Origin: Nocardioides donggukensis | Lineage (GTDB): Bacteria > Actinomycetota > Actinomycetes > Propionibacteriales > Nocardioidaceae | NCBI RefSeq assembly: GCF_014842875.1 | Contig: NZ_JACYXZ010000003.1 | Coordinates: forward strand, 1 to 64,000 | Reading direction: 5' to 3' | Length of the DNA: 64,000 nucleotides | Shown: one piece after another, positions 1-64,000 of the stretch | Numbering within the stretch: the stretch's first letter is position 1 | How the letters are laid out: each line of letters opens with the position of its first letter | Made by a program: the position numbers and the translations under genes | The notes under the pieces: generated by a model | Seen by the model: only the letters and a program-made list of their open reading frames with translations | Told to the model about the DNA's origin: nothing | Databases searched by the model: none

Positions 1-7
1 CCGGGTC

Positions 8-27
8 GAGAACCGGTTGTGCACAAG
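8..27. other. 20-bp anchor shared with the DUF222-HNH upstream region
   Basis: The 20 bases gagaaccggttgtgcacaag are repeated exactly at 46350-46369, where they lie about 45 bp upstream of the start of the DUF222-HNH gene. In both places they are followed by the same palindromic repeat array. The inference is that a second DUF222-HNH gene starts just left of this window on the minus strand. Confidence 0.75.
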
Positions 28-227
28 GGGTTTCGACACGCTCGCCAGGGCTCGCGGCTCAACCGGCGAGGGCGCCCGGCGGCGGGTTTCGAGACGGTCG
101 CTGCGCGACCTCCTCAACCGGCGGGGGCGGCCGACGCGTGGTTTCGAGACGGTCGCTGCGCGACCTCCTCAACCGGCGAGGGGCCGAGGCGTGGTTTCGA
201 GACGGTCGCTTCGCGACCTCCTCAACC
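28..227. repeat. Palindromic repeat array A (4 units)
   Basis: Four copies of a 35-bp imperfect palindrome, with gtttcga at about 30, 86, 141 and 194 (spacing 53-56 bp). The first copy is of the cacgctcgccagggctcg type and the other three of the gacggtcgctgcgcgacc type, whose core ggtcgc-tgc-gcgacc can fold into a hairpin between ggtt and aacc ends. The same family forms arrays B (44341-44700) and C (46372-46790). No coding role is seen, because the period is not a multiple of three. Confidence 0.9.
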
Positions 228-246
228 ACCGGGGCAGGATGGGGGC

Positions 247-396
247 ATGCAGGTGGCCACGCTCGTCCCGTTGCTGCTCGACCTGGCGACGGCCGGTGAG
301 CTCGCCGCCGACAACCACCACGTGATCGCCGTCAACGAGCGGCTCGGGGCCCGCCCGATCGCCCGGCACCTGCTGTTCCGGAAGGACCTGCCGTGA
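247..396 (+). pseudogene. C-terminal remnant of a GNAT acetyltransferase
   Basis: A 49-codon reading frame whose second half (residues 20-40) reads AADNHHVIAVNERLGARPI. This resembles the last beta-alpha unit of GNAT acetyltransferases, where N-x-x-(M/A)-x-A-V-N-E-R-L-G is common. The acetyl-CoA binding core is absent: the sequence upstream is repeat array A, so the gene appears truncated from its 5' side. It overlaps the GTG of the next gene by 4 nt, as in an intact operon. It could be expressed from an ATG at 247, but no catalytic function is expected. The family call rests on a short stretch. Confidence 0.55.
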
Positions 397-881
397 CCAC
401 GCTGCTCCTCGTGCACCACTCCCCCACCCGCTCGATGCGCGCCCTCACCGACGCCGTCCTCGCCGGGGCGCGCGACGACGAGATCGTCGGGGTCGACGTC
501 GTCGTCCGCCCGGCCCTGGAGGCCACCGCGGAGGACGTGCTGGCGGCCGACGGCTACCTCCTCGGCACGCCGGCCAACTTCGGCTACATGTCCGGCGCGC
601 TGAAGCACTTCTTCGACTCCACGTTCCTCCAGGTCGGCGGCGCGCTCGACGACAGCGGTGGGGCCGGCAGCTCGGAGGGACGCACCAAGGGCAGGCCCTT
701 CGGGCTCTACGTGCACGGCCGGTACGACGCCACCGGTGCGGTCCGGTCGGTCACCTCGATCGTGGGTGCCCTCGGCTGGCGTCAGGCCTTCGACGTCCTC
801 GAGGTGCTCGGGGAGGTGGACGCGGCGACCGAGGAGTCGGCGTACGAGCTGGGAGGTACGATCGCGGCACTGCTGACCTGA
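393..881 (+). CDS. Flavodoxin-fold NAD(P)H-dependent oxidoreductase
   Basis: A 162-residue protein with a flavodoxin-like fold. The N-terminus TTLLLVHHSPTRSMRALTDAV looks like an FMN phosphate-binding loop, and LGTPANFGYMSGALKHFFD (about residues 55-73) is the T/S-P-x-x-x-G-x-x-S/G motif of FMN reductases and WrbA-like proteins. It probably carries FMN and reduces quinones or other small acceptors in the cytoplasm; the substrate is not evident. The GTG start is supported by GGAAGGA 7 nt upstream and overlaps the preceding stop. The next lipoprotein gene begins directly after its stop, so it heads a three-gene operon. Confidence 0.8.
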   Translation: MTTLLLVHHSPTRSMRALTDAVLAGARDDEIVGVDVVVRPALEATAEDVLAADGYLLGTPANFGYMSGALKHFFDSTFLQVGGALDDSGGAGSSEGRTKGRPFGLYVHGRYDATGAVRSVTSIVGALGWRQAFDVLEVLGEVDAATEESAYELGGTIAALLT

Positions 882-1706
882 GTGAGGGGCCCCGCCACCG
901 TGCCGTTCGGACGACTTCTGTTGCGCGCCGCCGCGACGGGACTGGGTGTCGCCCTCCTCGCCGGCTGCACGTCCGAGGCCGACCCGGCCGTGGACCCCGA
1001 GCAGGTCGACTCGGTGGCCGAGCCCGAGCTCGGCGCCTGCCGGATGCTCACCCCCGAGGACGTCGCCGCCCCCAGCAACGCGACCCGCACGGTCGACTGC
1101 GAGGACGAGCACACCGCGGAGACGTACGCCGTCGGCACGCTGCCGGACAAGTTCGCGGACTCCGACTACCGGGACGCCGCGCTCGGCAAGTTCGCCTACA
1201 AGACCTGCGGCAAGGGGTTCGAGAAGTTCCTGGGCGGGGACGAGTCCCTCGTCATGCGCACGGTCCTCAGCTGGGCCTGGTTCCGTCCCTCGGAGAACGC
1301 CTGGGCCGAGGGCGCGCGCTGGTACCGCTGCGACGTGGTCGGCGGCGGCGAGCAGTCCATGGAGTACTCCACGCTCCCGACCACGGCGAAGGGGCTGCTG
1401 CTCGGCCGCCCCGCGGACCGCTGGATGGTCTGCGCGCAGGGACCGTCCGTGGCCGGGTCGGTCAAGGTCCCCTGCTCGCAGAAGCACGCCTGGCGGGCGG
1501 TGACCACGATCAAGGTGGGCCTCGACACGGACGACTACCCGGGCGACCGGCTGGTCGAGGTCCGCACCAACGAGTTCTGCTCCGACTCGGTGGGCGCCTG
1601 GATGAACTACCCGGTCAACTACGACTACGCCTACACCTGGTTCCGGGAGGCCGAGTGGGAGGCCGGCAACCGGCGCTCGGTCTGCTGGGCCAAGACCCGC
1701 AAGTGA
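882..1706 (+). CDS. Septum_form-type lipoprotein 1
   Basis: A 274-residue predicted lipoprotein with a signal peptide ending in the lipobox LLAGC, so Cys29 would be lipidated and the protein anchored outside the membrane. The mature part has two similar halves, each with conserved Cys and Trp residues (ACRMLTPEDV..., then VCAQGPSVAGSVKVPCSQKHAWRAV within residues 185-210) in the style of the actinobacterial Septum_form family (PF13845). The family is named after a suspected cell-division role, which is not established here. The GTG follows the upstream stop directly, and the next paralogue overlaps it by 4 nt. Confidence 0.7.
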   Translation: MRGPATVPFGRLLLRAAATGLGVALLAGCTSEADPAVDPEQVDSVAEPELGACRMLTPEDVAAPSNATRTVDCEDEHTAETYAVGTLPDKFADSDYRDAALGKFAYKTCGKGFEKFLGGDESLVMRTVLSWAWFRPSENAWAEGARWYRCDVVGGGEQSMEYSTLPTTAKGLLLGRPADRWMVCAQGPSVAGSVKVPCSQKHAWRAVTTIKVGLDTDDYPGDRLVEVRTNEFCSDSVGAWMNYPVNYDYAYTWFREAEWEAGNRRSVCWAKTRK

Positions 1707-2584
1707 ACCGCGCGACGGCCGGTCCGCTGGCAGCACTGGCCCTGGTCGCCGGCCTGGCCGGCTGCCAGCAGGACCCGACGCCGACCACCGGTCCGACCCC
1801 GGCGCCGTCCGAGGCGTCCTCCGGACCGAGCAACGGACCGACCACCGGCCCGCCCTCGAGCACGGCGGAGCCGGCCCCGGCGCTGGCCCGCCCCAAGGCC
1901 GGGGCCTGCTACCGGCTCTCGTACGACGCCGCGCTGGCGCCCACGAACGAGAGCCGCTCGGTCTCCTGCCCGAAGGGGCACAACGCCCGCACCTTCCACG
2001 TCGGCACCCTCCGGACCGTCGTCGACGGACACCTGCTGGCGGTCGACTCCCGTCGGGTGCGGGCGCAACCGGCCACCGAGTGCCCGAAGCGGGTCGGCAC
2101 CTTCCTCGGCGGCAGCCCCGACGACCTGCGGCTCAGCATGCTGCGCACGGTGTGGTTCAGCCCGACCGTCGAGGCCTCGGACGCCGGCGAGCACTGGTTC
2201 CGGTGCGACGTCGTCGCCCTGGCCGCCCCGGAGGAGCTGGCACCGCTGTCCGGCGTGCTTCGCGGGGTCCTCGGCACCGACCGGGGTCGCACCCGGTTCG
2301 GCACCTGCGGGACCGCGAAGCCGGGCACCGAGGGCTTCCGACGGGTCATCTGCTCCCGCCCGCACTCGTGGCGCGCGGTCGAGACCGTCGACGTCGGCCC
2401 CGCGGCAGGTGGCGGGTACCCGGGCAAGGCGGCGGCCCAGTCGGCCGGCGAGTCACGCTGCGAGGACGTCGGCCGCGAGCGTGCCGACGACGCGCTCAGC
2501 TTCTCCTGGGGCTACGAGTGGCCCACCGAGGCCCAGTGGGACGGCGGCCAGCGCTACGGCCTGTGCTGGGTGCCGACCGGCTGA
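1703..2584 (+). CDS. Septum_form-type lipoprotein 2
   Basis: A 293-residue paralogue of the preceding protein. Its lipobox GLAGC places the lipidated Cys at 21, followed by a Pro/Thr/Ser/Gly-rich linker (about residues 22-60) that would span the cell wall. The Cys-containing modules ACYRLSYDAALAPTNESRSV and GTCGTAKPGTEGFRRVICSR match those in the upstream protein, as does the C-terminal W-x-GG-x-R-x-x-x-CW ending. The GTG start overlaps the upstream stop (GTGA), so translation is probably coupled. The pair looks like a tandem duplication whose members have diverged. Function unknown. Confidence 0.7.
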   Translation: MNRATAGPLAALALVAGLAGCQQDPTPTTGPTPAPSEASSGPSNGPTTGPPSSTAEPAPALARPKAGACYRLSYDAALAPTNESRSVSCPKGHNARTFHVGTLRTVVDGHLLAVDSRRVRAQPATECPKRVGTFLGGSPDDLRLSMLRTVWFSPTVEASDAGEHWFRCDVVALAAPEELAPLSGVLRGVLGTDRGRTRFGTCGTAKPGTEGFRRVICSRPHSWRAVETVDVGPAAGGGYPGKAAAQSAGESRCEDVGRERADDALSFSWGYEWPTEAQWDGGQRYGLCWVPTG

Positions 2585-2601
2585 CGGGCCGAGGGCCGCC
2601 G

Positions 2602-2616
2602 GGCCGCCGGGCGGCC
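2602..2616. terminator. Hairpin between convergent genes
   Basis: ggccgccgggcggcc is a perfect 7-bp palindrome around one central base, within a run of gggccgcc repeats. It separates the plus-strand lipoprotein pair from the end of minus-strand era. There is no T tract, so termination is inferred from position and GC strength only. Confidence 0.45.
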
Positions 2617-2631
2617 GACAGCGGCCGGAGT

Positions 2632-3570
2632 TCAGAAGCCCAGCTTCCGCAGCTGGCGCGGGTCCCGCTGCCAGTCCTTGGCCACCTTGACGTGCAGATC
2701 GAGGTAGACCGGGGTGCCCAGCAGCGCCTCGATCTGCTGCCGCGCGGCCGTGCCGACCGCGCGCAGCCGCGACCCCTTGTGTCCGATCACGATGCCCTTC
2801 TGGCTCTGGCGCTCGACGTACAGGAACGCGTGGATGTCCAGCAGCGGCCGGTCCTCGGACCGGCCCTCCCGCAGGCCCATCTCCTCGACGACGACGGCGA
2901 TCGAGTGCGGCAGCTCGTCCCGCACGCCCTCCAGCGCCGCCTCCCGCACCAGCTCGGCCACGAGGATCTCCTCGGGCGAGTCGGTGAGGTCCCCGTCGGG
3001 GTACAGCGGCGGCCCCTCCGGCAGCATCCCCACGAACAGGTCCGCCAGCAGCCCCACCTGGTCGCCGGAGAGCGCGGACACCGGCACGATCTCGGCCCAC
3101 TCGGTGCCGGTCTCGACACCGAGGGCCTGGATCGCGAGCAGCTGCTCGCCGATCTGGGCGGGCGTCGCGAGGTCGGTCTTGGTCACGACCGCGACCCGCG
3201 TGGTCCGGCGCACCTTGGCCAGCTCGGCGACCAGGAACCTGTCCCCCGGCCCGATCCGCTCGTTCGCCGGGAAGCAGACCGCGACCACGTCGACCTCAGC
3301 CCAGGTGGTCGTCACCAGGTCGTTGAGCCGCTCACCGAGCAGCGTGCGGGGCCGGTGCAGGCCGGGGGTGTCGACCAGCACCAGCTGCGCGTCGGGCCGG
3401 TGCACGATCCCCCGGATGACGGTCCTCGTCGTCTGCGGCTTCGAGGAGGTGATCGCCACCTTGGTGCCGACCAGGGCGTTGGTCAGCGTCGACTTCCCCG
3501 CGTTGGGCCGCCCCACGAACGAGGCGAAGCCGCTCCGGTGCGGTCCGGGCTTGCCCTCTGCGTCAGCCAT
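2632..3570 (-). CDS. era: GTPase Era
   Basis: A 312-residue GTPase that binds the 3' end of 16S rRNA and assists 30S ribosome assembly. The G1 motif GRPNAGKST is at residues 20-28, G3 DTPG near 67-70 and G4 TKTD near 129-132. A KH RNA-binding domain fills the C-terminus, with the typical GHKGSRLRAVG loop. Length is normal. It ends the phoH-ybeY-CBS-era series of actinobacteria, but here about 7 kb of accessory genes separate it from the CBS gene. Its start overlaps the end of the upstream flavoprotein gene by 8 nt, so the two are probably co-transcribed. Confidence 0.97.
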   Translation of the reverse strand: MADAEGKPGPHRSGFASFVGRPNAGKSTLTNALVGTKVAITSSKPQTTRTVIRGIVHRPDAQLVLVDTPGLHRPRTLLGERLNDLVTTTWAEVDVVAVCFPANERIGPGDRFLVAELAKVRRTTRVAVVTKTDLATPAQIGEQLLAIQALGVETGTEWAEIVPVSALSGDQVGLLADLFVGMLPEGPPLYPDGDLTDSPEEILVAELVREAALEGVRDELPHSIAVVVEEMGLREGRSEDRPLLDIHAFLYVERQSQKGIVIGHKGSRLRAVGTAARQQIEALLGTPVYLDLHVKVAKDWQRDPRQLRKLGF

Positions 3571-4378
3571 CGGTGCCTTCCCGGGCGTCGTCGTAGGCCG
3601 CCCAGATCTCCTCGTCGGTGCGGCCGGCGGCCTTGCCGGCGCGCCAGATCGGCCCGGGGTCGACCGCCCGCGGCTGACGCCGCTGCCCGCCGCCGCGCCA
3701 GTAGCCCATCACGTCGTACGCCGTGCTCGGCAGCCGCACCTCGCGCATGAGGTGCTTGCGGATCGCCCGCATCTGCGCGGACTCCCCCGCCATCCAGAAG
3801 TAGCCCTCCCCGTCGGGCCAGTCGATGCCCCGCACCACCTCGGCGGTGCCGGACTCGGCGCCCGCCGGCGGGGCCACCCAGGTGAGATCGGCGTCCCCGG
3901 AGACGTACGCCGCCCCGTCCATGCGGTGCAGGGGCTCGCCGTCGGGCACCTCGCACCAGGCCCGGACCGGCACGCCGGGGGCGGACTCGATGATCCGGGC
4001 GATCGCCGGCAGCGCGGTCAGGTCGCCGACGAGCAGCAGCCACCGGGCCGTGTCCGGCATCGCGAACGACCCGCGCGGCGCCGAGACCGTGACCGTCTGC
4101 CCCACGACCTGCTCCGCGTCGCCGGTGGCCCACTCCGTCACCAGACCGTGCTCGTGGACGACCACGTCCAGGACCAGCTCGCCCTCCTGGAACGAGCGGA
4201 CGGTGTAGTAGCGGGTCTGGAACTGGCCCGGCACGGTGAGCGCCACCCACTCGTCGGGCACGCCGGTCGAGGCGAACCCCGCCAGGCCGGGTCCGCCGAG
4301 GACCAGCCGCACGAACCGGGACGACAGCTGCTCGCGTCGCAGGACGACGGCGGCGTACAGCGGGGCCCGGGTGCTCAT
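3563..4378 (-). CDS. Siderophore-interacting FAD/NAD(P)H flavoprotein
   Basis: A 271-residue protein of the siderophore-interacting (SIP/ViuB) family, which releases iron from ferric siderophores by reduction in the cytoplasm. The RYYTVRSF motif (near residue 75) binds FAD; a SIP C-terminal domain follows, containing LLLVGDLTALPAIARI and ending with the family's YWRGG region. ATG 4378 is chosen over upstream frames because a TAGCCT box lies 7 nt before it, giving a leaderless transcript. It overlaps era by 8 nt. No siderophore biosynthesis or uptake genes are in the window, so its siderophore is unknown. Confidence 0.88.
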   Translation of the reverse strand: MSTRAPLYAAVVLRREQLSSRFVRLVLGGPGLAGFASTGVPDEWVALTVPGQFQTRYYTVRSFQEGELVLDVVVHEHGLVTEWATGDAEQVVGQTVTVSAPRGSFAMPDTARWLLLVGDLTALPAIARIIESAPGVPVRAWCEVPDGEPLHRMDGAAYVSGDADLTWVAPPAGAESGTAEVVRGIDWPDGEGYFWMAGESAQMRAIRKHLMREVRLPSTAYDVMGYWRGGGQRRQPRAVDPGPIWRAGKAAGRTDEEIWAAYDDAREGTDG

Positions 4379-4385
4379 CGGGTCA

Positions 4386-4391
4386 AGGCTA
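4386..4391 (-). promoter_or_regulatory. -10 box TAGCCT, leaderless start of the SIP gene
   Basis: Read on the minus strand, TAGCCT is followed by 7 nt and then ATG 4378, so transcription would begin at or next to the start codon. Confidence 0.55.
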
Positions 4392-4415
4392 TCGGTGCCG
4401 CACCGGATGCCCCGG

Positions 4416-4437
4416 CCCGGCCGTGAGCCAGGCCGGG
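4416..4437 (-). terminator. Hairpin after the methyltransferase gene
   Basis: A perfect 7-bp stem (cccggcc / ggccggg) with an 8-nt loop, 24 nt past the stop of the Cfa-like gene on the minus strand. No T tract. It would separate that transcript from the leaderless SIP gene. Confidence 0.45.
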
Positions 4438-4460
4438 TCAGGCCAGGTATCGGGTCGGGG

Positions 4461-5744
4461 TCAGGCCTTCCACAGGGGTCGCAGCGGGTATCCGCTGCGA
4501 CCGTCGTCGTCGTTGCGGGTGGCGAGCACGTGGTGCAGCTCCACGTCGTCGCGGTCGAACCCCACCCGGGACCCGGCCATGTAGAGCCCCCACACCCGGG
4601 CGGTGTTCTCACCCACCTCGGCGACGCAGGCCTCCCAGTTCCGCACGAGGTTGCGGTTCCAGCCGGCCAGCGTGAGCGCGTAGTGCGGCCGCAGGTTCTC
4701 CACGTGCTGCACCTCGAGGCCGGCGTCCTGGGCCGCCCGGACGATCGTGCCCACGCCGGTGAGCTCGCCGTCGGGGAAGACGTACCGGTCGATGAACGCC
4801 CCGGTCTGCTGCGGCCGGTTGTGCGGTCTGGTGATGCAGTGGTTGAGCAGCCGCCCGCCCGGCCGGAGCCGGCCCCGCAGGTGCCCGAAGTACGCCGGGT
4901 AGTGCCGCACGCCGATGTGCTCGGTGAGCCCGATCGAGCTGACCGCGTCGAAGCCGCCCTCGGCGACCTCGCGGTAGTCGAGGTGACGGACCTCGGCGAG
5001 GTCGCCCAGCCCCTCGCGGTCGATGGCCCGCTTGGCCCACTGGGCCTGCTGGAGCGAGAGCGTGACGCCCAGGGCCCGCACACCGTGCTCGCGCGCCGCG
5101 TGCCGGACCATCCCGCCCCAGCCGCAGCCGACGTCGAGCAGCCGCTGACCGGGCTGCAGGTCCAGCTTGGCGCAGATCAGCTCGTACTTCGCGGCCTGCG
5201 CGTCCTCCAGCGTCGTGTCCGGGGTCCCGAAGACGGCGCAGGTGTAGGTCATCGAGGGGCCGAGCACCAGCTCGTAGAAGCGGTTCGAGACGTCGTAGTG
5301 GTGCGCGATCATCCCGGCGTCGCGGGCCAGCGAGTGCCGCACCCCCTCGACCGCGCGGCGCCACCGGGGCAGCTGCTCCTGCGGGGGCGGCGGGGGCGGC
5401 TTGAGGTTGCCGATCCCGAGCCCCTTGACCAACCGGACCGCCTCGGCCGGAGAGGGCCGGCGGAAGCGGAGGTTGCTCTGGAGCAGCACCATCGCGTCGT
5501 AGGGGTCACCCGGGTGCACCCCGTCGATCACCAGGTCCCCCATCACGTAGGCGCGCGCCATCCCGAGGTCGCCCGGCGCGGTCATGATGTAGGCCAGTCC
5601 TCGCTCGTTGCGCAGGTCCAGCCGGATCGCCGCGTCCTCGGGGCCGGCCGCGCTGCCGTCGTACGCCGTGAACCGCACCGGCATGCCGTCGCGCAGCAGC
5701 GACTCGACCATCGTCCCGATCGTCATCGGATCCGTCGTGCTCAT
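4461..5744 (-). CDS. tmsB: Cfa-like methyltransferase, probable 10-methyl fatty acid synthase subunit (TmsB/BfaB type)
   Basis: A 427-residue SAM-dependent methyltransferase of the cyclopropane fatty acid synthase family. The HHYDVSNRFY signature is at residues 148-157 and the SAM-binding motif LLDVGCGWGG at 202-211. The family methylates the double bond of phospholipid-bound oleate. The N-terminal domain carries a proline run (KPPPPPPQEQ, about 115-124) seen in actinobacterial homologues. The gene overlaps by 4 nt an upstream FAD-linked oxidoreductase, the pairing described as TmsA/TmsB or BfaA/BfaB, which makes 10-methylstearate (tuberculostearate): this enzyme forms 10-methylene-stearate and the partner reduces it. 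An ordinary cyclopropane synthase is the alternative, but the partner argues against it. Confidence 0.8.
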   Translation of the reverse strand: MSTTDPMTIGTMVESLLRDGMPVRFTAYDGSAAGPEDAAIRLDLRNERGLAYIMTAPGDLGMARAYVMGDLVIDGVHPGDPYDAMVLLQSNLRFRRPSPAEAVRLVKGLGIGNLKPPPPPPQEQLPRWRRAVEGVRHSLARDAGMIAHHYDVSNRFYELVLGPSMTYTCAVFGTPDTTLEDAQAAKYELICAKLDLQPGQRLLDVGCGWGGMVRHAAREHGVRALGVTLSLQQAQWAKRAIDREGLGDLAEVRHLDYREVAEGGFDAVSSIGLTEHIGVRHYPAYFGHLRGRLRPGGRLLNHCITRPHNRPQQTGAFIDRYVFPDGELTGVGTIVRAAQDAGLEVQHVENLRPHYALTLAGWNRNLVRNWEACVAEVGENTARVWGLYMAGSRVGFDRDDVELHHVLATRNDDDGRSGYPLRPLWKA

Positions 5745-7147
5745 GCTCTCCCCACCACCTTCTCGTAGAGACCTGTCAGCCTGTCGTCCGGGTCGTAGCG
5801 GCCCTTCACCGCCGCCAGCCCGGCACCGTCGTAGAGCCGGTCGAACGTCTCCGGGTCGTAGAAGGCCTCGGAGTAGAGCGACTTGTGGCCGCCGAGGGCG
5901 TGCACCCTCTCCTCGATCGCCCGATTCACCGCACCGTCCCGACCCCCGGCTCCCCCATCCGGGTCGTCCGGCCTCGGGACGGTCCCCCAGAAGCCCACGT
6001 TGACGTAGGTCGTGCCCGCGGCCAGGGGGTACGTCGGCCAGGTGCGGGCGCTGCCCGGCCCGGAGGGCTCACGCAGCCGCAGCGGGCACAGCCAGACCGG
6101 TCGCATGCCGACCGCGTCGTCGAACCAGGCCAGGAAGTCGGCCAGTCGCGACACGGGCACCTCGACGTCCTGGACGACCCGCTCCCGGGGCGGTCGCCCG
6201 CGCCGCCGGTCCAGCCGCTCGACGACGCGGTACCGGTGCTCGAGGCCGACCAGTCGGTGGTAGGCGTCGGACCGGCGCCAGCGGCGCGGCCAGAGCCTGC
6301 GGACCCAGGGCCGGTGCAGGCCGAACGCCCCCGAGCACCAGAACCAGTCGGTGTCCCAGCGCCAGAGGTAGTCGTGCATCGTCAGCACGTCGGTGCCGCG
6401 CTGCTGCAGCGACCGGTAGAAGATCCGCTGGCCGGTGTAGTCGCTCGGAGGTGCCTCGGCGACCGGGGTCCAGCGAGCGAGGGTGAGGTAGAGCTCGTCC
6501 GGCGCGAAGGCCACCCCGTCCAGGCCGTCGACCCGCTCGCCGGCCCAGCTGCGCGTCTCGACCAGCTCCGCGACCGCCGAGGCGAGCTCGGCGGCGGAGT
6601 CGAAGCGCAGGTGCCGCAGCGCGACGTACGCCGGCACCTCCTCGAGCTCGATCCGCAGGCGGGTGGCGTAGCCGAGTGACCCGTAGGAGTTCGGGAAGGC
6701 CGCGAAGAGGTCGGGGTTGGCGTCGGGACCGGCTCTCACCAGCCGGCCGTCCCCGGTCAGCACCTCGACCTCGAGCACCGACTCGTGCGGCAGACCGTGC
6801 CGGAAGCTGGTGGACTCGATGCCGAGGCCCGTCACCGCGCCGCCGAGCGTGATCGTCCGGAGCTGGGGCACGACCAGCGGGACCAGCCCGAGCGGCAGGG
6901 TGGTGGCCACCAGGTCCTCGTAGGTGCACATGCCCTGCACCTCGGCCGTCCGGGCGGTGGCGTCGACCTCGATGACGCCGCGCAGGCCGCTGACGTCGAG
7001 TCCGGACGCGGCCGCGTCCCGCGGTCGGAAGAGGTTGCTGGTGCGCTTCTGCAGCCGGACAGCGGCGCCCTCCGGGATCGCGGCGTACGACGCCAATAGG
7101 CGTGCGGTGCCGACCCGGTGCCGGTCCCAGCCGACGGGGGCGTTCAC
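5741..7147 (-). CDS. tmsA: FAD-binding oxidoreductase, probable 10-methylene-stearate reductase (TmsA/BfaA type)
   Basis: A 468-residue protein with an FAD_binding_4 (PCMH-type) domain at about residues 30-170, including TITLGGAVTGLGIESTSFRHG near 98-118, and a C-terminal substrate domain. In 10-methyl fatty acid synthesis this type of enzyme reduces the exocyclic methylene group made by the Cfa-like methyltransferase, whose gene overlaps its stop by 4 nt. The GTG start at 7147 is set by a strong TAAAAT box 6 nt upstream, so the operon is probably leaderless. Homologues are also annotated as DIMINUTO/DHCR24-like oxidases, with which it shares the domain. The assignment rests on the gene pair rather than on active-site residues. 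Confidence 0.78.
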   Translation of the reverse strand: MNAPVGWDRHRVGTARLLASYAAIPEGAAVRLQKRTSNLFRPRDAAASGLDVSGLRGVIEVDATARTAEVQGMCTYEDLVATTLPLGLVPLVVPQLRTITLGGAVTGLGIESTSFRHGLPHESVLEVEVLTGDGRLVRAGPDANPDLFAAFPNSYGSLGYATRLRIELEEVPAYVALRHLRFDSAAELASAVAELVETRSWAGERVDGLDGVAFAPDELYLTLARWTPVAEAPPSDYTGQRIFYRSLQQRGTDVLTMHDYLWRWDTDWFWCSGAFGLHRPWVRRLWPRRWRRSDAYHRLVGLEHRYRVVERLDRRRGRPPRERVVQDVEVPVSRLADFLAWFDDAVGMRPVWLCPLRLREPSGPGSARTWPTYPLAAGTTYVNVGFWGTVPRPDDPDGGAGGRDGAVNRAIEERVHALGGHKSLYSEAFYDPETFDRLYDGAGLAAVKGRYDPDDRLTGLYEKVVGRA

Positions 7148-7153
7148 ACCCCG

Positions 7154-7159
7154 ATTTTA
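7154..7159 (-). promoter_or_regulatory. -10 box TAAAAT for the tmsAB operon
   Basis: TAAAAT stands out in this GC-rich DNA. Six nt separate it from GTG 7147, implying a leaderless transcript for the two fatty-acid genes. Confidence 0.65.
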
Positions 7160-7214
7160 TCGCTCCGAGGGCCTCCCGTCGCGGATGCCTCCGCCCGGCC
7201 CGTCGTCAACGCCG

Positions 7215-8090
7215 TCAGCGGCGCATGCCGGCCCAGCCGGCCCGGTCGTGCACCGCGATCCCGGCGTACGCCGGGTGGTCGGCCTCGACCTCGTCGACGA
7301 CGGCCAGCACCTCGGCCATGGCGCGGCGGGTGCTGCCGTGGAAGGTCTGCTTCTCCGCGACCGGGCCCGACCCCAGGTCGTTGGTCTCGACCGCGAGCCG
7401 GGCCGGTCGACCGGCGCGGGCGGCGGCGTCCAGGGCGGACTGCCCGACCGCAGTGATCGAGTCTTCGCCGGTCGCGGTGTCCCGGTAGCTCATCACGGTC
7501 ACGGCGTCGACCCGCGCGAGGATCGCCTCGTCCAGGCTGCCGCCCGGTGCCGGGACCTGGTCGAGCCAGAACGCGATGTCGACCTCGACCGGGAACCCGG
7601 TGTCGGCGACCAGCGTCTCCAGCAGCAGGAGGTGGTCGGCGACCACGCCGTCCCGGTCCGCCACCCAGCGGGGGTGCAGCCACGGCTCGACGTCGAGGTG
7701 CACACCGTCGAAGATCCCCGTCGACAACGAGGAGCGCTGCCAGGCCAGGGCGGCGGCCGGGTCGTCGATCCAGGTGGTCTCGCTGCCGAGCGCATGCAGC
7801 CTGAGCCCGGCCCGGGCGGCCCGCTTCTCCAGGTCGCGGTACCACCCCAGCGACGGCGACCCGGCCAGGTCGAACGGCGTCGAGACGAACAGGTCCTGCA
7901 CGCCCTGACCCTCGGCGAAGGACACCAGGGACCTCGCCGACGGGCGGTCCCACACCCACATCGCGCGCGGTCCGACATCGGGCCCCGGCTGGGGCCGCTT
8001 CGCGGCCGCCGGAGCGGCGCTCACGAGCAGCGCGACCACGAGCGCGACGGCGGTGATTGCCAGGCTCGGTGTGGTGCGGGGGCGCGACAT
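7215..8090 (-). CDS. Secreted TIM-barrel-like protein of unknown function
   Basis: A 291-residue protein with a signal peptide (hydrophobic about residues 10-28, ending SAAPAAA) and a mature domain with glycoside-hydrolase-like barrel features: MWVWDRPSARSLVSFAEGQG near the start, LHLDV-like strand DGVHLDVEPW in the middle (candidate acidic pair D/E), then AFWLDQVP and AVTVMSYRDT, which resemble the strand-end motifs of GH18/GH-like barrels. It probably acts outside the cell on a glycan, but no family is confidently recognised. Start ATG 8090 has both a TATCTT box 7 nt upstream and an overlapping CAGGAG. It stands alone on the minus strand upstream of tmsAB. Confidence 0.65.
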   Translation of the reverse strand: MSRPRTTPSLAITAVALVVALLVSAAPAAAKRPQPGPDVGPRAMWVWDRPSARSLVSFAEGQGVQDLFVSTPFDLAGSPSLGWYRDLEKRAARAGLRLHALGSETTWIDDPAAALAWQRSSLSTGIFDGVHLDVEPWLHPRWVADRDGVVADHLLLLETLVADTGFPVEVDIAFWLDQVPAPGGSLDEAILARVDAVTVMSYRDTATGEDSITAVGQSALDAAARAGRPARLAVETNDLGSGPVAEKQTFHGSTRRAMAEVLAVVDEVEADHPAYAGIAVHDRAGWAGMRR

Positions 8091-8097
8091 GCTCCTG

Positions 8098-8103
8098 AAG
8101 ATA
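8098..8103 (-). promoter_or_regulatory. -10 box TATCTT before the secreted barrel gene
   Basis: TATCTT lies 7 nt before ATG 8090 on the minus strand. The intervening CAGGAGC also resembles a ribosome binding site, so a leadered start is not excluded. Confidence 0.4.
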
Positions 8104-8145
8104 GACCTGCGGCGCCGAGCACGGGGCGTTTCCGAGGCAGCCGGG

Positions 8146-8454
8146 TCAGGACCGGAGCCGCACCGGCACCGGCCCGCCCGCGAGGTCGCGCACCGCGGCC
8201 GCGTCCGCCTCGGCCACCTCGGTGGCCGCGGTGTGCACCACGGCGGCCTCGACGCCCCTGGCCCCCGACGCGACGGCCATGGCCACGCACACCTGGATGG
8301 CCGAGAGCTGCAGGGACGGCAGATCGACGGTGGCAGCGGCGTACGTGCGGCCGTCGCTGTCGCGGATCGCGGCACCCTCGGTCGCCCGGGTGCGGGCGCG
8401 GGTCGCCCGGGCGAGCGTCACCAGCTTGCGGTCCTCGGCGGAGGTGTCGTCCAT
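8146..8454 (-). CDS. Degenerate cytidine-deaminase-like protein
   Basis: A 102-residue protein resembling the small deaminase-fold protein that sits between the CBS gene and era in many actinobacteria (Rv2365c position in M. tuberculosis). It keeps the N-terminal helix and strand (EDRKLVTLARATRAR, GAAIRDSDGRTYAAATVDLP) and the SLQLSAIQVCVAMAVASGA helix. It lacks the zinc-ligand signatures of active cytidine deaminases, C/H-A-E and P-C-x-x-C. Catalysis is therefore unlikely, and a structural or binding role is possible. The ATG is set by a TAGGCT box 6 nt upstream. Its place between the CBS gene and era is retained despite the insertions on both sides. Confidence 0.6.
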   Translation of the reverse strand: MDDTSAEDRKLVTLARATRARTRATEGAAIRDSDGRTYAAATVDLPSLQLSAIQVCVAMAVASGARGVEAAVVHTAATEVAEADAAAVRDLAGGPVPVRLRS

Positions 8455-8460
8455 GTGCTC

Positions 8461-8466
8461 AGCCTA
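8461..8466 (-). promoter_or_regulatory. -10 box TAGGCT, leaderless start of the deaminase-like gene
   Basis: TAGGCT on the minus strand, then 6 nt (GAGCAC), then ATG 8454. No ribosome binding site is visible. Confidence 0.55.
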
Positions 8467-8512
8467 GGATCCCGGCCGGGAGGCGCCGGCGCGGCCCCTG
8501 CCAGTGCTCATT

Positions 8513-9262
8513 TCAGTCCTCGTCGTCGCCCTGGTCGCCCGGGGCGGCCTTCGACCCGCTCCCGTCCTGGTCCTGGGCGCCCTGTCGGTCGCCCTTGCCG
8601 GAGGCCGACCGACCGCCGTCTCCCCGATCGTCGCCGCGATCGCGCCCCTGGTCGTTCTCGTCGTCCTTGGCGTCCTGGGCGTCCTGGCCCTCGTGGTCGT
8701 CCTGGTCGTCCTGGTCGCCCTGATGGCCCTGGGCGGTCCCTCGGTCCCGATCCTTGCCGCCCGGGTGCTCCTCGCCGGCGTCCCCTCCCGGGCCCGAGGT
8801 CCCGGTGGGCGGGCCAGGGGCGTCGCGGTCCGCTCCGGCGTCGGCCCCCGGCCGGTCGCGCCCGCGGCGCTCGTCGAGCACGGCGCGCTCGGGGGCCGAC
8901 CCACGGCTCTCCGGGACCGCCCCGGCATCGTCGCCGGACCCGTCCGGGGCGGGCTGCCCCGGGGCCGGTGGCTCCTCGGCCGGAGGATCCCCTCCCACGA
9001 CTCGGTGCACGAGCTCCCGGACCGGCGCGGGGAGGACGTCGGCGGCGGCCGCCCACGTGGTGCCGGCGACGCCCAGCAGGACGACCCCGGCCACCGACGC
9101 GCTCGCCTTCCGCCCCCGCCGGCCCGGCCTCTGCGGCGGCAGGCCCTCGTCGAGCAGCGCCCGGAGCTCCGGGGACGGCACCGGCGGCGGCAGCTGCCCG
9201 GGGAGGTCGCGCAGCTCGTCCAGGAACCTGGTCAGCTCCGGCCCACCCGTCGGCGTGCTCAT
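8513..9262 (-). CDS. Membrane protein with a long Asp/Gly/Gln-rich tail, candidate anti-sigma partner
   Basis: A 249-residue protein: a short N-terminal cytoplasmic segment (residues 1-50, with LTRFLDELRDLPGQLPPPVP), one membrane helix at about 53-74 (SVAGVVLLGVAGTTWAAAA), a Pro-rich linker, and a disordered C-terminal half dominated by D, G, Q and R with repeated QDD and DRGD runs. Its start overlaps the stop of the ECF sigma gene by 4 nt, the arrangement of cognate anti-sigma factors. A zinc-binding anti-sigma motif (HxxxCxxC) is not seen, so the inhibitor role is inferred from position only. The acidic tail would lie outside the cell. Confidence 0.6.
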   Translation of the reverse strand: MSTPTGGPELTRFLDELRDLPGQLPPPVPSPELRALLDEGLPPQRPGRRGRKASASVAGVVLLGVAGTTWAAAADVLPAPVRELVHRVVGGDPPAEEPPAPGQPAPDGSGDDAGAVPESRGSAPERAVLDERRGRDRPGADAGADRDAPGPPTGTSGPGGDAGEEHPGGKDRDRGTAQGHQGDQDDQDDHEGQDAQDAKDDENDQGRDRGDDRGDGGRSASGKGDRQGAQDQDGSGSKAAPGDQGDDED

Positions 9263-9816
9263 CGGACCACCTCGCCCTCGGCCAGGATCTCGCGGAGGGC
9301 GGCCAGGCCGCGTCGCTGCAGCTGCTTCACGGCACCCTCGGACTTCCCGAGGACCTCCGCGGTCGCGGCGACCGAGAGGTCGGCCAGCACACGGAGGGTG
9401 ACGACGGCGCGCTGGTCCTCGCCGAGCCGCTCGAGCACCTGACGCACGTGTCCGGCCGACCCCTCGAGGACATGGTGCTCGGCGGACGGCTCGTGCCGGT
9501 CGTCCAGCGCCGGGTCGTAGGGGCCCTGCCGCGGGCCGCGGCCGTGCCGCCTGAACTCGTCGACGAGTCGGGCGTGGGCCACGGTGAAGACCAGCTTGCG
9601 CAGGCCGGACACGCCACCCGCGATGCGGGGCACCATCGGCAGCACCTGAAGGAACACATCGCTGGTCAGTCCCTCCGGATCGGTGGCCCCCCGGGTGAGC
9701 AGGTATCCCTGGACCTGGGGCGCCAGTGAGCGGTACACGCCCTCCAGGGCCGCCTGGTCCCCGACGGCCGCGCGAGCCAGCAGCTCGTCAGTCAGGGCCT
9801 CCACGGGGTTCAGCAT
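9259..9816 (-). CDS. ECF-type RNA polymerase sigma factor
   Basis: A 185-residue group 4 sigma factor. Region 2 is recognisable at about residues 20-85 (ALEGVYRSLAPQVQGYLL, SDVFLQVLPMVPRI, FTVAHARLVDEFRRH) and region 4 at 120-175, with a helix-turn-helix in LSVAATAEVLGKSEGAVKQLQRRGLAAL. It would direct RNA polymerase to a small stress or envelope regulon. The neighbouring genes are a membrane protein overlapping its stop by 4 nt and, upstream, a highly acidic secreted protein, plausible members of that regulon. No anti-sigma factor of a classical type is present. Confidence 0.9.
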   Translation of the reverse strand: MLNPVEALTDELLARAAVGDQAALEGVYRSLAPQVQGYLLTRGATDPEGLTSDVFLQVLPMVPRIAGGVSGLRKLVFTVAHARLVDEFRRHGRGPRQGPYDPALDDRHEPSAEHHVLEGSAGHVRQVLERLGEDQRAVVTLRVLADLSVAATAEVLGKSEGAVKQLQRRGLAALREILAEGEVVR

Positions 9817-9833
9817 CGCACCTGGGAGGGGGT

Positions 9834-9867
9834 GGCGCGGGAGAGTCGGGGGAAACTCTCCCGCGCC
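9834..9867 (-). terminator. Strong hairpin after the acidic-protein gene
   Basis: A perfect 13-bp stem, ggcgcgggagagt with actctcccgcgcc, and an 8-nt loop. It lies between the stop of the acidic protein (9882) and the sigma factor start (9816), so the sigma gene probably has its own promoter. No T tract. Confidence 0.7.
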
Positions 9868-9881
9868 GGCTTGTGGGTCGG

Positions 9882-10382
9882 TCAGTCGTCGTCGCCGTCG
9901 TCGTCCCGGTCGTCTTCGTCGTCCTGGTCGTCGTCGTCTTCGTCGTCTTCGTCGTCTTCGTCGTCGTCCTCGCCCTGGTCGTCGTCGTCCTCACCCTGGT
10001 GGTCGCCGTCCTCACCCTGGTGGTCGCCGTCCTCACCCTGAGCCTCGGACTCCGCGGCTGGGACGGGCTCCTCGTCGGTGTCGGCCGGGTCGTCGACGTC
10101 CTCGACCTCGGGAACCCCCGACTCCGTCTCGTCGCCCTCGTCGCCCTCGTCGCCCTCGTCGACCTCGGACTCGTCATCGAGCTCCAGCTCCGGCGCCTCG
10201 GCCAGCTCGGCCGGCTCGAACGGCTCGGCCGGCTCGGCCTCCTGCTCCACGGCACCCGAGGGCGACTGCGCGGCCCCTGACCCGGTCAGGCCGTAGGCGG
10301 CACCGGCCCCCAGACCCGCGACCACCAGCACGGCTGCGCCGAGCCCGGCGGCCGGTGTCCGAGACATCGAGATCCGCTTCAT
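9882..10382 (-). CDS. Secreted or membrane-tethered highly acidic protein
   Basis: A 166-residue protein with a signal sequence or membrane anchor (about residues 11-32, AAGLGAAVLVVAGLGAGAAYG) and a mature part made almost only of D, E, G, Q and P. It includes a 7-residue repeat QGEDGDH (two exact and two degenerate copies, about residues 113-140) and a C-terminal run of D and E. Such chains bind divalent cations or act as charged spacers, but no family is recognised. GGAGGAG 6 nt upstream supports ATG 10382. It lies next to an ECF sigma factor and a second protein with an Asp-rich tail. Confidence 0.6.
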   Translation of the reverse strand: MKRISMSRTPAAGLGAAVLVVAGLGAGAAYGLTGSGAAQSPSGAVEQEAEPAEPFEPAELAEAPELELDDESEVDEGDEGDEGDETESGVPEVEDVDDPADTDEEPVPAAESEAQGEDGDHQGEDGDHQGEDDDDQGEDDDEDDEDDEDDDDQDDEDDRDDDGDDD

Positions 10383-10469
10383 GTGTCACTCCTCCGACTG
10401 CGTAGGTGCGGGGCCCGTGCGGGCCCTCCACCCCTGTCATCGTGGGAGGGCCCGTGGAGGTGACGCGCC

Positions 10470-11795
10470 TCAGCCGGAAATCTTGGACCGGCCCTCGGAC
10501 GACTTGGCTGGGTCGCCGACCTGGGGCTCCTGGAGGCGACTGATCAGGACGGTGCCGACCCGGTTCCGCCTCCCGGTCGGCTCCTCGGCCTCGAACCTCA
10601 GGCCGTGCGCCTCGATGACCGACCCCGGGATCGGCACCCGCCCCAGGATCTTGGCCATCAGGCCACCGACCGAGTCGACGTCCTCGGACACCTGGACGTA
10701 GCCGGGGAACAGCTCGCCGAGGTCGTCCACGGGGTAGCGGGAGGAGACCCGGGTGCTGCCGTCCGCGGTCACCTCGATCGAGATCTCGGCCTCGTCGTAC
10801 TCGTCGGTGATCTCGCCCACGATCTCCTCGAGCACGTCCTCGATCGTGACCAGCCCGGCGCTGCCGCCGTACTCGTCGACGACCACGGCGATGTGCTGGC
10901 GACGGGCCTGCATCTCGGTCAGGAGGGAGTCGACCGGCTTGCTGTCCGGCACCCAGCTCACCGGGCGCATCACCTGGTCGATGCGCTCCCCGAGCTCGGC
11001 CTCCGCGTTGTCGAAGACCCGCTTCGTCACGTCCTTGAGGTAGGCGAACCCGACCACCTCGTCGAGGTTCTCCCCGATCACGGGCAGCCGGGAGAAGCCG
11101 CTGCGCAGGAACAGCGACATGCACTGCCGCAGGTTCTTGTACCGCTCGATGAACACCACGTCGTTGCGCGGGACCATCACCTCGCGGACGGTGGTGTCCC
11201 CGAGCTCGAAGACCGAGTGGATCATCTTCCGCTCACCGGACTCGATGACGCTCGACGCCTCGGCCAGGTCCACGAGCTCGCGCAGCTCGGTCTCCGAGGA
11301 GAACGGGCCCTCGTCGAAGCCACGGCCGGGGGTCAGCGCGTTGCCGATGAGGATCAGCAGCCGGGGCAGCGGACCCAGGACCTTGGTGATCGCCTGCAGA
11401 GGAGCCGCCGACAGCAGGGCCACGCTCACCGCGTGCTGCCGACCCAGCGTCCGCGGGCCGACGCCGATGACCACGAAGGAGACGAACAGCATCGAGATGA
11501 TCGCGAGCAGCGCCATGGGCCACGGGACGGCACCGGACTCGGCGACGAAGAGCGTCACCAGCACGATCGCCGAGACCTCGCTGAACAGCCGCAGGAACAG
11601 GACCGTGTTGAGGTAGCGCGCCGGGTCGTCGAGGATCCCGAGCAACCGCTTCGAGCCGGGGCGACCCTCCGCCGCGATCTCCTCCGCCCGGGCCCGGGAG
11701 AACGACGCCAGCGCCGCCTCCGCCGCCGAGAACGACCCGGCGAGCACGACCAGCGCGGCGGCGGAGAGGATCAGGAGGGCGTCGCCGGCATTCAC
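10470..11795 (-). CDS. CNNM/CorC-type membrane protein with CBS pair
   Basis: A 441-residue protein of the hemolysin C / CorB family: an N-terminal CNNM domain with four hydrophobic segments in residues 1-150, a CBS pair at about 205-330 ([24 protein letters not shown]... [13 protein letters not shown]), and a C-terminal CorC_HlyC domain at about 345-425. The family is linked to magnesium and cobalt transport, and CBS domains usually bind adenine nucleotides. The GTG start at 11795 overlaps the ybeY stop by 4 nt (GTGA), which rejects the longer upstream frame. It belongs to the conserved phoH-ybeY-CBS operon. Confidence 0.93.
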
Positions 11796-12241
11796 CGGGC
11801 CCGCCACTGGGCGAGGAGCTGGTCCTGCAGGCCGAACATCTCGCGGTGCTCGTCGGGCTCGGCGTGGTCGTAGCCGAGCAGGTGCAGGATGCCGTGGACG
11901 GTGAGCAGCTCGAGCTCGGCCTCCGTGGCGTGACCGGCCGTCTCCGCCTGGGCCCGGGCCACGTCCGGGCACAGCACCAGGTCCCCGAGGACGCCCTCCT
12001 CGGGCTCGGCGTTGACCAGCCCCGGCCGCAGCTCGTCCATGGGGAACGCGAGCACGTCGGTGGGGCCGTCCTTCTCCATCCACCGGCCGTTCAGCTCGGC
12101 GATGGTCGCCTCGTCGACGGCCTTGATGCACAGCTCGGCGAGCGGGTGGACCCGCAGCCGGTCCAGCACGAAGCGGCTCAGCGCCGCCAGGGAGTTCACG
12201 TCCAGGCCGTGCCCGGACTCGTCGATCACCTCGATGGTCAC
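11792..12241 (-). CDS. ybeY: Endoribonuclease YbeY
   Basis: A 149-residue metal-dependent endoribonuclease for 16S rRNA 3' maturation and ribosome quality control. The zinc motif [11 protein letters not shown] is at residues 116-126, with its three histidines intact. Length is typical. Its start overlaps the phoH stop by 4 nt and its stop overlaps the CBS gene by 4 nt, so the three proteins are translated from one coupled message. Confidence 0.96.
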
Positions 12242-13287
12242 GGTCGGCGACCCTCGCGGCCGCGATCGCGACGCTCGTCCAGCCGGGAGTCCCGCTGGGC
12301 CTCGGCGCCCTCGCGCTGGGCGTCGAACTCGTCGTAGGCGGCCACGATCCGCCCCACCAGCCGGTGTCGTACGACGTCGTGGCTGGTCAGCCGGTTGAAC
12401 ACGACGTCCTCGACGCCGTCGAGGATGCCCTCGACGATCTTCAGCCCGGATCGCACCCCGCCCGGGAGGTCGATCTGGGTGACGTCGCCGGTGACCACGA
12501 TCTTCGAGCCGAAGCCGAGCCGGGTCAGGAACATCTTCATCTGCTCCGGCGAGGTGTTCTGCGCCTCGTCCAGGATGATGAAGGCGTCGTTGAGCGTGCG
12601 GCCGCGCATGTACGCCAGGGGGGCGACCTCGATGGTGCCCGCGGCGAGCAGCTTCGGGACCGTCTCCGGGTCGAGCATGTCGTGCAGGGCGTCGTACAGG
12701 GGCCGCATGTAGGGGTCGATCTTCTCGCCCAGCGTCCCCGGCAGGTAGCCCAGCCGCTCCCCCGACTCGACCGCCGGCCGGGTCAGGATGATCCGGGTGA
12801 CCTGCTTGGTCTGCAGTGCCTGCACGGCCTTGGCCATCGCGAGGTAGGTCTTGCCGGTGCCTGCCGGTCCGATGCCGAAGGTGATCGTGTGCTTGTCGAT
12901 CGAGTCGACGTAGCGCTTCTGGTTGAGCGTCTTGGGGCGGATCGTGCGACCCCGGTTCGAGAGGATGTTGAGGCTGAGCACGTCGGCGGGCCGCTCGGTG
13001 GTCTCGGCCCGGAGCATCCCGATCACCCGCTCGACGGTCTCGGTGCTGATGCCCTGGCCGGTGCGGATCAGCGTCACCAGCTCCTCGAGGAGCCGCTCGA
13101 CGAGCGCGATCTCGCCAGGCTCGCCCTGCAGCGTGATCTGGTTGCCGCGCACGTGTACGTCGGCTCCGAAGGCGTTCTCGATCAGGGAGAGGTGCTCGTC
13201 GCCCGGCCCGAGAAGGGCCACCATGTTGATGCTGGCCGGCACGACCACCGTGTGGCGGGTGCCCGGCGTGCTTTGGGTGTCTGTCAT
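12238..13287 (-). CDS. phoH: PhoH-family ATPase
   Basis: A 349-residue PhoH-like P-loop ATPase, a predicted RNA helicase or nuclease partner found next to ybeY in most bacteria. A small KH-like N-terminal domain (about residues 20-90) precedes the ATPase domain with Walker [16 protein letters not shown], Walker [12 protein letters not shown] and the sensor [14 protein letters not shown] 13287 is preferred over ATG 13299, because the latter overlaps a TAGCAT box (13298-13303) that would start transcription a few nt before 13287. It heads the phoH-ybeY-CBS operon. Confidence 0.93.
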
Positions 13288-13297
13288 CTCGTCGACC

Positions 13298-13303
13298 ATG
13301 CTA
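13298..13303 (-). promoter_or_regulatory. -10 box TAGCAT for the phoH operon
   Basis: TAGCAT on the minus strand places the transcription start near 13291, a few nt ahead of ATG 13287. Confidence 0.4.
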
Positions 13304-13402
13304 CGGCGCCGGGGCGCGCTGGTCACACCGGCGCACACGCACCCCGGGCCGGGCACCGGCGCGGGACCGTAGGCTGGACGCACCACGGAGGGAGGGGCGG
13401 GC

Positions 13403-13681
13403 ATGACCGAGCACGGCCGCGAGCCCTCCGGCGACCCGGGCCACTCCGAGGTGCTCGAGCCGCACCTGGCCCACCAGCGGCTGCGGATGCCGGCCGACCA
13501 GCGGGCGCTGGGCCTGGACTCCCGGACCGAGGAGGGGGCGCTCGTCGAGTTCGCCTCCTCGCTCAACCCCGCCCGGCCGGGCCACCGGATCGTGGCGTGG
13601 GTGCTGCTGGTGGCCTTCGGGGTGCCCGCGGTGATGTCCGCGCTGCACCTGCTCGGCGAGGTGCTCCGGGCGACCCGCTGA
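13403..13681 (+). CDS. Small single-span membrane protein
   Basis: A 92-residue protein, hydrophilic for 60 residues, then one membrane helix at about 63-85 (IVAWVLLVAFGVPAVMSALHLL) and a short basic tail. It sits alone on the plus strand between phoH and the HIT gene, which run the other way. GGAGGGAGG about 8 nt upstream supports ATG 13403. No family recognised; the N-terminal LEPHLAHQRLRMPADQRALG looks conserved in style rather than random. Confidence 0.6.
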   Translation: MTEHGREPSGDPGHSEVLEPHLAHQRLRMPADQRALGLDSRTEEGALVEFASSLNPARPGHRIVAWVLLVAFGVPAVMSALHLLGEVLRATR

Positions 13682-13688
13682 GCGTCCA

Positions 13689-13717
13689 CCGCCGGGCGTG
13701 ACGGCTCAGCCCGGCGG
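13689..13717. terminator. Bidirectional hairpin between convergent genes
   Basis: A perfect 9-bp stem (ccgccgggc / gcccggcgg) with an 11-nt loop that contains the HIT stop codon. It separates the 92-aa membrane protein gene from the HIT gene. Confidence 0.55.
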
Positions 13718-14065
13718 CCAGCTCATCTCGCGCCCGCCGAGGACGTGCAGGTGGGCGTGGAAGACCGTCTGGTGCGCCGCGGCACCGGTGTTGAAGACGG
13801 TGCGGTAGCCCTCCGTGAGTCCCTCCGCGCGGGCGACCTCGTCCGCGGTCGCGAACAGGTCGACCAGGGTGCCCGGCTCCGCGTGCGCCAGGCTGGCGGC
13901 GTCCGGGTGGTGGCTGCGCGGGATGACCAGCACATGGGTGGGCGCCTGCGGCGTCACGTCACGGAAGGCGACGCTGAGGTCGCTGGCGTGGACGATCTCG
14001 GACGGGATGTCGCCCGCCACGATCTTGCAGAACAGGCAGTCGTCCGGAGCAGAGGGTGCCGTCAT
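13706..14065 (-). CDS. HIT-family nucleotide-binding hydrolase
   Basis: A 119-residue histidine triad protein (HINT/PKCI type) that hydrolyses adenosine phosphoramidates or similar nucleotides. CLFCKIVAGDIPSEIV opens the domain with two cysteines, and the triad HAHLHVLGG near residues 103-111 carries the catalytic histidine. Length is normal. ATG 14065 is chosen because a TATGCT box lies 7 nt upstream. It is commonly next to phoH in actinobacteria. Confidence 0.93.
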   Translation of the reverse strand: MTAPSAPDDCLFCKIVAGDIPSEIVHASDLSVAFRDVTPQAPTHVLVIPRSHHPDAASLAHAEPGTLVDLFATADEVARAEGLTEGYRTVFNTGAAAHQTVFHAHLHVLGGREMSWPPG

Positions 14066-14072
14066 GGCCCCG

Positions 14073-14078
14073 AGCATA
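14073..14078 (-). promoter_or_regulatory. -10 box TATGCT, leaderless HIT gene
   Basis: TATGCT on the minus strand, a 7-nt gap (CGGGGCC), then ATG 14065. Confidence 0.5.
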
Positions 14079-14234
14079 GGGCGCTCGCGGGCCCGGTCGC
14101 GGGGAGGCAACCGCCGCCGGCGGTCCCGATCGGGCGCCCCGGCGTGTAAACCCCCGGTCCGGGTCACGCGTGCAACTAGCGTGAACAGCCACACCATGTC
14201 CCGACCGGGGACCGGTCCGAGAGCGGGAGCCATC

Positions 14235-14768
14235 GTGACCACTCACGCCGGGCTCGACGCCGACGCGGCCGTCGAGGCGCTGTACGCCGCCCACTGGCGG
14301 CGGCTGGTGCGGCTCTCGGTGCTGCTGGTCCGCGACGTGGGCACCGCCGAGGAGATCGTCCAGGACGCCTTCGTCGCGATGCACGGCCGCTGGTCCCACC
14401 TCCACGACCCCGACAAGGCGCTCGCCTACCTGCGGCAGGCGGTCGTCAACCGCTCCCGGTCCGCCCTGCGGCACCGCAGGGTCGTCGACCGGCACGCCCG
14501 GCGCGAGGCCGGGCTGACGCTGCTGACCGCGCCCGACGCCACCCAGGGCGCGACCGACCACGCCCGTCGGGAGGTCGTCCTCGACGCGCTGCGGGCGCTC
14601 CCACGGCGTCAGCGCGAGGTCCTGGCCCTGCGCTACTACCTCGAGCTGAGCGAGACCGAGATCGCCGACACCCTGGGGATCAGTGCCGGCGCCGTGAAGA
14701 GCCACGCGTCCCGGGGAGCAGCCGCCCTCCGCACCCAGCTCGCCGCCCACCAGGAGGACCTGCGATGA
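14235..14768 (+). CDS. SigE-family ECF sigma factor
   Basis: A 177-residue sigma factor with region 2 in ALYAAHWRRLVRLSVLLV and TAEEIVQDAFVAMHGRW, and region 4 in LPRRQREVLALRYYLELSETEIADTLGISAGAVKSH. It matches the SigE/SigM-like ECF group common in Streptomyces and Nocardioides. GGGAGC 5-6 nt upstream supports GTG 14235; an in-frame ATG at 14196 is less likely. The stop overlaps the ATG of the next gene by 4 nt, tying the sigma factor to a membrane GerMN/Gmad2 protein. A TAGCGT sequence near 14177 may be part of its promoter. Confidence 0.9.
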   Translation: MTTHAGLDADAAVEALYAAHWRRLVRLSVLLVRDVGTAEEIVQDAFVAMHGRWSHLHDPDKALAYLRQAVVNRSRSALRHRRVVDRHARREAGLTLLTAPDATQGATDHARREVVLDALRALPRRQREVLALRYYLELSETEIADTLGISAGAVKSHASRGAAALRTQLAAHQEDLR

Positions 14769-15832
14769 GCCCCCACGACCCCGCTGGCGACGACCTCTCG
14801 CGCCTGCTCCACGACGCCGTCGACGACCTCGAGCCCCGTCCGGGGATCGAGGCCATCCGGTCCCGCACGAAGGAGAACACCATGCCCACACGACCCTGGA
14901 TCTGGGGTGTCGGCGGCGCCGTCGTCGCCACCGCCGCCACGATCACCGCCGTCGCCTTCGCCGGCAACCTCGGCAGCACCGGCTCCCAGGACCCGGGCCC
15001 GGCCTCCGGGTCGGCCTCGGCCACCGAGTCGGCCCCGTCGCCGGACGAGTCGCCCGCGCCCACGGCCGACGCCTCACCGTCGCCCACGGCCGGCGCGTCC
15101 GATGCCGGCGCGATCCCGGTGTACTGGGTCGGCGACACTCCGCAGGGGCCGCGGCTGTACCGCGAGTTCCAGGCCGGCACACCCGGCACCGACCCGGTGA
15201 CCGATGCCGCGCGACGGGCCGTGTCCGGCTCCGCGCTGGACCCCGACTACGCCACCGGCTGGCCCGAGGGCACCGACGTCGCCGGGGTGGAGTCCTCCGG
15301 GGAGACGATCGTGGTCGACCTGACCGGTGCCCCCCGGACCCGACCGGACGGGATGTCCAGGGCACAGGCGCAGATGGCCGTCGAGCAGGTGGTCTACACC
15401 GTCCAGGCGGCCCGCGGCGAGGGGCGCGCCCCGGTCGACCTGAGGCTCGACGGGGAGCGCACCGACCAGGTGCTCGGCGTGCCGACGTCCGAGCCGCTCG
15501 CCAACGGCGACCCGCTCTCGACGCTGGCCCTGGTCAACATCACCGCCCCCGAGGAGGGTGCCACCGTGAGCGGCGAGTTCCGCGCCAGCGGCCTGGCCAG
15601 CTCCTTCGAGGCGACCGTCCCGTGGCAGGTCCGGCGTGGTGACGAGGTGGTGCTGACCGGCTTCTCCACCGCAGAGGGCTGGATGGACCGGCTCTACCCG
15701 TGGCAGACCACGGTGGACGTGTCCTCGCTGGACCCGGGTGAGTACCTCTTCGTGGCGCAGACCGACGACCCGTCCGGCGGCGCCGAGGGCGCCGGACCGC
15801 ACGAGGACACCAAGGTGATCACGGTCGAGTGA
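14765..15832 (+). CDS. Membrane-anchored GerMN and Gmad2 domain protein
   Basis: A 355-residue protein. A cytoplasmic N-terminus (residues 1-40, DLSRLLHDAVDDLEPRPGIE) resembles the segments by which SigE-type partners contact their sigma factor. One membrane helix (about 43-66) and a Ser/Pro/Ala-rich linker (70-110) follow, then a GerMN domain at about 115-245 (IPVYWVGDTPQGPRLYREF..., IVVDLTG, MAVEQVVYTVQA) and a Gmad2 immunoglobulin-like domain at about 255-350 (ITAPEEGATVSGEFRASGLA). The start overlaps the sigma gene by 4 nt. A role as anti-sigma or as the envelope target of the regulon is inferred from this. Confidence 0.85.
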   Translation: MSPHDPAGDDLSRLLHDAVDDLEPRPGIEAIRSRTKENTMPTRPWIWGVGGAVVATAATITAVAFAGNLGSTGSQDPGPASGSASATESAPSPDESPAPTADASPSPTAGASDAGAIPVYWVGDTPQGPRLYREFQAGTPGTDPVTDAARRAVSGSALDPDYATGWPEGTDVAGVESSGETIVVDLTGAPRTRPDGMSRAQAQMAVEQVVYTVQAARGEGRAPVDLRLDGERTDQVLGVPTSEPLANGDPLSTLALVNITAPEEGATVSGEFRASGLASSFEATVPWQVRRGDEVVLTGFSTAEGWMDRLYPWQTTVDVSSLDPGEYLFVAQTDDPSGGAEGAGPHEDTKVITVE

Positions 15833-15852
15833 CCCGGGCGGGGCACCGCGCC

Positions 15853-15889
15853 TGACCCGATCGGACGTTTCCCTCGTCATATCGGGTCA
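15853..15889. terminator. 9-bp perfect inverted repeat, terminator or operator
   Basis: TGACCCGAT and ATCGGGTCA are exact complements separated by 19 nt. They lie between the GerMN/Gmad2 stop and the DUF1800 gene, both on the plus strand. The wide spacing fits an operator for a dimeric repressor of the DUF1800-DUF1501 operon at least as well as a hairpin. Confidence 0.45.
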
Positions 15890-15931
15890 AGGCGCCACCC
15901 CGGGCCGCCGTACCGCCGGAGGATCTGCGGC

Positions 15932-17482
15932 ATGGCCACAGCCACCCCCACCCGGCGTACCGTGCTCGTCGGAGCCGCCGCCACCCCACTCCTCGCCGCC
16001 GCCCCGGCGGCGGCCGCCCCCGACTCCGACTACTCGCCGGCCCGCTACCGCCGGACGAAGATCCTGGGGCGGCGGGCCCGGCACCTGGCCTCCCGGTTCT
16101 CCTACGGGGTGACCCCGAAGCTCGCCAGGCAGGTCCGCAAGAAGGGGGGCGGCCGGGACTGGTTCTCCTGGCAGCTCGCACCACAGCGGATCCGGGACCG
16201 CTCGGCCGACGAGCTGCGTGGCTGGTGGCCCGGCCTCGAGCTGGGGCCGGCCGAGATCTGGCGGCGGCACACCAGCGACGTGGAGCCCGGATGGGTGGCG
16301 ATGGCGAACTACCAGCGCTACCTGATCGCCCGCCGGATCACCACCCGCCGCCAGCTGCTCGAGGTGATGACCGAGTTCTGGGAGGAGCACCTGCACGTCC
16401 CGGTGAACGGCGACGCCGCGTTCGTCTGGCGGCGCAGCTACGGCGACCTGATCCGCAGCCACGCCCTGGGCCGGTTCGACGAGATGCTCACGGACGCGAT
16501 CACCCACCCGGCGATGCTGATCTTCCTCGACAACGCGGTCTCGACGAAGAAGGCCCCCAACGAGAACCTCGGCCGCGAGCTCCTCGAGCTGCACACGGTG
16601 GGCCGCGGGAACTACGACGAGGCCGACGTGAAGGACTCGGCCCGGATCCTGACCGGCTGGCGGGTCGACCTGTGGAAGACCTGGGCGCCGTCCTACCGGC
16701 CGGAGGACCACGCGACCGGTCCCGTGGCCGTCATGGGCTTCAGCGACGCGAACGCCGACCCCGACGGCCGGGCCCTCACGCGTCGCTACCTGCGCTGGCT
16801 GGCCCGGCACCCAGCCACGGCGCACCGCCTGGCCACCAAGCTCGCCGAGCGGTTCGTCTCGGACACCCCGTCGGCCGGGCTGGTCGAGCACCTGGCCTCG
16901 GTCTACCTGGACCACGACACGGCGATCGCGCCGGTGCTGCGGGCCCTCGTCGAGAGCACCGAGTTCGCCGGCTCCGCCGGGGCCAAGGTGCGCGACCCGG
17001 CCGCCGACGTCGTCGCCACCTGGCGGGTGCTGGGCGCGAAGGCGCGCCGACCGGAGACCGACCAGGACGCGGCCAACGCCCGCCTCTGGCAGTGCTCGGC
17101 GCTGGGGCTGCGGCCGCACTCCTGGCCTCGGCCGGACGGCGCACCCGCGGACAACACCGCCTGGTCCTCGCCGGCCCGGGTGCTGGCGTCGTTCGAGATG
17201 CACTACACGATGTCCGGGGGCTGGTGGCCGAAGAAGAACGCGAGGTTCCGCTCGGCACAGGCCTGGGTCCCGGAGTTCCCGATCCGCTTCGACCGCCTCG
17301 TCGACCACCTCTCCCGCAGACTGCTGCACCGGCCCTCGGACGCCAGGCTGCTCGAGGCCTGCTGCCTCGCGGTCGACGTACGCCCGGGTGAGCGGATCAC
17401 CAAGGACCACGCCGTCGTCCGCTGGAGGATGGTGCGCCTCCTGGCTGCCGTCCTCGACACCCCAGCCCACTTCACGAGGTGA
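15932..17482 (+). CDS. Tat-exported DUF1800 protein
   Basis: A 516-residue protein of the DUF1800 family. A twin-arginine signal (TRRTVLVG, residues 7-14, then an Ala-rich stretch ending AAAAP) predicts folded export. The body has typical segments: HLASRFSYGVTP near the start, MTEFWEEHLHVPVN, NLGRELLELHTVGRGNYDEADVKDSARILTGW, and LAERFVSD. GGAGG lies about 10 nt upstream of ATG 15932. The next gene (DUF1501) overlaps by 4 nt; the two families occur together in many bacteria. Their reaction is not known. Confidence 0.88.
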   Translation: MATATPTRRTVLVGAAATPLLAAAPAAAAPDSDYSPARYRRTKILGRRARHLASRFSYGVTPKLARQVRKKGGGRDWFSWQLAPQRIRDRSADELRGWWPGLELGPAEIWRRHTSDVEPGWVAMANYQRYLIARRITTRRQLLEVMTEFWEEHLHVPVNGDAAFVWRRSYGDLIRSHALGRFDEMLTDAITHPAMLIFLDNAVSTKKAPNENLGRELLELHTVGRGNYDEADVKDSARILTGWRVDLWKTWAPSYRPEDHATGPVAVMGFSDANADPDGRALTRRYLRWLARHPATAHRLATKLAERFVSDTPSAGLVEHLASVYLDHDTAIAPVLRALVESTEFAGSAGAKVRDPAADVVATWRVLGAKARRPETDQDAANARLWQCSALGLRPHSWPRPDGAPADNTAWSSPARVLASFEMHYTMSGGWWPKKNARFRSAQAWVPEFPIRFDRLVDHLSRRLLHRPSDARLLEACCLAVDVRPGERITKDHAVVRWRMVRLLAAVLDTPAHFTR

Positions 17483-18744
17483 ACACCGTGTCCCCCACGC
17501 CCACCGGTGCCTGCTGCCCCGAGTTCGCCGCGGTCAGCCGTCGCGGACTGTTCCGCGGCGCCGCCGCGCTCGCTGGCACCTCGATGCTGTTCGGCAGCAC
17601 GGCGGTGACCGCCTCCGCCGCGGGCACCCGCCCCGCCCGCAACGTGCTCGTGGTGCTCTCGCTGCGGGGCGCCGCGGACGGACTCTCCCTGGTGGTGCCG
17701 CACGGCGATCCCGCCTACTACACGGCTCGGCCCAGGCTCGCCGTGCCGGCGGACCGGCTGCTCGCCAAGGACGGCTTCTTCGGCCTGCATCCGGCGCTCG
17801 CGCCGCTGGTGCCCCTCTGGGACTCGGGTCGGCTCGCCGCGGTGCACGCCACCGGCCTGCCCGCCCCCAACCGCTCCCACTTCGCGGCGATGGAGGAGGT
17901 CGAGGACGCGGACCCCGGATCCCGGGCCCGGGTCGGCTGGCTGAACCGGCTGCTGGGTCTCGACGCCTACGCCTCGCCACTGCAGGGGCTGGCGATCGGG
18001 TCCGGCACCGCACCCGCCTCGCTCGCCGGTCCACAACCCTTCATGGCCGCCTCGGGCATCGACCAGGTGGCCCTGGCCGGTGACGACAAGTGGGACACGA
18101 CGAAGGGCCGGCGCAGCTCGTTGGAGCGGGTGTGGGGGGCCGCGGACGGCCCGCTCGGCGCCGGGGTCCGCTCGGCGCTGGCCTCGGTCACGGACTTCGC
18201 GCCGGTGCTGGCCACCCCGGAGACTCCTGCCAACGGCGCGACGTACCCCTCGGGGGACCTCGGGGACGCGCTGGCCGCCGTGGCCCGCCTCGTCCGCGGC
18301 GACGTCGGCACCGAGGTGGTGACCGTCGACCACGGCGACTGGGACATGCACACCGACGTCGGCACCACCGAGTGGGGCCGCCTGCGCACCGAGGCCACCG
18401 AGATGGCCCGCGCGGTGGCCGCCCTCTTCACCGACCTCGGCCCGCTCGCCGACAAGGTCACGCTGGTCGCGCTCTCGGAGTTCGGCCGCCGGGTGGTGGA
18501 GAACGCGAACTGGGGGCTGGACCACGGCTACGGGAACGTCATGCTGCTCGCCGGCGCCGGCGTCGTCGGGGGCCGCTACCACGGCACCTGGCCCGGCCTG
18601 GGCACCACCGCCGACGCCGACCTCATGGTCACCACCGACTACCGCAGCGTGCTCGCGGAGGTGGTCGAGACCCGGTTCGGAGCGTCGGTGCCGACGGTCT
18701 TCCCCGGTCTGAGCCGGGAGACCGTCGGTGTGATGCGAGCCTGA
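17479..18744 (+). CDS. Tat-exported DUF1501 protein
   Basis: A 421-residue protein of the DUF1501 family, related to the alkaline phosphatase/sulfatase superfamily. SRRGLFRGAAAL (residues 20-31) is a twin-arginine signal followed by a cleavage region near SAAGT. Superfamily-like features are VLVVLSLRGAADGLSLVVPHGDP near the start, VVTVDHGDWDMHTDV in the middle and TLVALSEFGRRVVENAN...LDHGYGNVMLL toward the end; the histidines and aspartates here could bind metal. The GTG overlaps the DUF1800 stop, so the pair is translated together. Substrate unknown. Confidence 0.88.
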   Translation: MNTVSPTPTGACCPEFAAVSRRGLFRGAAALAGTSMLFGSTAVTASAAGTRPARNVLVVLSLRGAADGLSLVVPHGDPAYYTARPRLAVPADRLLAKDGFFGLHPALAPLVPLWDSGRLAAVHATGLPAPNRSHFAAMEEVEDADPGSRARVGWLNRLLGLDAYASPLQGLAIGSGTAPASLAGPQPFMAASGIDQVALAGDDKWDTTKGRRSSLERVWGAADGPLGAGVRSALASVTDFAPVLATPETPANGATYPSGDLGDALAAVARLVRGDVGTEVVTVDHGDWDMHTDVGTTEWGRLRTEATEMARAVAALFTDLGPLADKVTLVALSEFGRRVVENANWGLDHGYGNVMLLAGAGVVGGRYHGTWPGLGTTADADLMVTTDYRSVLAEVVETRFGASVPTVFPGLSRETVGVMRA

Positions 18745-18753
18745 CCCGGACCG

Positions 18754-19494
18754 CTACGCCCAGCGCGCGGTGCGGGCCAGGAGCGCGGCACAGGCCGCCA
18801 CCCCGGCCGTCGAGGTGCGCAGGACCTCCGCGCCCAGGCGCACCGTGGAGGCGCCCGCGGCCTCGAACGCCGCCAGCTCGTCGGAGGTCAGGCCACCCTC
18901 CGGACCGATCACCAGGGCGATCTCGCCCGTCGGCGGCACCTCCAGCGTCGACAGGGACGCCTCGGCGTCCTCGTGCAGCACCACGGCCAGGTCGGCCCGG
19001 GCGATCCGGGCGGCCGCCTCCCCCGTCGTGGCCAGCGGGGCGACCGAGGGGAACCAGTGCCGCCGGGCCTGCTTCGCGGCCTCGCGGGCCGTGGCCTCCC
19101 ACCGGGCGTGCGACTTCGCGGCCCGCTCGCCCCGCCACACGGCGACCGACCGGGCCGCCGCCCACGGGACGATCGTGGCGGCGCCGATCTCGGTCAGGAC
19201 CGAGACCGCCAGCTCGCCGCGCTCACCCTTGGGCAGCGCCTGGACGACGACCAGCGACGGCTCCGGGGCCCGACTGAGGTCGACCTCGCGCACCGTCACC
19301 GAGAACGACCGCTTCCCGGTCTCGGCCACGTCGCCGCGGACCGTCGTACCGGCGCCGTCGGTGAGCAGCACCGGCTCCCCCACCCGCAGGCGACGGACCG
19401 CGACGGCGTGGTGTGCCTCGTCGCCGGTCACCTCGACGCGGCCCTGGGGCACCACGCCCGCGAGCGTCGGCACGAGGTGCACCGGGAGCGACAT
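18754..19494 (-). CDS. rsmE: 16S rRNA m3U1498 methyltransferase RsmE
   Basis: A 246-residue SPOUT methyltransferase. An N-terminal PUA-like domain (HLVPTLAGVVPQGRVEVTGDEAHHAVAVRRLRVGE) precedes the knotted SAM-binding domain, with LVIGPEGGLTSDE near residue 190 and LGAEVLRTSTAG near the C-terminus. It modifies U1498 in the decoding region of 16S rRNA. ATG 19494 shares one base with the dnaJ stop (TGATG), so the two are coupled and the longer upstream frame is rejected. The DUF1501 gene ends 9 bp away on the other strand without a clear terminator. Confidence 0.95.
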   Translation of the reverse strand: MSLPVHLVPTLAGVVPQGRVEVTGDEAHHAVAVRRLRVGEPVLLTDGAGTTVRGDVAETGKRSFSVTVREVDLSRAPEPSLVVVQALPKGERGELAVSVLTEIGAATIVPWAAARSVAVWRGERAAKSHARWEATAREAAKQARRHWFPSVAPLATTGEAAARIARADLAVVLHEDAEASLSTLEVPPTGEIALVIGPEGGLTSDELAAFEAAGASTVRLGAEVLRTSTAGVAACAALLARTARWA

Positions 19495-20681
19495 CAGTGC
19501 TGGTTGAAGGCGTCGCGCAGACGCCCGAAGACCGACTTGTGGGTGGGGTTGGGGCTGCCGCCGGGGTTCTCCTCGCCGCGGATCGCGGCCAGCTCGCGCA
19601 GGAGCTCCTCCTGGCGGGCGTCGAGCCGGGTGGGGGTGTCCACCGCGACCGTGATCACCAGGTCGCCGCGCCCCATGCCGCGCAGGCCCGGTACGCCGCG
19701 GGCCCGCAGCGTCTGCTGCGCGCCGGACTGGGTGCCGGGCTTGATCTCCAGCTCGAACTCGGTCTCGAGGTCGGTCTCCCCGTCCCGGCCGGCCAGGTCG
19801 GCCTCCAGCGTGGGCAGGGTGAGCGTGGTGCCGAGCGCGGCCGCCGTCATCGGGATCGTGACCGTGCACAGGAGGTCGTTGCCGTGCCGGGTGAAGGTCG
19901 GGTGCTGGCTGACCTGGATCTCCACGAAGAGGTCCCCGGCCGGGCCGCCGCCGGGCCCGACCTCGCCCTGGCCGGTGAGCTGGACCCGGGTGCCGGTGTC
20001 GACGCCGGCCGGGATCTTGACGGTCAGGCTGCGGCGGGAGCGGACCCGGCCGTCGCCGGCGCAGTCCCGGCACGGGTCCGGGATGATCTGGCCGAAGCCC
20101 CGGCAGGCCGCGCAGGGGCGCAGCGTGCGGATCTCGCCGAGGAAGGACCGCTGCACGTGCGCCACCTCGCCCGCCCCGCGGCAGGTCTCGCAGGTGATCG
20201 GGGTGCTGCCCGGCGCCGCGCCGTCACCGTGGCAGGTCTCGCAGGTCACCGCGGTGTCGACCTTGAGATCGCGGGTGACGCCGAACGCCGCCTCGGCGAG
20301 CTCCACGTCGACCCGGATGAGTGCGTCCTGGCCGCGGCGCACCCGGGGCCGGGGTCCACGGCCCTGGCCCTGCCCGCCTCCGCCGCCGCCGCCGAAGAAG
20401 GCGTCCATGATGTCGGTGAACGAGAAGCCCGCGCCCTGCCCGAAGCCCGCCTCGCCCATGCCGCCACCGAACGGGTCGCCGCCGCGGTCGTAGGCGGCCC
20501 GCTTCTGCGGGTCGCTCAGCACCTCGTAGGCCCGTGAGACCTCCTTGAACCGCTCCTGGGTCTCGGGGTCGGGGTTGACGTCGGGGTGCAGCTGGCGTGC
20601 CTGCTTGCGGTAGGCCTTCTTGATCGCGTCCGCGTCGGCATCCCGGGACACGCCGAGGAGGTCGTAGAGGTCCTGGCTCAT
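19494..20681 (-). CDS. dnaJ: Chaperone DnaJ
   Basis: A 395-residue type I DnaJ. The J domain has HPD in [11 protein letters not shown] (near residue 33), followed by a Gly/Phe-rich linker (about 68-115), four CxxCxGxG zinc motifs ([32 protein letters not shown], about 150-215) and the peptide-binding C-terminal domains. It stimulates DnaK ATPase. It follows hrcA, as in the DnaJ2 locus of actinobacteria, and no dnaK or grpE is here. AGAAGGACTC just upstream gives the ribosome binding site. Confidence 0.97.
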
Positions 20682-20689
20682 GAGTCCTT

Positions 20690-20752
20690 CTGGTTGTGGC
20701 TGGGTGTGGCTGGGGTGTCGCTGGCTGTGGCTGGCTGTCGCTGGTGCTGCTC
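20690..20752. repeat. tggctg / CAGCCA low-complexity tract between hrcA and dnaJ
   Basis: The 78-nt gap between hrcA and dnaJ is filled by irregular repeats of tggctg and tgtcgctggc. On the transcribed (minus) strand it reads as CAGCCA and CACCCAG, rich in C and A and poor in G, the composition favoured by Rho. It could tune dnaJ expression relative to hrcA, or be simple slippage. Confidence 0.6.
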
Positions 20753-20759
20753 GGCCCGG

Positions 20760-21782
20760 TCAGGCCTCGTCGAGGATCCGGGAGACGTAGCGGGCCACCG
20801 CCCGCACCGCCGCCATCGTCCCGGGGTAGTCCATGCGGGTCGGCCCGACGATCCCCAGGGTCGCCAGCGCCTGCTCGCCGGGACCGTAGCCGGTGGCGAC
20901 CACGCTCGTCGTCGCCAGCTCCTGGTAGGGGCCCTCGTGCCCGATCCGCACCGTCAGGGCGCCCGCGCTGCTGGCCTCGCCGAGCAGCTTGAGGAGCACG
21001 ACATGCTCCTCGAGCGCCTCGAGCAGCGGCCGGATCGTGGTGTCGAAGCCCTCCCCGAAGCGGGTCAGGTTGGCGGTGCCGCCGACCGCCACCCGCTCGT
21101 CGGAGCGGTGGTCGGACACGGCCTCCACCAGCGCGGCCGCCACCAGCCGGGCCGCCCCGTCGGTGGCCTCGGGGAGCCCGTCGCCCACGTCGGCGAGGCG
21201 GCTGCCGGCATCGGCGATCAGCTGGCCGGCGGCAGCACGGTTCATGCGCAGCCGCAGGTCGGCCAGGGCGTCCTCACCGAGCTCGTCGGGCAGCTCGACG
21301 AGCCGCTGCTCCACCCGACCGGTGCTGAGGATGACCACCAGCAGCAGACGGGTGGGCGTGATCGCCACCAGCTCGACGTGCCGGACCGTGCTGCGGCTCA
21401 GGGTGGGGTACTGGACGACGGCGACCTGCCGGGTGAGCTGCGAGAGCATCCGGACACTGCGCTGGACGACGTCGTCGAGGTCGACGGCGCCGTCGAGGAA
21501 CGAGGCGATCGCCCGCCGCTCGGCAGGGGTCATCGGCTTCACCGTGGTCAGCCGGTCAACGAAGAGCCGGTAGCCCTTATCGGTGGGCACCCGGCCGGCG
21601 CTGGTGTGCGGCTGGGTGATGAAGCCCTCGTCCTCGAGCGCGGCCATGTCGTTGCGCACGGTGGCCGGCGAGACGCCCAGCTGGTGCCTCTCGACGAGGG
21701 ACTTGGAGCCGACCGGCTCCTCGGTGGAGACGTAGTCCTCGATGATCGCCCGCAGCACTGCGAGCCGGCGGTCCTCGACCAT
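20760..21782 (-). CDS. hrcA: Heat-inducible transcription repressor HrcA
   Basis: A 340-residue repressor: winged helix-turn-helix DNA-binding domain at residues 1-80 ([38 protein letters not shown]), then the HrcA dimerisation and GAF-like domain. It binds the CIRCE operator found directly in front of it at 21814-21840, so it represses itself and the downstream dnaJ. AGGAGGAGAC precedes the ATG. A TAGGAT box (21840-21845) adjoins the operator. Confidence 0.97.
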
Positions 21783-21813
21783 GTCTCCTCCTGTCTGCGT
21801 CGGGCTGCAGCGT

Positions 21814-21840
21814 CTGGCACTCCGCTCAGCGGAGTGCCAA
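21814..21840. promoter_or_regulatory. CIRCE operator
   Basis: ctggcactc-N9-gagtgccaa matches the CIRCE consensus TTAGCACTC-N9-GAGTGCTAA in 15 of 18 arm positions with the exact 9-nt spacing. It lies 32 bp in front of hrcA and next to both the hrcA and MBL -10 boxes. Confidence 0.95.
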
Positions 21841-21845
21841 TCCTA
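21840..21845 (-). promoter_or_regulatory. -10 box TAGGAT of hrcA
   Basis: On the minus strand TAGGAT runs directly into the CIRCE operator, so bound HrcA would cover the transcription start. The -35 would lie within the start of the divergent MBL gene. Confidence 0.6.
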
Positions 21846-21846
21846 C

Positions 21847-21852
21847 TAGTCT
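21847..21852 (+). promoter_or_regulatory. -10 box TAGTCT of the MBL gene
   Basis: TAGTCT, 6 nt, then ATG 21859: a leaderless start. The -35 region for this promoter falls inside CIRCE, suggesting that HrcA could also block it. Confidence 0.6.
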
Positions 21853-21858
21853 GCCCCC

Positions 21859-22701
21859 ATGACGGCATTTCGTGAGGTCTCCGACCGGGTCTGGGTGGCC
21901 CGGCACACGTGGTTCGACCTCAACATCGCAGTGATCGCCGGCACCGAGGGGCTGCTCGTCGTCGACACCCACGCATCCGCCTCCGCGGCCCGGGCCGTGC
22001 TGGAGCAGGTCCGGACCCTGTCCCCGTTGCCAGTGGCGGCGGTGGTCAACACCCACGAGCACTTCGACCACACCTTCGGCAACGGGGTGATCGGGGCCGG
22101 GGTCCCGGTCTACGCCCACGAGACGGCGGCCGCCAACACGGTGCCGGCGGGCGAGCGGGCCAAGCGGGCCTACGCGGCCGAGCCGGAGGACCCGCACGCC
22201 GGGGAGGTGGCCGAGACCGAGATCGTGCCCGCCGACCGGACCTTCTCCTCGGCTGTGTCCCTCGACCTCGGGGAGCGCCCCGTCGAGCTGGTCCACCCGG
22301 GCCTCGGGCACACGGCCGGGGACGTCGTCGTACGCGTGCCCGACGCCGACGTCCTGCTCGCCGGCGACCTGGTCGAGGAGTCGGCCACCCCCGGCTTCGG
22401 GCCGGACTGCCACCCGATGGAGTGGCCGCTCACGCTCGACCTGGTCAGCGCGCTGCTGACCGAGGACTCGGTGGTGGTCCCGGGGCACGGGGCGGTGGTC
22501 GACCGCGACTTCGCGCTCGAGCAGCGCGCCGCGATCGGCGGGGTCGCCGAGACCATCCGGGACCTCGCGGGCCGCGGCGTACCCGTGGACGCGGCCCTGG
22601 CCTCCGCCGAGTGGCCGTTTCCCGTCGAGGACCTCGCCGACGCCGTCCGCCGCGGCTACCAGGCCCTCCCCCGCTCCGCCCGCTCCCTCCCCCTCCTCTG
22701 A
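21859..22701 (+). CDS. MBL-fold metallo-hydrolase
   Basis: A 280-residue metallo-beta-lactamase-fold hydrolase. The zinc motif HEHFDH is at residues 66-71, and later ligands are in LVHPGLGHTAGDVVV, DVLLAGDLVEE and VVVPGHGAVVDRD. The fold covers thiolesterases, lactonases and glyoxalase II; the substrate is not evident. It is transcribed divergently from hrcA with a leaderless start 6 nt after TAGTCT, and only 18 bp separate its ATG from CIRCE, so heat-shock control is conceivable. Confidence 0.9.
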   Translation: MTAFREVSDRVWVARHTWFDLNIAVIAGTEGLLVVDTHASASAARAVLEQVRTLSPLPVAAVVNTHEHFDHTFGNGVIGAGVPVYAHETAAANTVPAGERAKRAYAAEPEDPHAGEVAETEIVPADRTFSSAVSLDLGERPVELVHPGLGHTAGDVVVRVPDADVLLAGDLVEESATPGFGPDCHPMEWPLTLDLVSALLTEDSVVVPGHGAVVDRDFALEQRAAIGGVAETIRDLAGRGVPVDAALASAEWPFPVEDLADAVRRGYQALPRSARSLPLL

Positions 22702-22721
22702 CCTCCCTCCCCTCCCCTCCG

Positions 22722-22784
22722 GATAGTCCACGAAGTTCGAGTCGCCCCAGCGGTCTCTGGGGGACTCGAACTTCGTGGACTATC
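22722..22784. repeat. 22-bp perfect inverted repeat, 28-bp stem
   Basis: Bases 22722-22743 and 22763-22784 are exact reverse complements (22 bp). Six more pairs follow inside (ccccag 22745-22750 with ctgggg 22757-22762), with G22744 bulged and a 6-nt loop, cggtct. The left arm starts gatagtccacgaagttcgag. There is no T tract. It lies between the MBL gene and a small ORF whose ATG is 9 nt after the stem. It could be a terminator, a protein-binding palindrome or the remains of a small mobile palindrome. Confidence 0.9.
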
Positions 22785-22792
22785 GTCCAGGG

Positions 22793-23065
22793 ATGACGAG
22801 TGCGAGCGGGGAGCAGGAGCAGAGTAGGGAGCAGGGCGGGGACGGGGCTGCCGAGGGGATCGGCGACGACCGGCTGCCGGAGGACCTGGTGGCCGGCGAG
22901 GACAACCCGCTGGCCGAGCCGCTGCCGGAGGGCGAGTCGGCCGACCTCGGCATCCCGGAGCCCGGCGGCGAGCCGGACGGCGGCGAGGCAGGCGGCGAGG
23001 CAGGCGACACGGGCGGCGGTGCAGACAGCACCCCGGATGGCGACACGGGCGGCGAACCGGGCTGA
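22793..23065 (+). CDS. Small acidic protein of unknown function
   Basis: A 90-residue, very acidic protein without Cys, membrane helix or signal peptide. A conserved-looking core DDRLPEDLVAGEDNPLAEPL (about residues 22-41) precedes a Gly/Asp/Glu-rich tail made of GGEA and GGEP repeats. The ATG at 22793 follows the long inverted repeat directly; an upstream in-frame GTG at 22775 lies inside that repeat and is rejected. No clear ribosome binding site. Real coding is supported by base bias and the core; function unknown. Confidence 0.5.
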   Translation: MTSASGEQEQSREQGGDGAAEGIGDDRLPEDLVAGEDNPLAEPLPEGESADLGIPEPGGEPDGGEAGGEAGDTGGGADSTPDGDTGGEPG

Positions 23066-23103
23066 CCTCGGCGCGGCGGCGCCACCGGCGGGCGGACCGC
23101 GCC

Positions 23104-23109
23104 TAGCGT
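23104..23109 (+). promoter_or_regulatory. -10 box TAGCGT, leaderless DUF3097 gene
   Basis: TAGCGT, 6 nt (tgcggg), then GTG 23116. Confidence 0.55.
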
Positions 23110-23115
23110 TGCGGG

Positions 23116-23967
23116 GTGCCTTCCCCGAACGACCGCTACGGCTCCGACGTCCTCGCCACCGACTGGCGCGCCCCGCGACGCGGTCGGGCCGTCGAGGCAC
23201 CGGCCGACCTGGGGCAGGTCGTCGAGGAGGTCACCACCGACTGGTGCGGCGAGATCGTCGCCGTCGACCGCGACCTGCACACCCTCACGCTCGAGGACCG
23301 ACGCGGGACCCGCCGCACGTTCCCGCTGGGCGCCGGCTTCCTGCTCGAAGGCCGACCGGTCATCCTCACCGCCCCGGTCCGAGCGGCGGCACCGACCCGG
23401 CCCACGCGTACGGCGTCGGGGTCGGTCGCGGTCCAGGGCAGCACCGCGCGGGTCGCCCGGGCCAGCCGGATCTTCGTCGAGGGACGGCACGACGCCGAGC
23501 TGGTCGAGCGGGTCTGGGGTGACGACCTGCGGATCGAGGGCGTGGTGGTGGAGTACCTCGGCGGCGTGGACGACCTCGCCGAGCACCTGCGCGACTTCCG
23601 CCCCGGACCCCAGCGCCGGGTGGGCGTGCTGGTCGACCACCTCGTGGCCGGGTCCAAGGAGAGCCGGATCGCGGAGGGCATCGCCCGCAGCCCCGTGGGC
23701 GCACACGTCCTCGTCGTCGGTCACCCGTTCATCGACATCTGGGCCGCGGTGAAGCCGGCCCGTCTCGGCATCGCCCGCTGGCCGGAGGTGCCGCGCAGCA
23801 TCGAGTGGAAGAAGGGCGTGTGCCAGCAGCTGGGCTGGCCGCACCGCGACCAGACCGACATCGCCCGCGCCTGGCAGCACATTCTCGGACGGGTCGAGTC
23901 GTACGCCGACCTGGAGCCGGCCCTGCTCGGTAGGGTCGAGGAACTGATCGACTTCGTGACAGGGTGA
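23116..23967 (+). CDS. DUF3097 protein
   Basis: A 283-residue protein of the actinobacterial DUF3097 family. An N-terminal small beta domain (about residues 35-85, TDWCGEIVAVDRDLHTLTLEDRRGTRRTFPL) precedes a Toprim-like region with RIFVEGRHDAELVERVWGDDLRIEGVVVEYLGGVDDL and GVLVDHLVAGSKESRI. The acidic EGxxD and DHLxxGS positions fit Toprim-type metal binding. A nucleic-acid role is therefore plausible but untested. The GTG is set by the leaderless promoter. It lies in the usual hrcA-hemW neighbourhood. Confidence 0.85.
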   Translation: MPSPNDRYGSDVLATDWRAPRRGRAVEAPADLGQVVEEVTTDWCGEIVAVDRDLHTLTLEDRRGTRRTFPLGAGFLLEGRPVILTAPVRAAAPTRPTRTASGSVAVQGSTARVARASRIFVEGRHDAELVERVWGDDLRIEGVVVEYLGGVDDLAEHLRDFRPGPQRRVGVLVDHLVAGSKESRIAEGIARSPVGAHVLVVGHPFIDIWAAVKPARLGIARWPEVPRSIEWKKGVCQQLGWPHRDQTDIARAWQHILGRVESYADLEPALLGRVEELIDFVTG

Positions 23968-23971
23968 TGAC

Positions 23972-24409
23972 ATGAGCTATCCACCGGCAGGACCGTCCCC
24001 CTGGGAGCAGTCCGGACCCGAGCCCGGGGACCAGCCCGGCGCGCTCACCTCCGAGGACCGGACGTGGGCGCTGACCGCGCACATCGGCTCGCTGGTCGCG
24101 GCCTGGTTCGCGTTCGGCTTCCTCGCGCCGCTCGTCGTGCTGCTCGTGCAGGGCGGGAAGTCGCCGTTCGTCCGCCGGCACGCGGTGGAGTCGCTCAACT
24201 TCCAGCTCTCGCTGCTGATCTACATCGTCGTCGGCGGCATCGCCGCGTTCCTGCTCACGCTGGTCACGCTCGGCCTGGCCCTGGTCGTGATCATCCCGCT
24301 GGCGATCGCCATCGCCATCGGCGCGCTGGTCGTGGTCATCCTGGCCACGGTCCGGGCCAGCAACGGCGAGGACTACCGCTACCCCCTGACGATCCGGATC
24401 GTCAGCTGA
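23972..24409 (+). CDS. DUF4870 (Tic20-like) membrane protein
   Basis: A 145-residue protein with a Pro/Gly-rich N-terminus, then three hydrophobic segments (about residues 37-57, 75-103 and 105-125). The signature SEDRTWALTAHIGSLVA, and KSPFVRRHAVESLNFQLSLLIY between the first two helices, identify DUF4870. The function is unknown; homologues resemble the Tic20 fold. GGGTGATG before the ATG can pair with 16S rRNA. It begins 4 nt after the DUF3097 stop, so the two probably form an operon. Confidence 0.85.
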   Translation: MSYPPAGPSPWEQSGPEPGDQPGALTSEDRTWALTAHIGSLVAAWFAFGFLAPLVVLLVQGGKSPFVRRHAVESLNFQLSLLIYIVVGGIAAFLLTLVTLGLALVVIIPLAIAIAIGALVVVILATVRASNGEDYRYPLTIRIVS

Positions 24410-24412
24410 GCC

Positions 24413-25624
24413 TCACGGCAGCAGCGATCGCACCACCGCGTCGGCCAGCAGTCGGCCGCGCAGCGTCAGCACCAGGCGGTCCCCGACCTCGGTGACCAGG
24501 CCGTCCGCGACCAGCCCGGGCACGGCTGCGCGCCCGGCGTCGTCGAGCACGGCCCGCTCCAGTCCCGCGCTGAGGCGGATCTCCAGCAGCACCCGCTCCA
24601 CGCGGCGGGTCTCCTCGTCGAGCAGCTCCCGCGCCTGCGCCGGGCTCTCGCCGCGTGCCAGCCGACGAGCGTGCGCGGCGGGGTGCTTGACGTTCCAGAA
24701 CCGCACCCCGCCGACGTGCGAGTGCGCCCCCGGGCCCACGCCCCACCAGTCGGCTCCCTGCCAGTAGAGCAGGTTGTGCCGGCACCGGGCGGCCGGGTCG
24801 CGTGCCCAGTTCGACACCTCGTACCACCCCAGTCCGGCACCGGCGAGTGCCTCGTCGGCCGCGACGTACTTGTCCGCCAGGTCGTCGTCGTCGGTCATCG
24901 GCACCTCCCCGCGGCGGACCTGCCGGGCCAGCGCCGTGCCCTCCTCGACGATCAGCGCGTAGGCGCTGACGTGGTCCGGATCGCTCGCGAGTGCCGCGTC
25001 CAGCGAGATCCGCCAGTCGGCGAGGCTCTCCCCCGGTGTGCCGTAGATGAGGTCGAGGCTGACCTGGTCGAAGCCGGCGGCCCGAGCCCAGTCGACGGCG
25101 GCCGGCACCCGCGCCGGGTCGTGGGTGCGGTCGAGGGTCCGCAGCACGTGCGGCACCGCCGACTGCATCCCGAACGACACCCGGTTCAGCCCGCCGGCGC
25201 GCAGCACCTCGAGGTCGGGCGCGCTGACGCTGTCCGGGTTGGCCTCGGTGGTGACCTCGACGTCGTCCGCGAGGCCGAACTCGTCCGAGATCGCGGCCAG
25301 CACCGCCGTCAGGTCGCCCGGCGGCAGCAGCGTCGGCGTGCCCCCGCCGAAGAACACGGTCCGCACCGGGAGGTCCACCTCCCCGAGCACCCGCCGGGCC
25401 AGGCGGACCTCCGCGACCGCGGTCTCGACGTACGACGCCCGCGACGCCCCGCCGCCCAGCTCCTCGGCGGTGTAGGTGTTGAAGTCGCAGTAGCCGCAGC
25501 GCGTCGCGCAGAACGGCACGTGCACGTAGAACCCGAAGGGCCGGTCGCCGAGGCCGGCCGACGCGGACTCCGGCAGCGTGCCGTCGGTCGGAGCCGGGTC
25601 ACCGGCGGGCAGGGCTGAGGGCAC
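24413..25624 (-). CDS. hemW: HemW-type radical SAM haem chaperone
   Basis: A 403-residue radical SAM protein. The 4Fe-4S motif CATRCGYC lies near residues 40-47 in FGFYVHVPFCATRCGYCDFN, followed by the GGTPTLL and TTEANPDS SAM-binding segments and a HemN C-terminal domain. HemW delivers haem to respiratory proteins. The CxxxCxxC-x-F-N-T-Y pattern favours HemW over coproporphyrinogen oxidase HemN, whose motif is CxxxCxxCxC. GTG 25624 is preferred over TTG 25636 because family members start with MPSALP. It converges on the DUF4870 gene with a 3-bp gap. Confidence 0.93.
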   Translation of the reverse strand: MPSALPAGDPAPTDGTLPESASAGLGDRPFGFYVHVPFCATRCGYCDFNTYTAEELGGGASRASYVETAVAEVRLARRVLGEVDLPVRTVFFGGGTPTLLPPGDLTAVLAAISDEFGLADDVEVTTEANPDSVSAPDLEVLRAGGLNRVSFGMQSAVPHVLRTLDRTHDPARVPAAVDWARAAGFDQVSLDLIYGTPGESLADWRISLDAALASDPDHVSAYALIVEEGTALARQVRRGEVPMTDDDDLADKYVAADEALAGAGLGWYEVSNWARDPAARCRHNLLYWQGADWWGVGPGAHSHVGGVRFWNVKHPAAHARRLARGESPAQARELLDEETRRVERVLLEIRLSAGLERAVLDDAGRAAVPGLVADGLVTEVGDRLVLTLRGRLLADAVVRSLLP

Positions 25625-25653
25625 GCCCCCATCCAATCACCAGCCGGACGCGG

Positions 25654-25688
25654 GAACGGGTGCCGGTGGCGAGCACCGGCACCCGTTC
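25654..25688 (-). terminator. 15-bp perfect hairpin
   Basis: gaacgggtgccggtg pairs perfectly with caccggcacccgttc around a 5-nt loop. It lies 10 nt past the stop of the acyl-CoA ligase gene and upstream of hemW on the minus strand. No T tract. Confidence 0.75.
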
Positions 25689-25698
25689 GCGTGGCTGC

Positions 25699-27519
<1,821 letters not shown>

Positions 27520-27578
27520 GGGGCTCCTGCTTCTCGCCTCGGCTCACAGCCGTCAGATCGGGCTGATGACTTGGCAGT

Positions 27579-27584
27579 AACCTA
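27579..27584 (-). promoter_or_regulatory. -10 box TAGGTT of the acyl-CoA synthetase gene
   Basis: TAGGTT on the minus strand, about 60 nt from ATG 27519, giving a leadered transcript with a good ribosome binding site. No clear -35. Confidence 0.4.
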
Positions 27585-27651
27585 GATCACGCGGGCCGCG
27601 CGCGCACGTGGTCCTGCTCACAGATCGGGCGCGTCGAGGTGGTCCGAGGCC

Positions 27652-28692
27652 TCACGCAGCCCCGCGCCGCGTCCGTCGAGCCGCCGAGGACGGCGCGTCG
27701 GACAGCATCCGCAGCACGGCCCGCTCCAGCGCGGCCCGACGCGACTCGGGGGTCCGGTGCCGGCGCCGCGTGGTGGCCTCGATCGTCACCCCGTCCTCGT
27801 AGAGGTCGATGACGCGGGGGTCGACGTAGGAGCTCTTCGCGATCGCCGGGGTGTTCCCGAGGAACTCGGCCACCTCGACCATGGCCTGCCGCACGGCACG
27901 CTTCCGGGACGCCGCGCTCTGCCCCGTCTCGTCGCTCTCGGCCAACGACGCCGCGGCGAGCACCGTTGCGTGCCAGGTGCGGAAGTCCTTCGCGGTGATC
28001 TCCTCGCCGACGCTCTCCCGGAGGTAGTCGTTGACGTCGGAGGCGTCGAGGTCGACCCAGCGCCGGTCCCGCTTGAAGGCCATCAGCCGATCGCTGCCGC
28101 CCCGACGGCGGCGCAGGGTCTCCACCGCTGCCACCGCCAGGGGGTCGTCGACCTCGATCCGGTGGTCGATGCCCGACTTGCCGACGAACTCGAAGACCAG
28201 CGTCGAGCCGGTCCGGGTGACGTGCCGGCGCTCCAGTGTGGTCAGGCCGAACGAGCCACCCTCCTCGAAGGCGTCCCCGCCGATCCGGAAGCAGCCCAGG
28301 TCGAGCAGGCGTACGGCGGTCGCGGCGGACCGCTCGAGCGGCATGCCCTCACCGGTCAGGTGCTCCTCGAGGGCGTTCCTGGCCGCGGGGAGCCGGCGGG
28401 CCGCCCGCGCGACCCGCTCGAACTTCAGCTCGTCCTGCTGGATCCGCCACTGGGGGTGGTAAAGGTACTGCCGGCGGCCGGCCTCGTCGACGCCCACGGC
28501 CTGCAGGTGGGCGTTTGGGTGGGGCGAGATCCACACCTCGCGCCATGCCGGCGGAATCACCAGCTCCTTGGCGCGGGCGACGTCGGCATCGGGCAGCCGC
28601 TCCCCGTGCCGGTCGAGGTAGACGAAACCGCGGCCGGCCCGGCGCCGGGTCCACCCGGGCGAGTTCGGCGACACGGTGCGCAGCCGCACCAC
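27652..28692 (-). CDS. Type IB DNA topoisomerase
   Basis: A 346-residue topoisomerase IB of the poxvirus-like bacterial type, which relaxes supercoils through a 3'-phosphotyrosine intermediate. The small N-terminal domain contains RGFVYLDRHGERLPDADVARAKELVIPPAWREVWISPHPNAHLQA-type sequence (residues 20-65). The catalytic domain shows LGCFRIGG, FVGKSGIDH, KDFRTWHATVLAA and the nucleophile region AKSSYVDPRVIDLY. The start is GTG. It lies 10 bp after a DoxX-like gene on the same strand. The enzyme is scattered among bacteria and often transferred, but base use here matches the neighbours. Confidence 0.93.
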   Translation of the reverse strand: MVRLRTVSPNSPGWTRRRAGRGFVYLDRHGERLPDADVARAKELVIPPAWREVWISPHPNAHLQAVGVDEAGRRQYLYHPQWRIQQDELKFERVARAARRLPAARNALEEHLTGEGMPLERSAATAVRLLDLGCFRIGGDAFEEGGSFGLTTLERRHVTRTGSTLVFEFVGKSGIDHRIEVDDPLAVAAVETLRRRRGGSDRLMAFKRDRRWVDLDASDVNDYLRESVGEEITAKDFRTWHATVLAAASLAESDETGQSAASRKRAVRQAMVEVAEFLGNTPAIAKSSYVDPRVIDLYEDGVTIEATTRRRHRTPESRRAALERAVLRMLSDAPSSAARRTRRGAA

Positions 28693-28702
28693 GCCTCGGT
28701 GC

Positions 28703-29191
28703 CTAGCCGGTGAAGGGCAGCGCGTCGACGGCGCTCTCGCCCGCGTGCGCCACCTTCTTGCGCGCCTTCCGGCCGGCCCGACGCGCCCCGGCGATCAGCC
28801 CCTGGGCGGTGATCGTGACCCCGGCGGCGGCCAGCCAGACGTCCTTGGCGATCGCGGTCCCCTGCTGGGTGGGCCGGATGCTGCCCTCCTGCCGGAGCCC
28901 GGGGACGTTGACGTAGAGCCCCAGCAGCCCGGCGCCGAAGCCGGTCAGCGCCGCCCCGGCCACCACCGGGGACACCGTCGGCGCCAGCAGCACCGCACCC
29001 AGGGCGATCTCGCCGCCGGCCAGGGCACGGGTGAAGTCCTTGGGCCTGACCTTGCCCAGGGCGGGGTAGGCGGTGCTCGCCATCCCGTGCAGTCCCTCGG
29101 CGGTCTCGTCGTCCGCGCCGAGCTTGGTGATGCCCGAGTTGAGGATGAAGGCTCCGGTGGCGAGCCGGAGCGGCACGTGGGTCAGGTGCAT
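28703..29191 (-). CDS. DoxX-like membrane protein
   Basis: A 162-residue protein with about four hydrophobic segments (residues 3-22, 57-78, 82-100, 117-137) and DoxX-style sequence (RLATGAFILNSGITKLGAD, FTRALAGGEIALGAVLL). A basic segment ARRAGRKARKKVAHAG ends the protein. AGGAAT 4 nt before ATG 29191 is the ribosome binding site, and a TAGGGT box at 29226-29231 would give a 5' leader of about 28 nt. It probably shares a transcript with the topoisomerase. DoxX proteins have been linked to redox homeostasis; no specific role can be read here. Confidence 0.7.
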   Translation of the reverse strand: MHLTHVPLRLATGAFILNSGITKLGADDETAEGLHGMASTAYPALGKVRPKDFTRALAGGEIALGAVLLAPTVSPVVAGAALTGFGAGLLGLYVNVPGLRQEGSIRPTQQGTAIAKDVWLAAAGVTITAQGLIAGARRAGRKARKKVAHAGESAVDALPFTG

Positions 29192-29281
29192 GGGATTCCT
29201 CCGTTGCGATGGGGACGTCGCTCCCACCCTAGCCACGGCCCCGGTACGTCGCGGGGCCCGGCCGCACGGCCGCGTCCTCGG

Positions 29282-31153
<1,872 letters not shown>

Positions 31154-31250
31154 AGGTGGCTTTCGGGACGACGACTGAGGGTCGGGCCATTGTTCCACGG
31201 GGCGGCACGGCGACCCGATTCGGTGAGGGCCATGCGCGAGGATGCGGCCC

Positions 31251-32189
31251 ATGACCATCCAGCCGGTGCCCACCGGCAAGACCGCCCGTCGCCTCGAGTG
31301 GCAGTTCCTGCCCGTCCACATCCGTCGGCTCGTCGAGCAGCGGTGCGGCTCGCCGGTCGTCGAGGCCGACTCGCAGACCGGCGGCTTCACCCCCGGGTTC
31401 GCCTCGGTGCTCACCTGCGAGGACGGGTCCCGCCACTTCGTGAAGGCGGCATCGGTGAAGGCGCAGCGGATGTTCGCCGAGTCCTACCGGGAGGAGGCCC
31501 GCAAGCTCGCGGCCCTGCCGGCCGGCGTCCCGGCCCCCCGGCTCCTGTGGCGGCACGAGACGGACTGGGTGGTGCTCGGCATCGAGTACGTCGCCGCCCG
31601 GCTGCCGCACCGACCCTGGCAGGACGCCGACCTCGACGCCACGCTCGACGCACTGGAGACCGTCGCCGACCGGTTGACCCCGCCTCCGGCCGCGCTGGAG
31701 CTGGACAGCTTCGCCGAGGAGTTCGGCGAGCTGGTGGGCCACTGGGACCACGTCCGCGCCGCGCTCCCCGACCTGCCGCACCTGGCGGACGCGGCCGCCC
31801 TCGCCGCCGGCTTCGCCGAGGTCACCGAGGGGTCCACCCTGGTGCACACCGACGTCCGCGACGACAACGTGCTCGTCGACGAGTCCGGTCGGGCCTGGCT
31901 GTGCGACTGGAACTGGCCGGTGCTCGGCGCCGCCTGGCTGGACACCCTCTTCGCGCTGATCGGCCCGTGCGGTGACGGTCACGACGTGGACGAGGTGCTC
32001 GCGCGGCGCCGGCTCACCCGGGACGTGCCGGACGAGCACGTGGACACGGTGCTGGCGCTGCTGGCCGGCTACTTCTTCCGCCAGCGGGACCTGCCGGTGC
32101 CCCCCACGTCGCCGTGGCTGCGGGCGCACCAGTCCTGGCAGGGCGAGGTCGTCTGGTCGTGGCTGTGCCGACGCCGGGGCTGGGTCTGA
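31251..32189 (+). CDS. Aminoglycoside phosphotransferase-like kinase
   Basis: A 312-residue protein of the APH/choline kinase superfamily. HTDVRDDN (residues 199-206) is the catalytic loop with Asp201, and LCDWNW replaces the DFG-like metal-binding segment. The N-lobe lysine is probably in [14 protein letters not shown]. Such proteins phosphorylate small hydroxyl compounds and most do not give antibiotic resistance; the substrate is unknown. ATG 31251 is preferred over ATG 31242, since GAGGA is well spaced only for the former. It is divergent from lepA. Confidence 0.8.
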
Positions 32190-32226
32190 CCCGCGGGGCG
32201 CGATCCCCCACGGCCCCCGCACGAAT

Positions 32227-32256
32227 TTGGGCGGCCACCGGCCGCGCTGATAGTCT
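32227..32256 (+). promoter_or_regulatory. Promoter of rpsT
   Basis: TTGGGC (32227-32232) and TAGTCT (32251-32256) are separated by 18 nt. The leader is about 85 nt and has a GC-rich imperfect hairpin (gtgtg...cacac, near 32265-32292) that could take part in S20 autoregulation. Confidence 0.55.
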
Positions 32257-32347
32257 CTCCGCTTGTGTGTCTGGCGCCGCGCGCCGGCACACCACCGAAC
32301 CAGCAGCAATCCATCCGGCACCAGCGAGAACGTAGAGGCGCAGCGTA

Positions 32348-32608
32348 GTGGCGAACATCAAGTCCCAGATCAAGCGCAACCGGCAGAACGAGGTTGCCCA
32401 CGAGCGCAACAAGGCCGTGAAGACGGGTCTGCGCTCCGCTGTGCGCAAGTTCCGCGAGCTCGCCGCCTCCGGCGACAAGGACGCGGCCCAGGCCGCCGCC
32501 CGCGACGCGACCAAGAAGCTCGACAAGGCCGCCTCCAAGGGCGTCATCCACAAGAACCAGGCTGCCAACCGCAAGTCGGCGATCAGCAAGCAGGCCTCCT
32601 CGCTCTGA
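32348..32608 (+). CDS. rpsT: Ribosomal protein S20
   Basis: An 86-residue ribosomal protein, rich in Lys, Arg and Ala, with the typical [21 protein letters not shown]-terminus and a helical bundle. It binds the 5' and 3' minor domains of 16S rRNA. The start is GTG, a weak start often used for S20 (E. coli uses TTG). It has its own promoter and terminator and lies opposite holA, as in most actinobacteria. Confidence 0.97.
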
Positions 32609-32630
32609 GCGTCCAGACCTGAGCAGCAGC

Positions 32631-32664
32631 GAAGGCGTCGTCCCCGGTCGGGGGCGGCGCCTTC
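32631..32664 (+). terminator. Terminator of rpsT
   Basis: gaaggcg and cgccttc close a hairpin with inner cccc / gggg pairs, 23 nt after the rpsT stop. It is followed by tgcgtgtcc with few T residues. It also lies just past the holA stop on the other strand, so it may serve both. Confidence 0.75.
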
Positions 32665-32692
32665 TGCGTGTCCTGGCTCGTGTCCGGACGGG

Positions 32693-33676
32693 TCAGCGCT
32701 GGTCGCGGAGCCCGGCGACCGTGAGCACCAGCCGCTCCAGGGTGTAGGCGGCGTCGTGCGCGGCACCCTTGATGTCGGCGTCGGCCTGGGCGATCGCGCC
32801 GATGGCGGCGCCGAGCCCCTCGGCACTCCAGGAGCGGGACTGGTCGCGGAGCGCGCGCAGCTTCCAAGGGGGTACGCCGACCTCCCGGGCCAGGTCTGCC
32901 TCACGCATCCCGCGCGGCGCGGACACGTAGCGGGCCAGGCCGCGGACACCGGTCGCGAACGCCGAGGTGACCAGCACCGGCGCGGTGCCCCCGTCGAGCG
33001 CCCAGCGCAGTTCCTCCAGCGCCTCCGGCCGGCGGCCGAGGAACGCGGCGTCGGCCACCGCGAACGACTTCGCCTCGGCCCGTCCCCCGAAGTAGCGCCG
33101 GACCTTGTCGGAGTCGAGCGTGCTGCCCGGGTGGTCGCTGACCAGCTGGTGGGCGGCCGCCGCGAGCGAGCGCAGGTCCTGGCCCACCGCCTGCACGAGC
33201 AGGTCGGCCGCCTGCTCGTCGATGCGGGACCCGTGCGAGCGCACCTCGGCGACCACGAACCGCGGGAACTCCGACCACTTCACCGCGGCCGACTTCTGCT
33301 CGGTCACCCCGGCCGCCTTGCGCAGCTTGGCCAGCACCCCCGAGCCCTTCTGGCCGCCGGAGTGCACCAGCACCAGGGCGACGTCCTCGGCCGGCGCCGC
33401 GCAGTAGCCCAGCACCCCCTCGACCGACTCCTCGGGAAGGTTCTCCAGGCTCCGCACCACGACGCACCTGGTCGTGGAGAACAGCGACGGTGCGGCCATC
33501 TCCCCGAGCGTGGCCAGGGACAGGTCCGCCGCCCCGGCCTCGGAGAACTCCGCCTCCGGGTCGTGCCCGCGGACCGCTGCCCGGACTCCGGCCACGGTGC
33601 GCTCGTTGAGGAACTCCTCGGGACCGGTCACCAGCGTGACCCGTCCCAGCACGTCTGCAGCTCGCGGTCCGGCCAT
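32693..33676 (-). CDS. holA: DNA polymerase III delta subunit
   Basis: A 327-residue clamp-loader subunit. The AAA+-like domain I starts LGRVTLVTGPEEFLNERTVAG, followed by a lid domain and a C-terminal collar domain ending ALERLVLTVAGL-like sequence (TLERLVLTVAGLRDQR). Delta opens the beta clamp; as usual it lacks a functional Walker A site. ATG 33676 matches family starts, and the upstream codons are ignored. It follows comEC on the same strand with a 45-bp gap. Confidence 0.93.
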   Translation of the reverse strand: MAGPRAADVLGRVTLVTGPEEFLNERTVAGVRAAVRGHDPEAEFSEAGAADLSLATLGEMAAPSLFSTTRCVVVRSLENLPEESVEGVLGYCAAPAEDVALVLVHSGGQKGSGVLAKLRKAAGVTEQKSAAVKWSEFPRFVVAEVRSHGSRIDEQAADLLVQAVGQDLRSLAAAAHQLVSDHPGSTLDSDKVRRYFGGRAEAKSFAVADAAFLGRRPEALEELRWALDGGTAPVLVTSAFATGVRGLARYVSAPRGMREADLAREVGVPPWKLRALRDQSRSWSAEGLGAAIGAIAQADADIKGAAHDAAYTLERLVLTVAGLRDQR

Positions 33677-33721
33677 GGTGGGACCAGCCTGCCACACGGG
33701 TCCCCCAGCCGACCGGCCGCG

Positions 33722-36082
33722 TCAGCGGCTCGTCCGCACCGTCAGCGCGCCCTCCTCGAGCAGCACCGCGACGTCGCCGTCGGCATCGGTACGTCGGACC
33801 TCGGCGCCCCCTGCGGCCAGCGGCTCGAGGGTCTCCGCGGCCGGGTGCCCGTAGTCGTTGTCCGCCCCCACGGAGGCCACCACCACGCGGGCGCCCAAGG
33901 AGGCCAGGAAGTCGTGGTCCTGGTGCCGGCTGCCGTGGTGCGGCACCTTCAGGACGTCGACCTCGAGGCCGGGCAGGCTCCTGGCCAGCAGGCGCTGCGC
34001 CTCGGGCTCGACGTCGCCCGTGAGCAGGATCCGGACGCCGGACACCTCCGCCAACAGCACGAGTGAGGCGTTGTTGGCGGCACTCCCGTCCTCGGCCGCC
34101 GAGCCGGCCGCCGAGCCGCCCGGCAGCGGGCCGACCACCTGCAGCCGGACGGCGCCGACGGTGCGGGACTCGGCGTACCCGGGGACCCGGGTGCGGGCGC
34201 CCGCAGCCCGCCCCACCTCGGCGGCTCCCTGGGCCGGCTCGCGCAGCCCGGTCACGGCGACCTCCCCGACACCTCGCCCCTCGAGCACGCCGGACAGTCC
34301 GGCCACGTGGTCGGCGTGGAAGTGGGTGAGGACGACGAGCGGCACCTCCTCGACGCCGAGCCGGCTCAGGCACCTGTCCACGAGCAGCGGGTCCGGCCCG
34401 GCGTCGACCACGACTGCGGAGCCCGGCCCGGCGTTGAGCACGAGGGCGTCACCCTGGCCGACGTCACAGGCCACGAGCAGCCACCCGGGTGGCGGCCACC
34501 CCGGGGTCGGGACCGGCACCAGCACCGCGACGGCCAGGGCGGCACCGCAGGCCAGGCCGCTGGCGCGGCGGGCCAGCAGCGGTCCCAGCGTCACGGTCAG
34601 TGCCCCGCAGATCGCGGTCAGCAGCACGAGGTCGGACCACCGGGTGCCCCACTCGATCGCCGGCAGCGGCAGCCCGGCGGCGTGCTCGGCCACCGCGACG
34701 ATGCCTGCCGCGGACCAGGTGGCGACCCGGCCCAGCGCGGACCCGGCCGGCGGCAGCACCAGCCCGACCACGCCGCCGAGCAGCCCGAGCACGGTGGCCG
34801 GCGCCACCAAGGGTGCCGCGAGCAGGTTCGCGCCCACCGCGACCAGGCTCACCTGTCCCGAGATGCCCGCGATGACCGGGGTGACCGCGAGCTGGGCGGC
34901 GGCCGGCACGGCCACCGCCTCGGCCGCGGGCCGGGGCAGCCAGCTCGTCATGGCCCGCACCCATCCGGGTGCGAGCAGCAGGATCCCGGCGGTGGCAAGC
35001 ACCGACAGCGCGAACCCGACCCTCGTCGCCAACCACGGGTCCCACAGCAGCAGCCCGAGGACCGCGACGCCGAGCGCCCGGACGCCGCGGTCGCGGCTGT
35101 TCGCGCCGATCCCGATCAGCGCGACCGTGCCCATGGCCGCCGCCCGGACCACGCTCGGCTCGGTGCGCGCGAGGAGGATGAAGCCGGCGATCCCCAGCGC
35201 CCCGAGCACGTGCAGCCACCGGCCGCGCACCCCGCACCACCGTCCGAGCACCAGCAGGAACCCCACCACCAGCGTCAGGTTGGTGCCGGAGACCGCGAGC
35301 AGGTGGGTCAGGCCGGCGGTCCGGAACTGCTCGTGCAACCGGGCCGGGAGATCCTGGTCGTCCCCGTCGACCAGCGCCGGCACCAGGGCGCGGGCCGGGT
35401 ACCGGGCATCGGCCACGGCGGCCCGGATGGCAGCCCGCAGCGCGGCGGACCCTCGCCAGGCCAACGACGGCTCCGCCACCACCCGAGGCGCACCCCGGGC
35501 CACCGCCACCGCGGCCAGGTCACCGCCGTCCGCCGGCCCGAGCCGGACCGGCGCCAGCACCGTGCTGCCGAGCCGTACGTCGGCCCACGCCCGGTCGCCG
35601 ATCACCAGCACGGGGGTGTGCACCGACCAGACGCCGGTCCCGCCCGGACCGCTCCTCGCGACCGTCGCGACCGTGTGCACCGTGCCGCGCACCAGGTACC
35701 GCTCCGCCCGGCTGTCGCGGAGCCGCCGGGGATCGGTGGTGACGGTGAGCCGGACCTGACCGGCGGCGCGGGAGCCGGCCAGCTCGGCCACGACCCCCGC
35801 CGCGACGCCGGCGTCCCGAAGCACCGCCGAGCCGCCCACGGAGAGGGCGGCGAGCAGGGCGCCGGCGACGAGCCGGCGGATGCCGACCCGCCGCCGGGCC
35901 GGCCCGAGGACCACCGCGAGGGCCACCAGCGGCGCCCCGAGCAGCAGCGGCGGGGCGGTGAGACCGGCGATCCCTCCGAGCCAGGCCGCCGTCCCCAGCG
36001 CGACCATCCGCAGGTCCCGGGGTCGTGCCGGGTCCGGCTGGTCACGGATCAGGGCGGTCGCAGCGAGGGCGGCCGGGGTCAT
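33722..36082 (-). CDS. comEC: ComEC/Rec2-type DNA uptake channel
   Basis: A 786-residue membrane protein: N-terminal helices and a DUF4131/OB-like domain (residues 1-200), a Competence domain with about 8-10 membrane helices (about 220-510, LTHLLAVSGTNLTLVVGFLLVLGRW), and a C-terminal metallo-beta-lactamase domain with THFHADHVAGL and VPHHGSRHQDHDF. It would carry single-stranded DNA across the membrane in transformation. ATG 36082 overlaps the comEA stop by 4 nt, which rejects the much longer frame. No pilus genes are in the window. Confidence 0.93.
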   Translation of the reverse strand: MTPAALAATALIRDQPDPARPRDLRMVALGTAAWLGGIAGLTAPPLLLGAPLVALAVVLGPARRRVGIRRLVAGALLAALSVGGSAVLRDAGVAAGVVAELAGSRAAGQVRLTVTTDPRRLRDSRAERYLVRGTVHTVATVARSGPGGTGVWSVHTPVLVIGDRAWADVRLGSTVLAPVRLGPADGGDLAAVAVARGAPRVVAEPSLAWRGSAALRAAIRAAVADARYPARALVPALVDGDDQDLPARLHEQFRTAGLTHLLAVSGTNLTLVVGFLLVLGRWCGVRGRWLHVLGALGIAGFILLARTEPSVVRAAAMGTVALIGIGANSRDRGVRALGVAVLGLLLWDPWLATRVGFALSVLATAGILLLAPGWVRAMTSWLPRPAAEAVAVPAAAQLAVTPVIAGISGQVSLVAVGANLLAAPLVAPATVLGLLGGVVGLVLPPAGSALGRVATWSAAGIVAVAEHAAGLPLPAIEWGTRWSDLVLLTAICGALTVTLGPLLARRASGLACGAALAVAVLVPVPTPGWPPPGWLLVACDVGQGDALVLNAGPGSAVVVDAGPDPLLVDRCLSRLGVEEVPLVVLTHFHADHVAGLSGVLEGRGVGEVAVTGLREPAQGAAEVGRAAGARTRVPGYAESRTVGAVRLQVVGPLPGGSAAGSAAEDGSAANNASLVLLAEVSGVRILLTGDVEPEAQRLLARSLPGLEVDVLKVPHHGSRHQDHDFLASLGARVVVASVGADNDYGHPAAETLEPLAAGGAEVRRTDADGDVAVLLEEGALTVRTSR

Positions 36083-36963
36083 CCGATCGTGACAAGGGGC
36101 GCCAGGTCGGCGAGCGTGGCCTCCCCGATCCCGTCGACGTCGAGCAGCTGGTCGACGCTGCGGAAGCCGCCGTTGGCCGTGCGCCAGTCCAGGATCGCCG
36201 CGGCCGTGACCGGCCCCACGCCGGGCAGCTCGTCCAGCTCCTCCGGACCGGCGGTGTTGATGTTGATCAGGGCCGCCGGCGTGGCGGGGCCCGCCGGGGA
36301 GCCCGGGGCTCCGGCCGCCGACGCGGCCGGGCCGGGGAGCGGGCGGATGCCCACGAGGATCTGCTCGCCGTCGACGAGCGGCCGGGCCAGGTTGAGCGCC
36401 GCGAGGTCGACCCCACGCCGGGCCCCGCCCGCTGCCTCCAGCGCGTCCACCACGCGCGACCCAGGCTCGAGGACGACGATGCCCGGGCGGCGTACCTTGC
36501 CCGCGACGTCCACGACCACGTCCACCGCGACGTCCGACCCCGCGGCCGGCCCTGCCGCCGACGCTGCCTGGTCCGCGGACGGCACCGCCGGTCCGGAAGC
36601 CGTGGCCCCGGGGCTCAGCGGTGTCACCAGCGCCGAGGCGCGCGGGTCGGCGGGGGCCAGCGCGGTGCTCCCACCCTCGCGGACCACCCACCAGGCGGTC
36701 AGCGCCAACCCGATCGCGACCACCACGGCGACCGCGGCCAGCTGGCCGGGGCCCAGGGCGGTCCGCGCGGACCAGAGCCGGCCAGCCACCGACCGGCGGG
36801 CCGCGTGCCGCCCCGGCACGGGCACGGGGACCGGGCGGGGAGCCTCGGGCGGCGGGTGGTCCCCCGGATCCGGGCCGGCACCGGCCCTCCGGACGTGGTC
36901 GAGCTCGGTGGTCAGCAGCTCCAGGCGTCGGGCGACGGTGTCCTGGTGGGCACGCGAGGGCAT
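36079..36963 (-). CDS. comEA: ComEA-type helix-hairpin-helix DNA receptor
   Basis: A 294-residue protein: cytoplasmic N-terminus, one membrane helix at about residues 72-93 (LGPGQLAAVAVVVAIGLALTAWWVV), an external linker, a SLBB domain (about 143-200, VAVDVVVDVAGKVRRPGIVVLEPGSRVVDALEAAGG) and a C-terminal double helix-hairpin-helix DNA-binding domain (LININTAGPEELDELPGVGP). It would capture DNA for ComEC. A TAGCGT box 6 nt before ATG 36963 makes the com operon independent of degV and leuS. Confidence 0.93.
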   Translation of the reverse strand: MPSRAHQDTVARRLELLTTELDHVRRAGAGPDPGDHPPPEAPRPVPVPVPGRHAARRSVAGRLWSARTALGPGQLAAVAVVVAIGLALTAWWVVREGGSTALAPADPRASALVTPLSPGATASGPAVPSADQAASAAGPAAGSDVAVDVVVDVAGKVRRPGIVVLEPGSRVVDALEAAGGARRGVDLAALNLARPLVDGEQILVGIRPLPGPAASAAGAPGSPAGPATPAALININTAGPEELDELPGVGPVTAAAILDWRTANGGFRSVDQLLDVDGIGEATLADLAPLVTIG

Positions 36964-36969
36964 GCCGGG

Positions 36970-36975
36970 ACGCTA
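36970..36975 (-). promoter_or_regulatory. -10 box TAGCGT of the comEA-comEC operon
   Basis: TAGCGT on the minus strand, 6 nt (CCCGGC), then ATG 36963: a leaderless start. Confidence 0.55.
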
Positions 36976-37033
36976 GGCGCCTCCCGATACAGCTCGCCAG
37001 GCCGACGGCCGGACCTGTGGATGGAGGCGGCGA

Positions 37034-37924
37034 TCAGTCGAGCGCCGGTGCCACGCAGACCGCGACCATGCCCGGTCCGACGTGGGCACCGAGGGCCGCG
37101 CCGAGCTCGGCGAGCCGGATCGGAGCGGCCAGCTCGAGCCGCTCGGTGAGCCGGCCGGCCAGCGCCTGGGCCCGGTCGGCACCGGCCAGGTGTGCCACGG
37201 TCGCCTCCACCGGACGACCCCCGGCGGCCTCGACGGCGTGCTCCTCCAGGCGGGCGAGCGCCTTGCCGGCGGTGCGGACCTTCTCGAAGGGCTGCACCGA
37301 GCCGTCCTCGATGCGCAGCAGCGGCTTGACCGACAGGGCGCCCCCCAGCAGTGCCGCCGCGGCGCCGACCCGACCGCCCCGGCGGAGGTACTCCAGGGTG
37401 TCGACGTAGAACAGCGAGGTCGACCGGTCGGCGCGGCGACGGGCCGCCCCGAGGGCCTCCTCGGGGGTCCCGCCGCGCTCGAGGACGGCCACGGCCGCCA
37501 GCGCGGCGTACCCGGTGGCCGGCCCGACCTGGCGGGTGTCGAGCGTCAGCACCGGCAGCGGCGCGTCCCGGGCCGCCTGCTCCGCCGACTCCGCGGTGCC
37601 GCTCATCCGGGCCGACAGGTGCACCGACACCACCGCGGTGGCACCCTCCGCGGCGGCGCGGGCGTAGACCTCCCCGAACACCGCCGGGCCCGGGCGCGAC
37701 GTGGACACCGGCGTGTAGTCGCGCAGTGCCTCGGCGACCATGGCCGGCGTGGCCTCGGTGCCCTCGTCGTACGACGTGGCGCCGATGACCACCTGCAGCG
37801 GGACCACGACGATCCCGGCGGCCTCGGCCACCTCCGTCGACAGCGACGCCGAGGAGTCGGTGACCACGACGACATGGGGCACCCGGGGCACCGGGGACGC
37901 GACGGGGGGCACGGCCGACGTCAC
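37034..37924 (-). CDS. DegV-family fatty-acid-binding protein
   Basis: A 296-residue DegV/FakB-like protein. [28 protein letters not shown] opens the fold, and [16 protein letters not shown] and [17 protein letters not shown] are the usual fatty-acid-binding segments; [18 protein letters not shown] is in the C-domain. In firmicutes FakB presents fatty acids to the kinase FakA, which is not seen here. The GTG start at 37924 overlaps the leuS stop by 4 nt (GTGA), so it is translated with leuS and should share its attenuation. Confidence 0.88.
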
Positions 37925-40443
37925 GCCCCGACGACCACGTTGACCAGCTTGGGGGCGCGGACGATCACCTTCCGCACGCTCCTGCCCGCCAGCGCCCGCT
38001 GCACCGCCTCGTCGGCCATCGCGGCGGCCTCCAGGTCGGCCTCGGAGACGTCCGGGGAGACCTCCAGCCGCGCCTTGACCTTGCCCTGCACCTGGACCAC
38101 GGCCGTGACCGACTCCTGCACCAGCAGCCGCTCGTCGACGCTCGGCCAGCCGGCTCGGGCCACGGACGGCGCGTGACCGAGGCGCTCCCACATCTCCTCG
38201 GCGACGTAGGGCGCCACCAGCGACAGCAGGATGGTGACCGCCTCGGCCGCCTCGCGGACCGCGGGGTCGGCCGGGCCGCAGCCGGCGTCGATCGCCTTGC
38301 GGGTGGCGTTGACCAGCTCCATGACCCGGGCCACCACCACGTTGAACCGCTGGCCCTCCAGCAGCTCCGCGGCCTCGTGCACGGTGCGGTGGGTGATCCG
38401 GCGCAGCGCGACGTCGCCCTCGGCCGGGTCGACGCCCGCCGGGCTGGTCACGTCACCGGACAGCCGCCAGGCCCGCTGCAGGAACTTCAGCGAGCCGGCC
38501 GGGGACAGGTCGGCCCAGTCGATGTTGTCCTCGGGCGGGCCGGCGAACACCAGGGTCAGCCGGACCGCGTCGACCCCGAACTCCGCAAGTTGCTCCCCCA
38601 GACTGACGCCGTTGCCCAGCGACTTGCTCATCTTCTTGCCGCGGTTGATGACCACGCCCTGGTTCAGCAGCGCGGAGAACGGCTCGACGAAGTCGACCAT
38701 CCCCATGTCGTGCAGCACCTTCGTGAAGAAGCGCGAGTACAGCAGGTGCAGGACGGCGTGCTCCACGCCGCCGACGTACTGGTCGACCGGGCCCCAGCGG
38801 CGGACGGCCTCGACGTCGAACGGGCCGTCGGTGTAGTCCGGCGAGCAGTAGCGCAGGAAGTACCACGAGGAGTCCACGAATGTGTCCATCGTGTCGGAGT
38901 CCCGCTTCGCCGGCACCCCGCACTGCGGGCAGTCGACGTTCACCCACTCCTCGGCCGCGGCCAGCGGGGAGACGCCCTTCGGCTTCAGGTCGGCGCCCTT
39001 CAGCTCCGGCAGCACGACCGGCAGCTGGTCCTCGGGCACGGCGACCTCGCCACACCGTTCACAGTGGATGATCGGGATCGGGCAGCCCCAGAAGCGCTGA
39101 CGCGACAGCAGCCAGTCGCGGAGCCGGAAGTTCACCGCGCCCTGGCCGCGGCCCTCGGCCTCCAGCCGGGCGGTGATCCGCGCGATGCCCGCCGCCTTGT
39201 CGCTCAGGCCGTCCAGCCCGTCCGCGCCCCCCGAGTTGACGTAGGTGCCGTCGCCGGCGGTGGCGACCCCGGTCTCCTCGGGGTTCTCCTCGCCGGTGTC
39301 GACGACCCGGCGGACCGGCAGGTCGAACTTCCTGGCGAAGTCCAGGTCCCGCTGGTCGTGCGCGGGCACGGCCATGATCGCCCCGGTGCCGTAGTCGGCC
39401 AGCACGTAGTCGGCCGCCCAGACCGGGACCCGCTCGCCGGTCACGGGGTTGGTCGCCGTCACGCCCAGGTCGACCCCGGTCTTGGCGCGGTCGGTGGCCA
39501 GTCGGTCGATGTCCGAGGCCCGGCGGATCTCCTCCAGGTAGGCGGCGTGCTGCTCGCGCCGGTCCGGTGCCACGATCTCGGCAGCCAGCGGGGCGTCCGG
39601 GGCGACCACCATGAAGGTGGCGCCGTACAGCGTGTCCGGACGCGTGGTGTAGACGCCGACCGTCCTGGTGGTCCCGTCGGCCAGGTGCAGGTCGAAGTCG
39701 ACGTGGGCGCCCTCCGACCGGCCGATCCAGTTGCGCTGCAGGGTCAGCACCCGCTCCGGCCAGCTGCCGTGCAGCGGCTCCATGTCGTCCAGCAGGCGCT
39801 GCGCGTAGTCGGTGACCTTGAAGTACCACTGGGTCAGCTCACGCTTGGTCACCACCGTGCCGCACCGGTCGCAGGCGCCGTCGACGACCTGCTCGTTGGC
39901 CAGGACGGTCTGGTCCTTGGGGCACCAGTTGACCGGCGAGTTCTTCCGGTAGGCCAGCCCACGCTCGCGGAACTTCAGGAACAGCCACTGCGTCCACCGG
40001 TAGTACTCCGGGTCGGAGGTGTGCAGGCGCCGGGTCCAGTCGAAGCTCAGCCCGTACTTCTGGAAGGAGTCGAACTGGGTCTCGATGTTGGCGTAGGTGT
40101 AGGTCGCCGGGTGCTCGTCGTTGCGGATCGCGGCGTTCTCGGCGGGCAGGCCGAACGAGTCCCAGCCCATGGGGTTCAGCACCTCGTAGCCCTGCTGCCA
40201 CCAGTAGCGCGCGATCACGTCGTGCAGCGCGGTCACCTCGGCGTGGCCCATGTGCAGGTCGCCCGAGGGGTAGGGGAACATCGTCAGCGCGTAGCGCTTC
40301 TCCCGCGGCGAGTCGTCGTCGGCGGTGAAGGGGTCGAGATCGACCCAGGCCTTCTGCCACTTCTCCTGCACGCCCTCGACGTCGTACGTCGCGTGCTCGC
40401 GGTCGGCTGTCCGGTCGTGGTCGCCGGTGCGGTCCTGGCTCAT
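37921..40443 (-). CDS. leuS: Leucyl-tRNA synthetase
   Basis: An 840-residue class I synthetase that charges tRNA-Leu. HMGHA (near residue 62, in [13 protein letters not shown]) and KKMSKS (near 601) are the HIGH and KMSKS catalytic motifs. The CP1 editing domain (about 220-420) and zinc-site cysteines (CDRCG, CPQCG) are present. GAGGAG 7 nt before ATG 40443 gives a strong ribosome binding site. The leader carries an intrinsic terminator and a Leu-rich leader peptide, so expression should rise when charged tRNA-Leu is low. The degV gene overlaps its stop. Confidence 0.97.
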
Positions 40444-40479
40444 CGTCCTGCTCTCCTCGTGGTCCCTGCCCGTGACATG

Positions 40480-40503
40480 AAAAAACCCCTCGCACAGAGG
40501 GGT
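40480..40503 (-). terminator. Intrinsic terminator in the leuS leader (attenuator)
   Basis: On the minus strand CCCCTC-tgtgc-GAGGGG is followed by six T, the only textbook intrinsic terminator in the window. It ends 36 nt before the leuS ATG and 31 nt past the leader-peptide stop, so it can only act on the leuS leader. Confidence 0.93.
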
Positions 40504-40533
40504 GGCCGCGGTGAACTCCCGGTGACGGGTAGC

Positions 40534-40572
40534 TCAGCGCGGCTGGCCAAGAAGCAGGAACTGCGTGCCCAT
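40534..40572 (-). CDS. leuS leader peptide
   Basis: A 12-codon ORF, MGTQFLLLGQPR, with three consecutive leucine codons CTG CTT CTT. CTT is rare in this GC-rich genome, which would make stalling sensitive to charged tRNA-Leu. A TACCAT box lies 7 nt before the ATG, so the peptide is probably read from a leaderless transcript; an in-frame ATG at 40581 would add MRR. The stop is 31 nt upstream of the terminator at 40480-40503. A short hairpin (cccg / cggg, 40518-40529) lies between, as in ribosome-mediated attenuators. Inferred, but the parts and their order fit. Confidence 0.75.
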   Translation of the reverse strand: MGTQFLLLGQPR

Positions 40573-40579
40573 GCGTCTC

Positions 40580-40585
40580 ATGGTA
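40580..40585 (-). promoter_or_regulatory. -10 box TACCAT of the leuS leader
   Basis: TACCAT on the minus strand, 7 nt (GAGACGC), then the ATG of the leader peptide at 40572. Confidence 0.5.
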
Positions 40586-40629
40586 GCGCCGCCGGACGAT
40601 CACCGCGACGCTGGCGGCGGGTGCCCGGC

Positions 40630-40635
40630 TAGAGT
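40630..40635 (+). promoter_or_regulatory. -10 box TAGAGT of the SDR operon
   Basis: TAGAGT, 6 nt (cccggc), then ATG 40642. Divergent from the leuS leader promoter, with about 45 bp between the two boxes. Confidence 0.55.
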
Positions 40636-40641
40636 CCCGGC

Positions 40642-41403
40642 ATGACTCTCCTCGACATGTTCCGGCTCGACGGCAAGGTCGCGATCGTGACCGGTGCCTC
40701 CAGCGGCCTCGGGGTCGCCTTCGCCCAGGCGCTCGCCCAGGCCGGCGCCGACGTGGTGCTCGGGGCCCGCCGGGTCGAGCGGCTCGCGGAGACCGCGGAC
40801 CTGGTGCGCGAGGAGGGCCGGCAGGTCCTCACCCTGGCCACCGACGTCGCGGATCCCAAGCAGTGCCAGGCCCTGGTCGACGCCGCGATGGCCGAGTTCG
40901 GCCGGGTCGACATCCTCGTCAACAACGCCGGCGTCGGCACCGCGGTGCCGGCCACCCACGAGACCGTCGAGCAGTTCAGCTCGGTGGTCGACGTCAACCT
41001 CAAGGGCTGCTACTGGATGGCCCAGGCCTGCGGACGGATCATGCAGCCGGGTTCCTCGATCATCAACATCAGCTCGGTCCTGGGGATCACCACCGGCGGC
41101 CTGCCGCAGGCGGCGTACTCGGCGACGAAGGCCGGCCTCAACGGGCTCACCCGCGACCTGGCCCAGCAGTGGACCGGCCGCAAGGGGATCCGGGTCAACT
41201 CGGTCGCGCCCGGGTTCTTCGCCTCGGAGATGACCGACCAGTACCCGCCCGGCTACCTGGAGCAGGCGCAGCAGCGGATCCCGGCCGGACGCACCGGTGA
41301 CCCGCGGGAGCTGGCGGCGACCGTCGTCTACCTGGCCTCCGACGCCGCCGGCTACGTGACCGGGCAGACCCTGCCCGTCGACGGCGGCATGACGATCGCC
41401 TGA
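40642..41403 (+). CDS. Short-chain dehydrogenase/reductase
   Basis: A 253-residue classical SDR. TGASSGLG (near residues 16-23) binds the cofactor; DVADP, NNAG and the catalytic S-x(12)-YSATK set (ISSVLGITTGG... YSATKAG) are intact, and the C-terminus ends VDGG. An Arg-Arg pair after beta-2 (GARRVERL) suggests NADP(H). It probably interconverts an alcohol and a ketone. Its stop is followed 5 nt later by a Baeyer-Villiger-type monooxygenase and then an acetoacetate-decarboxylase-like gene, suggesting one pathway. Confidence 0.92.
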   Translation: MTLLDMFRLDGKVAIVTGASSGLGVAFAQALAQAGADVVLGARRVERLAETADLVREEGRQVLTLATDVADPKQCQALVDAAMAEFGRVDILVNNAGVGTAVPATHETVEQFSSVVDVNLKGCYWMAQACGRIMQPGSSIINISSVLGITTGGLPQAAYSATKAGLNGLTRDLAQQWTGRKGIRVNSVAPGFFASEMTDQYPPGYLEQAQQRIPAGRTGDPRELAATVVYLASDAAGYVTGQTLPVDGGMTIA

Positions 41404-41408
41404 GCCCG

Positions 41409-42911
41409 GTGCGCGACGTGCCTGCCGTCGGTGTGCCCCGCTCCCCCTCGGTCCTGGTCATCGGCGCCGGCTTCGGCGGGCTCGGGGTCGGCATCGAGCT
41501 GCTGCGGGCCGGCTTCGGGGACGTCACGATCCTCGAGCAGGCCGACGAGATCGGTGGCGTGTGGCGCGACAACACCTACCCGAACGCCGCGTGCGACGTC
41601 CCGTCGTCGCTCTACTCGTGGTCGTTCGCGCCGAACCCGGGGTGGGGGCACCGCTACTCGCGGCAGGACGAGATCCTGGACTACCTGCACCGGACCGCCG
41701 CCGAGCAGGGCGTGCTGGACCACGTGCGCACCGGGGTCCGGGTGACCGGAGCGGCCTGGCACGAGGACGAGCACCGCTGGCACGTGCGGACCGCCTCCGG
41801 AGAGTCGCTGACCGCGGACGTCCTCGTGCCCGCGCTCGGCCAGCTGTCGCGACCCGTGGTGCCGGACCTGCCCGGGATCGACCGGTTCGCCGGGCCGGCG
41901 TTCCACTCGGCGCAGTGGCGCCACGACGTGGACCTGACCGGCGCGCGGGTCGCGGTGGTCGGGACCGGCGCCAGCGCGATCCAGTTCGTGCCCGGGATCG
42001 TCGACCGGGTGGCCTCGATGACCGTGTTCCAGCGCTCCGCGCCGTACGTCGTGCCGAAGCCGGACCGCGCCTACACCCGGACCCACCACCGCGCCTTCTC
42101 CGGGTTCCCGCCCAGCCAGACCTTCGGCCGCCGGTTGACGTGGGTGTTGTCGGAGCGCCTCAACGCAGCCCTCACCGCCGGCGGCGCCATGAAGCGGCTG
42201 CTGGAGCTGGGGTGGCGCGCGCAGCTGCGCCGGCAGGTCCCGGACGCGGCGCTGCGCGGACGGCTGCGACCGGACTACCCGCTGGGCTGCAAGCGTCTGC
42301 TGTTCTCCAACGACTGGTACCCCGCCTTGGCGCAGGACCACGTCGAGGTGGTCACCGAGGTGGTCACCGAGGTCGAGCCCGCGGGCGTCCGCGCCACCGA
42401 CGGGCGGCTCCACGAGGCCGACGTCATCATCTGGGGCACCGGCTTCGCGGCCACCGAGTTCCTGGCGCCCCTCACGATCACCGGCTCCGGCGGGGTGGAC
42501 CTGCACGAGGTGTGGGCCGACGGTGCGCATGCCCACCTCGGCATGACCGTGCCCGGGTTCCCGAACCTGTTCCTCGTCTACGGGCCGAACACCAACCTGG
42601 GCGGCTCGTCGATCATCGGCATGATGGAGGCGCAGGCCGGCTACATCCGCCAGGCGGTGCGGGCCGTGGCGCGCGGCCGCACCCTCGCCGTACGCCGGTC
42701 GGTGGCGGCGTCCTTCGACGCGGAGATGCAGGAGCGACTGGCGCACTCGGTGTGGGCGCAGTGCAACAGCTGGTACCGCGCCGACGGCGGCCGGGTGAGC
42801 ACCAACTGGCCCGGGATGGTGGCGGAGTACGTCGCCCGCACGGCTCGCCTCGAGGCGTCGGACTTCGAGCCGGCCGGGGTGCGGGACGACGACGTCGAGG
42901 TGCTCGGATGA
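41409..42911 (+). CDS. Baeyer-Villiger-type flavin monooxygenase
   Basis: A 500-residue FAD and NADPH monooxygenase. GAGFGGLG (residues 19-26) is the FAD Rossmann motif, FAGPAFHSAQW (160-170) fits the FxGxxxHxxxW fingerprint of Baeyer-Villiger and related flavin monooxygenases, and VVGTGASAIQFV follows for NADPH. The fingerprint's last position reads W-R instead of W-P/D. It would insert oxygen next to a ketone or hydroxylate a substrate. The GTG start is 5 nt after the SDR stop; a 4-nt overlap leads into the next gene. Substrate unknown. Confidence 0.9.
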   Translation: MRDVPAVGVPRSPSVLVIGAGFGGLGVGIELLRAGFGDVTILEQADEIGGVWRDNTYPNAACDVPSSLYSWSFAPNPGWGHRYSRQDEILDYLHRTAAEQGVLDHVRTGVRVTGAAWHEDEHRWHVRTASGESLTADVLVPALGQLSRPVVPDLPGIDRFAGPAFHSAQWRHDVDLTGARVAVVGTGASAIQFVPGIVDRVASMTVFQRSAPYVVPKPDRAYTRTHHRAFSGFPPSQTFGRRLTWVLSERLNAALTAGGAMKRLLELGWRAQLRRQVPDAALRGRLRPDYPLGCKRLLFSNDWYPALAQDHVEVVTEVVTEVEPAGVRATDGRLHEADVIIWGTGFAATEFLAPLTITGSGGVDLHEVWADGAHAHLGMTVPGFPNLFLVYGPNTNLGGSSIIGMMEAQAGYIRQAVRAVARGRTLAVRRSVAASFDAEMQERLAHSVWAQCNSWYRADGGRVSTNWPGMVAEYVARTARLEASDFEPAGVRDDDVEVLG

Positions 42912-43555
42912 CACCCGCCCATCCCGCTCGTCCCGCTCATCCCCCGGAGCCGTGGCAGCTCCGCGGCCGGGGGGACGTGACCCTGTGGCGGGTGCCGCTC
43001 GACGCGGTGCCGGCACTGCCGGACGGGGTCCGCGCGCTGCGGGTGCGCGGCGAGTCGCTGGTGGTGACCGCCTTCGTCGACTACGCCGAGGGTGGGCTGC
43101 TGGCCTACCACGAGCTGCTCGCCGCGGTCGTGGTCCGGCACGGCCGCGGGTTGGCGCTCAGCATCACCGACATCTGGGTCGACAGCCCGGAGTCGCTGGC
43201 CGGAGGCCGGGCGCTGTGGGGCATCCCCAAGGACCTGGCGACGTTCGAGATGGCGGAGCCGGGCGTCTCCGAGGCGCGGGTGGACGGCGTCCTGCTCTCG
43301 GCCGCGTCGTCCCGGCCGCGCCGCGGCCCGACGGTGCCAGTCCCCCGCGTCCTCCGCGGCCGCGTCGTCCAGACGCTGGCGGGGAGCACCGTCAGCACCC
43401 GGATCACCGCCGGCGGCCGGATCTCGCGGGCGACGGCCGAATGGAGCTTTCCCCCGACCGGTCCGTTGGCCTGGCTGGGCACGCGGCAGGCCCTGCTCAG
43501 CGTGTCGGCCGAGGACTTCGCGCTCACCTTCGGGCCGAAGCTCTCCGGCTCCTGA
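42908..43555 (+). CDS. Acetoacetate decarboxylase-like protein
   Basis: A 215-residue protein of the acetoacetate decarboxylase (ADC) family. LWGIPKDLATFEM (near residues 99-111) matches the region of the catalytic Schiff-base lysine (YPKKL in clostridial ADC), with Lys104 in place. SITDIWVDSPESLAGGR precedes it, as in family members. The preceding lysine of the KK pair, which lowers the pKa in ADC, is not obvious (P-K-D here), so the reaction may be an aldol or hydrolytic type. The ATG overlaps the monooxygenase stop by 4 nt. Confidence 0.78.
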   Translation: MTPAHPARPAHPPEPWQLRGRGDVTLWRVPLDAVPALPDGVRALRVRGESLVVTAFVDYAEGGLLAYHELLAAVVVRHGRGLALSITDIWVDSPESLAGGRALWGIPKDLATFEMAEPGVSEARVDGVLLSAASSRPRRGPTVPVPRVLRGRVVQTLAGSTVSTRITAGGRISRATAEWSFPPTGPLAWLGTRQALLSVSAEDFALTFGPKLSGS

Positions 43556-43567
43556 CAGCTGGGCACC

Positions 43568-44026
43568 TCAGAGCCGGCCGCGGGCCACCACCACGGGGCA
43601 GTCCGCGCGCCGCACGCACTCCTCCGCCACGGACCCCAGAAGCAGGCTGGCGACGCCACCTCGGCCGCGGTTGCCTACGATCAGGACATCCGCGGACTCG
43701 GAGGCCGCGAGGAGGACCTGCGCCGGGGGCCCGTGGCAGACGTGGACCTCGACGGCCTCGTCTCCGATCAGCTCGGCGATGCGTGCCTGCTCGGCTGCCA
43801 GCGTGCTGCTCTCCAGCTCGGAGAGCGACGGCACGATCCCCGCTGGCACGTCCGGCGGCAGCTCCGCGGTCATCATCGTCCACGCCCGCAGGACGTGCAG
43901 TGGCGCGTCGCGCCGGCGCGCCTCGTCCAAGGCGAACCGCACCGCCCGGCCGGCCACGTCGGACCCATCGTCGCCGACGACGACCCCGCCCTCGGGCCGG
44001 ATCTCCCTGGTCACCTGAAGAAGCAT
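43568..44026 (-). CDS. Universal stress protein
   Basis: A 152-residue single-domain UspA protein. The ATP-binding signature G-x-x-G-x(9)-G-S/T is present in GNRGRGGVASLLLGSVAEECVRRADCPVVV near the C-terminus, and GVVVGDDGSDVAGRAVRFALDEA opens the fold. It would bind ATP in the cytoplasm and respond to energy or redox stress. ATG 44026 has GAGGA 8 nt upstream. It converges on the ADC-like gene with a 12-bp gap. Confidence 0.93.
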   Translation of the reverse strand: MLLQVTREIRPEGGVVVGDDGSDVAGRAVRFALDEARRRDAPLHVLRAWTMMTAELPPDVPAGIVPSLSELESSTLAAEQARIAELIGDEAVEVHVCHGPPAQVLLAASESADVLIVGNRGRGGVASLLLGSVAEECVRRADCPVVVARGRL

Positions 44027-44128
44027 GTGTCCATCCTCGCGCAGTGCGGACTCCCCGAACAGTGACCTTCGGCCCTGCCCCGAAATCCGAGAACGGCGGC
44101 CCGTCTCCGGACCGCCGTTCCCCTTCGG

Positions 44129-44201
44129 TGGAGCTGAGGGGACTCGAACCCCTGACCCTCTGCATGCCATGCAGATGCGCTACCAGCTGCGCCACAGCCC
44201 C
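44129..44201 (-). tRNA. tRNA-Ala (anticodon GGC)
   Basis: A 73-nt cloverleaf read on the minus strand: acceptor GGGGCTG / CAGCTCC with one G-U pair, anticodon stem TCTGC / GCAGA around the loop ATGGCAT with anticodon GGC, and T-loop GGTTCGAGTCC. Discriminator A; the genome encodes only CC after it, so CCA is added later. The G3-U70 pair that identifies alanine tRNAs is present. It decodes GCC, the main Ala codon of this genome. Confidence 0.97.
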
Positions 44202-44340
44202 AACATCATCCGCTCGCGGACAACGTCCGGAATCCTAGCCAACGCCTCCCCGGGAAGTGAAATCGGGGTCGGCGGGGCTCCGCCTCCTGCCCGTCCACGC
44301 GGCGCCGGCGTGCCTCCTCGGGAGCCCGAGCGAGCCCGCT

Positions 44341-44700
44341 GGTTGCCCTTCGAGACGGCGCTGGCGCGCCTCCTCAGGAACCGGAGCGAGCGCCAGCCGT
44401 CCCCGGTGGTTGAGGAGCGAGCGCAGCGAGCGTCTCGAAACCACTCCCCAACCACCGACAGGCGGGCCTGGTCTTCGGTGGTTGCCCTTCGAGACGGCGC
44501 TGGCGCGCCTCCTCAGGAACCGGAGCGAGCGCCAGCGGCCCCGGTGGTTGCCCTTCGAGACGGCGCTGGCGCGCCTCCTCAGGAACCGGAGCGAGCCCGG
44601 TCCCCGGTGGTTGAGGAGCGAGCGCCAGCGAGCGTCTCGAAACCACCCCTCGACGGCACGCTGGTTTCGAGACGGGCCCTGGCGGCCCTCCTCAACCACC
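44341..44700. repeat. Palindromic repeat array B (6 units), 3' of the DUF222-HNH gene
   Basis: The gap 44202-44759 has no gene. It contains six units at about 44341, 44408, 44480, 44545, 44608 and 44663. Three are of the form ggttgcccttcgagacggcg...ctcaggaacc; two read ggttgaggagcgagcgc...tctcgaaacc in inverted orientation; and one reads ggtttcgagacgggccc...ctcaacc. All share the tcgagacg and gcgc cores of arrays A and C, so the same family flanks the HNH gene on both sides. Confidence 0.88.
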
Positions 44701-44759
44701 GGTGGACATGCCTGTGTCCCCACCCGATCCTGCCCGGGGTGGGGTGTGGGGCGTGGTCC

Positions 44760-46307
44760 TCAATGCTCGGGCGGGGAACCGGCCGGGCGGGTCGGGTCGG
44801 TGATGTCCAGGGTGCCGGTCCGGTCGCGTCGGAACCGCAGCCCGTGCGGGGAGGTCCACTCGAACACCCCCGGCACCGGGGTAGCGCACCTCCAGGCGCC
44901 GTGGGTCTTCAGCCGGTGATGCCGCCGACACAACGCGCCCAGGTTGCCCGTCGCGGTCTGCCCCGGAGGGCCGTCGGGGTCGTAGGCGACCACATGGTCG
45001 GCATCACAGGACCTCGCCGGGCGGGTGCACCACGGGAACACACACGTCCCATCCCTCAGGCGGATCGCCTCGCCCATCCGGTCCGGCACCTCGTAGGCAT
45101 CGACCGGGACCAACCCCTGATGGTCCAGCACCGGCTTGACCACCACCTGCGCGTCGGGGTGGGCCAACCAGGTGCGGATCTGGTCGGCGGTCACCGGGGA
45201 CCGGGACAGCTCACAGCGCCCCACCACCCCGCCATGGCCTCCGGTGTCGGTGCCGCCGCCTGCGATGTCGGTGGTGCCGGCGATCGTGCCACTGTCCGCG
45301 CCACGATGGGTGGGGGCACGGGTGCCGCCCTGAGTGCCGGTGATGGCCTCCGCGGCCAGGTGCAGGTAGAGCACCGCCTGCCGCGGCTTCACCCGCCCGC
45401 TCTCTGCTCGGCCGGCGGGCTCGTGCGCGCCCGCGGCGGCGTCGGCGACCTGCTCGCCGCCCGCCTCGTCCGTCTCGTCGACGCCGCGGTCGGCCTCAAG
45501 GTCGCCGGTGTCGGGGGTGTTGGGGTTGAGGTCCAGGGCGAGCTGTCGGCGGGCCAGGCCACCCAGCGCCGATGCGCGGCGGGCGTCGAGGTCCTCGGTG
45601 GACCCGAGCGCCTTGAGCTGTGCCGCACCGTTCGCCACCGCGGTGTCGAGGTCCAACGCGTCGGCCAGGTCCAAGATCCCGTGCACCTGGCTGGTCCCGT
45701 CGAAGGACACCTGGCCGTGAGTGATCGACACGTGCCGGCCCGCGACCGCCCGGTCGGCCCGCTCTTGGGCCAGCTGCGGGTCGCACCGGCCGATCGCCTC
45801 GGCGACGAGTCGGTCGACCTGGCCGGGGGTGACCTTGTGCGCCACCGGCGTGACCGCCACGTCCACGAACTCGGCCGCGGCCGGGGACAGGACGATGGTG
45901 GCGGCCGCGACCCGACGCGCCTTCCACGCGGCCAGGTCCCCGGCCATCACCCGCGACCACAGGTTCGGCAACCGGTGCCGCAACTCGAGGGCCTCCCCGA
46001 TCAGCGCCTTCCCGGACTCGGTGCCCAACCCCACACTCGCGGCGAACTCGGCCACACAGAACTCCGCCACCGCAGGGGCACCCTCACCAGCCAGGGGGAG
46101 GCCGGTGTCGCCGAAGAGTGCCGTGGACACCGTGGCCGCCGGGTGGATGCCCTCCGGGGGGTGCAGGTCCGCCCACGCACAGGCGTCCTGGAGGAGCCGG
46201 ACCTCGGCCGCGTCCGCGGCCTCCCGGTTCGACCGCGCCGAGGCCAACACCGCACCCGCGGTGCCGGTGCCCGCGGTGCTCGTCGTCTCGGTGGTCCTCG
46301 TCCTCAT
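44760..46307 (-). CDS. DUF222 / HNH endonuclease protein (13E12 repeat family)
   Basis: A 515-residue protein of the DUF222-HNH type, the family of the M. tuberculosis REP13E12 repeats. The helical DUF222 part covers about residues 20-290 (LIGEALELRHRLPNLWSRVMAGDLAAWKARRVA; ITHGQVSFDGTSQVHGILD), a low-complexity Gly/Thr linker lies near 330-365, and the HNH nuclease is near 415-470 (CVFPWCTRPARSCDADHVV... CRRHHRLKTHG) with its Cys, Asp-His and His-His residues intact. ATG 46307 has a TAGCGT box 7 nt upstream; a TTG at 46337 is less likely. Repeat arrays flank both sides. A mobile or self-propagating role is suspected, not shown. Confidence 0.9.
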   Translation of the reverse strand: MRTRTTETTSTAGTGTAGAVLASARSNREAADAAEVRLLQDACAWADLHPPEGIHPAATVSTALFGDTGLPLAGEGAPAVAEFCVAEFAASVGLGTESGKALIGEALELRHRLPNLWSRVMAGDLAAWKARRVAAATIVLSPAAAEFVDVAVTPVAHKVTPGQVDRLVAEAIGRCDPQLAQERADRAVAGRHVSITHGQVSFDGTSQVHGILDLADALDLDTAVANGAAQLKALGSTEDLDARRASALGGLARRQLALDLNPNTPDTGDLEADRGVDETDEAGGEQVADAAAGAHEPAGRAESGRVKPRQAVLYLHLAAEAITGTQGGTRAPTHRGADSGTIAGTTDIAGGGTDTGGHGGVVGRCELSRSPVTADQIRTWLAHPDAQVVVKPVLDHQGLVPVDAYEVPDRMGEAIRLRDGTCVFPWCTRPARSCDADHVVAYDPDGPPGQTATGNLGALCRRHHRLKTHGAWRCATPVPGVFEWTSPHGLRFRRDRTGTLDITDPTRPAGSPPEH

Positions 46308-46314
46308 GCCAACC

Positions 46315-46320
46315 ACGCTA
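46315..46320 (-). promoter_or_regulatory. -10 box TAGCGT of the DUF222-HNH gene
   Basis: TAGCGT on the minus strand, 7 nt (GGTTGGC), then ATG 46307: a leaderless start. Confidence 0.55.
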
Positions 46321-46349
46321 GCCGTGCCCACTGACAATCCGCCCGGGGC

Positions 46350-46369
46350 GAGAACCGGTTGTGCACAAG
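46350..46369. other. 20-bp anchor upstream of the DUF222-HNH gene
   Basis: Identical to bases 8-27 of the window. It contains the palindromes aaccggtt and gtgcac and separates the HNH promoter from array C. Confidence 0.75.
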
Positions 46370-46371
46370 GC

Positions 46372-46790
46372 GTTTCGACACGCTCGCCAGGGCTCGCGGC
46401 TCAACCGGCGGGGGTGGCCGGCGGCGGGTTTCGACACGCTCGCCGGGGCTCGCGGCTCAACCGGCGGGGGTGGCCGGCGGCGGGTTTCGACACGCTCGCC
46501 AGGGCTCGCGGCTCAACCGGCGAGGGGTGGCCGGCGGCGGGTTTCGACACGCTCGCCAGGGCTCGCGGCTCAACCAGCGGAGGTGGCCGGCGGCGGGTTT
46601 CGACACGCTCGCCGGGGCTCGCGGCTCAACCGGCGGGGGCCTGACTTCGACACGCTCGCCCGGGCTCGCGGCTCAACCGGCGGAGGTGGCCGGCGGTGGG
46701 TTTCGAGACGGTCGCTGCGCGACCTCCTCAACCGGCGGGGGGCGGCCGGCGGTGGGTTTCGAGACGGTCGCTGCGCGACCTCATCAACCA
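46372..46790. repeat. Palindromic tandem array C (8 units, ~56-bp period), 5' of the DUF222-HNH gene
   Basis: gtttcga (or acttcga) recurs at 46372, 46428, 46484, 46541, 46597, 46644, 46700 and 46756, a period of 56-57 bp except for one shortened unit. Each unit has a 35-bp palindrome (cacgctcgccagggctcg core in units 1-6, gacggtcgctgcgcgacc in the last two) plus a spacer ggcgggggtggccggcgg. The spacers are nearly identical, unlike CRISPR. No gene lies between 46338 and 46832. Confidence 0.92.
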
Positions 46791-46832
46791 CCGAGCGCGA
46801 CCTCCTCAACGGCGAGGGAAGTGCGGGGAAGG

Positions 46833-47189
46833 TCAGAGGTCGAGCGTGATCGCGGGGCAGTCCCGCCAGAGGCGCTCGAGGGCGTAGAACTCGCGCTCCT
46901 CCTCGTGCTGCACGTGGACGACGACCTCGCCGTAGTCGATGAGCACCCAGCGGCCGTCCCGGTGGCCCTCGCGCCGGATCGGCTTGGCGCCGACCTCGCG
47001 GAGCCGGTCCTCGACCTCGTCGACGATCGCCTTCACCTGGCGCTCGTTGGTCGCGGACGCGAGCACGAAGGCGTCGGTGATCGCGAGCTGGTCGGAGACG
47101 TCGAAGGCGATGATCTGCTGGGCCAGCTTCTCCGAGGCCGCGTGGGCGGCGGCCCGGACGAGCTCGAGGGCCCGGTCGGTGGCGGTCAT
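46833..47189 (-). CDS. rsfS: Ribosome silencing factor RsfS
   Basis: A 118-residue RsfS/Iojap protein that binds L14 and blocks joining of ribosomal subunits when nutrients are short. [30 protein letters not shown] and [24 protein letters not shown] are characteristic. CAGGAGACCCC before ATG 47189 supports the start. It overlaps nadD by 4 nt, the standard nadD-rsfS arrangement. Array C ends about 40 nt beyond its stop. Confidence 0.96.
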
Positions 47190-47812
47190 GGGGTCTCCTG
47201 GGTGGCCGGGTAGAGGTGATGCTTGGCGATGTACTGCACGACGCCGTCGGGCACGAGGTACCACACGGGCTCACCGCGCCGGGTGCGCTCGCGGCAGTCG
47301 GTCGAGGAGATCGCCAGGGCCGGGATCTCCACCAGCGTGACCCGCTCGGCGGGGATGTCACCCAGCGCCTCGCTGCCGAGGTCGTAGCCGGGGCGGGTGC
47401 AGCCGACGAAGTTGGCGAGCTCGAACAGCTCCTCGGCGTCGCGCCAGGTGAAGATGTTCGCCAGGGCGTCGGCCCCGGTGATGAAGTAGAGGTCCGCGTC
47501 GGGCAGCTGCTGCCCGAGGTCCCGCAGCGTGTCGATCGTGTACGTCGGCCCGGTGCGGTCGATGTCGACGCGGCTGACCCGGAACCTCGGGTTGGCCGCG
47601 GTGGCGATCACCGTCATGAGGTACCGGTCCTCCGCCGGCGAGACCTCACGCCCGGACTTCTGCCACGGGGCGCCGGTCGGGACGAAGACCACCTCGTCGA
47701 GGTCGAACCACGCCTGCACCTCGCTGGCGGCGACCAGGTGCCCGTGGTGGATCGGGTCGAAGGTGCCCCCCATCACCCCCACGCGGCGCCGCGCGCCGCC
47801 CGAGTCGGTCAT
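47186..47812 (-). CDS. nadD: Nicotinate-mononucleotide adenylyltransferase
   Basis: A 208-residue nucleotidyltransferase that makes nicotinate adenine dinucleotide in NAD synthesis. [12 protein letters not shown] (residues 15-26) holds the T/HxGH-type active site, and the later [12 protein letters not shown] segment corresponds to the ISSTxIR motif with S-S-T-D-C-R. Length is typical. It starts 2 bp after the stop of a 50-aa membrane protein gene and overlaps rsfS by 4 nt. Confidence 0.96.
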
Positions 47813-47814
47813 CC

Positions 47815-47967
47815 TCAGCTGTGCTCGCGCCCGCCGCCGAACATCAGCAGGACGACCAGCAGCGCCAGCAGCACGACGAGCGTGATCGCCCCCACGGCGT
47901 AGGGGTGGACGGCCGGCTCGCTGTGGCCCGCCTCGGCGGCCACGATCACAAGGGAGGTCAGCGACAT
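47815..47967 (-). CDS. Small single-span membrane protein (50 aa)
   Basis: A 50-residue protein with an N-terminal hydrophobic start, a short external loop ([15 protein letters not shown]) and one strong membrane helix (residues 24-42, [19 protein letters not shown]), ending GREHS. TAGGAT lies 7 nt before ATG 47967, so it is leaderless. Its stop is 2 bp from nadD, which makes it the first gene of the nadD-rsfS operon. Similar short genes occur next to nadD in other actinobacteria; the function is unknown. Confidence 0.7.
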
Positions 47968-47974
47968 GGCCGCG

Positions 47975-47980
47975 ATCCTA
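47975..47980 (-). promoter_or_regulatory. -10 box TAGGAT of the small gene-nadD-rsfS operon
   Basis: TAGGAT on the minus strand, 7 nt (CGCGGCC), then ATG 47967. Confidence 0.55.
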
Positions 47981-47989
47981 CCGGTGCCC

Positions 47990-48448
47990 TCAGTGGAAGA
48001 TCGACGCCAGCCCCAGCAGGATCACCCAGGACTGCAGACCACGGCCCAGCACGATCATCGTCATGAACAGCCACAGGTTCATCCGCACCACGCCGGCGGC
48101 CACCCCCATCACCAGCAGCGGCGGCACCCCGATCAGGCCGGACAGGAACGTCACTCCCCCGCCGAAGACCGGACGACCCGCGATCCTGGCCTCCCAGCGG
48201 GCCAGCTGGGCCTGCCGCTTCGGCTTGGCGAGCCAGCGCTGCATGAACGGCAGCCGCATCGAGGCGATGACGGAGTAGTACCAGGCCAGCTTGCCGATCG
48301 CCTGGCCCACGCCCGCCATGATCGCGAGCGGCAGCGCGTCGGCGGGCTGGACCTGGGTGGCGATCGCGGCGAGGTAGATCTCGATGTTGAACACCGGGAC
48401 CACCGAGGAGAGCACGGAGTAGGCCAGCGTGGCCCACACCAGCTTCAC
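47990..48448 (-). CDS. DedA/VTT-like membrane protein
   Basis: A 152-residue membrane protein with about four hydrophobic segments: 1-22, a re-entrant-like stretch LPLAIMAGVGQAIGKLAWYY (38-57), GGGVTFLSGLIGVPPLLVMGVAAGVV (95-120) and LWLFMTMIVLGRGLQSWVILLG (125-146). The E-I-Y near residue 24 and G-x-x-x-G-x-x-P-P-L segments recall the SNARE-assoc/VTT (DedA, YqaA) proteins, which may move phospholipids. GTG 48448 has GGGAGG 5 nt upstream, and its first bases overlap the stop of a 14-codon upstream ORF. Confidence 0.7.
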   Translation of the reverse strand: MKLVWATLAYSVLSSVVPVFNIEIYLAAIATQVQPADALPLAIMAGVGQAIGKLAWYYSVIASMRLPFMQRWLAKPKRQAQLARWEARIAGRPVFGGGVTFLSGLIGVPPLLVMGVAAGVVRMNLWLFMTMIVLGRGLQSWVILLGLASIFH

Positions 48449-48489
48449 CGGGCCTCCCCCGTCCGGCGTGTCCAGCCCGTCCCGCGCAT
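48445..48489 (-). CDS. Possible upstream ORF coupled to the DedA-like gene
   Basis: A 14-codon frame, MRGTGWTRRTGEAR, starting at ATG 48489 just 7 nt after a TAGCCT box and ending in the GTGA overlap with the DedA-like start. Transcript start, leaderless ATG and coupled stop all line up. It may control translation of the membrane protein, or may be a chance frame. No known leader-peptide pattern is seen beyond two Arg codons in a row. Confidence 0.4.
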   Translation of the reverse strand: MRGTGWTRRTGEAR

Positions 48490-48496
48490 GCCGGTG

Positions 48497-48502
48497 AGGC
48501 TA
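48497..48502 (-). promoter_or_regulatory. -10 box TAGCCT of the DedA-like gene
   Basis: TAGCCT on the minus strand, 7 nt (CACCGGC), then ATG 48489 of the upstream ORF; 49 nt to the GTG of the DedA-like gene. Confidence 0.5.
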
Positions 48503-48519
48503 TCGGGTGCCCGCGGCGG

Positions 48520-49770
48520 TCAGCGGATGTGGCCGTCCCCGGTGACGACGTACTTCGTGCTGGTCATCTCGACCAGTCCCATCGGCCCTCGGGCGTGCAG
48601 CTTCTGGGTGCTGATCCCGATCTCGGCACCGAAGCCGAACTCGCCGCCGTCGGTGAAGCGGGTCGAGGCGTTGACCAGCACCGCGGCCGAGTCCACCCGG
48701 GCCGTGAACCGTCGCGCCGCCGACTGGTCCTCGGTGACGATGGCCTCGGTGTGCCCGGTGGACCAGGTGCGGATGTGCCGGACCGCGCCCTCGAGATCGG
48801 GTACGACGGCCGCGGCGATGTCCAGCGAGAGGTACTCCTTGGCGTAGTCCTCGTCGCTGGCGGCGACCACGTGGTCGTACTCCGCGAACCGCTCGTCGCC
48901 GTGGATGGTGACCCCCGCCTCGTGCAGCGCCTCGATCACGACGGGCAGGAACTCGTCGGCTACGTCCTCGTGCACGAGCAGCGACTCGGCCGCGTTGCAG
49001 ACGCTGGTGCGGTGGGTCTTCGCGTTGAGGACGATCGCCAGCGCCTTGTCGAGGTCGGCGGCGCGGTCGACGTACACGTGGCAGTTGCCGACGCCGGTCT
49101 CGATGACCGGCACCATGGACTCCTCGACCACGCTGCGGATCAGTCCGGCCCCGCCGCGCGGGATGAGCACGTCGACGAGGCCCCTGGCCCGCATCAGCAC
49201 CTTGGCGCCCTCGTGACCCTCGCCGGGCACCAGTTGGACCGCGTCCGCGGGGAGTCCCTGCTCGGCGATGGCCTCGCGCAGCACCGTCACGATCGCGGTG
49301 TTGCTGGTCAGGGCGTTGCCGGACCCCCGGAGCAGCGCCGCGTTGCCGGACTTGAGGCAGAGGCCGGCCGCGTCCGCGGTGACGTTGGGCCGGGCCTCGT
49401 AGATGATGCCGACCACGCCGAACGGAACCCGCAGCTGCCGCAGCTCGAGCCCGTTGGCGAGGGTGCCGCCCCGGACCACCTCGCCGACGGGGTCGGCCAG
49501 GCCGGCGACCTCCCGCAGCCCGCGGGCCATGCCGGCGACCCGCTCCTCGTCGAGGCGGAGCCGGTCGACGATGTTGGCGGGCGTCCCGGCCTGCTCGGCC
49601 CGGCGCACGTCGGCCGCGTTGGCGGCCAGCACCTCGTCCCGGCGGCCCTCCAGGGCGTCGGCCATCGCGTGCAGGGCCGCGTCCTTGGCGGCCCGGCTGA
49701 CCAGTGCGAGCGAGAAGCTCGCCTCCCGGGCCCGCTCCGCCGTGGCCCGGACCTCCTGCTCGGTGCTCAT
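48520..49770 (-). CDS. proA: Gamma-glutamyl phosphate reductase
   Basis: A 416-residue NADPH-dependent reductase of the ALDH superfamily, the second step of proline synthesis. [35 protein letters not shown] (about residues 105-140) and [16 protein letters not shown] with the catalytic Cys (near 255) are typical. Length is normal. TAGGCT 7 nt before ATG 49770 gives a leaderless start. proB is not adjacent within the window. Confidence 0.96.
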
Positions 49771-49777
49771 GGCTCCG

Positions 49778-49783
49778 AGCCTA
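49778..49783 (-). promoter_or_regulatory. -10 box TAGGCT, leaderless proA
   Basis: TAGGCT on the minus strand, 7 nt (CGGAGCC), then ATG 49770. Confidence 0.55.
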
Positions 49784-49923
49784 GTCGTGACCCCCGATGT
49801 CCCCACCGCGGTCCCATGGCCCGGACGGGTGGTGTTGAACCCCGGGGTCCGAACAGGCAACCTCCCCGGCCCGCGCTGCGTCACAGTGGCAGGAGCATCA
49901 CTCTTCCCGGGAAGGAAACCGTC

Positions 49924-51375
49924 GTGATCCGCAGAATTCTCGCCCCGGCCGTGGCCCTGTGTGCCACCGCCGCCGTGGCCGTGGTCGGCCCGCTCGGTGC
50001 CCAAGCGGCACTCTCCGAGGAGCCTGCGGTCTCGCCGCTGCGGCTCGTCGCGCCCAAGACCGTCTACGGCAGCACCTACCGGGGCCGGGTCTACTTCGAC
50101 GCCGAGCTCGGGCTCATCGCCCAGGGCGAGCCCTTCGAGCTCTGGTCGAAGCGGCCGGCCTGGACCGAGAAGATCCGGACCGAGTGGCGCACCGAGGCCG
50201 GCACGGTGGCCCTGCCCGAGGGCACCATGTCGAACTTCCGGGGTCTCCCGAAGTTCCTGAAGCTGGTGGTGCGCGACGAGAGCGGCGCCACGGTGCGCCG
50301 AACGCGCCAGACGGTCTGCCTGAACTCCTGGGCCAGCGAGCGGGTCCGTCCCGACGCGCCGCTCCGGTCGCCGTACCCACGCTTCTGCCCCTACCGCAAG
50401 TGGACGCTCGGCTCGGTGCAGGGCATCCAGGAGGGGCACCAGAACCGGCTGGAGCTGGGCGGCTCGTTCCGGCTCGCACGGGGCACCTACGAGGTGACCG
50501 CGGTGATCCGCGAGCAGTGGCGTGACCTGTTCGGGATCGCGAAGTCCGACGCACAGAAGGTCTTCACCCTCGAGGCGGGGCGCGGCGGCTTCAGGGAACC
50601 CAACCACCGTGAGGCGGCCCGCCGGGGTGCCGGCGAGCAGGGTCCGCAGGACCCGTCCCCCACCCCCGCCGACCGCGAGCCGACCACCGCCAAGGCCGGC
50701 GAGCCCGCCGCGGTGAAGCCCGACCTGCGGTCGCTGCCCGCCTTCGGGATCCGGGTCAGCCCCAAGGGCAACCACCTGCGCTTCTCCGCGACCGTCTGGA
50801 ACGCCGGCGACTCCCCGCTGGTCGTGGACGGCTTCCGCCGCGAGGACGAGGACGTGATGGACGCCTACCAGTACTTCATCGACGCCGACGGCAACCAGAC
50901 CGGCTACCAGCAGGTCGGGACGATGGAGTGGGACACCAAGGACACCCACTTCCACTGGCACTTCAAGGACTTCGCCCGCTACCGGCTGCTCGACGCCGAC
51001 ATGGTCTCGGTCGTCCGCTCCCGCAAGGAGGCCTTCTGCCTGGCCAACACCGACGCCACCGACTACACGGTGCCCGGTGCCGACTGGCGGCCGGACGGCA
51101 CGGACCTCGAGACCGCCTGCGGCCGCAAGGACTCGATCTCGATCCGGGAGGTGCTCTCCTCCGGGTCCGGAGACACCTACTCCCAGTTCCGGGCCGGCCA
51201 GGCGTTCAAGCTGAAGGGGCTCCCGAACGGGACCTACTACATCGCGGTCGAGGCGAACCCGAAGCACCGGCTGGTCGAGCACAGCACCGACAACAACGTC
51301 GAGCTGCGGCAGGTGGAGATCGGCGGCGTCGACGGCGCCCGGACCGTCTCGGTGGAGCGGATCCGGATGCCCTGA
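49924..51375 (+). CDS. Secreted lysyl oxidase-like protein
   Basis: A 483-residue exported protein with a signal peptide (residues 1-28, ending GAQAA). The N-terminal half is a beta-rich domain (about 35-215). A Pro/Lys linker (235-265) leads to a lysyl-oxidase-like domain (about 270-480) with the copper motif HFHWHF (residues 342-347) in [19 protein letters not shown], and [10 protein letters not shown] and [20 protein letters not shown] further on. Eukaryotic lysyl oxidases use WEWHxCHxHYH and a Lys-Tyr quinone; only the His motif is evident here. It may oxidise amines or crosslink envelope proteins. GGAAGGAAA precedes the GTG. Confidence 0.85.
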
Positions 51376-51382
51376 CCCGAGA

Positions 51383-51428
51383 CGAGCGCCCCGGCCTCCC
51401 TGATCTCTCAGGGCGACCGGGGCGCTCG
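51383..51428. terminator. Bidirectional terminator, lysyl oxidase-like / etfA
   Basis: A 12-bp perfect stem (cgagcgccccgg / ccggggcgctcg) encloses a second 6-bp hairpin (ccctga / tcaggg). It lies between the convergent lysyl-oxidase-like gene and etfA. Confidence 0.75.
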
Positions 51429-51446
51429 CGTCGGTACGTCGGGGGG

Positions 51447-52400
51447 TCAGCCCTTGCGCTTGGTGACCTCGTCGGTCAGCGCGGGCAGCACCGAGTGCAG
51501 GTCGCCGACGACGCCGAAGTCCACGAGCTCGAAGATCGGGGCCTCCTCGTCCTTGTTGACCGCGACGATCGTCTTCGAGGTCTGCATGCCGGCCCGGTGC
51601 TGGATCGCACCGGAGATGCCGTTGGCGACGTAGAGCTGCGGCGAGACCGTCTTGCCGGTCTGCCCGACCTGGAAGGTGTGCGGCTTCCACCCCGAGTCGA
51701 CCGCGGCCCGGGAGGCGCCGACGGCGGCGCCCAGCGCGTCGGCGAGGTTCTCCACCGGCTCGAAGTCACCACCGGTGCCGCGCCCACCGGAGACCACGAT
51801 CGCGGCCTCGGTCAGCTCGGGGCGGCCGGTCGCCTTCCGCGGCTGCGAGGCCACGATCTGGGCGGCCTTGGCGGCGTCGGAGATCGTCGGCGCGAACTCC
51901 TCCACGGTGCCGGCACCGGCCGCCTCCTCGGGGGCGGCCGAGTTGGGCTTCACGGTGATCACGGGGGTGCCCTTGGTGACCTTGGCCTGCACGGTCCAGG
52001 AGCCGGCGAACACGGACTGCGTCGTGACCGGGCCGCTGGCGCCGGCCTCCACGTCCACCGCGTCGGTGATCAGGCCGGACTCGATCTTGATCGCCAGCCG
52101 GCCGGCGATCTCCTTGCCCTCGCCGGAGGAGGGGATCAGCACCGCGGCGGCGGAGGTCTTCTCGACCAGCTGCTGGAGGAGCTCGGCCTTGGGGGCCACG
52201 AGGTAGCCCTTGATCTCCGCGTCGTCGACGACGTAGATCTTCTCCGCGCCGAACTTCTTCAGCGCCTCGACCGGGGCCTCGCCGGAGCCGACGTACACCG
52301 CGGACGGCTCGCCGAGCCGCCGGGCCAGGGTGAGCAGCTCGTTGGTGGTCTTGCGGACGGTGCCGTCGACGTGGTCGACCAGAACCAGGATTTCACTCAT
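51447..52400 (-). CDS. etfA: Electron transfer flavoprotein alpha subunit
   Basis: A 317-residue ETF alpha subunit. With EtfB it takes electrons from acyl-CoA dehydrogenases to ETF-quinone oxidoreductase. The N-terminal domain contains [21 protein letters not shown]; the FAD-binding C-domain has [33 protein letters not shown] and [23 protein letters not shown]. It begins 14 nt after etfB on the same strand. Confidence 0.97.
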
Positions 52401-52413
52401 GTCAGCGGGCTCC

Positions 52414-53205
52414 TCAGATGAACTTCTTGGAGGCGAGGAACTCGGCGAGCGCGGTGGCGCCCGAGCCGTCCTCGTCGGTCACGATCTCGCCGGCGGTCCG
52501 CGGGGGACGCTCGGTGGTCTCCTCCACGGCGCTCCAGGCCACGGAGAGGCCGACCTTCTCGGCCTCGACCCCGAGGTCGGACAGCGCGTAGGTCTCCAGC
52601 GGCTTCTTCTTCGCCGCCATGATCCCCTTGAACGACGGGTAGCGGGCCTCACCGGTCTGGTCGGTCACCGAGAGCACGACCGGCAGCGTGGCGCCGATGA
52701 CCTCGGTGGCGGCGTCGCCGTCGCGCTTGATCCGGATCTGGTCGCCCTGGAGCTCGATCACCGAGGCGAGCGTGACCTGCGGGAGGCCGAGCCGCTCGGC
52801 GATCATGGGCGGCACCACGCTCATGCTGGCGTCGGTGGAGGCCATGCCGCACACGACCAGGTCGACGTCGCCGATCTTCTTGACGGCCTCGGCCAGCACC
52901 AGCGACGTGGCGATGGCGTCGGAGCCGGCGATCGCCTCGTCGGAGACGTGGACGCCCTTGTCGACGCCCATCTGCAGCGCCTTGCGGACGGCGTCAACGG
53001 CACCCTCGGGGCCGACGCAGAGCGCGGTCACCTCGGTGCCCTCGTCGCCGGACTTCTCCTTGATCTGGAGCGCCTGCTCGACGGCGTACTCGTCGAGCTC
53101 GGACAGCAGCCCGTCGACGCCGACCCGGTCGACGGTCGCGTCGTCCTCGAACCTCCGGTCGGCCGTGGCGTCCGGAACGTGCTTCACACAGACAACAATG
53201 TTCAT
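52414..53205 (-). CDS. etfB: Electron transfer flavoprotein beta subunit
   Basis: A 263-residue ETF beta subunit. MNIVVCVKHVPDATADRRF starts the AMP-binding domain; the recognition-loop region is near LGLPQVTLASVIELQGDQI, and SVTDQTGEARYPSFKGIMAAKKKPLETY is the usual conserved C-terminal segment. ATG 53205 matches family starts, so the longer frame is ignored. A TAACCT box lies about 40 nt upstream. The downstream etfA completes the complex; beta-oxidation is suggested by the nearby enoyl-CoA hydratase. Confidence 0.97.
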   Translation of the reverse strand: MNIVVCVKHVPDATADRRFEDDATVDRVGVDGLLSELDEYAVEQALQIKEKSGDEGTEVTALCVGPEGAVDAVRKALQMGVDKGVHVSDEAIAGSDAIATSLVLAEAVKKIGDVDLVVCGMASTDASMSVVPPMIAERLGLPQVTLASVIELQGDQIRIKRDGDAATEVIGATLPVVLSVTDQTGEARYPSFKGIMAAKKKPLETYALSDLGVEAEKVGLSVAWSAVEETTERPPRTAGEIVTDEDGSGATALAEFLASKKFI

Positions 53206-53310
53206 GGTGGTGTGGCCTTGCGGCCCCTCCTGAAGACTCGGTTGTGTTGGCGAGGTTACTAGCGCGTCACCAGCCGCGGAATGGGCGTCCGCGGTGGGGT
53301 CGCTCACACC

Positions 53311-53682
53311 TCAGGGACGGATGACGCGGTCCAGGACCCGCCCGACGACCAGCCAGAACACCGCCCCGAGACCCCAGTTGAAGAGCGCGTTCTTCGTCTC
53401 GGCGTTCTTGCCGGCGAACTCCTTGATGCCGTTCTCCAGGCTGAAGATGCCCAGGTCGACCCGGTCGGCGGCCTCGCGGACGAACTCCACGAGGCTGTTG
53501 CCCTCGTTCGCGTCGAGGGCGTAGGTGAGGGCTCCGGTCGCGAGGAGGACCGCGAAGACCACGGTCACCAGCCACAGCGCCTGACCGATCCGGCTGCGGA
53601 CGTCGTCGACGCTGATGCTCATGCCGCCGCGTCGGTCGGACCGGCCGCCGTCCTTGTCACTCTTGCTCTTCGCCTCGGCCAC
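53311..53682 (-). CDS. Membrane protein of unknown function (123 aa)
   Basis: A 123-residue protein with a charged N-terminus (KSKSDKDGGRSDRRGG), two membrane helices (about residues 34-55, ALWLVTVVFAVLLATGALTYAL, and 101-117, FNWGLGAVFWLVVGRVL) and a loop between them that carries EFVREAADRVDLGIFSLENG. Such paired-helix proteins occur near etf genes in actinobacteria, but no family name is known to me. GTG start with GAGAGGA upstream. Separate from etfB by about 100 bp. Confidence 0.7.
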   Translation of the reverse strand: MAEAKSKSDKDGGRSDRRGGMSISVDDVRSRIGQALWLVTVVFAVLLATGALTYALDANEGNSLVEFVREAADRVDLGIFSLENGIKEFAGKNAETKNALFNWGLGAVFWLVVGRVLDRVIRP

Positions 53683-53755
53683 AGCCGGTGTCCTCTCAGG
53701 TCGTTCCTCCCGGGTCGGACCATATACGTCCGGCCCGGCTGGCTCGCGAGCCGTC

Positions 53756-54535
53756 TCAGGCGCCCTCGAACCGTGCCTTGCCGGGGCCGCTCTCCATGAA
53801 CGAGGTCATCCCGGTGCTGCGGTCCCGCGTCGCGAACAGCGCGGCGAACTGCTGCCGCTCGATCTCCAGCCCGGTCTCGAGGTCCACCTCGGACCCGCGG
53901 TCGACGGCCTCCTTCGCGGCCCGGAGGGCGTACGTCGCGGCGCCGGCGAACTGCCCGGCCCAGGCGACGGCCTGCTCGTAGACCTCCGCGGCGGGGACCA
54001 CCCGGTCGACCAGGCCGATCCGCAGCGCCTCGTCGGCCTTGACGAAGCGGCCGGTGAAGATGATGTCCTTGGCGGTGCTGGGCCCGACCAGTCGGGTCAG
54101 CCGCTGGGTCCCGCCGGCACCGGGGATGATCCCGAGCAGGATCTCCGGCTGGCCGAGCGTGGCGTCCTCGGCGGCGAACCGCACATCCGCGCACAGCGCC
54201 AGCTCGCACCCACCGCCGAGCGCGTAGCCGGTGACGGCGGCGACGACCGGCTTTGGGATCCGGGCCACCGCGGTGAAGGCCGACTGCAGCCCGCCGGAGC
54301 GCTGCACCATGTCGGTGTAGGACATCGCCGCCATCTCCTTGATGTCGGCACCGGCGGCGAAGACCCGCTCCCCGCCGTAGACCACGACCGCCTTGACGTC
54401 CTCGCGCTCGGTCGCCTCCGCCGCGGCCGCCCGGATCTCCTCCTGCATCTGGCGGTCGAGGGCGTTCATCTTCGGCCGGTCCAGCCGGATCGTGGCCACC
54501 CCGTCGGCGACCTCCAGTCGAACGAACTCACCCAT
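53756..54535 (-). CDS. Enoyl-CoA hydratase/isomerase
   Basis: A 259-residue crotonase-fold protein that hydrates 2-enoyl-CoA in fatty acid oxidation. FAAGADIKEM forms the first oxyanion-hole strand; GYALGGGCELALCADVRFA and EILLGIIPGAGGTQRL contain the catalytic Glu residues of true hydratases. ATG 54535 has GGGAG 9 nt upstream. It is divergent from glgX and 73 bp downstream of the 123-aa membrane gene. Confidence 0.93.
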   Translation of the reverse strand: MGEFVRLEVADGVATIRLDRPKMNALDRQMQEEIRAAAAEATEREDVKAVVVYGGERVFAAGADIKEMAAMSYTDMVQRSGGLQSAFTAVARIPKPVVAAVTGYALGGGCELALCADVRFAAEDATLGQPEILLGIIPGAGGTQRLTRLVGPSTAKDIIFTGRFVKADEALRIGLVDRVVPAAEVYEQAVAWAGQFAGAATYALRAAKEAVDRGSEVDLETGLEIERQQFAALFATRDRSTGMTSFMESGPGKARFEGA

Positions 54536-54641
54536 GGATCGAGTCTCCCAAGCTGTCGGATCGAGTGCTGGCCGGTCACCGCGCCGGGCGACCGGTCGGA
54601 CGTGGACGGAGCCTAGTCCACGGTCGCGGGGAGCCGTCAGG

Positions 54642-54647
54642 GACAAT
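54642..54647 (+). promoter_or_regulatory. Possible -10 box GACAAT of glgX
   Basis: GACAAT, 7 nt (ggtccgc), then GTG 54655. It keeps the A2 and T6 positions of the TANNNT type but lacks T1. Confidence 0.35.
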
Positions 54648-54654
54648 GGTCCGC

Positions 54655-56830
<2,176 letters not shown>

Positions 56831-56832
<2 letters not shown>

Positions 56833-56852
56833 GCCCTCCCGGGACAGGGCTC
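56831..56852. terminator. Hairpin between glgX and glgP
   Basis: gagccct pairs with agggctc around cccgggac. It is followed by three 12-bp tandem copies of gggctcagggca-like sequence up to the glgP stop. It separates two convergent genes; no T tract. Confidence 0.5.
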
Positions 56853-56874
56853 GGGGCAGGGCTCAGGGCAGGGC

Positions 56875-59448
56875 TCAGGGCAGGGCGACCAGGCCCAGCT
56901 CGGCCGGGGCCGCCATCCGGTCGTGCCGCGGCAGCACCCGCACCGTGTAGCCGAACGGGCCGGTGGTGCCGAGGGTCACCTCGCCCTCGAACCGGTGCCG
57001 GCCGCCCTCGTACTCCTCCACCGGGCGCAGCGCGCTGGTCGCCACGTCGACGAGGTCGTCCTCGTGCGCGACCGCGCCGTGCACCAGCTGGACCTCCACG
57101 TCCGAGGGCGCCAGCGACCCGAGCGAGGCGAAGACCCGGACCTGGACCCGGGACCCGACCTCGGGTGCGTCGGCCAGGCCCGAGCTCTCCACGTGCTCGA
57201 CCCGCACCCCCGGCCAGGCCTCGACGACCCGGCGCTTCCAGTCCGCGAACTCCGCGGCCCGCCCGTAGTCGCCGTTGAGGGCCCGGGAGGCCACCGCCGA
57301 CGGCGCGTAGAGCCGGTCGACGTAGTCGCGCACCATCCGGGTCGCGAGCACCTTGGGCCCGAGCGACTTCAGGGTGTGCCGGACCATCTCGATCCAGCGG
57401 GTCGGCACCCCTGCCGCGTCCACGTCGTAGAAGCGGGGGGCGACCTCGTGCTCGATCAGGTCGTAGAGCGCCGTCGCCTCGATGTCGTCGCGGTGGTCGG
57501 CGTCGTGGACGACGTCGGCGGACGGGATCGCCCAGCCGTTGTTGCCGTCGTACCACTCGTCCCACCAGCCGTCGAGGATGGAGAGGTTCAGGCCGCCGTT
57601 GAGGGCGGCCTTCATGCCGGAGGTGCCGCACGCCTCGTAGGGACGCAGCGGGTTGTTCAGCCAGACGTCGCAGCCGGGGTAGAGCGGCTGGGCCATGGCG
57701 ATGTCGTAGTTCGGCAGGAACACGATCCGGTGCCGGACCTCGGGGTCGTCGGCGAAGCGGACGATCTCCTGGATCAGCCGCTTGCCGCCGTCGTCGGCCG
57801 GGTGCGACTTGCCGGCGATGACCAGCTGGACCGGCCGCTCGGGGTCGAGCAGCAGCCGCTTGAGCCGGGCGGGGTCGCGCAGCATCAGCGTCAGGCGCTT
57901 GTACGACGGCACCCGGCGCGCGAAGCCGATCGTGAGCACGTCGGGGTCGAGCACGGAGTCCACCCAGCCGAGCTCGGCCCGGGCGGCACCACGGTTGAGC
58001 CAGGAGGCGTGCACCCGCCGGCGGGCGTCGTCCACGAGCCGCTGGCGCAGCACCCGCTTGGTGCTCCAGATGTCTCCGGCCGGGACCTTGTCGACGGCGT
58101 CCCAGACCCCGGCACCCTCGACGTCGGCGCCGGCCGAGCTCGCCAGCTCGAACACCTCGCGGGCGACCCAGGTCGGCGCGTGCACGCCGTTGGTGATCGA
58201 GGTGATCGGCACGTCGGTGACGTCGAAGTCGGACCACAGGCCGTTGAACATCCCGCGCGAGACCTGCCCGTGCAGCTCGGACACGCCGTTGGCGCGCTGC
58301 GCCAGCCGGAACCCCATGACCGCCATGTTGAAGACGCCCGCGTCGCCGCCGTCGAAGTCCTCGGCGCCCAGCGCGAGCACCCGCTCGACGGGCACGCCCG
58401 GGGTCGGGCTGTTGCCACCGAAGTACTGCTCGACCAGGTCCCGGGGGAACCGGTCGATCCCGGCCGGGACCGGGGTGTGGGTGGTGAACACGGTGCCGGC
58501 CCGCGAGACCTCGAGCGCGGTGTCGAAGTCGAGCTGCGGGCCCTCGGTCGTGAGCTCACGGATCCGCTCGACCCCGAGGAAGCCGGCGTGACCCTCGTTG
58601 GTGTGGAACACCTCCGGGTCCGGGGCGCCGGTGATCCGGGAGTGGGCGCGCAGGGCGCGCACCCCGCCGACGCCGAGCAGCAGCTCCTGGAGCAGCCGGT
58701 GCTCGGTGGTGCCGCCGTAGAGCCGGTCGGTGACCTCGCGCAGCGCGGACGGGTTCTCCTCCACGTCGGAGTCGAGCAGCAGCAGCGGCACCCGACCGAC
58801 CTGGGCCACCCAGATCCGGGCCCGGAGCGGGGCGTCGCCGGGGACCGGGACCTCGACCTGGGCGGGCCGACCGTCGTCCTCGCGCAGCAGCGAGATCGGG
58901 AGGCCGTCGGGGTCCAGCACCGGGTAGGTCTCCTCCTGCCACCCCTCCCGCGAGAGCGACTGCCGGAAGTAGCCGTGGCGGTAGAGCAGTCCGACCCCGA
59001 CCAGCGGGACGCCGAGGTCCGAGGCGGTCTTGAGGTGGTCGCCGGCGAGGATCCCCAGTCCCCCGGAGTACTGCGGCAGCACGGCGGTGATCCCGAACTC
59101 GGGCGAGAAGTAGGCGATCGAGCGCGGGGCCGGACGGTCGGCCTCCTGCGCCCGCTCACCGAACCAGCCCGGTCCGGTCAGGTAGTGCTCGAGGTCGGCG
59201 ACGGCCAGCTCGACCATGGTGCGGAAGCGGCGGTCGCCGGCCAGCTCGGCCAGCCGCCGGGGGCCGACCGCGCCCAGCATCCGGACCGGGTCCCGGTGGA
59301 CCGACTCCCACAGCTCGGGGTCCATGGCCCGGAAGACGTCCTGCGTCTCCGGGTGCCAGGACCAGCGCAGGTTCGCGGCGAGGTCGCCGAGACCGGAGAG
59401 CTCGTCGGGCAGGACGGGGCGGACGGTGAATCGTCGAATGGCACGCAC
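56875..59448 (-). CDS. glgP: Alpha-glucan phosphorylase
   Basis: An 857-residue phosphorylase of the long actinobacterial (TIGR02094) type. It releases glucose-1-phosphate from glycogen ends with PLP. A DUF3417 N-terminal domain (about residues 10-120, LRWSWHPETQDVF) is followed by the catalytic core, with HTPVPAGIDRFPRDLV, SITNGVH, RVPSYKRLTLMLRD, YDIAMAQPLYPGCDVWLNNPLRPYEACGTSGMKAALNGG as key blocks. GTG 59448 is preceded by TACGGT at 6 nt, so it is leaderless. It diverges from glgE with a 107-bp gap. Confidence 0.95.
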   Translation of the reverse strand: MRAIRRFTVRPVLPDELSGLGDLAANLRWSWHPETQDVFRAMDPELWESVHRDPVRMLGAVGPRRLAELAGDRRFRTMVELAVADLEHYLTGPGWFGERAQEADRPAPRSIAYFSPEFGITAVLPQYSGGLGILAGDHLKTASDLGVPLVGVGLLYRHGYFRQSLSREGWQEETYPVLDPDGLPISLLREDDGRPAQVEVPVPGDAPLRARIWVAQVGRVPLLLLDSDVEENPSALREVTDRLYGGTTEHRLLQELLLGVGGVRALRAHSRITGAPDPEVFHTNEGHAGFLGVERIRELTTEGPQLDFDTALEVSRAGTVFTTHTPVPAGIDRFPRDLVEQYFGGNSPTPGVPVERVLALGAEDFDGGDAGVFNMAVMGFRLAQRANGVSELHGQVSRGMFNGLWSDFDVTDVPITSITNGVHAPTWVAREVFELASSAGADVEGAGVWDAVDKVPAGDIWSTKRVLRQRLVDDARRRVHASWLNRGAARAELGWVDSVLDPDVLTIGFARRVPSYKRLTLMLRDPARLKRLLLDPERPVQLVIAGKSHPADDGGKRLIQEIVRFADDPEVRHRIVFLPNYDIAMAQPLYPGCDVWLNNPLRPYEACGTSGMKAALNGGLNLSILDGWWDEWYDGNNGWAIPSADVVHDADHRDDIEATALYDLIEHEVAPRFYDVDAAGVPTRWIEMVRHTLKSLGPKVLATRMVRDYVDRLYAPSAVASRALNGDYGRAAEFADWKRRVVEAWPGVRVEHVESSGLADAPEVGSRVQVRVFASLGSLAPSDVEVQLVHGAVAHEDDLVDVATSALRPVEEYEGGRHRFEGEVTLGTTGPFGYTVRVLPRHDRMAAPAELGLVALP

Positions 59449-59454
59449 CCACTG

Positions 59455-59460
59455 ACCGTA
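59455..59460 (-). promoter_or_regulatory. -10 box TACGGT of glgP
   Basis: TACGGT on the minus strand, 6 nt (CAGTGG), then GTG 59448. Confidence 0.5.
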
Positions 59461-59521
59461 CCCCTCGTGTGGATCGATCCAACAGGGCGACCAGCACGTG
59501 GGCGGACACCTCCCGGTCGGC

Positions 59522-59549
59522 TTGCACGACCTCCCCCGACCTCTAGGGT
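59522..59549 (+). promoter_or_regulatory. Promoter of the glgE-treS-maltokinase operon
   Basis: TTGCAC (59522-59527), 16 nt, TAGGGT (59544-59549), 6 nt, ATG 59556. Both boxes are present, so this is one of the best leaderless promoters in the window. Confidence 0.65.
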
Positions 59550-59555
59550 GGGGCC

Positions 59556-63258
<3,703 letters not shown>

Positions 63259-63262
<4 letters not shown>

Positions 63263-64000
63263 GGCAGGAGCTGGAGGACTTCGTGGCGCAGGCGCGCTGG
63301 TTCGGCGGGAAGGGCCGCGAGCTCACCGTCAGCGGCGTCCGCAGGGCCGGGGTGCTGCCCGGGCCCGACGAGGACATGGCCGTGGCGATCGAGCTCGTCG
63401 AGATCGCCTACGCCGACGGCGAGTCCGAGCTGTACCAGGTCCCGCTGGCCTACCGCCGGGCCGAGGAGCCGCGCCTCGAGCACGCCCTGGTCGGCGTCTG
63501 GGAGGACCCCGACTTCGGCTGGCGGCACGTGTACGACGCGGTGCACGACCGGGACGCGATGGCCCGCTGGCTGACCGCCTTCGTGGCGGAGGCGAACGGC
63601 ACCGCCGACCACCGCGAGGAGCTGGTCTTCCACACCCTCGGGGGGCACGACCTCGACGTCACCACCCACTCGACGCTGTTCAGCGGCGAGCAGTCGAACA
63701 GCTCGGTCGCCTTCGGCGACGACTGCCTGATGAAGGTCTTCCGCAAGGTCACCCCCGGCGTCAACCCGGACATCCAGGTGCACGACGTGCTGACCCGGGC
63801 CGGGTCCGACCACGTGGCCGGCCTCTACGGATGGCTGGACACCCTCGACGAGGGCACGGACTCGGTGATCCAGCTGGCGATGCTCCAGCAGTTCCTGCGC
63901 ACCGCGAGCGACGGCTGGGACCTGGCCCTCAACAGCGTCCGCAACCTGCTCTCCGAGGCCGACCTGCACGCCGACGAGGTCGGCGGCGACTTCGCGGGCG
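63259..64000 (+). CDS. mak: Maltokinase (partial, cut by the right edge)
   Basis: The first 247 residues of a maltokinase (Pep2/Mak), which phosphorylates maltose to maltose 1-phosphate with ATP. The N-terminal cap domain ([24 protein letters not shown]) and the beginning of the kinase N-lobe ([31 protein letters not shown], with a likely ATP-binding lysine in LMKVFRK) are visible. The catalytic loop is beyond the window. The ATG overlaps the treS stop by 4 nt. A branching enzyme gene (glgB) is expected to follow, completing the GlgE pathway. Confidence 0.93.

Follow-up and report, generated by a model that had tools for sequence, protein, structure and literature searches.

The hairpin at positions 22722-22784 of the window (the whole 64-kb stretch of DNA analysed here) is, on balance, best explained as a solo, non-autonomous copy of a REP-like palindrome, the cognate enzyme of which would be a DUF559-like PD-(D/E)XK (Vsr-related) nuclease encoded by a gene that is itself bracketed by the same hairpin. 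The association between hairpin and gene was directly observed: there are 16 genome copies with a fixed length of 63 nt, presence at this site is insertion-like, bracketing of the gene is family-specific, paralogues have their own hairpins, the hairpin type beside the gene matches that of the genome, and the encoded protein has a DUF559-like core. This pairing of gene and palindrome recurs in many bacteria, and suggests a kind of spreading DNA repeat that has gone unrecognised. The first-pass annotation, made from the window, had taken the hairpin to be either a recent, small mobile palindrome or a maintained structure; its interpretation is partly supported, and the principal finding, that copies of this hairpin bracket a nuclease gene, lay beyond its view.

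The 63-nt element was delimited from its sequence, its folding and its copies in the genome. Its 22-nt left arm (22722-22743, plus strand), the outer GATAGTCC of which is a genus-wide motif, is the exact complement of the 22-nt right arm (22763-22784, minus strand), and the variable, copy-specific part between them (22744-22762) consists of a bulged G at 22744, six further pairs formed by 22745-22750 with 22757-22762, and a 6-nt loop at 22751-22756. Sequence and folding thus give 22 exact pairs, the bulged G, then six more, in agreement with the 28-bp stem described in the first-pass annotation, which was also right about the AT-richer arms (50% GC vs 73% for the window) and about the missing T tract; a T run of the kind that an intrinsic terminator requires is absent on either side. 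The cgaagttcg that it called a palindrome is not strictly one, since its reverse complement is cgaacttcg, and consists of CGAA and TTCG around one central base. The minimum free energy of the hairpin is -60.4 kcal/mol compared with a mean of -31.5 (sd 3.5) for dinucleotide shuffles (z -8.2), with none of 200 shuffles folding as well, and the 20-mer of the arm has no other match in the 64-kb window and none in 100 shuffles; on these results and the permuted-flank test described below, a chance origin was rejected. The only Rfam matches were to microRNA-type hairpins, which scored 19.5-28.2 bits against gathering cut-offs of 65-96 and were rejected as being far below the gathering score. Within the arm, GTTCGAGTC (22735-22743) resembles the tRNA T-loop, which is probably a coincidence because other hairpin families lack GTTCGAGTC. 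Weaker inverted repeats occur elsewhere in the window, at 25654-25688, 44623-44684 and 51383-51428 (scores of 14-15 on our own scale).

The hairpin lies between the stop codon (22701) of a plus-strand gene (21859-22701), which from its motif would encode an MBL-fold hydrolase type of protein, and a small acidic ORF, likewise on the plus strand (22793-23065), whose ATG at 22793 follows the element after 8 nt. The genome is of a Nocardioides-like type: the best named matches of the upstream gene are in Nocardioides, at no more than 71% identity. It is carried by 62 relatives, in 54 of which it has the same downstream neighbour, presumably a DUF3097-type gene, and in none of the 62 is this hairpin present in the corresponding gap. 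Between the upstream stop codon and the first ATG there are 91 nt with the element and 28 nt once it is removed; among 21 relatives, the corresponding gap measures 9-39 nt in 18, and 87, 95 and 158 nt in the remaining three. As the site is empty in the relatives and removal of the element gives the usual short spacer, the hairpin looks inserted between the two genes. Conservation at this locus, which would have pointed to regulation, is not seen, and a locus-specific regulatory role was rejected because the site lacks the hairpin in relatives. Behind the same upstream gene, Nocardioides mangrovi has an unrelated 16-bp perfect hairpin (L032, 3949-3982).

The hairpin had been reported to occur once, which is true of the window, whereas the genome holds 16 copies. 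Allowing up to three mismatches, the arm 20-mer matched the 3.41-Mb assembly at 30 places, 16 of them forward and 14 reverse, and a reversed-pattern control gave none. These matches resolve into 16 elements, every one of them 63 nt long; in 14 both arms stay within the three-mismatch limit, and in the other two the second arm has diverged further. Most of them lie close behind a stop codon, within about 40 nt according to rough ORF calls. Dispersed copies were the sign by which the first-pass annotation had proposed to recognise a REP/MITE-like element, and its suggestion of a small mobile palindrome is borne out by the copies of equal length and by the empty locus in relatives; as with the repeats of REP/RAYT systems, these palindromes are short, intergenic and dispersed. 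None of the 16 copies shows a visible target-site duplication, which sets them apart from MITEs.

The suggestion that the element might be recent fared less well. Compared pairwise, the 16 copies differ on average by 5% in one arm, by 8% in the other and by 64% over the central 17 nt, i.e. the loops are nearly randomised and the arms are not, and this difference between loops is the counter-point to simple recent copying. Arms that are conserved beside loops that vary freely are consistent with the arms being recognised and not with plain recent copying, so that the copies are either old but maintained, or are being corrected. The same genome also has a 64-nt subfamily that ends in TAGTCC (C4:27125-27188), with similar elements in G257, G313 and G058; its loop, GACACGCCG, is conserved across species, whereas the loops of the 63-nt copies drift.

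With up to two mismatches allowed, the exact arm is missing from all 58 other genus members, and its 18-nt core matches 12 others among 294 family genomes, with a single match in each. The pattern GATAGTCC-N(35-60)-GGACTATC is present in 77 of 166 genus genomes, with as many as 41 copies per genome and a count of 0 in every control, and the copies among those listed are mostly 63 nt. In a set of 53 hairpins picked by the outer motif, the outer pairs thereby being fixed by choice, standard pairs occupy 94.3% of pair cells, double changes number 352 compared with 126 after shuffling, and the covariation score is 0.685 compared with 0.161. The stem is laid out as outer pairs 1-13, a weaker middle (14-18) and inner pairs 19-23, followed by a 17-nt loop, and its ends are fully paired (GATAGTCC/GGACTATC), with no unpaired GTAG or CGTC end tag. 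G.T pairs are rare in the stems, so that, judged from the alignment, a constraint acting on DNA fits better than one acting on RNA. In G055, three near-identical hairpins stand in a row (C1:297968, 298164 and 298358) at a spacing of about 195 nt, which resembles a tandem duplication of hairpin plus flank.

The gene that accompanies these hairpins encodes P0001, a 353-aa ORF of the same genome, which is flanked by two copies of the 63-nt hairpin 1.2 kb apart; relatives of P0001 lie between hairpins in two other genomes. There are four homologues of P0001 in its own genome at E 0.001 or better. A DUF559-positive paralogue with 41% identity (C5:177222-178532; L169, 1319-2629) stands between copies of another hairpin altogether, which is 54 nt long and has the arm AGGCTCTACGTTCTGCAGGTT. 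This 54-nt family is dispersed in about 20 places in the genome (21 forward and 18 reverse arm matches), and its 15 distinct copies differ by 1-6% in the arms and by 52% in the loop. A third, distant DUF559 homologue (C4, at about 275 kb) has on each side a hairpin of yet another type, GCCGCAATTGCGGCCG... (L171, 830-896 and 1956-2020).

A protein search that was blind to hairpins was made in 59 genus genomes, 50 of which had a match at E 1e-15 or better. It gave 93 loci, four from the same genome and 89 from others, after four short partial matches had been left out (G019:C7, G021:C1:1016812, G050:C1:14221 and G017:C1:474054). A hairpin is adjacent to the gene on at least one side at 82 of the 93 loci and on both sides at 56, and at 54 the two hairpins form a matching pair, leaving 39 loci with no matched pair; when partner flanks were permuted, the number of matched pairs averaged 4.6 and never exceeded 11. 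The proximal flanks contain 145 hairpins, compared with 4 in 182 kb of distal flank. The gene is thus bracketed by its cognate repeat, as in REP/RAYT systems. Protein identity is correlated with arm similarity (r 0.40, with none of 1000 permutations as high), which linked descent alone could give, and at least five TAGTCC-type hairpins are found in 31 of the 32 genomes with a TAGTCC-flanked gene compared with 3 of the 27 others (flank-type classes assigned by hand; Fisher p 3e-12), although the Fisher and Mantel figures are inflated because the genomes share ancestry. Which hairpin type is dispersed in a genome can be predicted from the one that flanks its gene. G009 and G017 each have 19 TAGTCC hairpins, with no gene of the TAGTCC flank type found; either the gene has been lost or one was missed (a partial G017 match is among the loci left out). 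Two hairpin pairs in G024, about 1.0-1.2 kb apart, bracket unrelated genes, and a pair in G313 (L165) has no homologue between its hairpins; these pairs were excluded from the support.

By sequence comparison, P0001 is a putative nuclease with a DUF559-like PD-(D/E)XK (Vsr-related) core. P0001 has no Pfam or NCBIfam match, and two of its homologues in the same genome pass the Pfam cut-off for DUF559 (PF04480). An alignment of 54 proteins (A3), chosen from 89 that were extracted and nearly all with bracketing hairpins, gave weak matches to DUF559 (three, at E 0.1 or better), to MTES_1575 (two), which we take to be a restriction-type family, and to DUF2726 (two). Comparison of the P0001-family profile with 26 classical DUF559 proteins gave a probability of 85.5 and an E of 5.7e-6, with D242, E253, D255, H259 and D268 aligning in register with D53, E64, D66, H70 and D79 of DUF559, i.e. 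the catalytic-type residues of the D, E-x-D-G, H, D core are present and in register. Solved structures, searched with P0001 and with the profile of A3, gave nothing useful. The bracketed gene is DUF559-like instead of encoding an HUH Y1 transposase. The same core is found in the DUF559/Vsr-like endonucleases YcjD of E. coli and VsrA of Caulobacter, compared with which the hairpin-bracketed members from Actinomycetota have about 230 extra N-terminal residues; unlike the present family, endonucleases of the YcjD/VsrA type have no tie to dispersed palindromes in the literature searched. In the sections of the sources drawn on here, YcjD is counted in the PD-(D/E)XK superfamily and a YcjD profile detected Vsr (PMC1189080), and VsrA is described as a DUF559 protein, a putative endonuclease and a proposed very-short-patch repair enzyme (PMC12907096).

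We propose that the nuclease would bind the fixed-length, fully paired stem, either as an extruded cruciform or as a single-stranded hairpin, and would cut at or near the stem base, thereby starting the copying of the unit to new places. New copies would mostly land just after stop codons, and recognition of the arms would keep these alike while the loop drifts. Solo copies would be passengers, and the genes on either side of the copy at 22722-22784 would be bystanders. The weakest step of this account is the starting of hairpin spread by the nuclease, which we infer from the association.

The alternative that survives best, unlikely as we consider it, is that the nuclease gene is itself a passenger, i.e. 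that another enzyme spreads the hairpins, which then serve the gene as preferred landing (homing) sites. Homing enzymes exist among PD-(D/E)XK nucleases, and the repeats in Pseudomonadota are often clustered on one side of the gene only, as this would allow. However, each paralogue has its own hairpin family, with the same family dispersed in that genome, and the flanks match each other at 54 of the 93 loci; a passenger with a single specificity would not predict paralogue-specific families and matched flanks, which therefore count against it. It is quite unlikely that the nuclease is instead a repair or self-limiting enzyme with the hairpins as its sites, acting in Vsr-like mismatch correction of extruded stems or being controlled in its expression by the bracketing hairpins, with dispersal achieved by other means. 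Perfectly paired arms beside drifting loops and the repair role proposed for the Caulobacter protein would fit such an enzyme, but repair of pairs preserves complementarity and not the likeness of 16 dispersed copies, and the insertion at 22722-22784 needs a mover. Very unlikely, in spite of the stable fold and the position of most copies behind stop codons, is a transcription terminator or 3'-end stabiliser under selection behind genes, with an incidental adjacency to the nuclease gene, because the T tract is missing (for which an intrinsic terminator was rejected as the main role), the site is empty in 62 relatives, fixed length and family-specific arms are unnecessary for termination, and one gene family is bracketed by matched hairpins. 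Termination may be a side effect of the hairpin.

A REP-like palindrome with a DUF559-like partner would resemble the REP/RAYT (TnpA-REP) REPtrons in several respects. As described in the sections of PMC3733652 and PMC6006769 cited here, these too have palindromes scattered between genes, often behind them, and each repeat family has a single gene that it brackets; a genome has several such families, and the repeats are species-specific. They differ in that their partner is an HUH protein rather than a DUF559/PD-(D/E)XK-like one, in that the present hairpins lack an unpaired GTAG or CGTC end tag, and in size, the present elements having long, fully paired ends and a length of 63 or 54 nt, compared with 20-40 bp for REPs. 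In the same sections, REPs are linked to HUH RAYTs and no enzyme is assigned to CGTC repeats. Like MITEs, the present elements are short inverted repeats, non-coding and dispersed, and have a longer relative that carries a gene; they differ in that the gene-bearing unit ends in a whole hairpin on each side rather than in single inverted ends. Our literature search, mostly outside subscription journals, found no earlier link of DUF559 to dispersed palindromes. HUH RAYTs are the one recognised class of partner enzyme for REP-like repeats, and if our reading is true, an unrelated nuclease family, likewise arranged as one gene per repeat, would have arrived at the same life style independently, and DUF559, a common family of unknown function, would gain a candidate role.

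A broader and more tentative possibility, to which we give somewhat less than even weight, is that DUF559/Vsr-like nucleases are the cognate mobilisers of a second, HUH-independent REP-like superfamily, comprising the 63-nt hairpins in Actinomycetota and the CCCTCTCCC triplex repeats in Pseudomonadota (where the enzyme in E. coli would be YcjD). Each nuclease would cut the extruded hairpin and in this way drive the repeat family that belongs to it. The CCCTCTCCC repeats, an intrastrand triplex motif (TM/PIT), differ from the 63-nt hairpins in sequence and size, and resemble them in being dispersed, of palindromic type and located beside DUF559 genes. In the sections of PMC4666352 cited here, their describers found no transposase or integrase remnants beside them, and the nuclease would be a candidate enzyme for widespread repeats with no mobility gene found nearby.

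In Actinomycetota, a homologue at E 1e-8 or better is present in 30 of 149 genomes, and matched hairpin pairs were found in 8 of 40 regions, one region (L325) repeating locus L295 of a separate 29-locus set; in that set, L299 and L300 have hairpin pairs as judged by eye. In Pseudomonadota, DUF559 at E 1e-8 or better is present in 26 of 120 genomes, and the 47 loci analysed are a subset of the matches (L378-L426, with L402 and L406 omitted). At 25 of these 47 loci there is a CCCTCTCCC, or its complement, no more than 400 nt from the DUF559 gene; it is present on both sides at 17, and in the distal flank at 3. The left and right flanks share a 12-mer at 33 of the 47 loci, compared with a mean of 6.8 (max 14) for permuted flanks and 13 for the distal control of the same loci. 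Almost nothing comparable was seen at 14 DUF559 loci in genomes reached via other loci, and almost no hairpins at those of Methylophilaceae, Desulfobacteraceae and Spirochaetia genomes. A search of viral contigs gave nothing useful and one of plasmids only five matches, all distant.

In E. coli K-12, ycjD was chosen for examination as a known DUF559 gene. It has a CCCTCTCCC at its own 3' end, and lies 167 nt from another repeat, entry 9 (1351204-1351239) in the table of PMC4666352. By our own arithmetic, the chance of such closeness is about 0.4% (23 sites in 4.64 Mb). At least 80% of the stretch containing ycjD and the repeat is held by 3307 of 5426 E. coli genomes.
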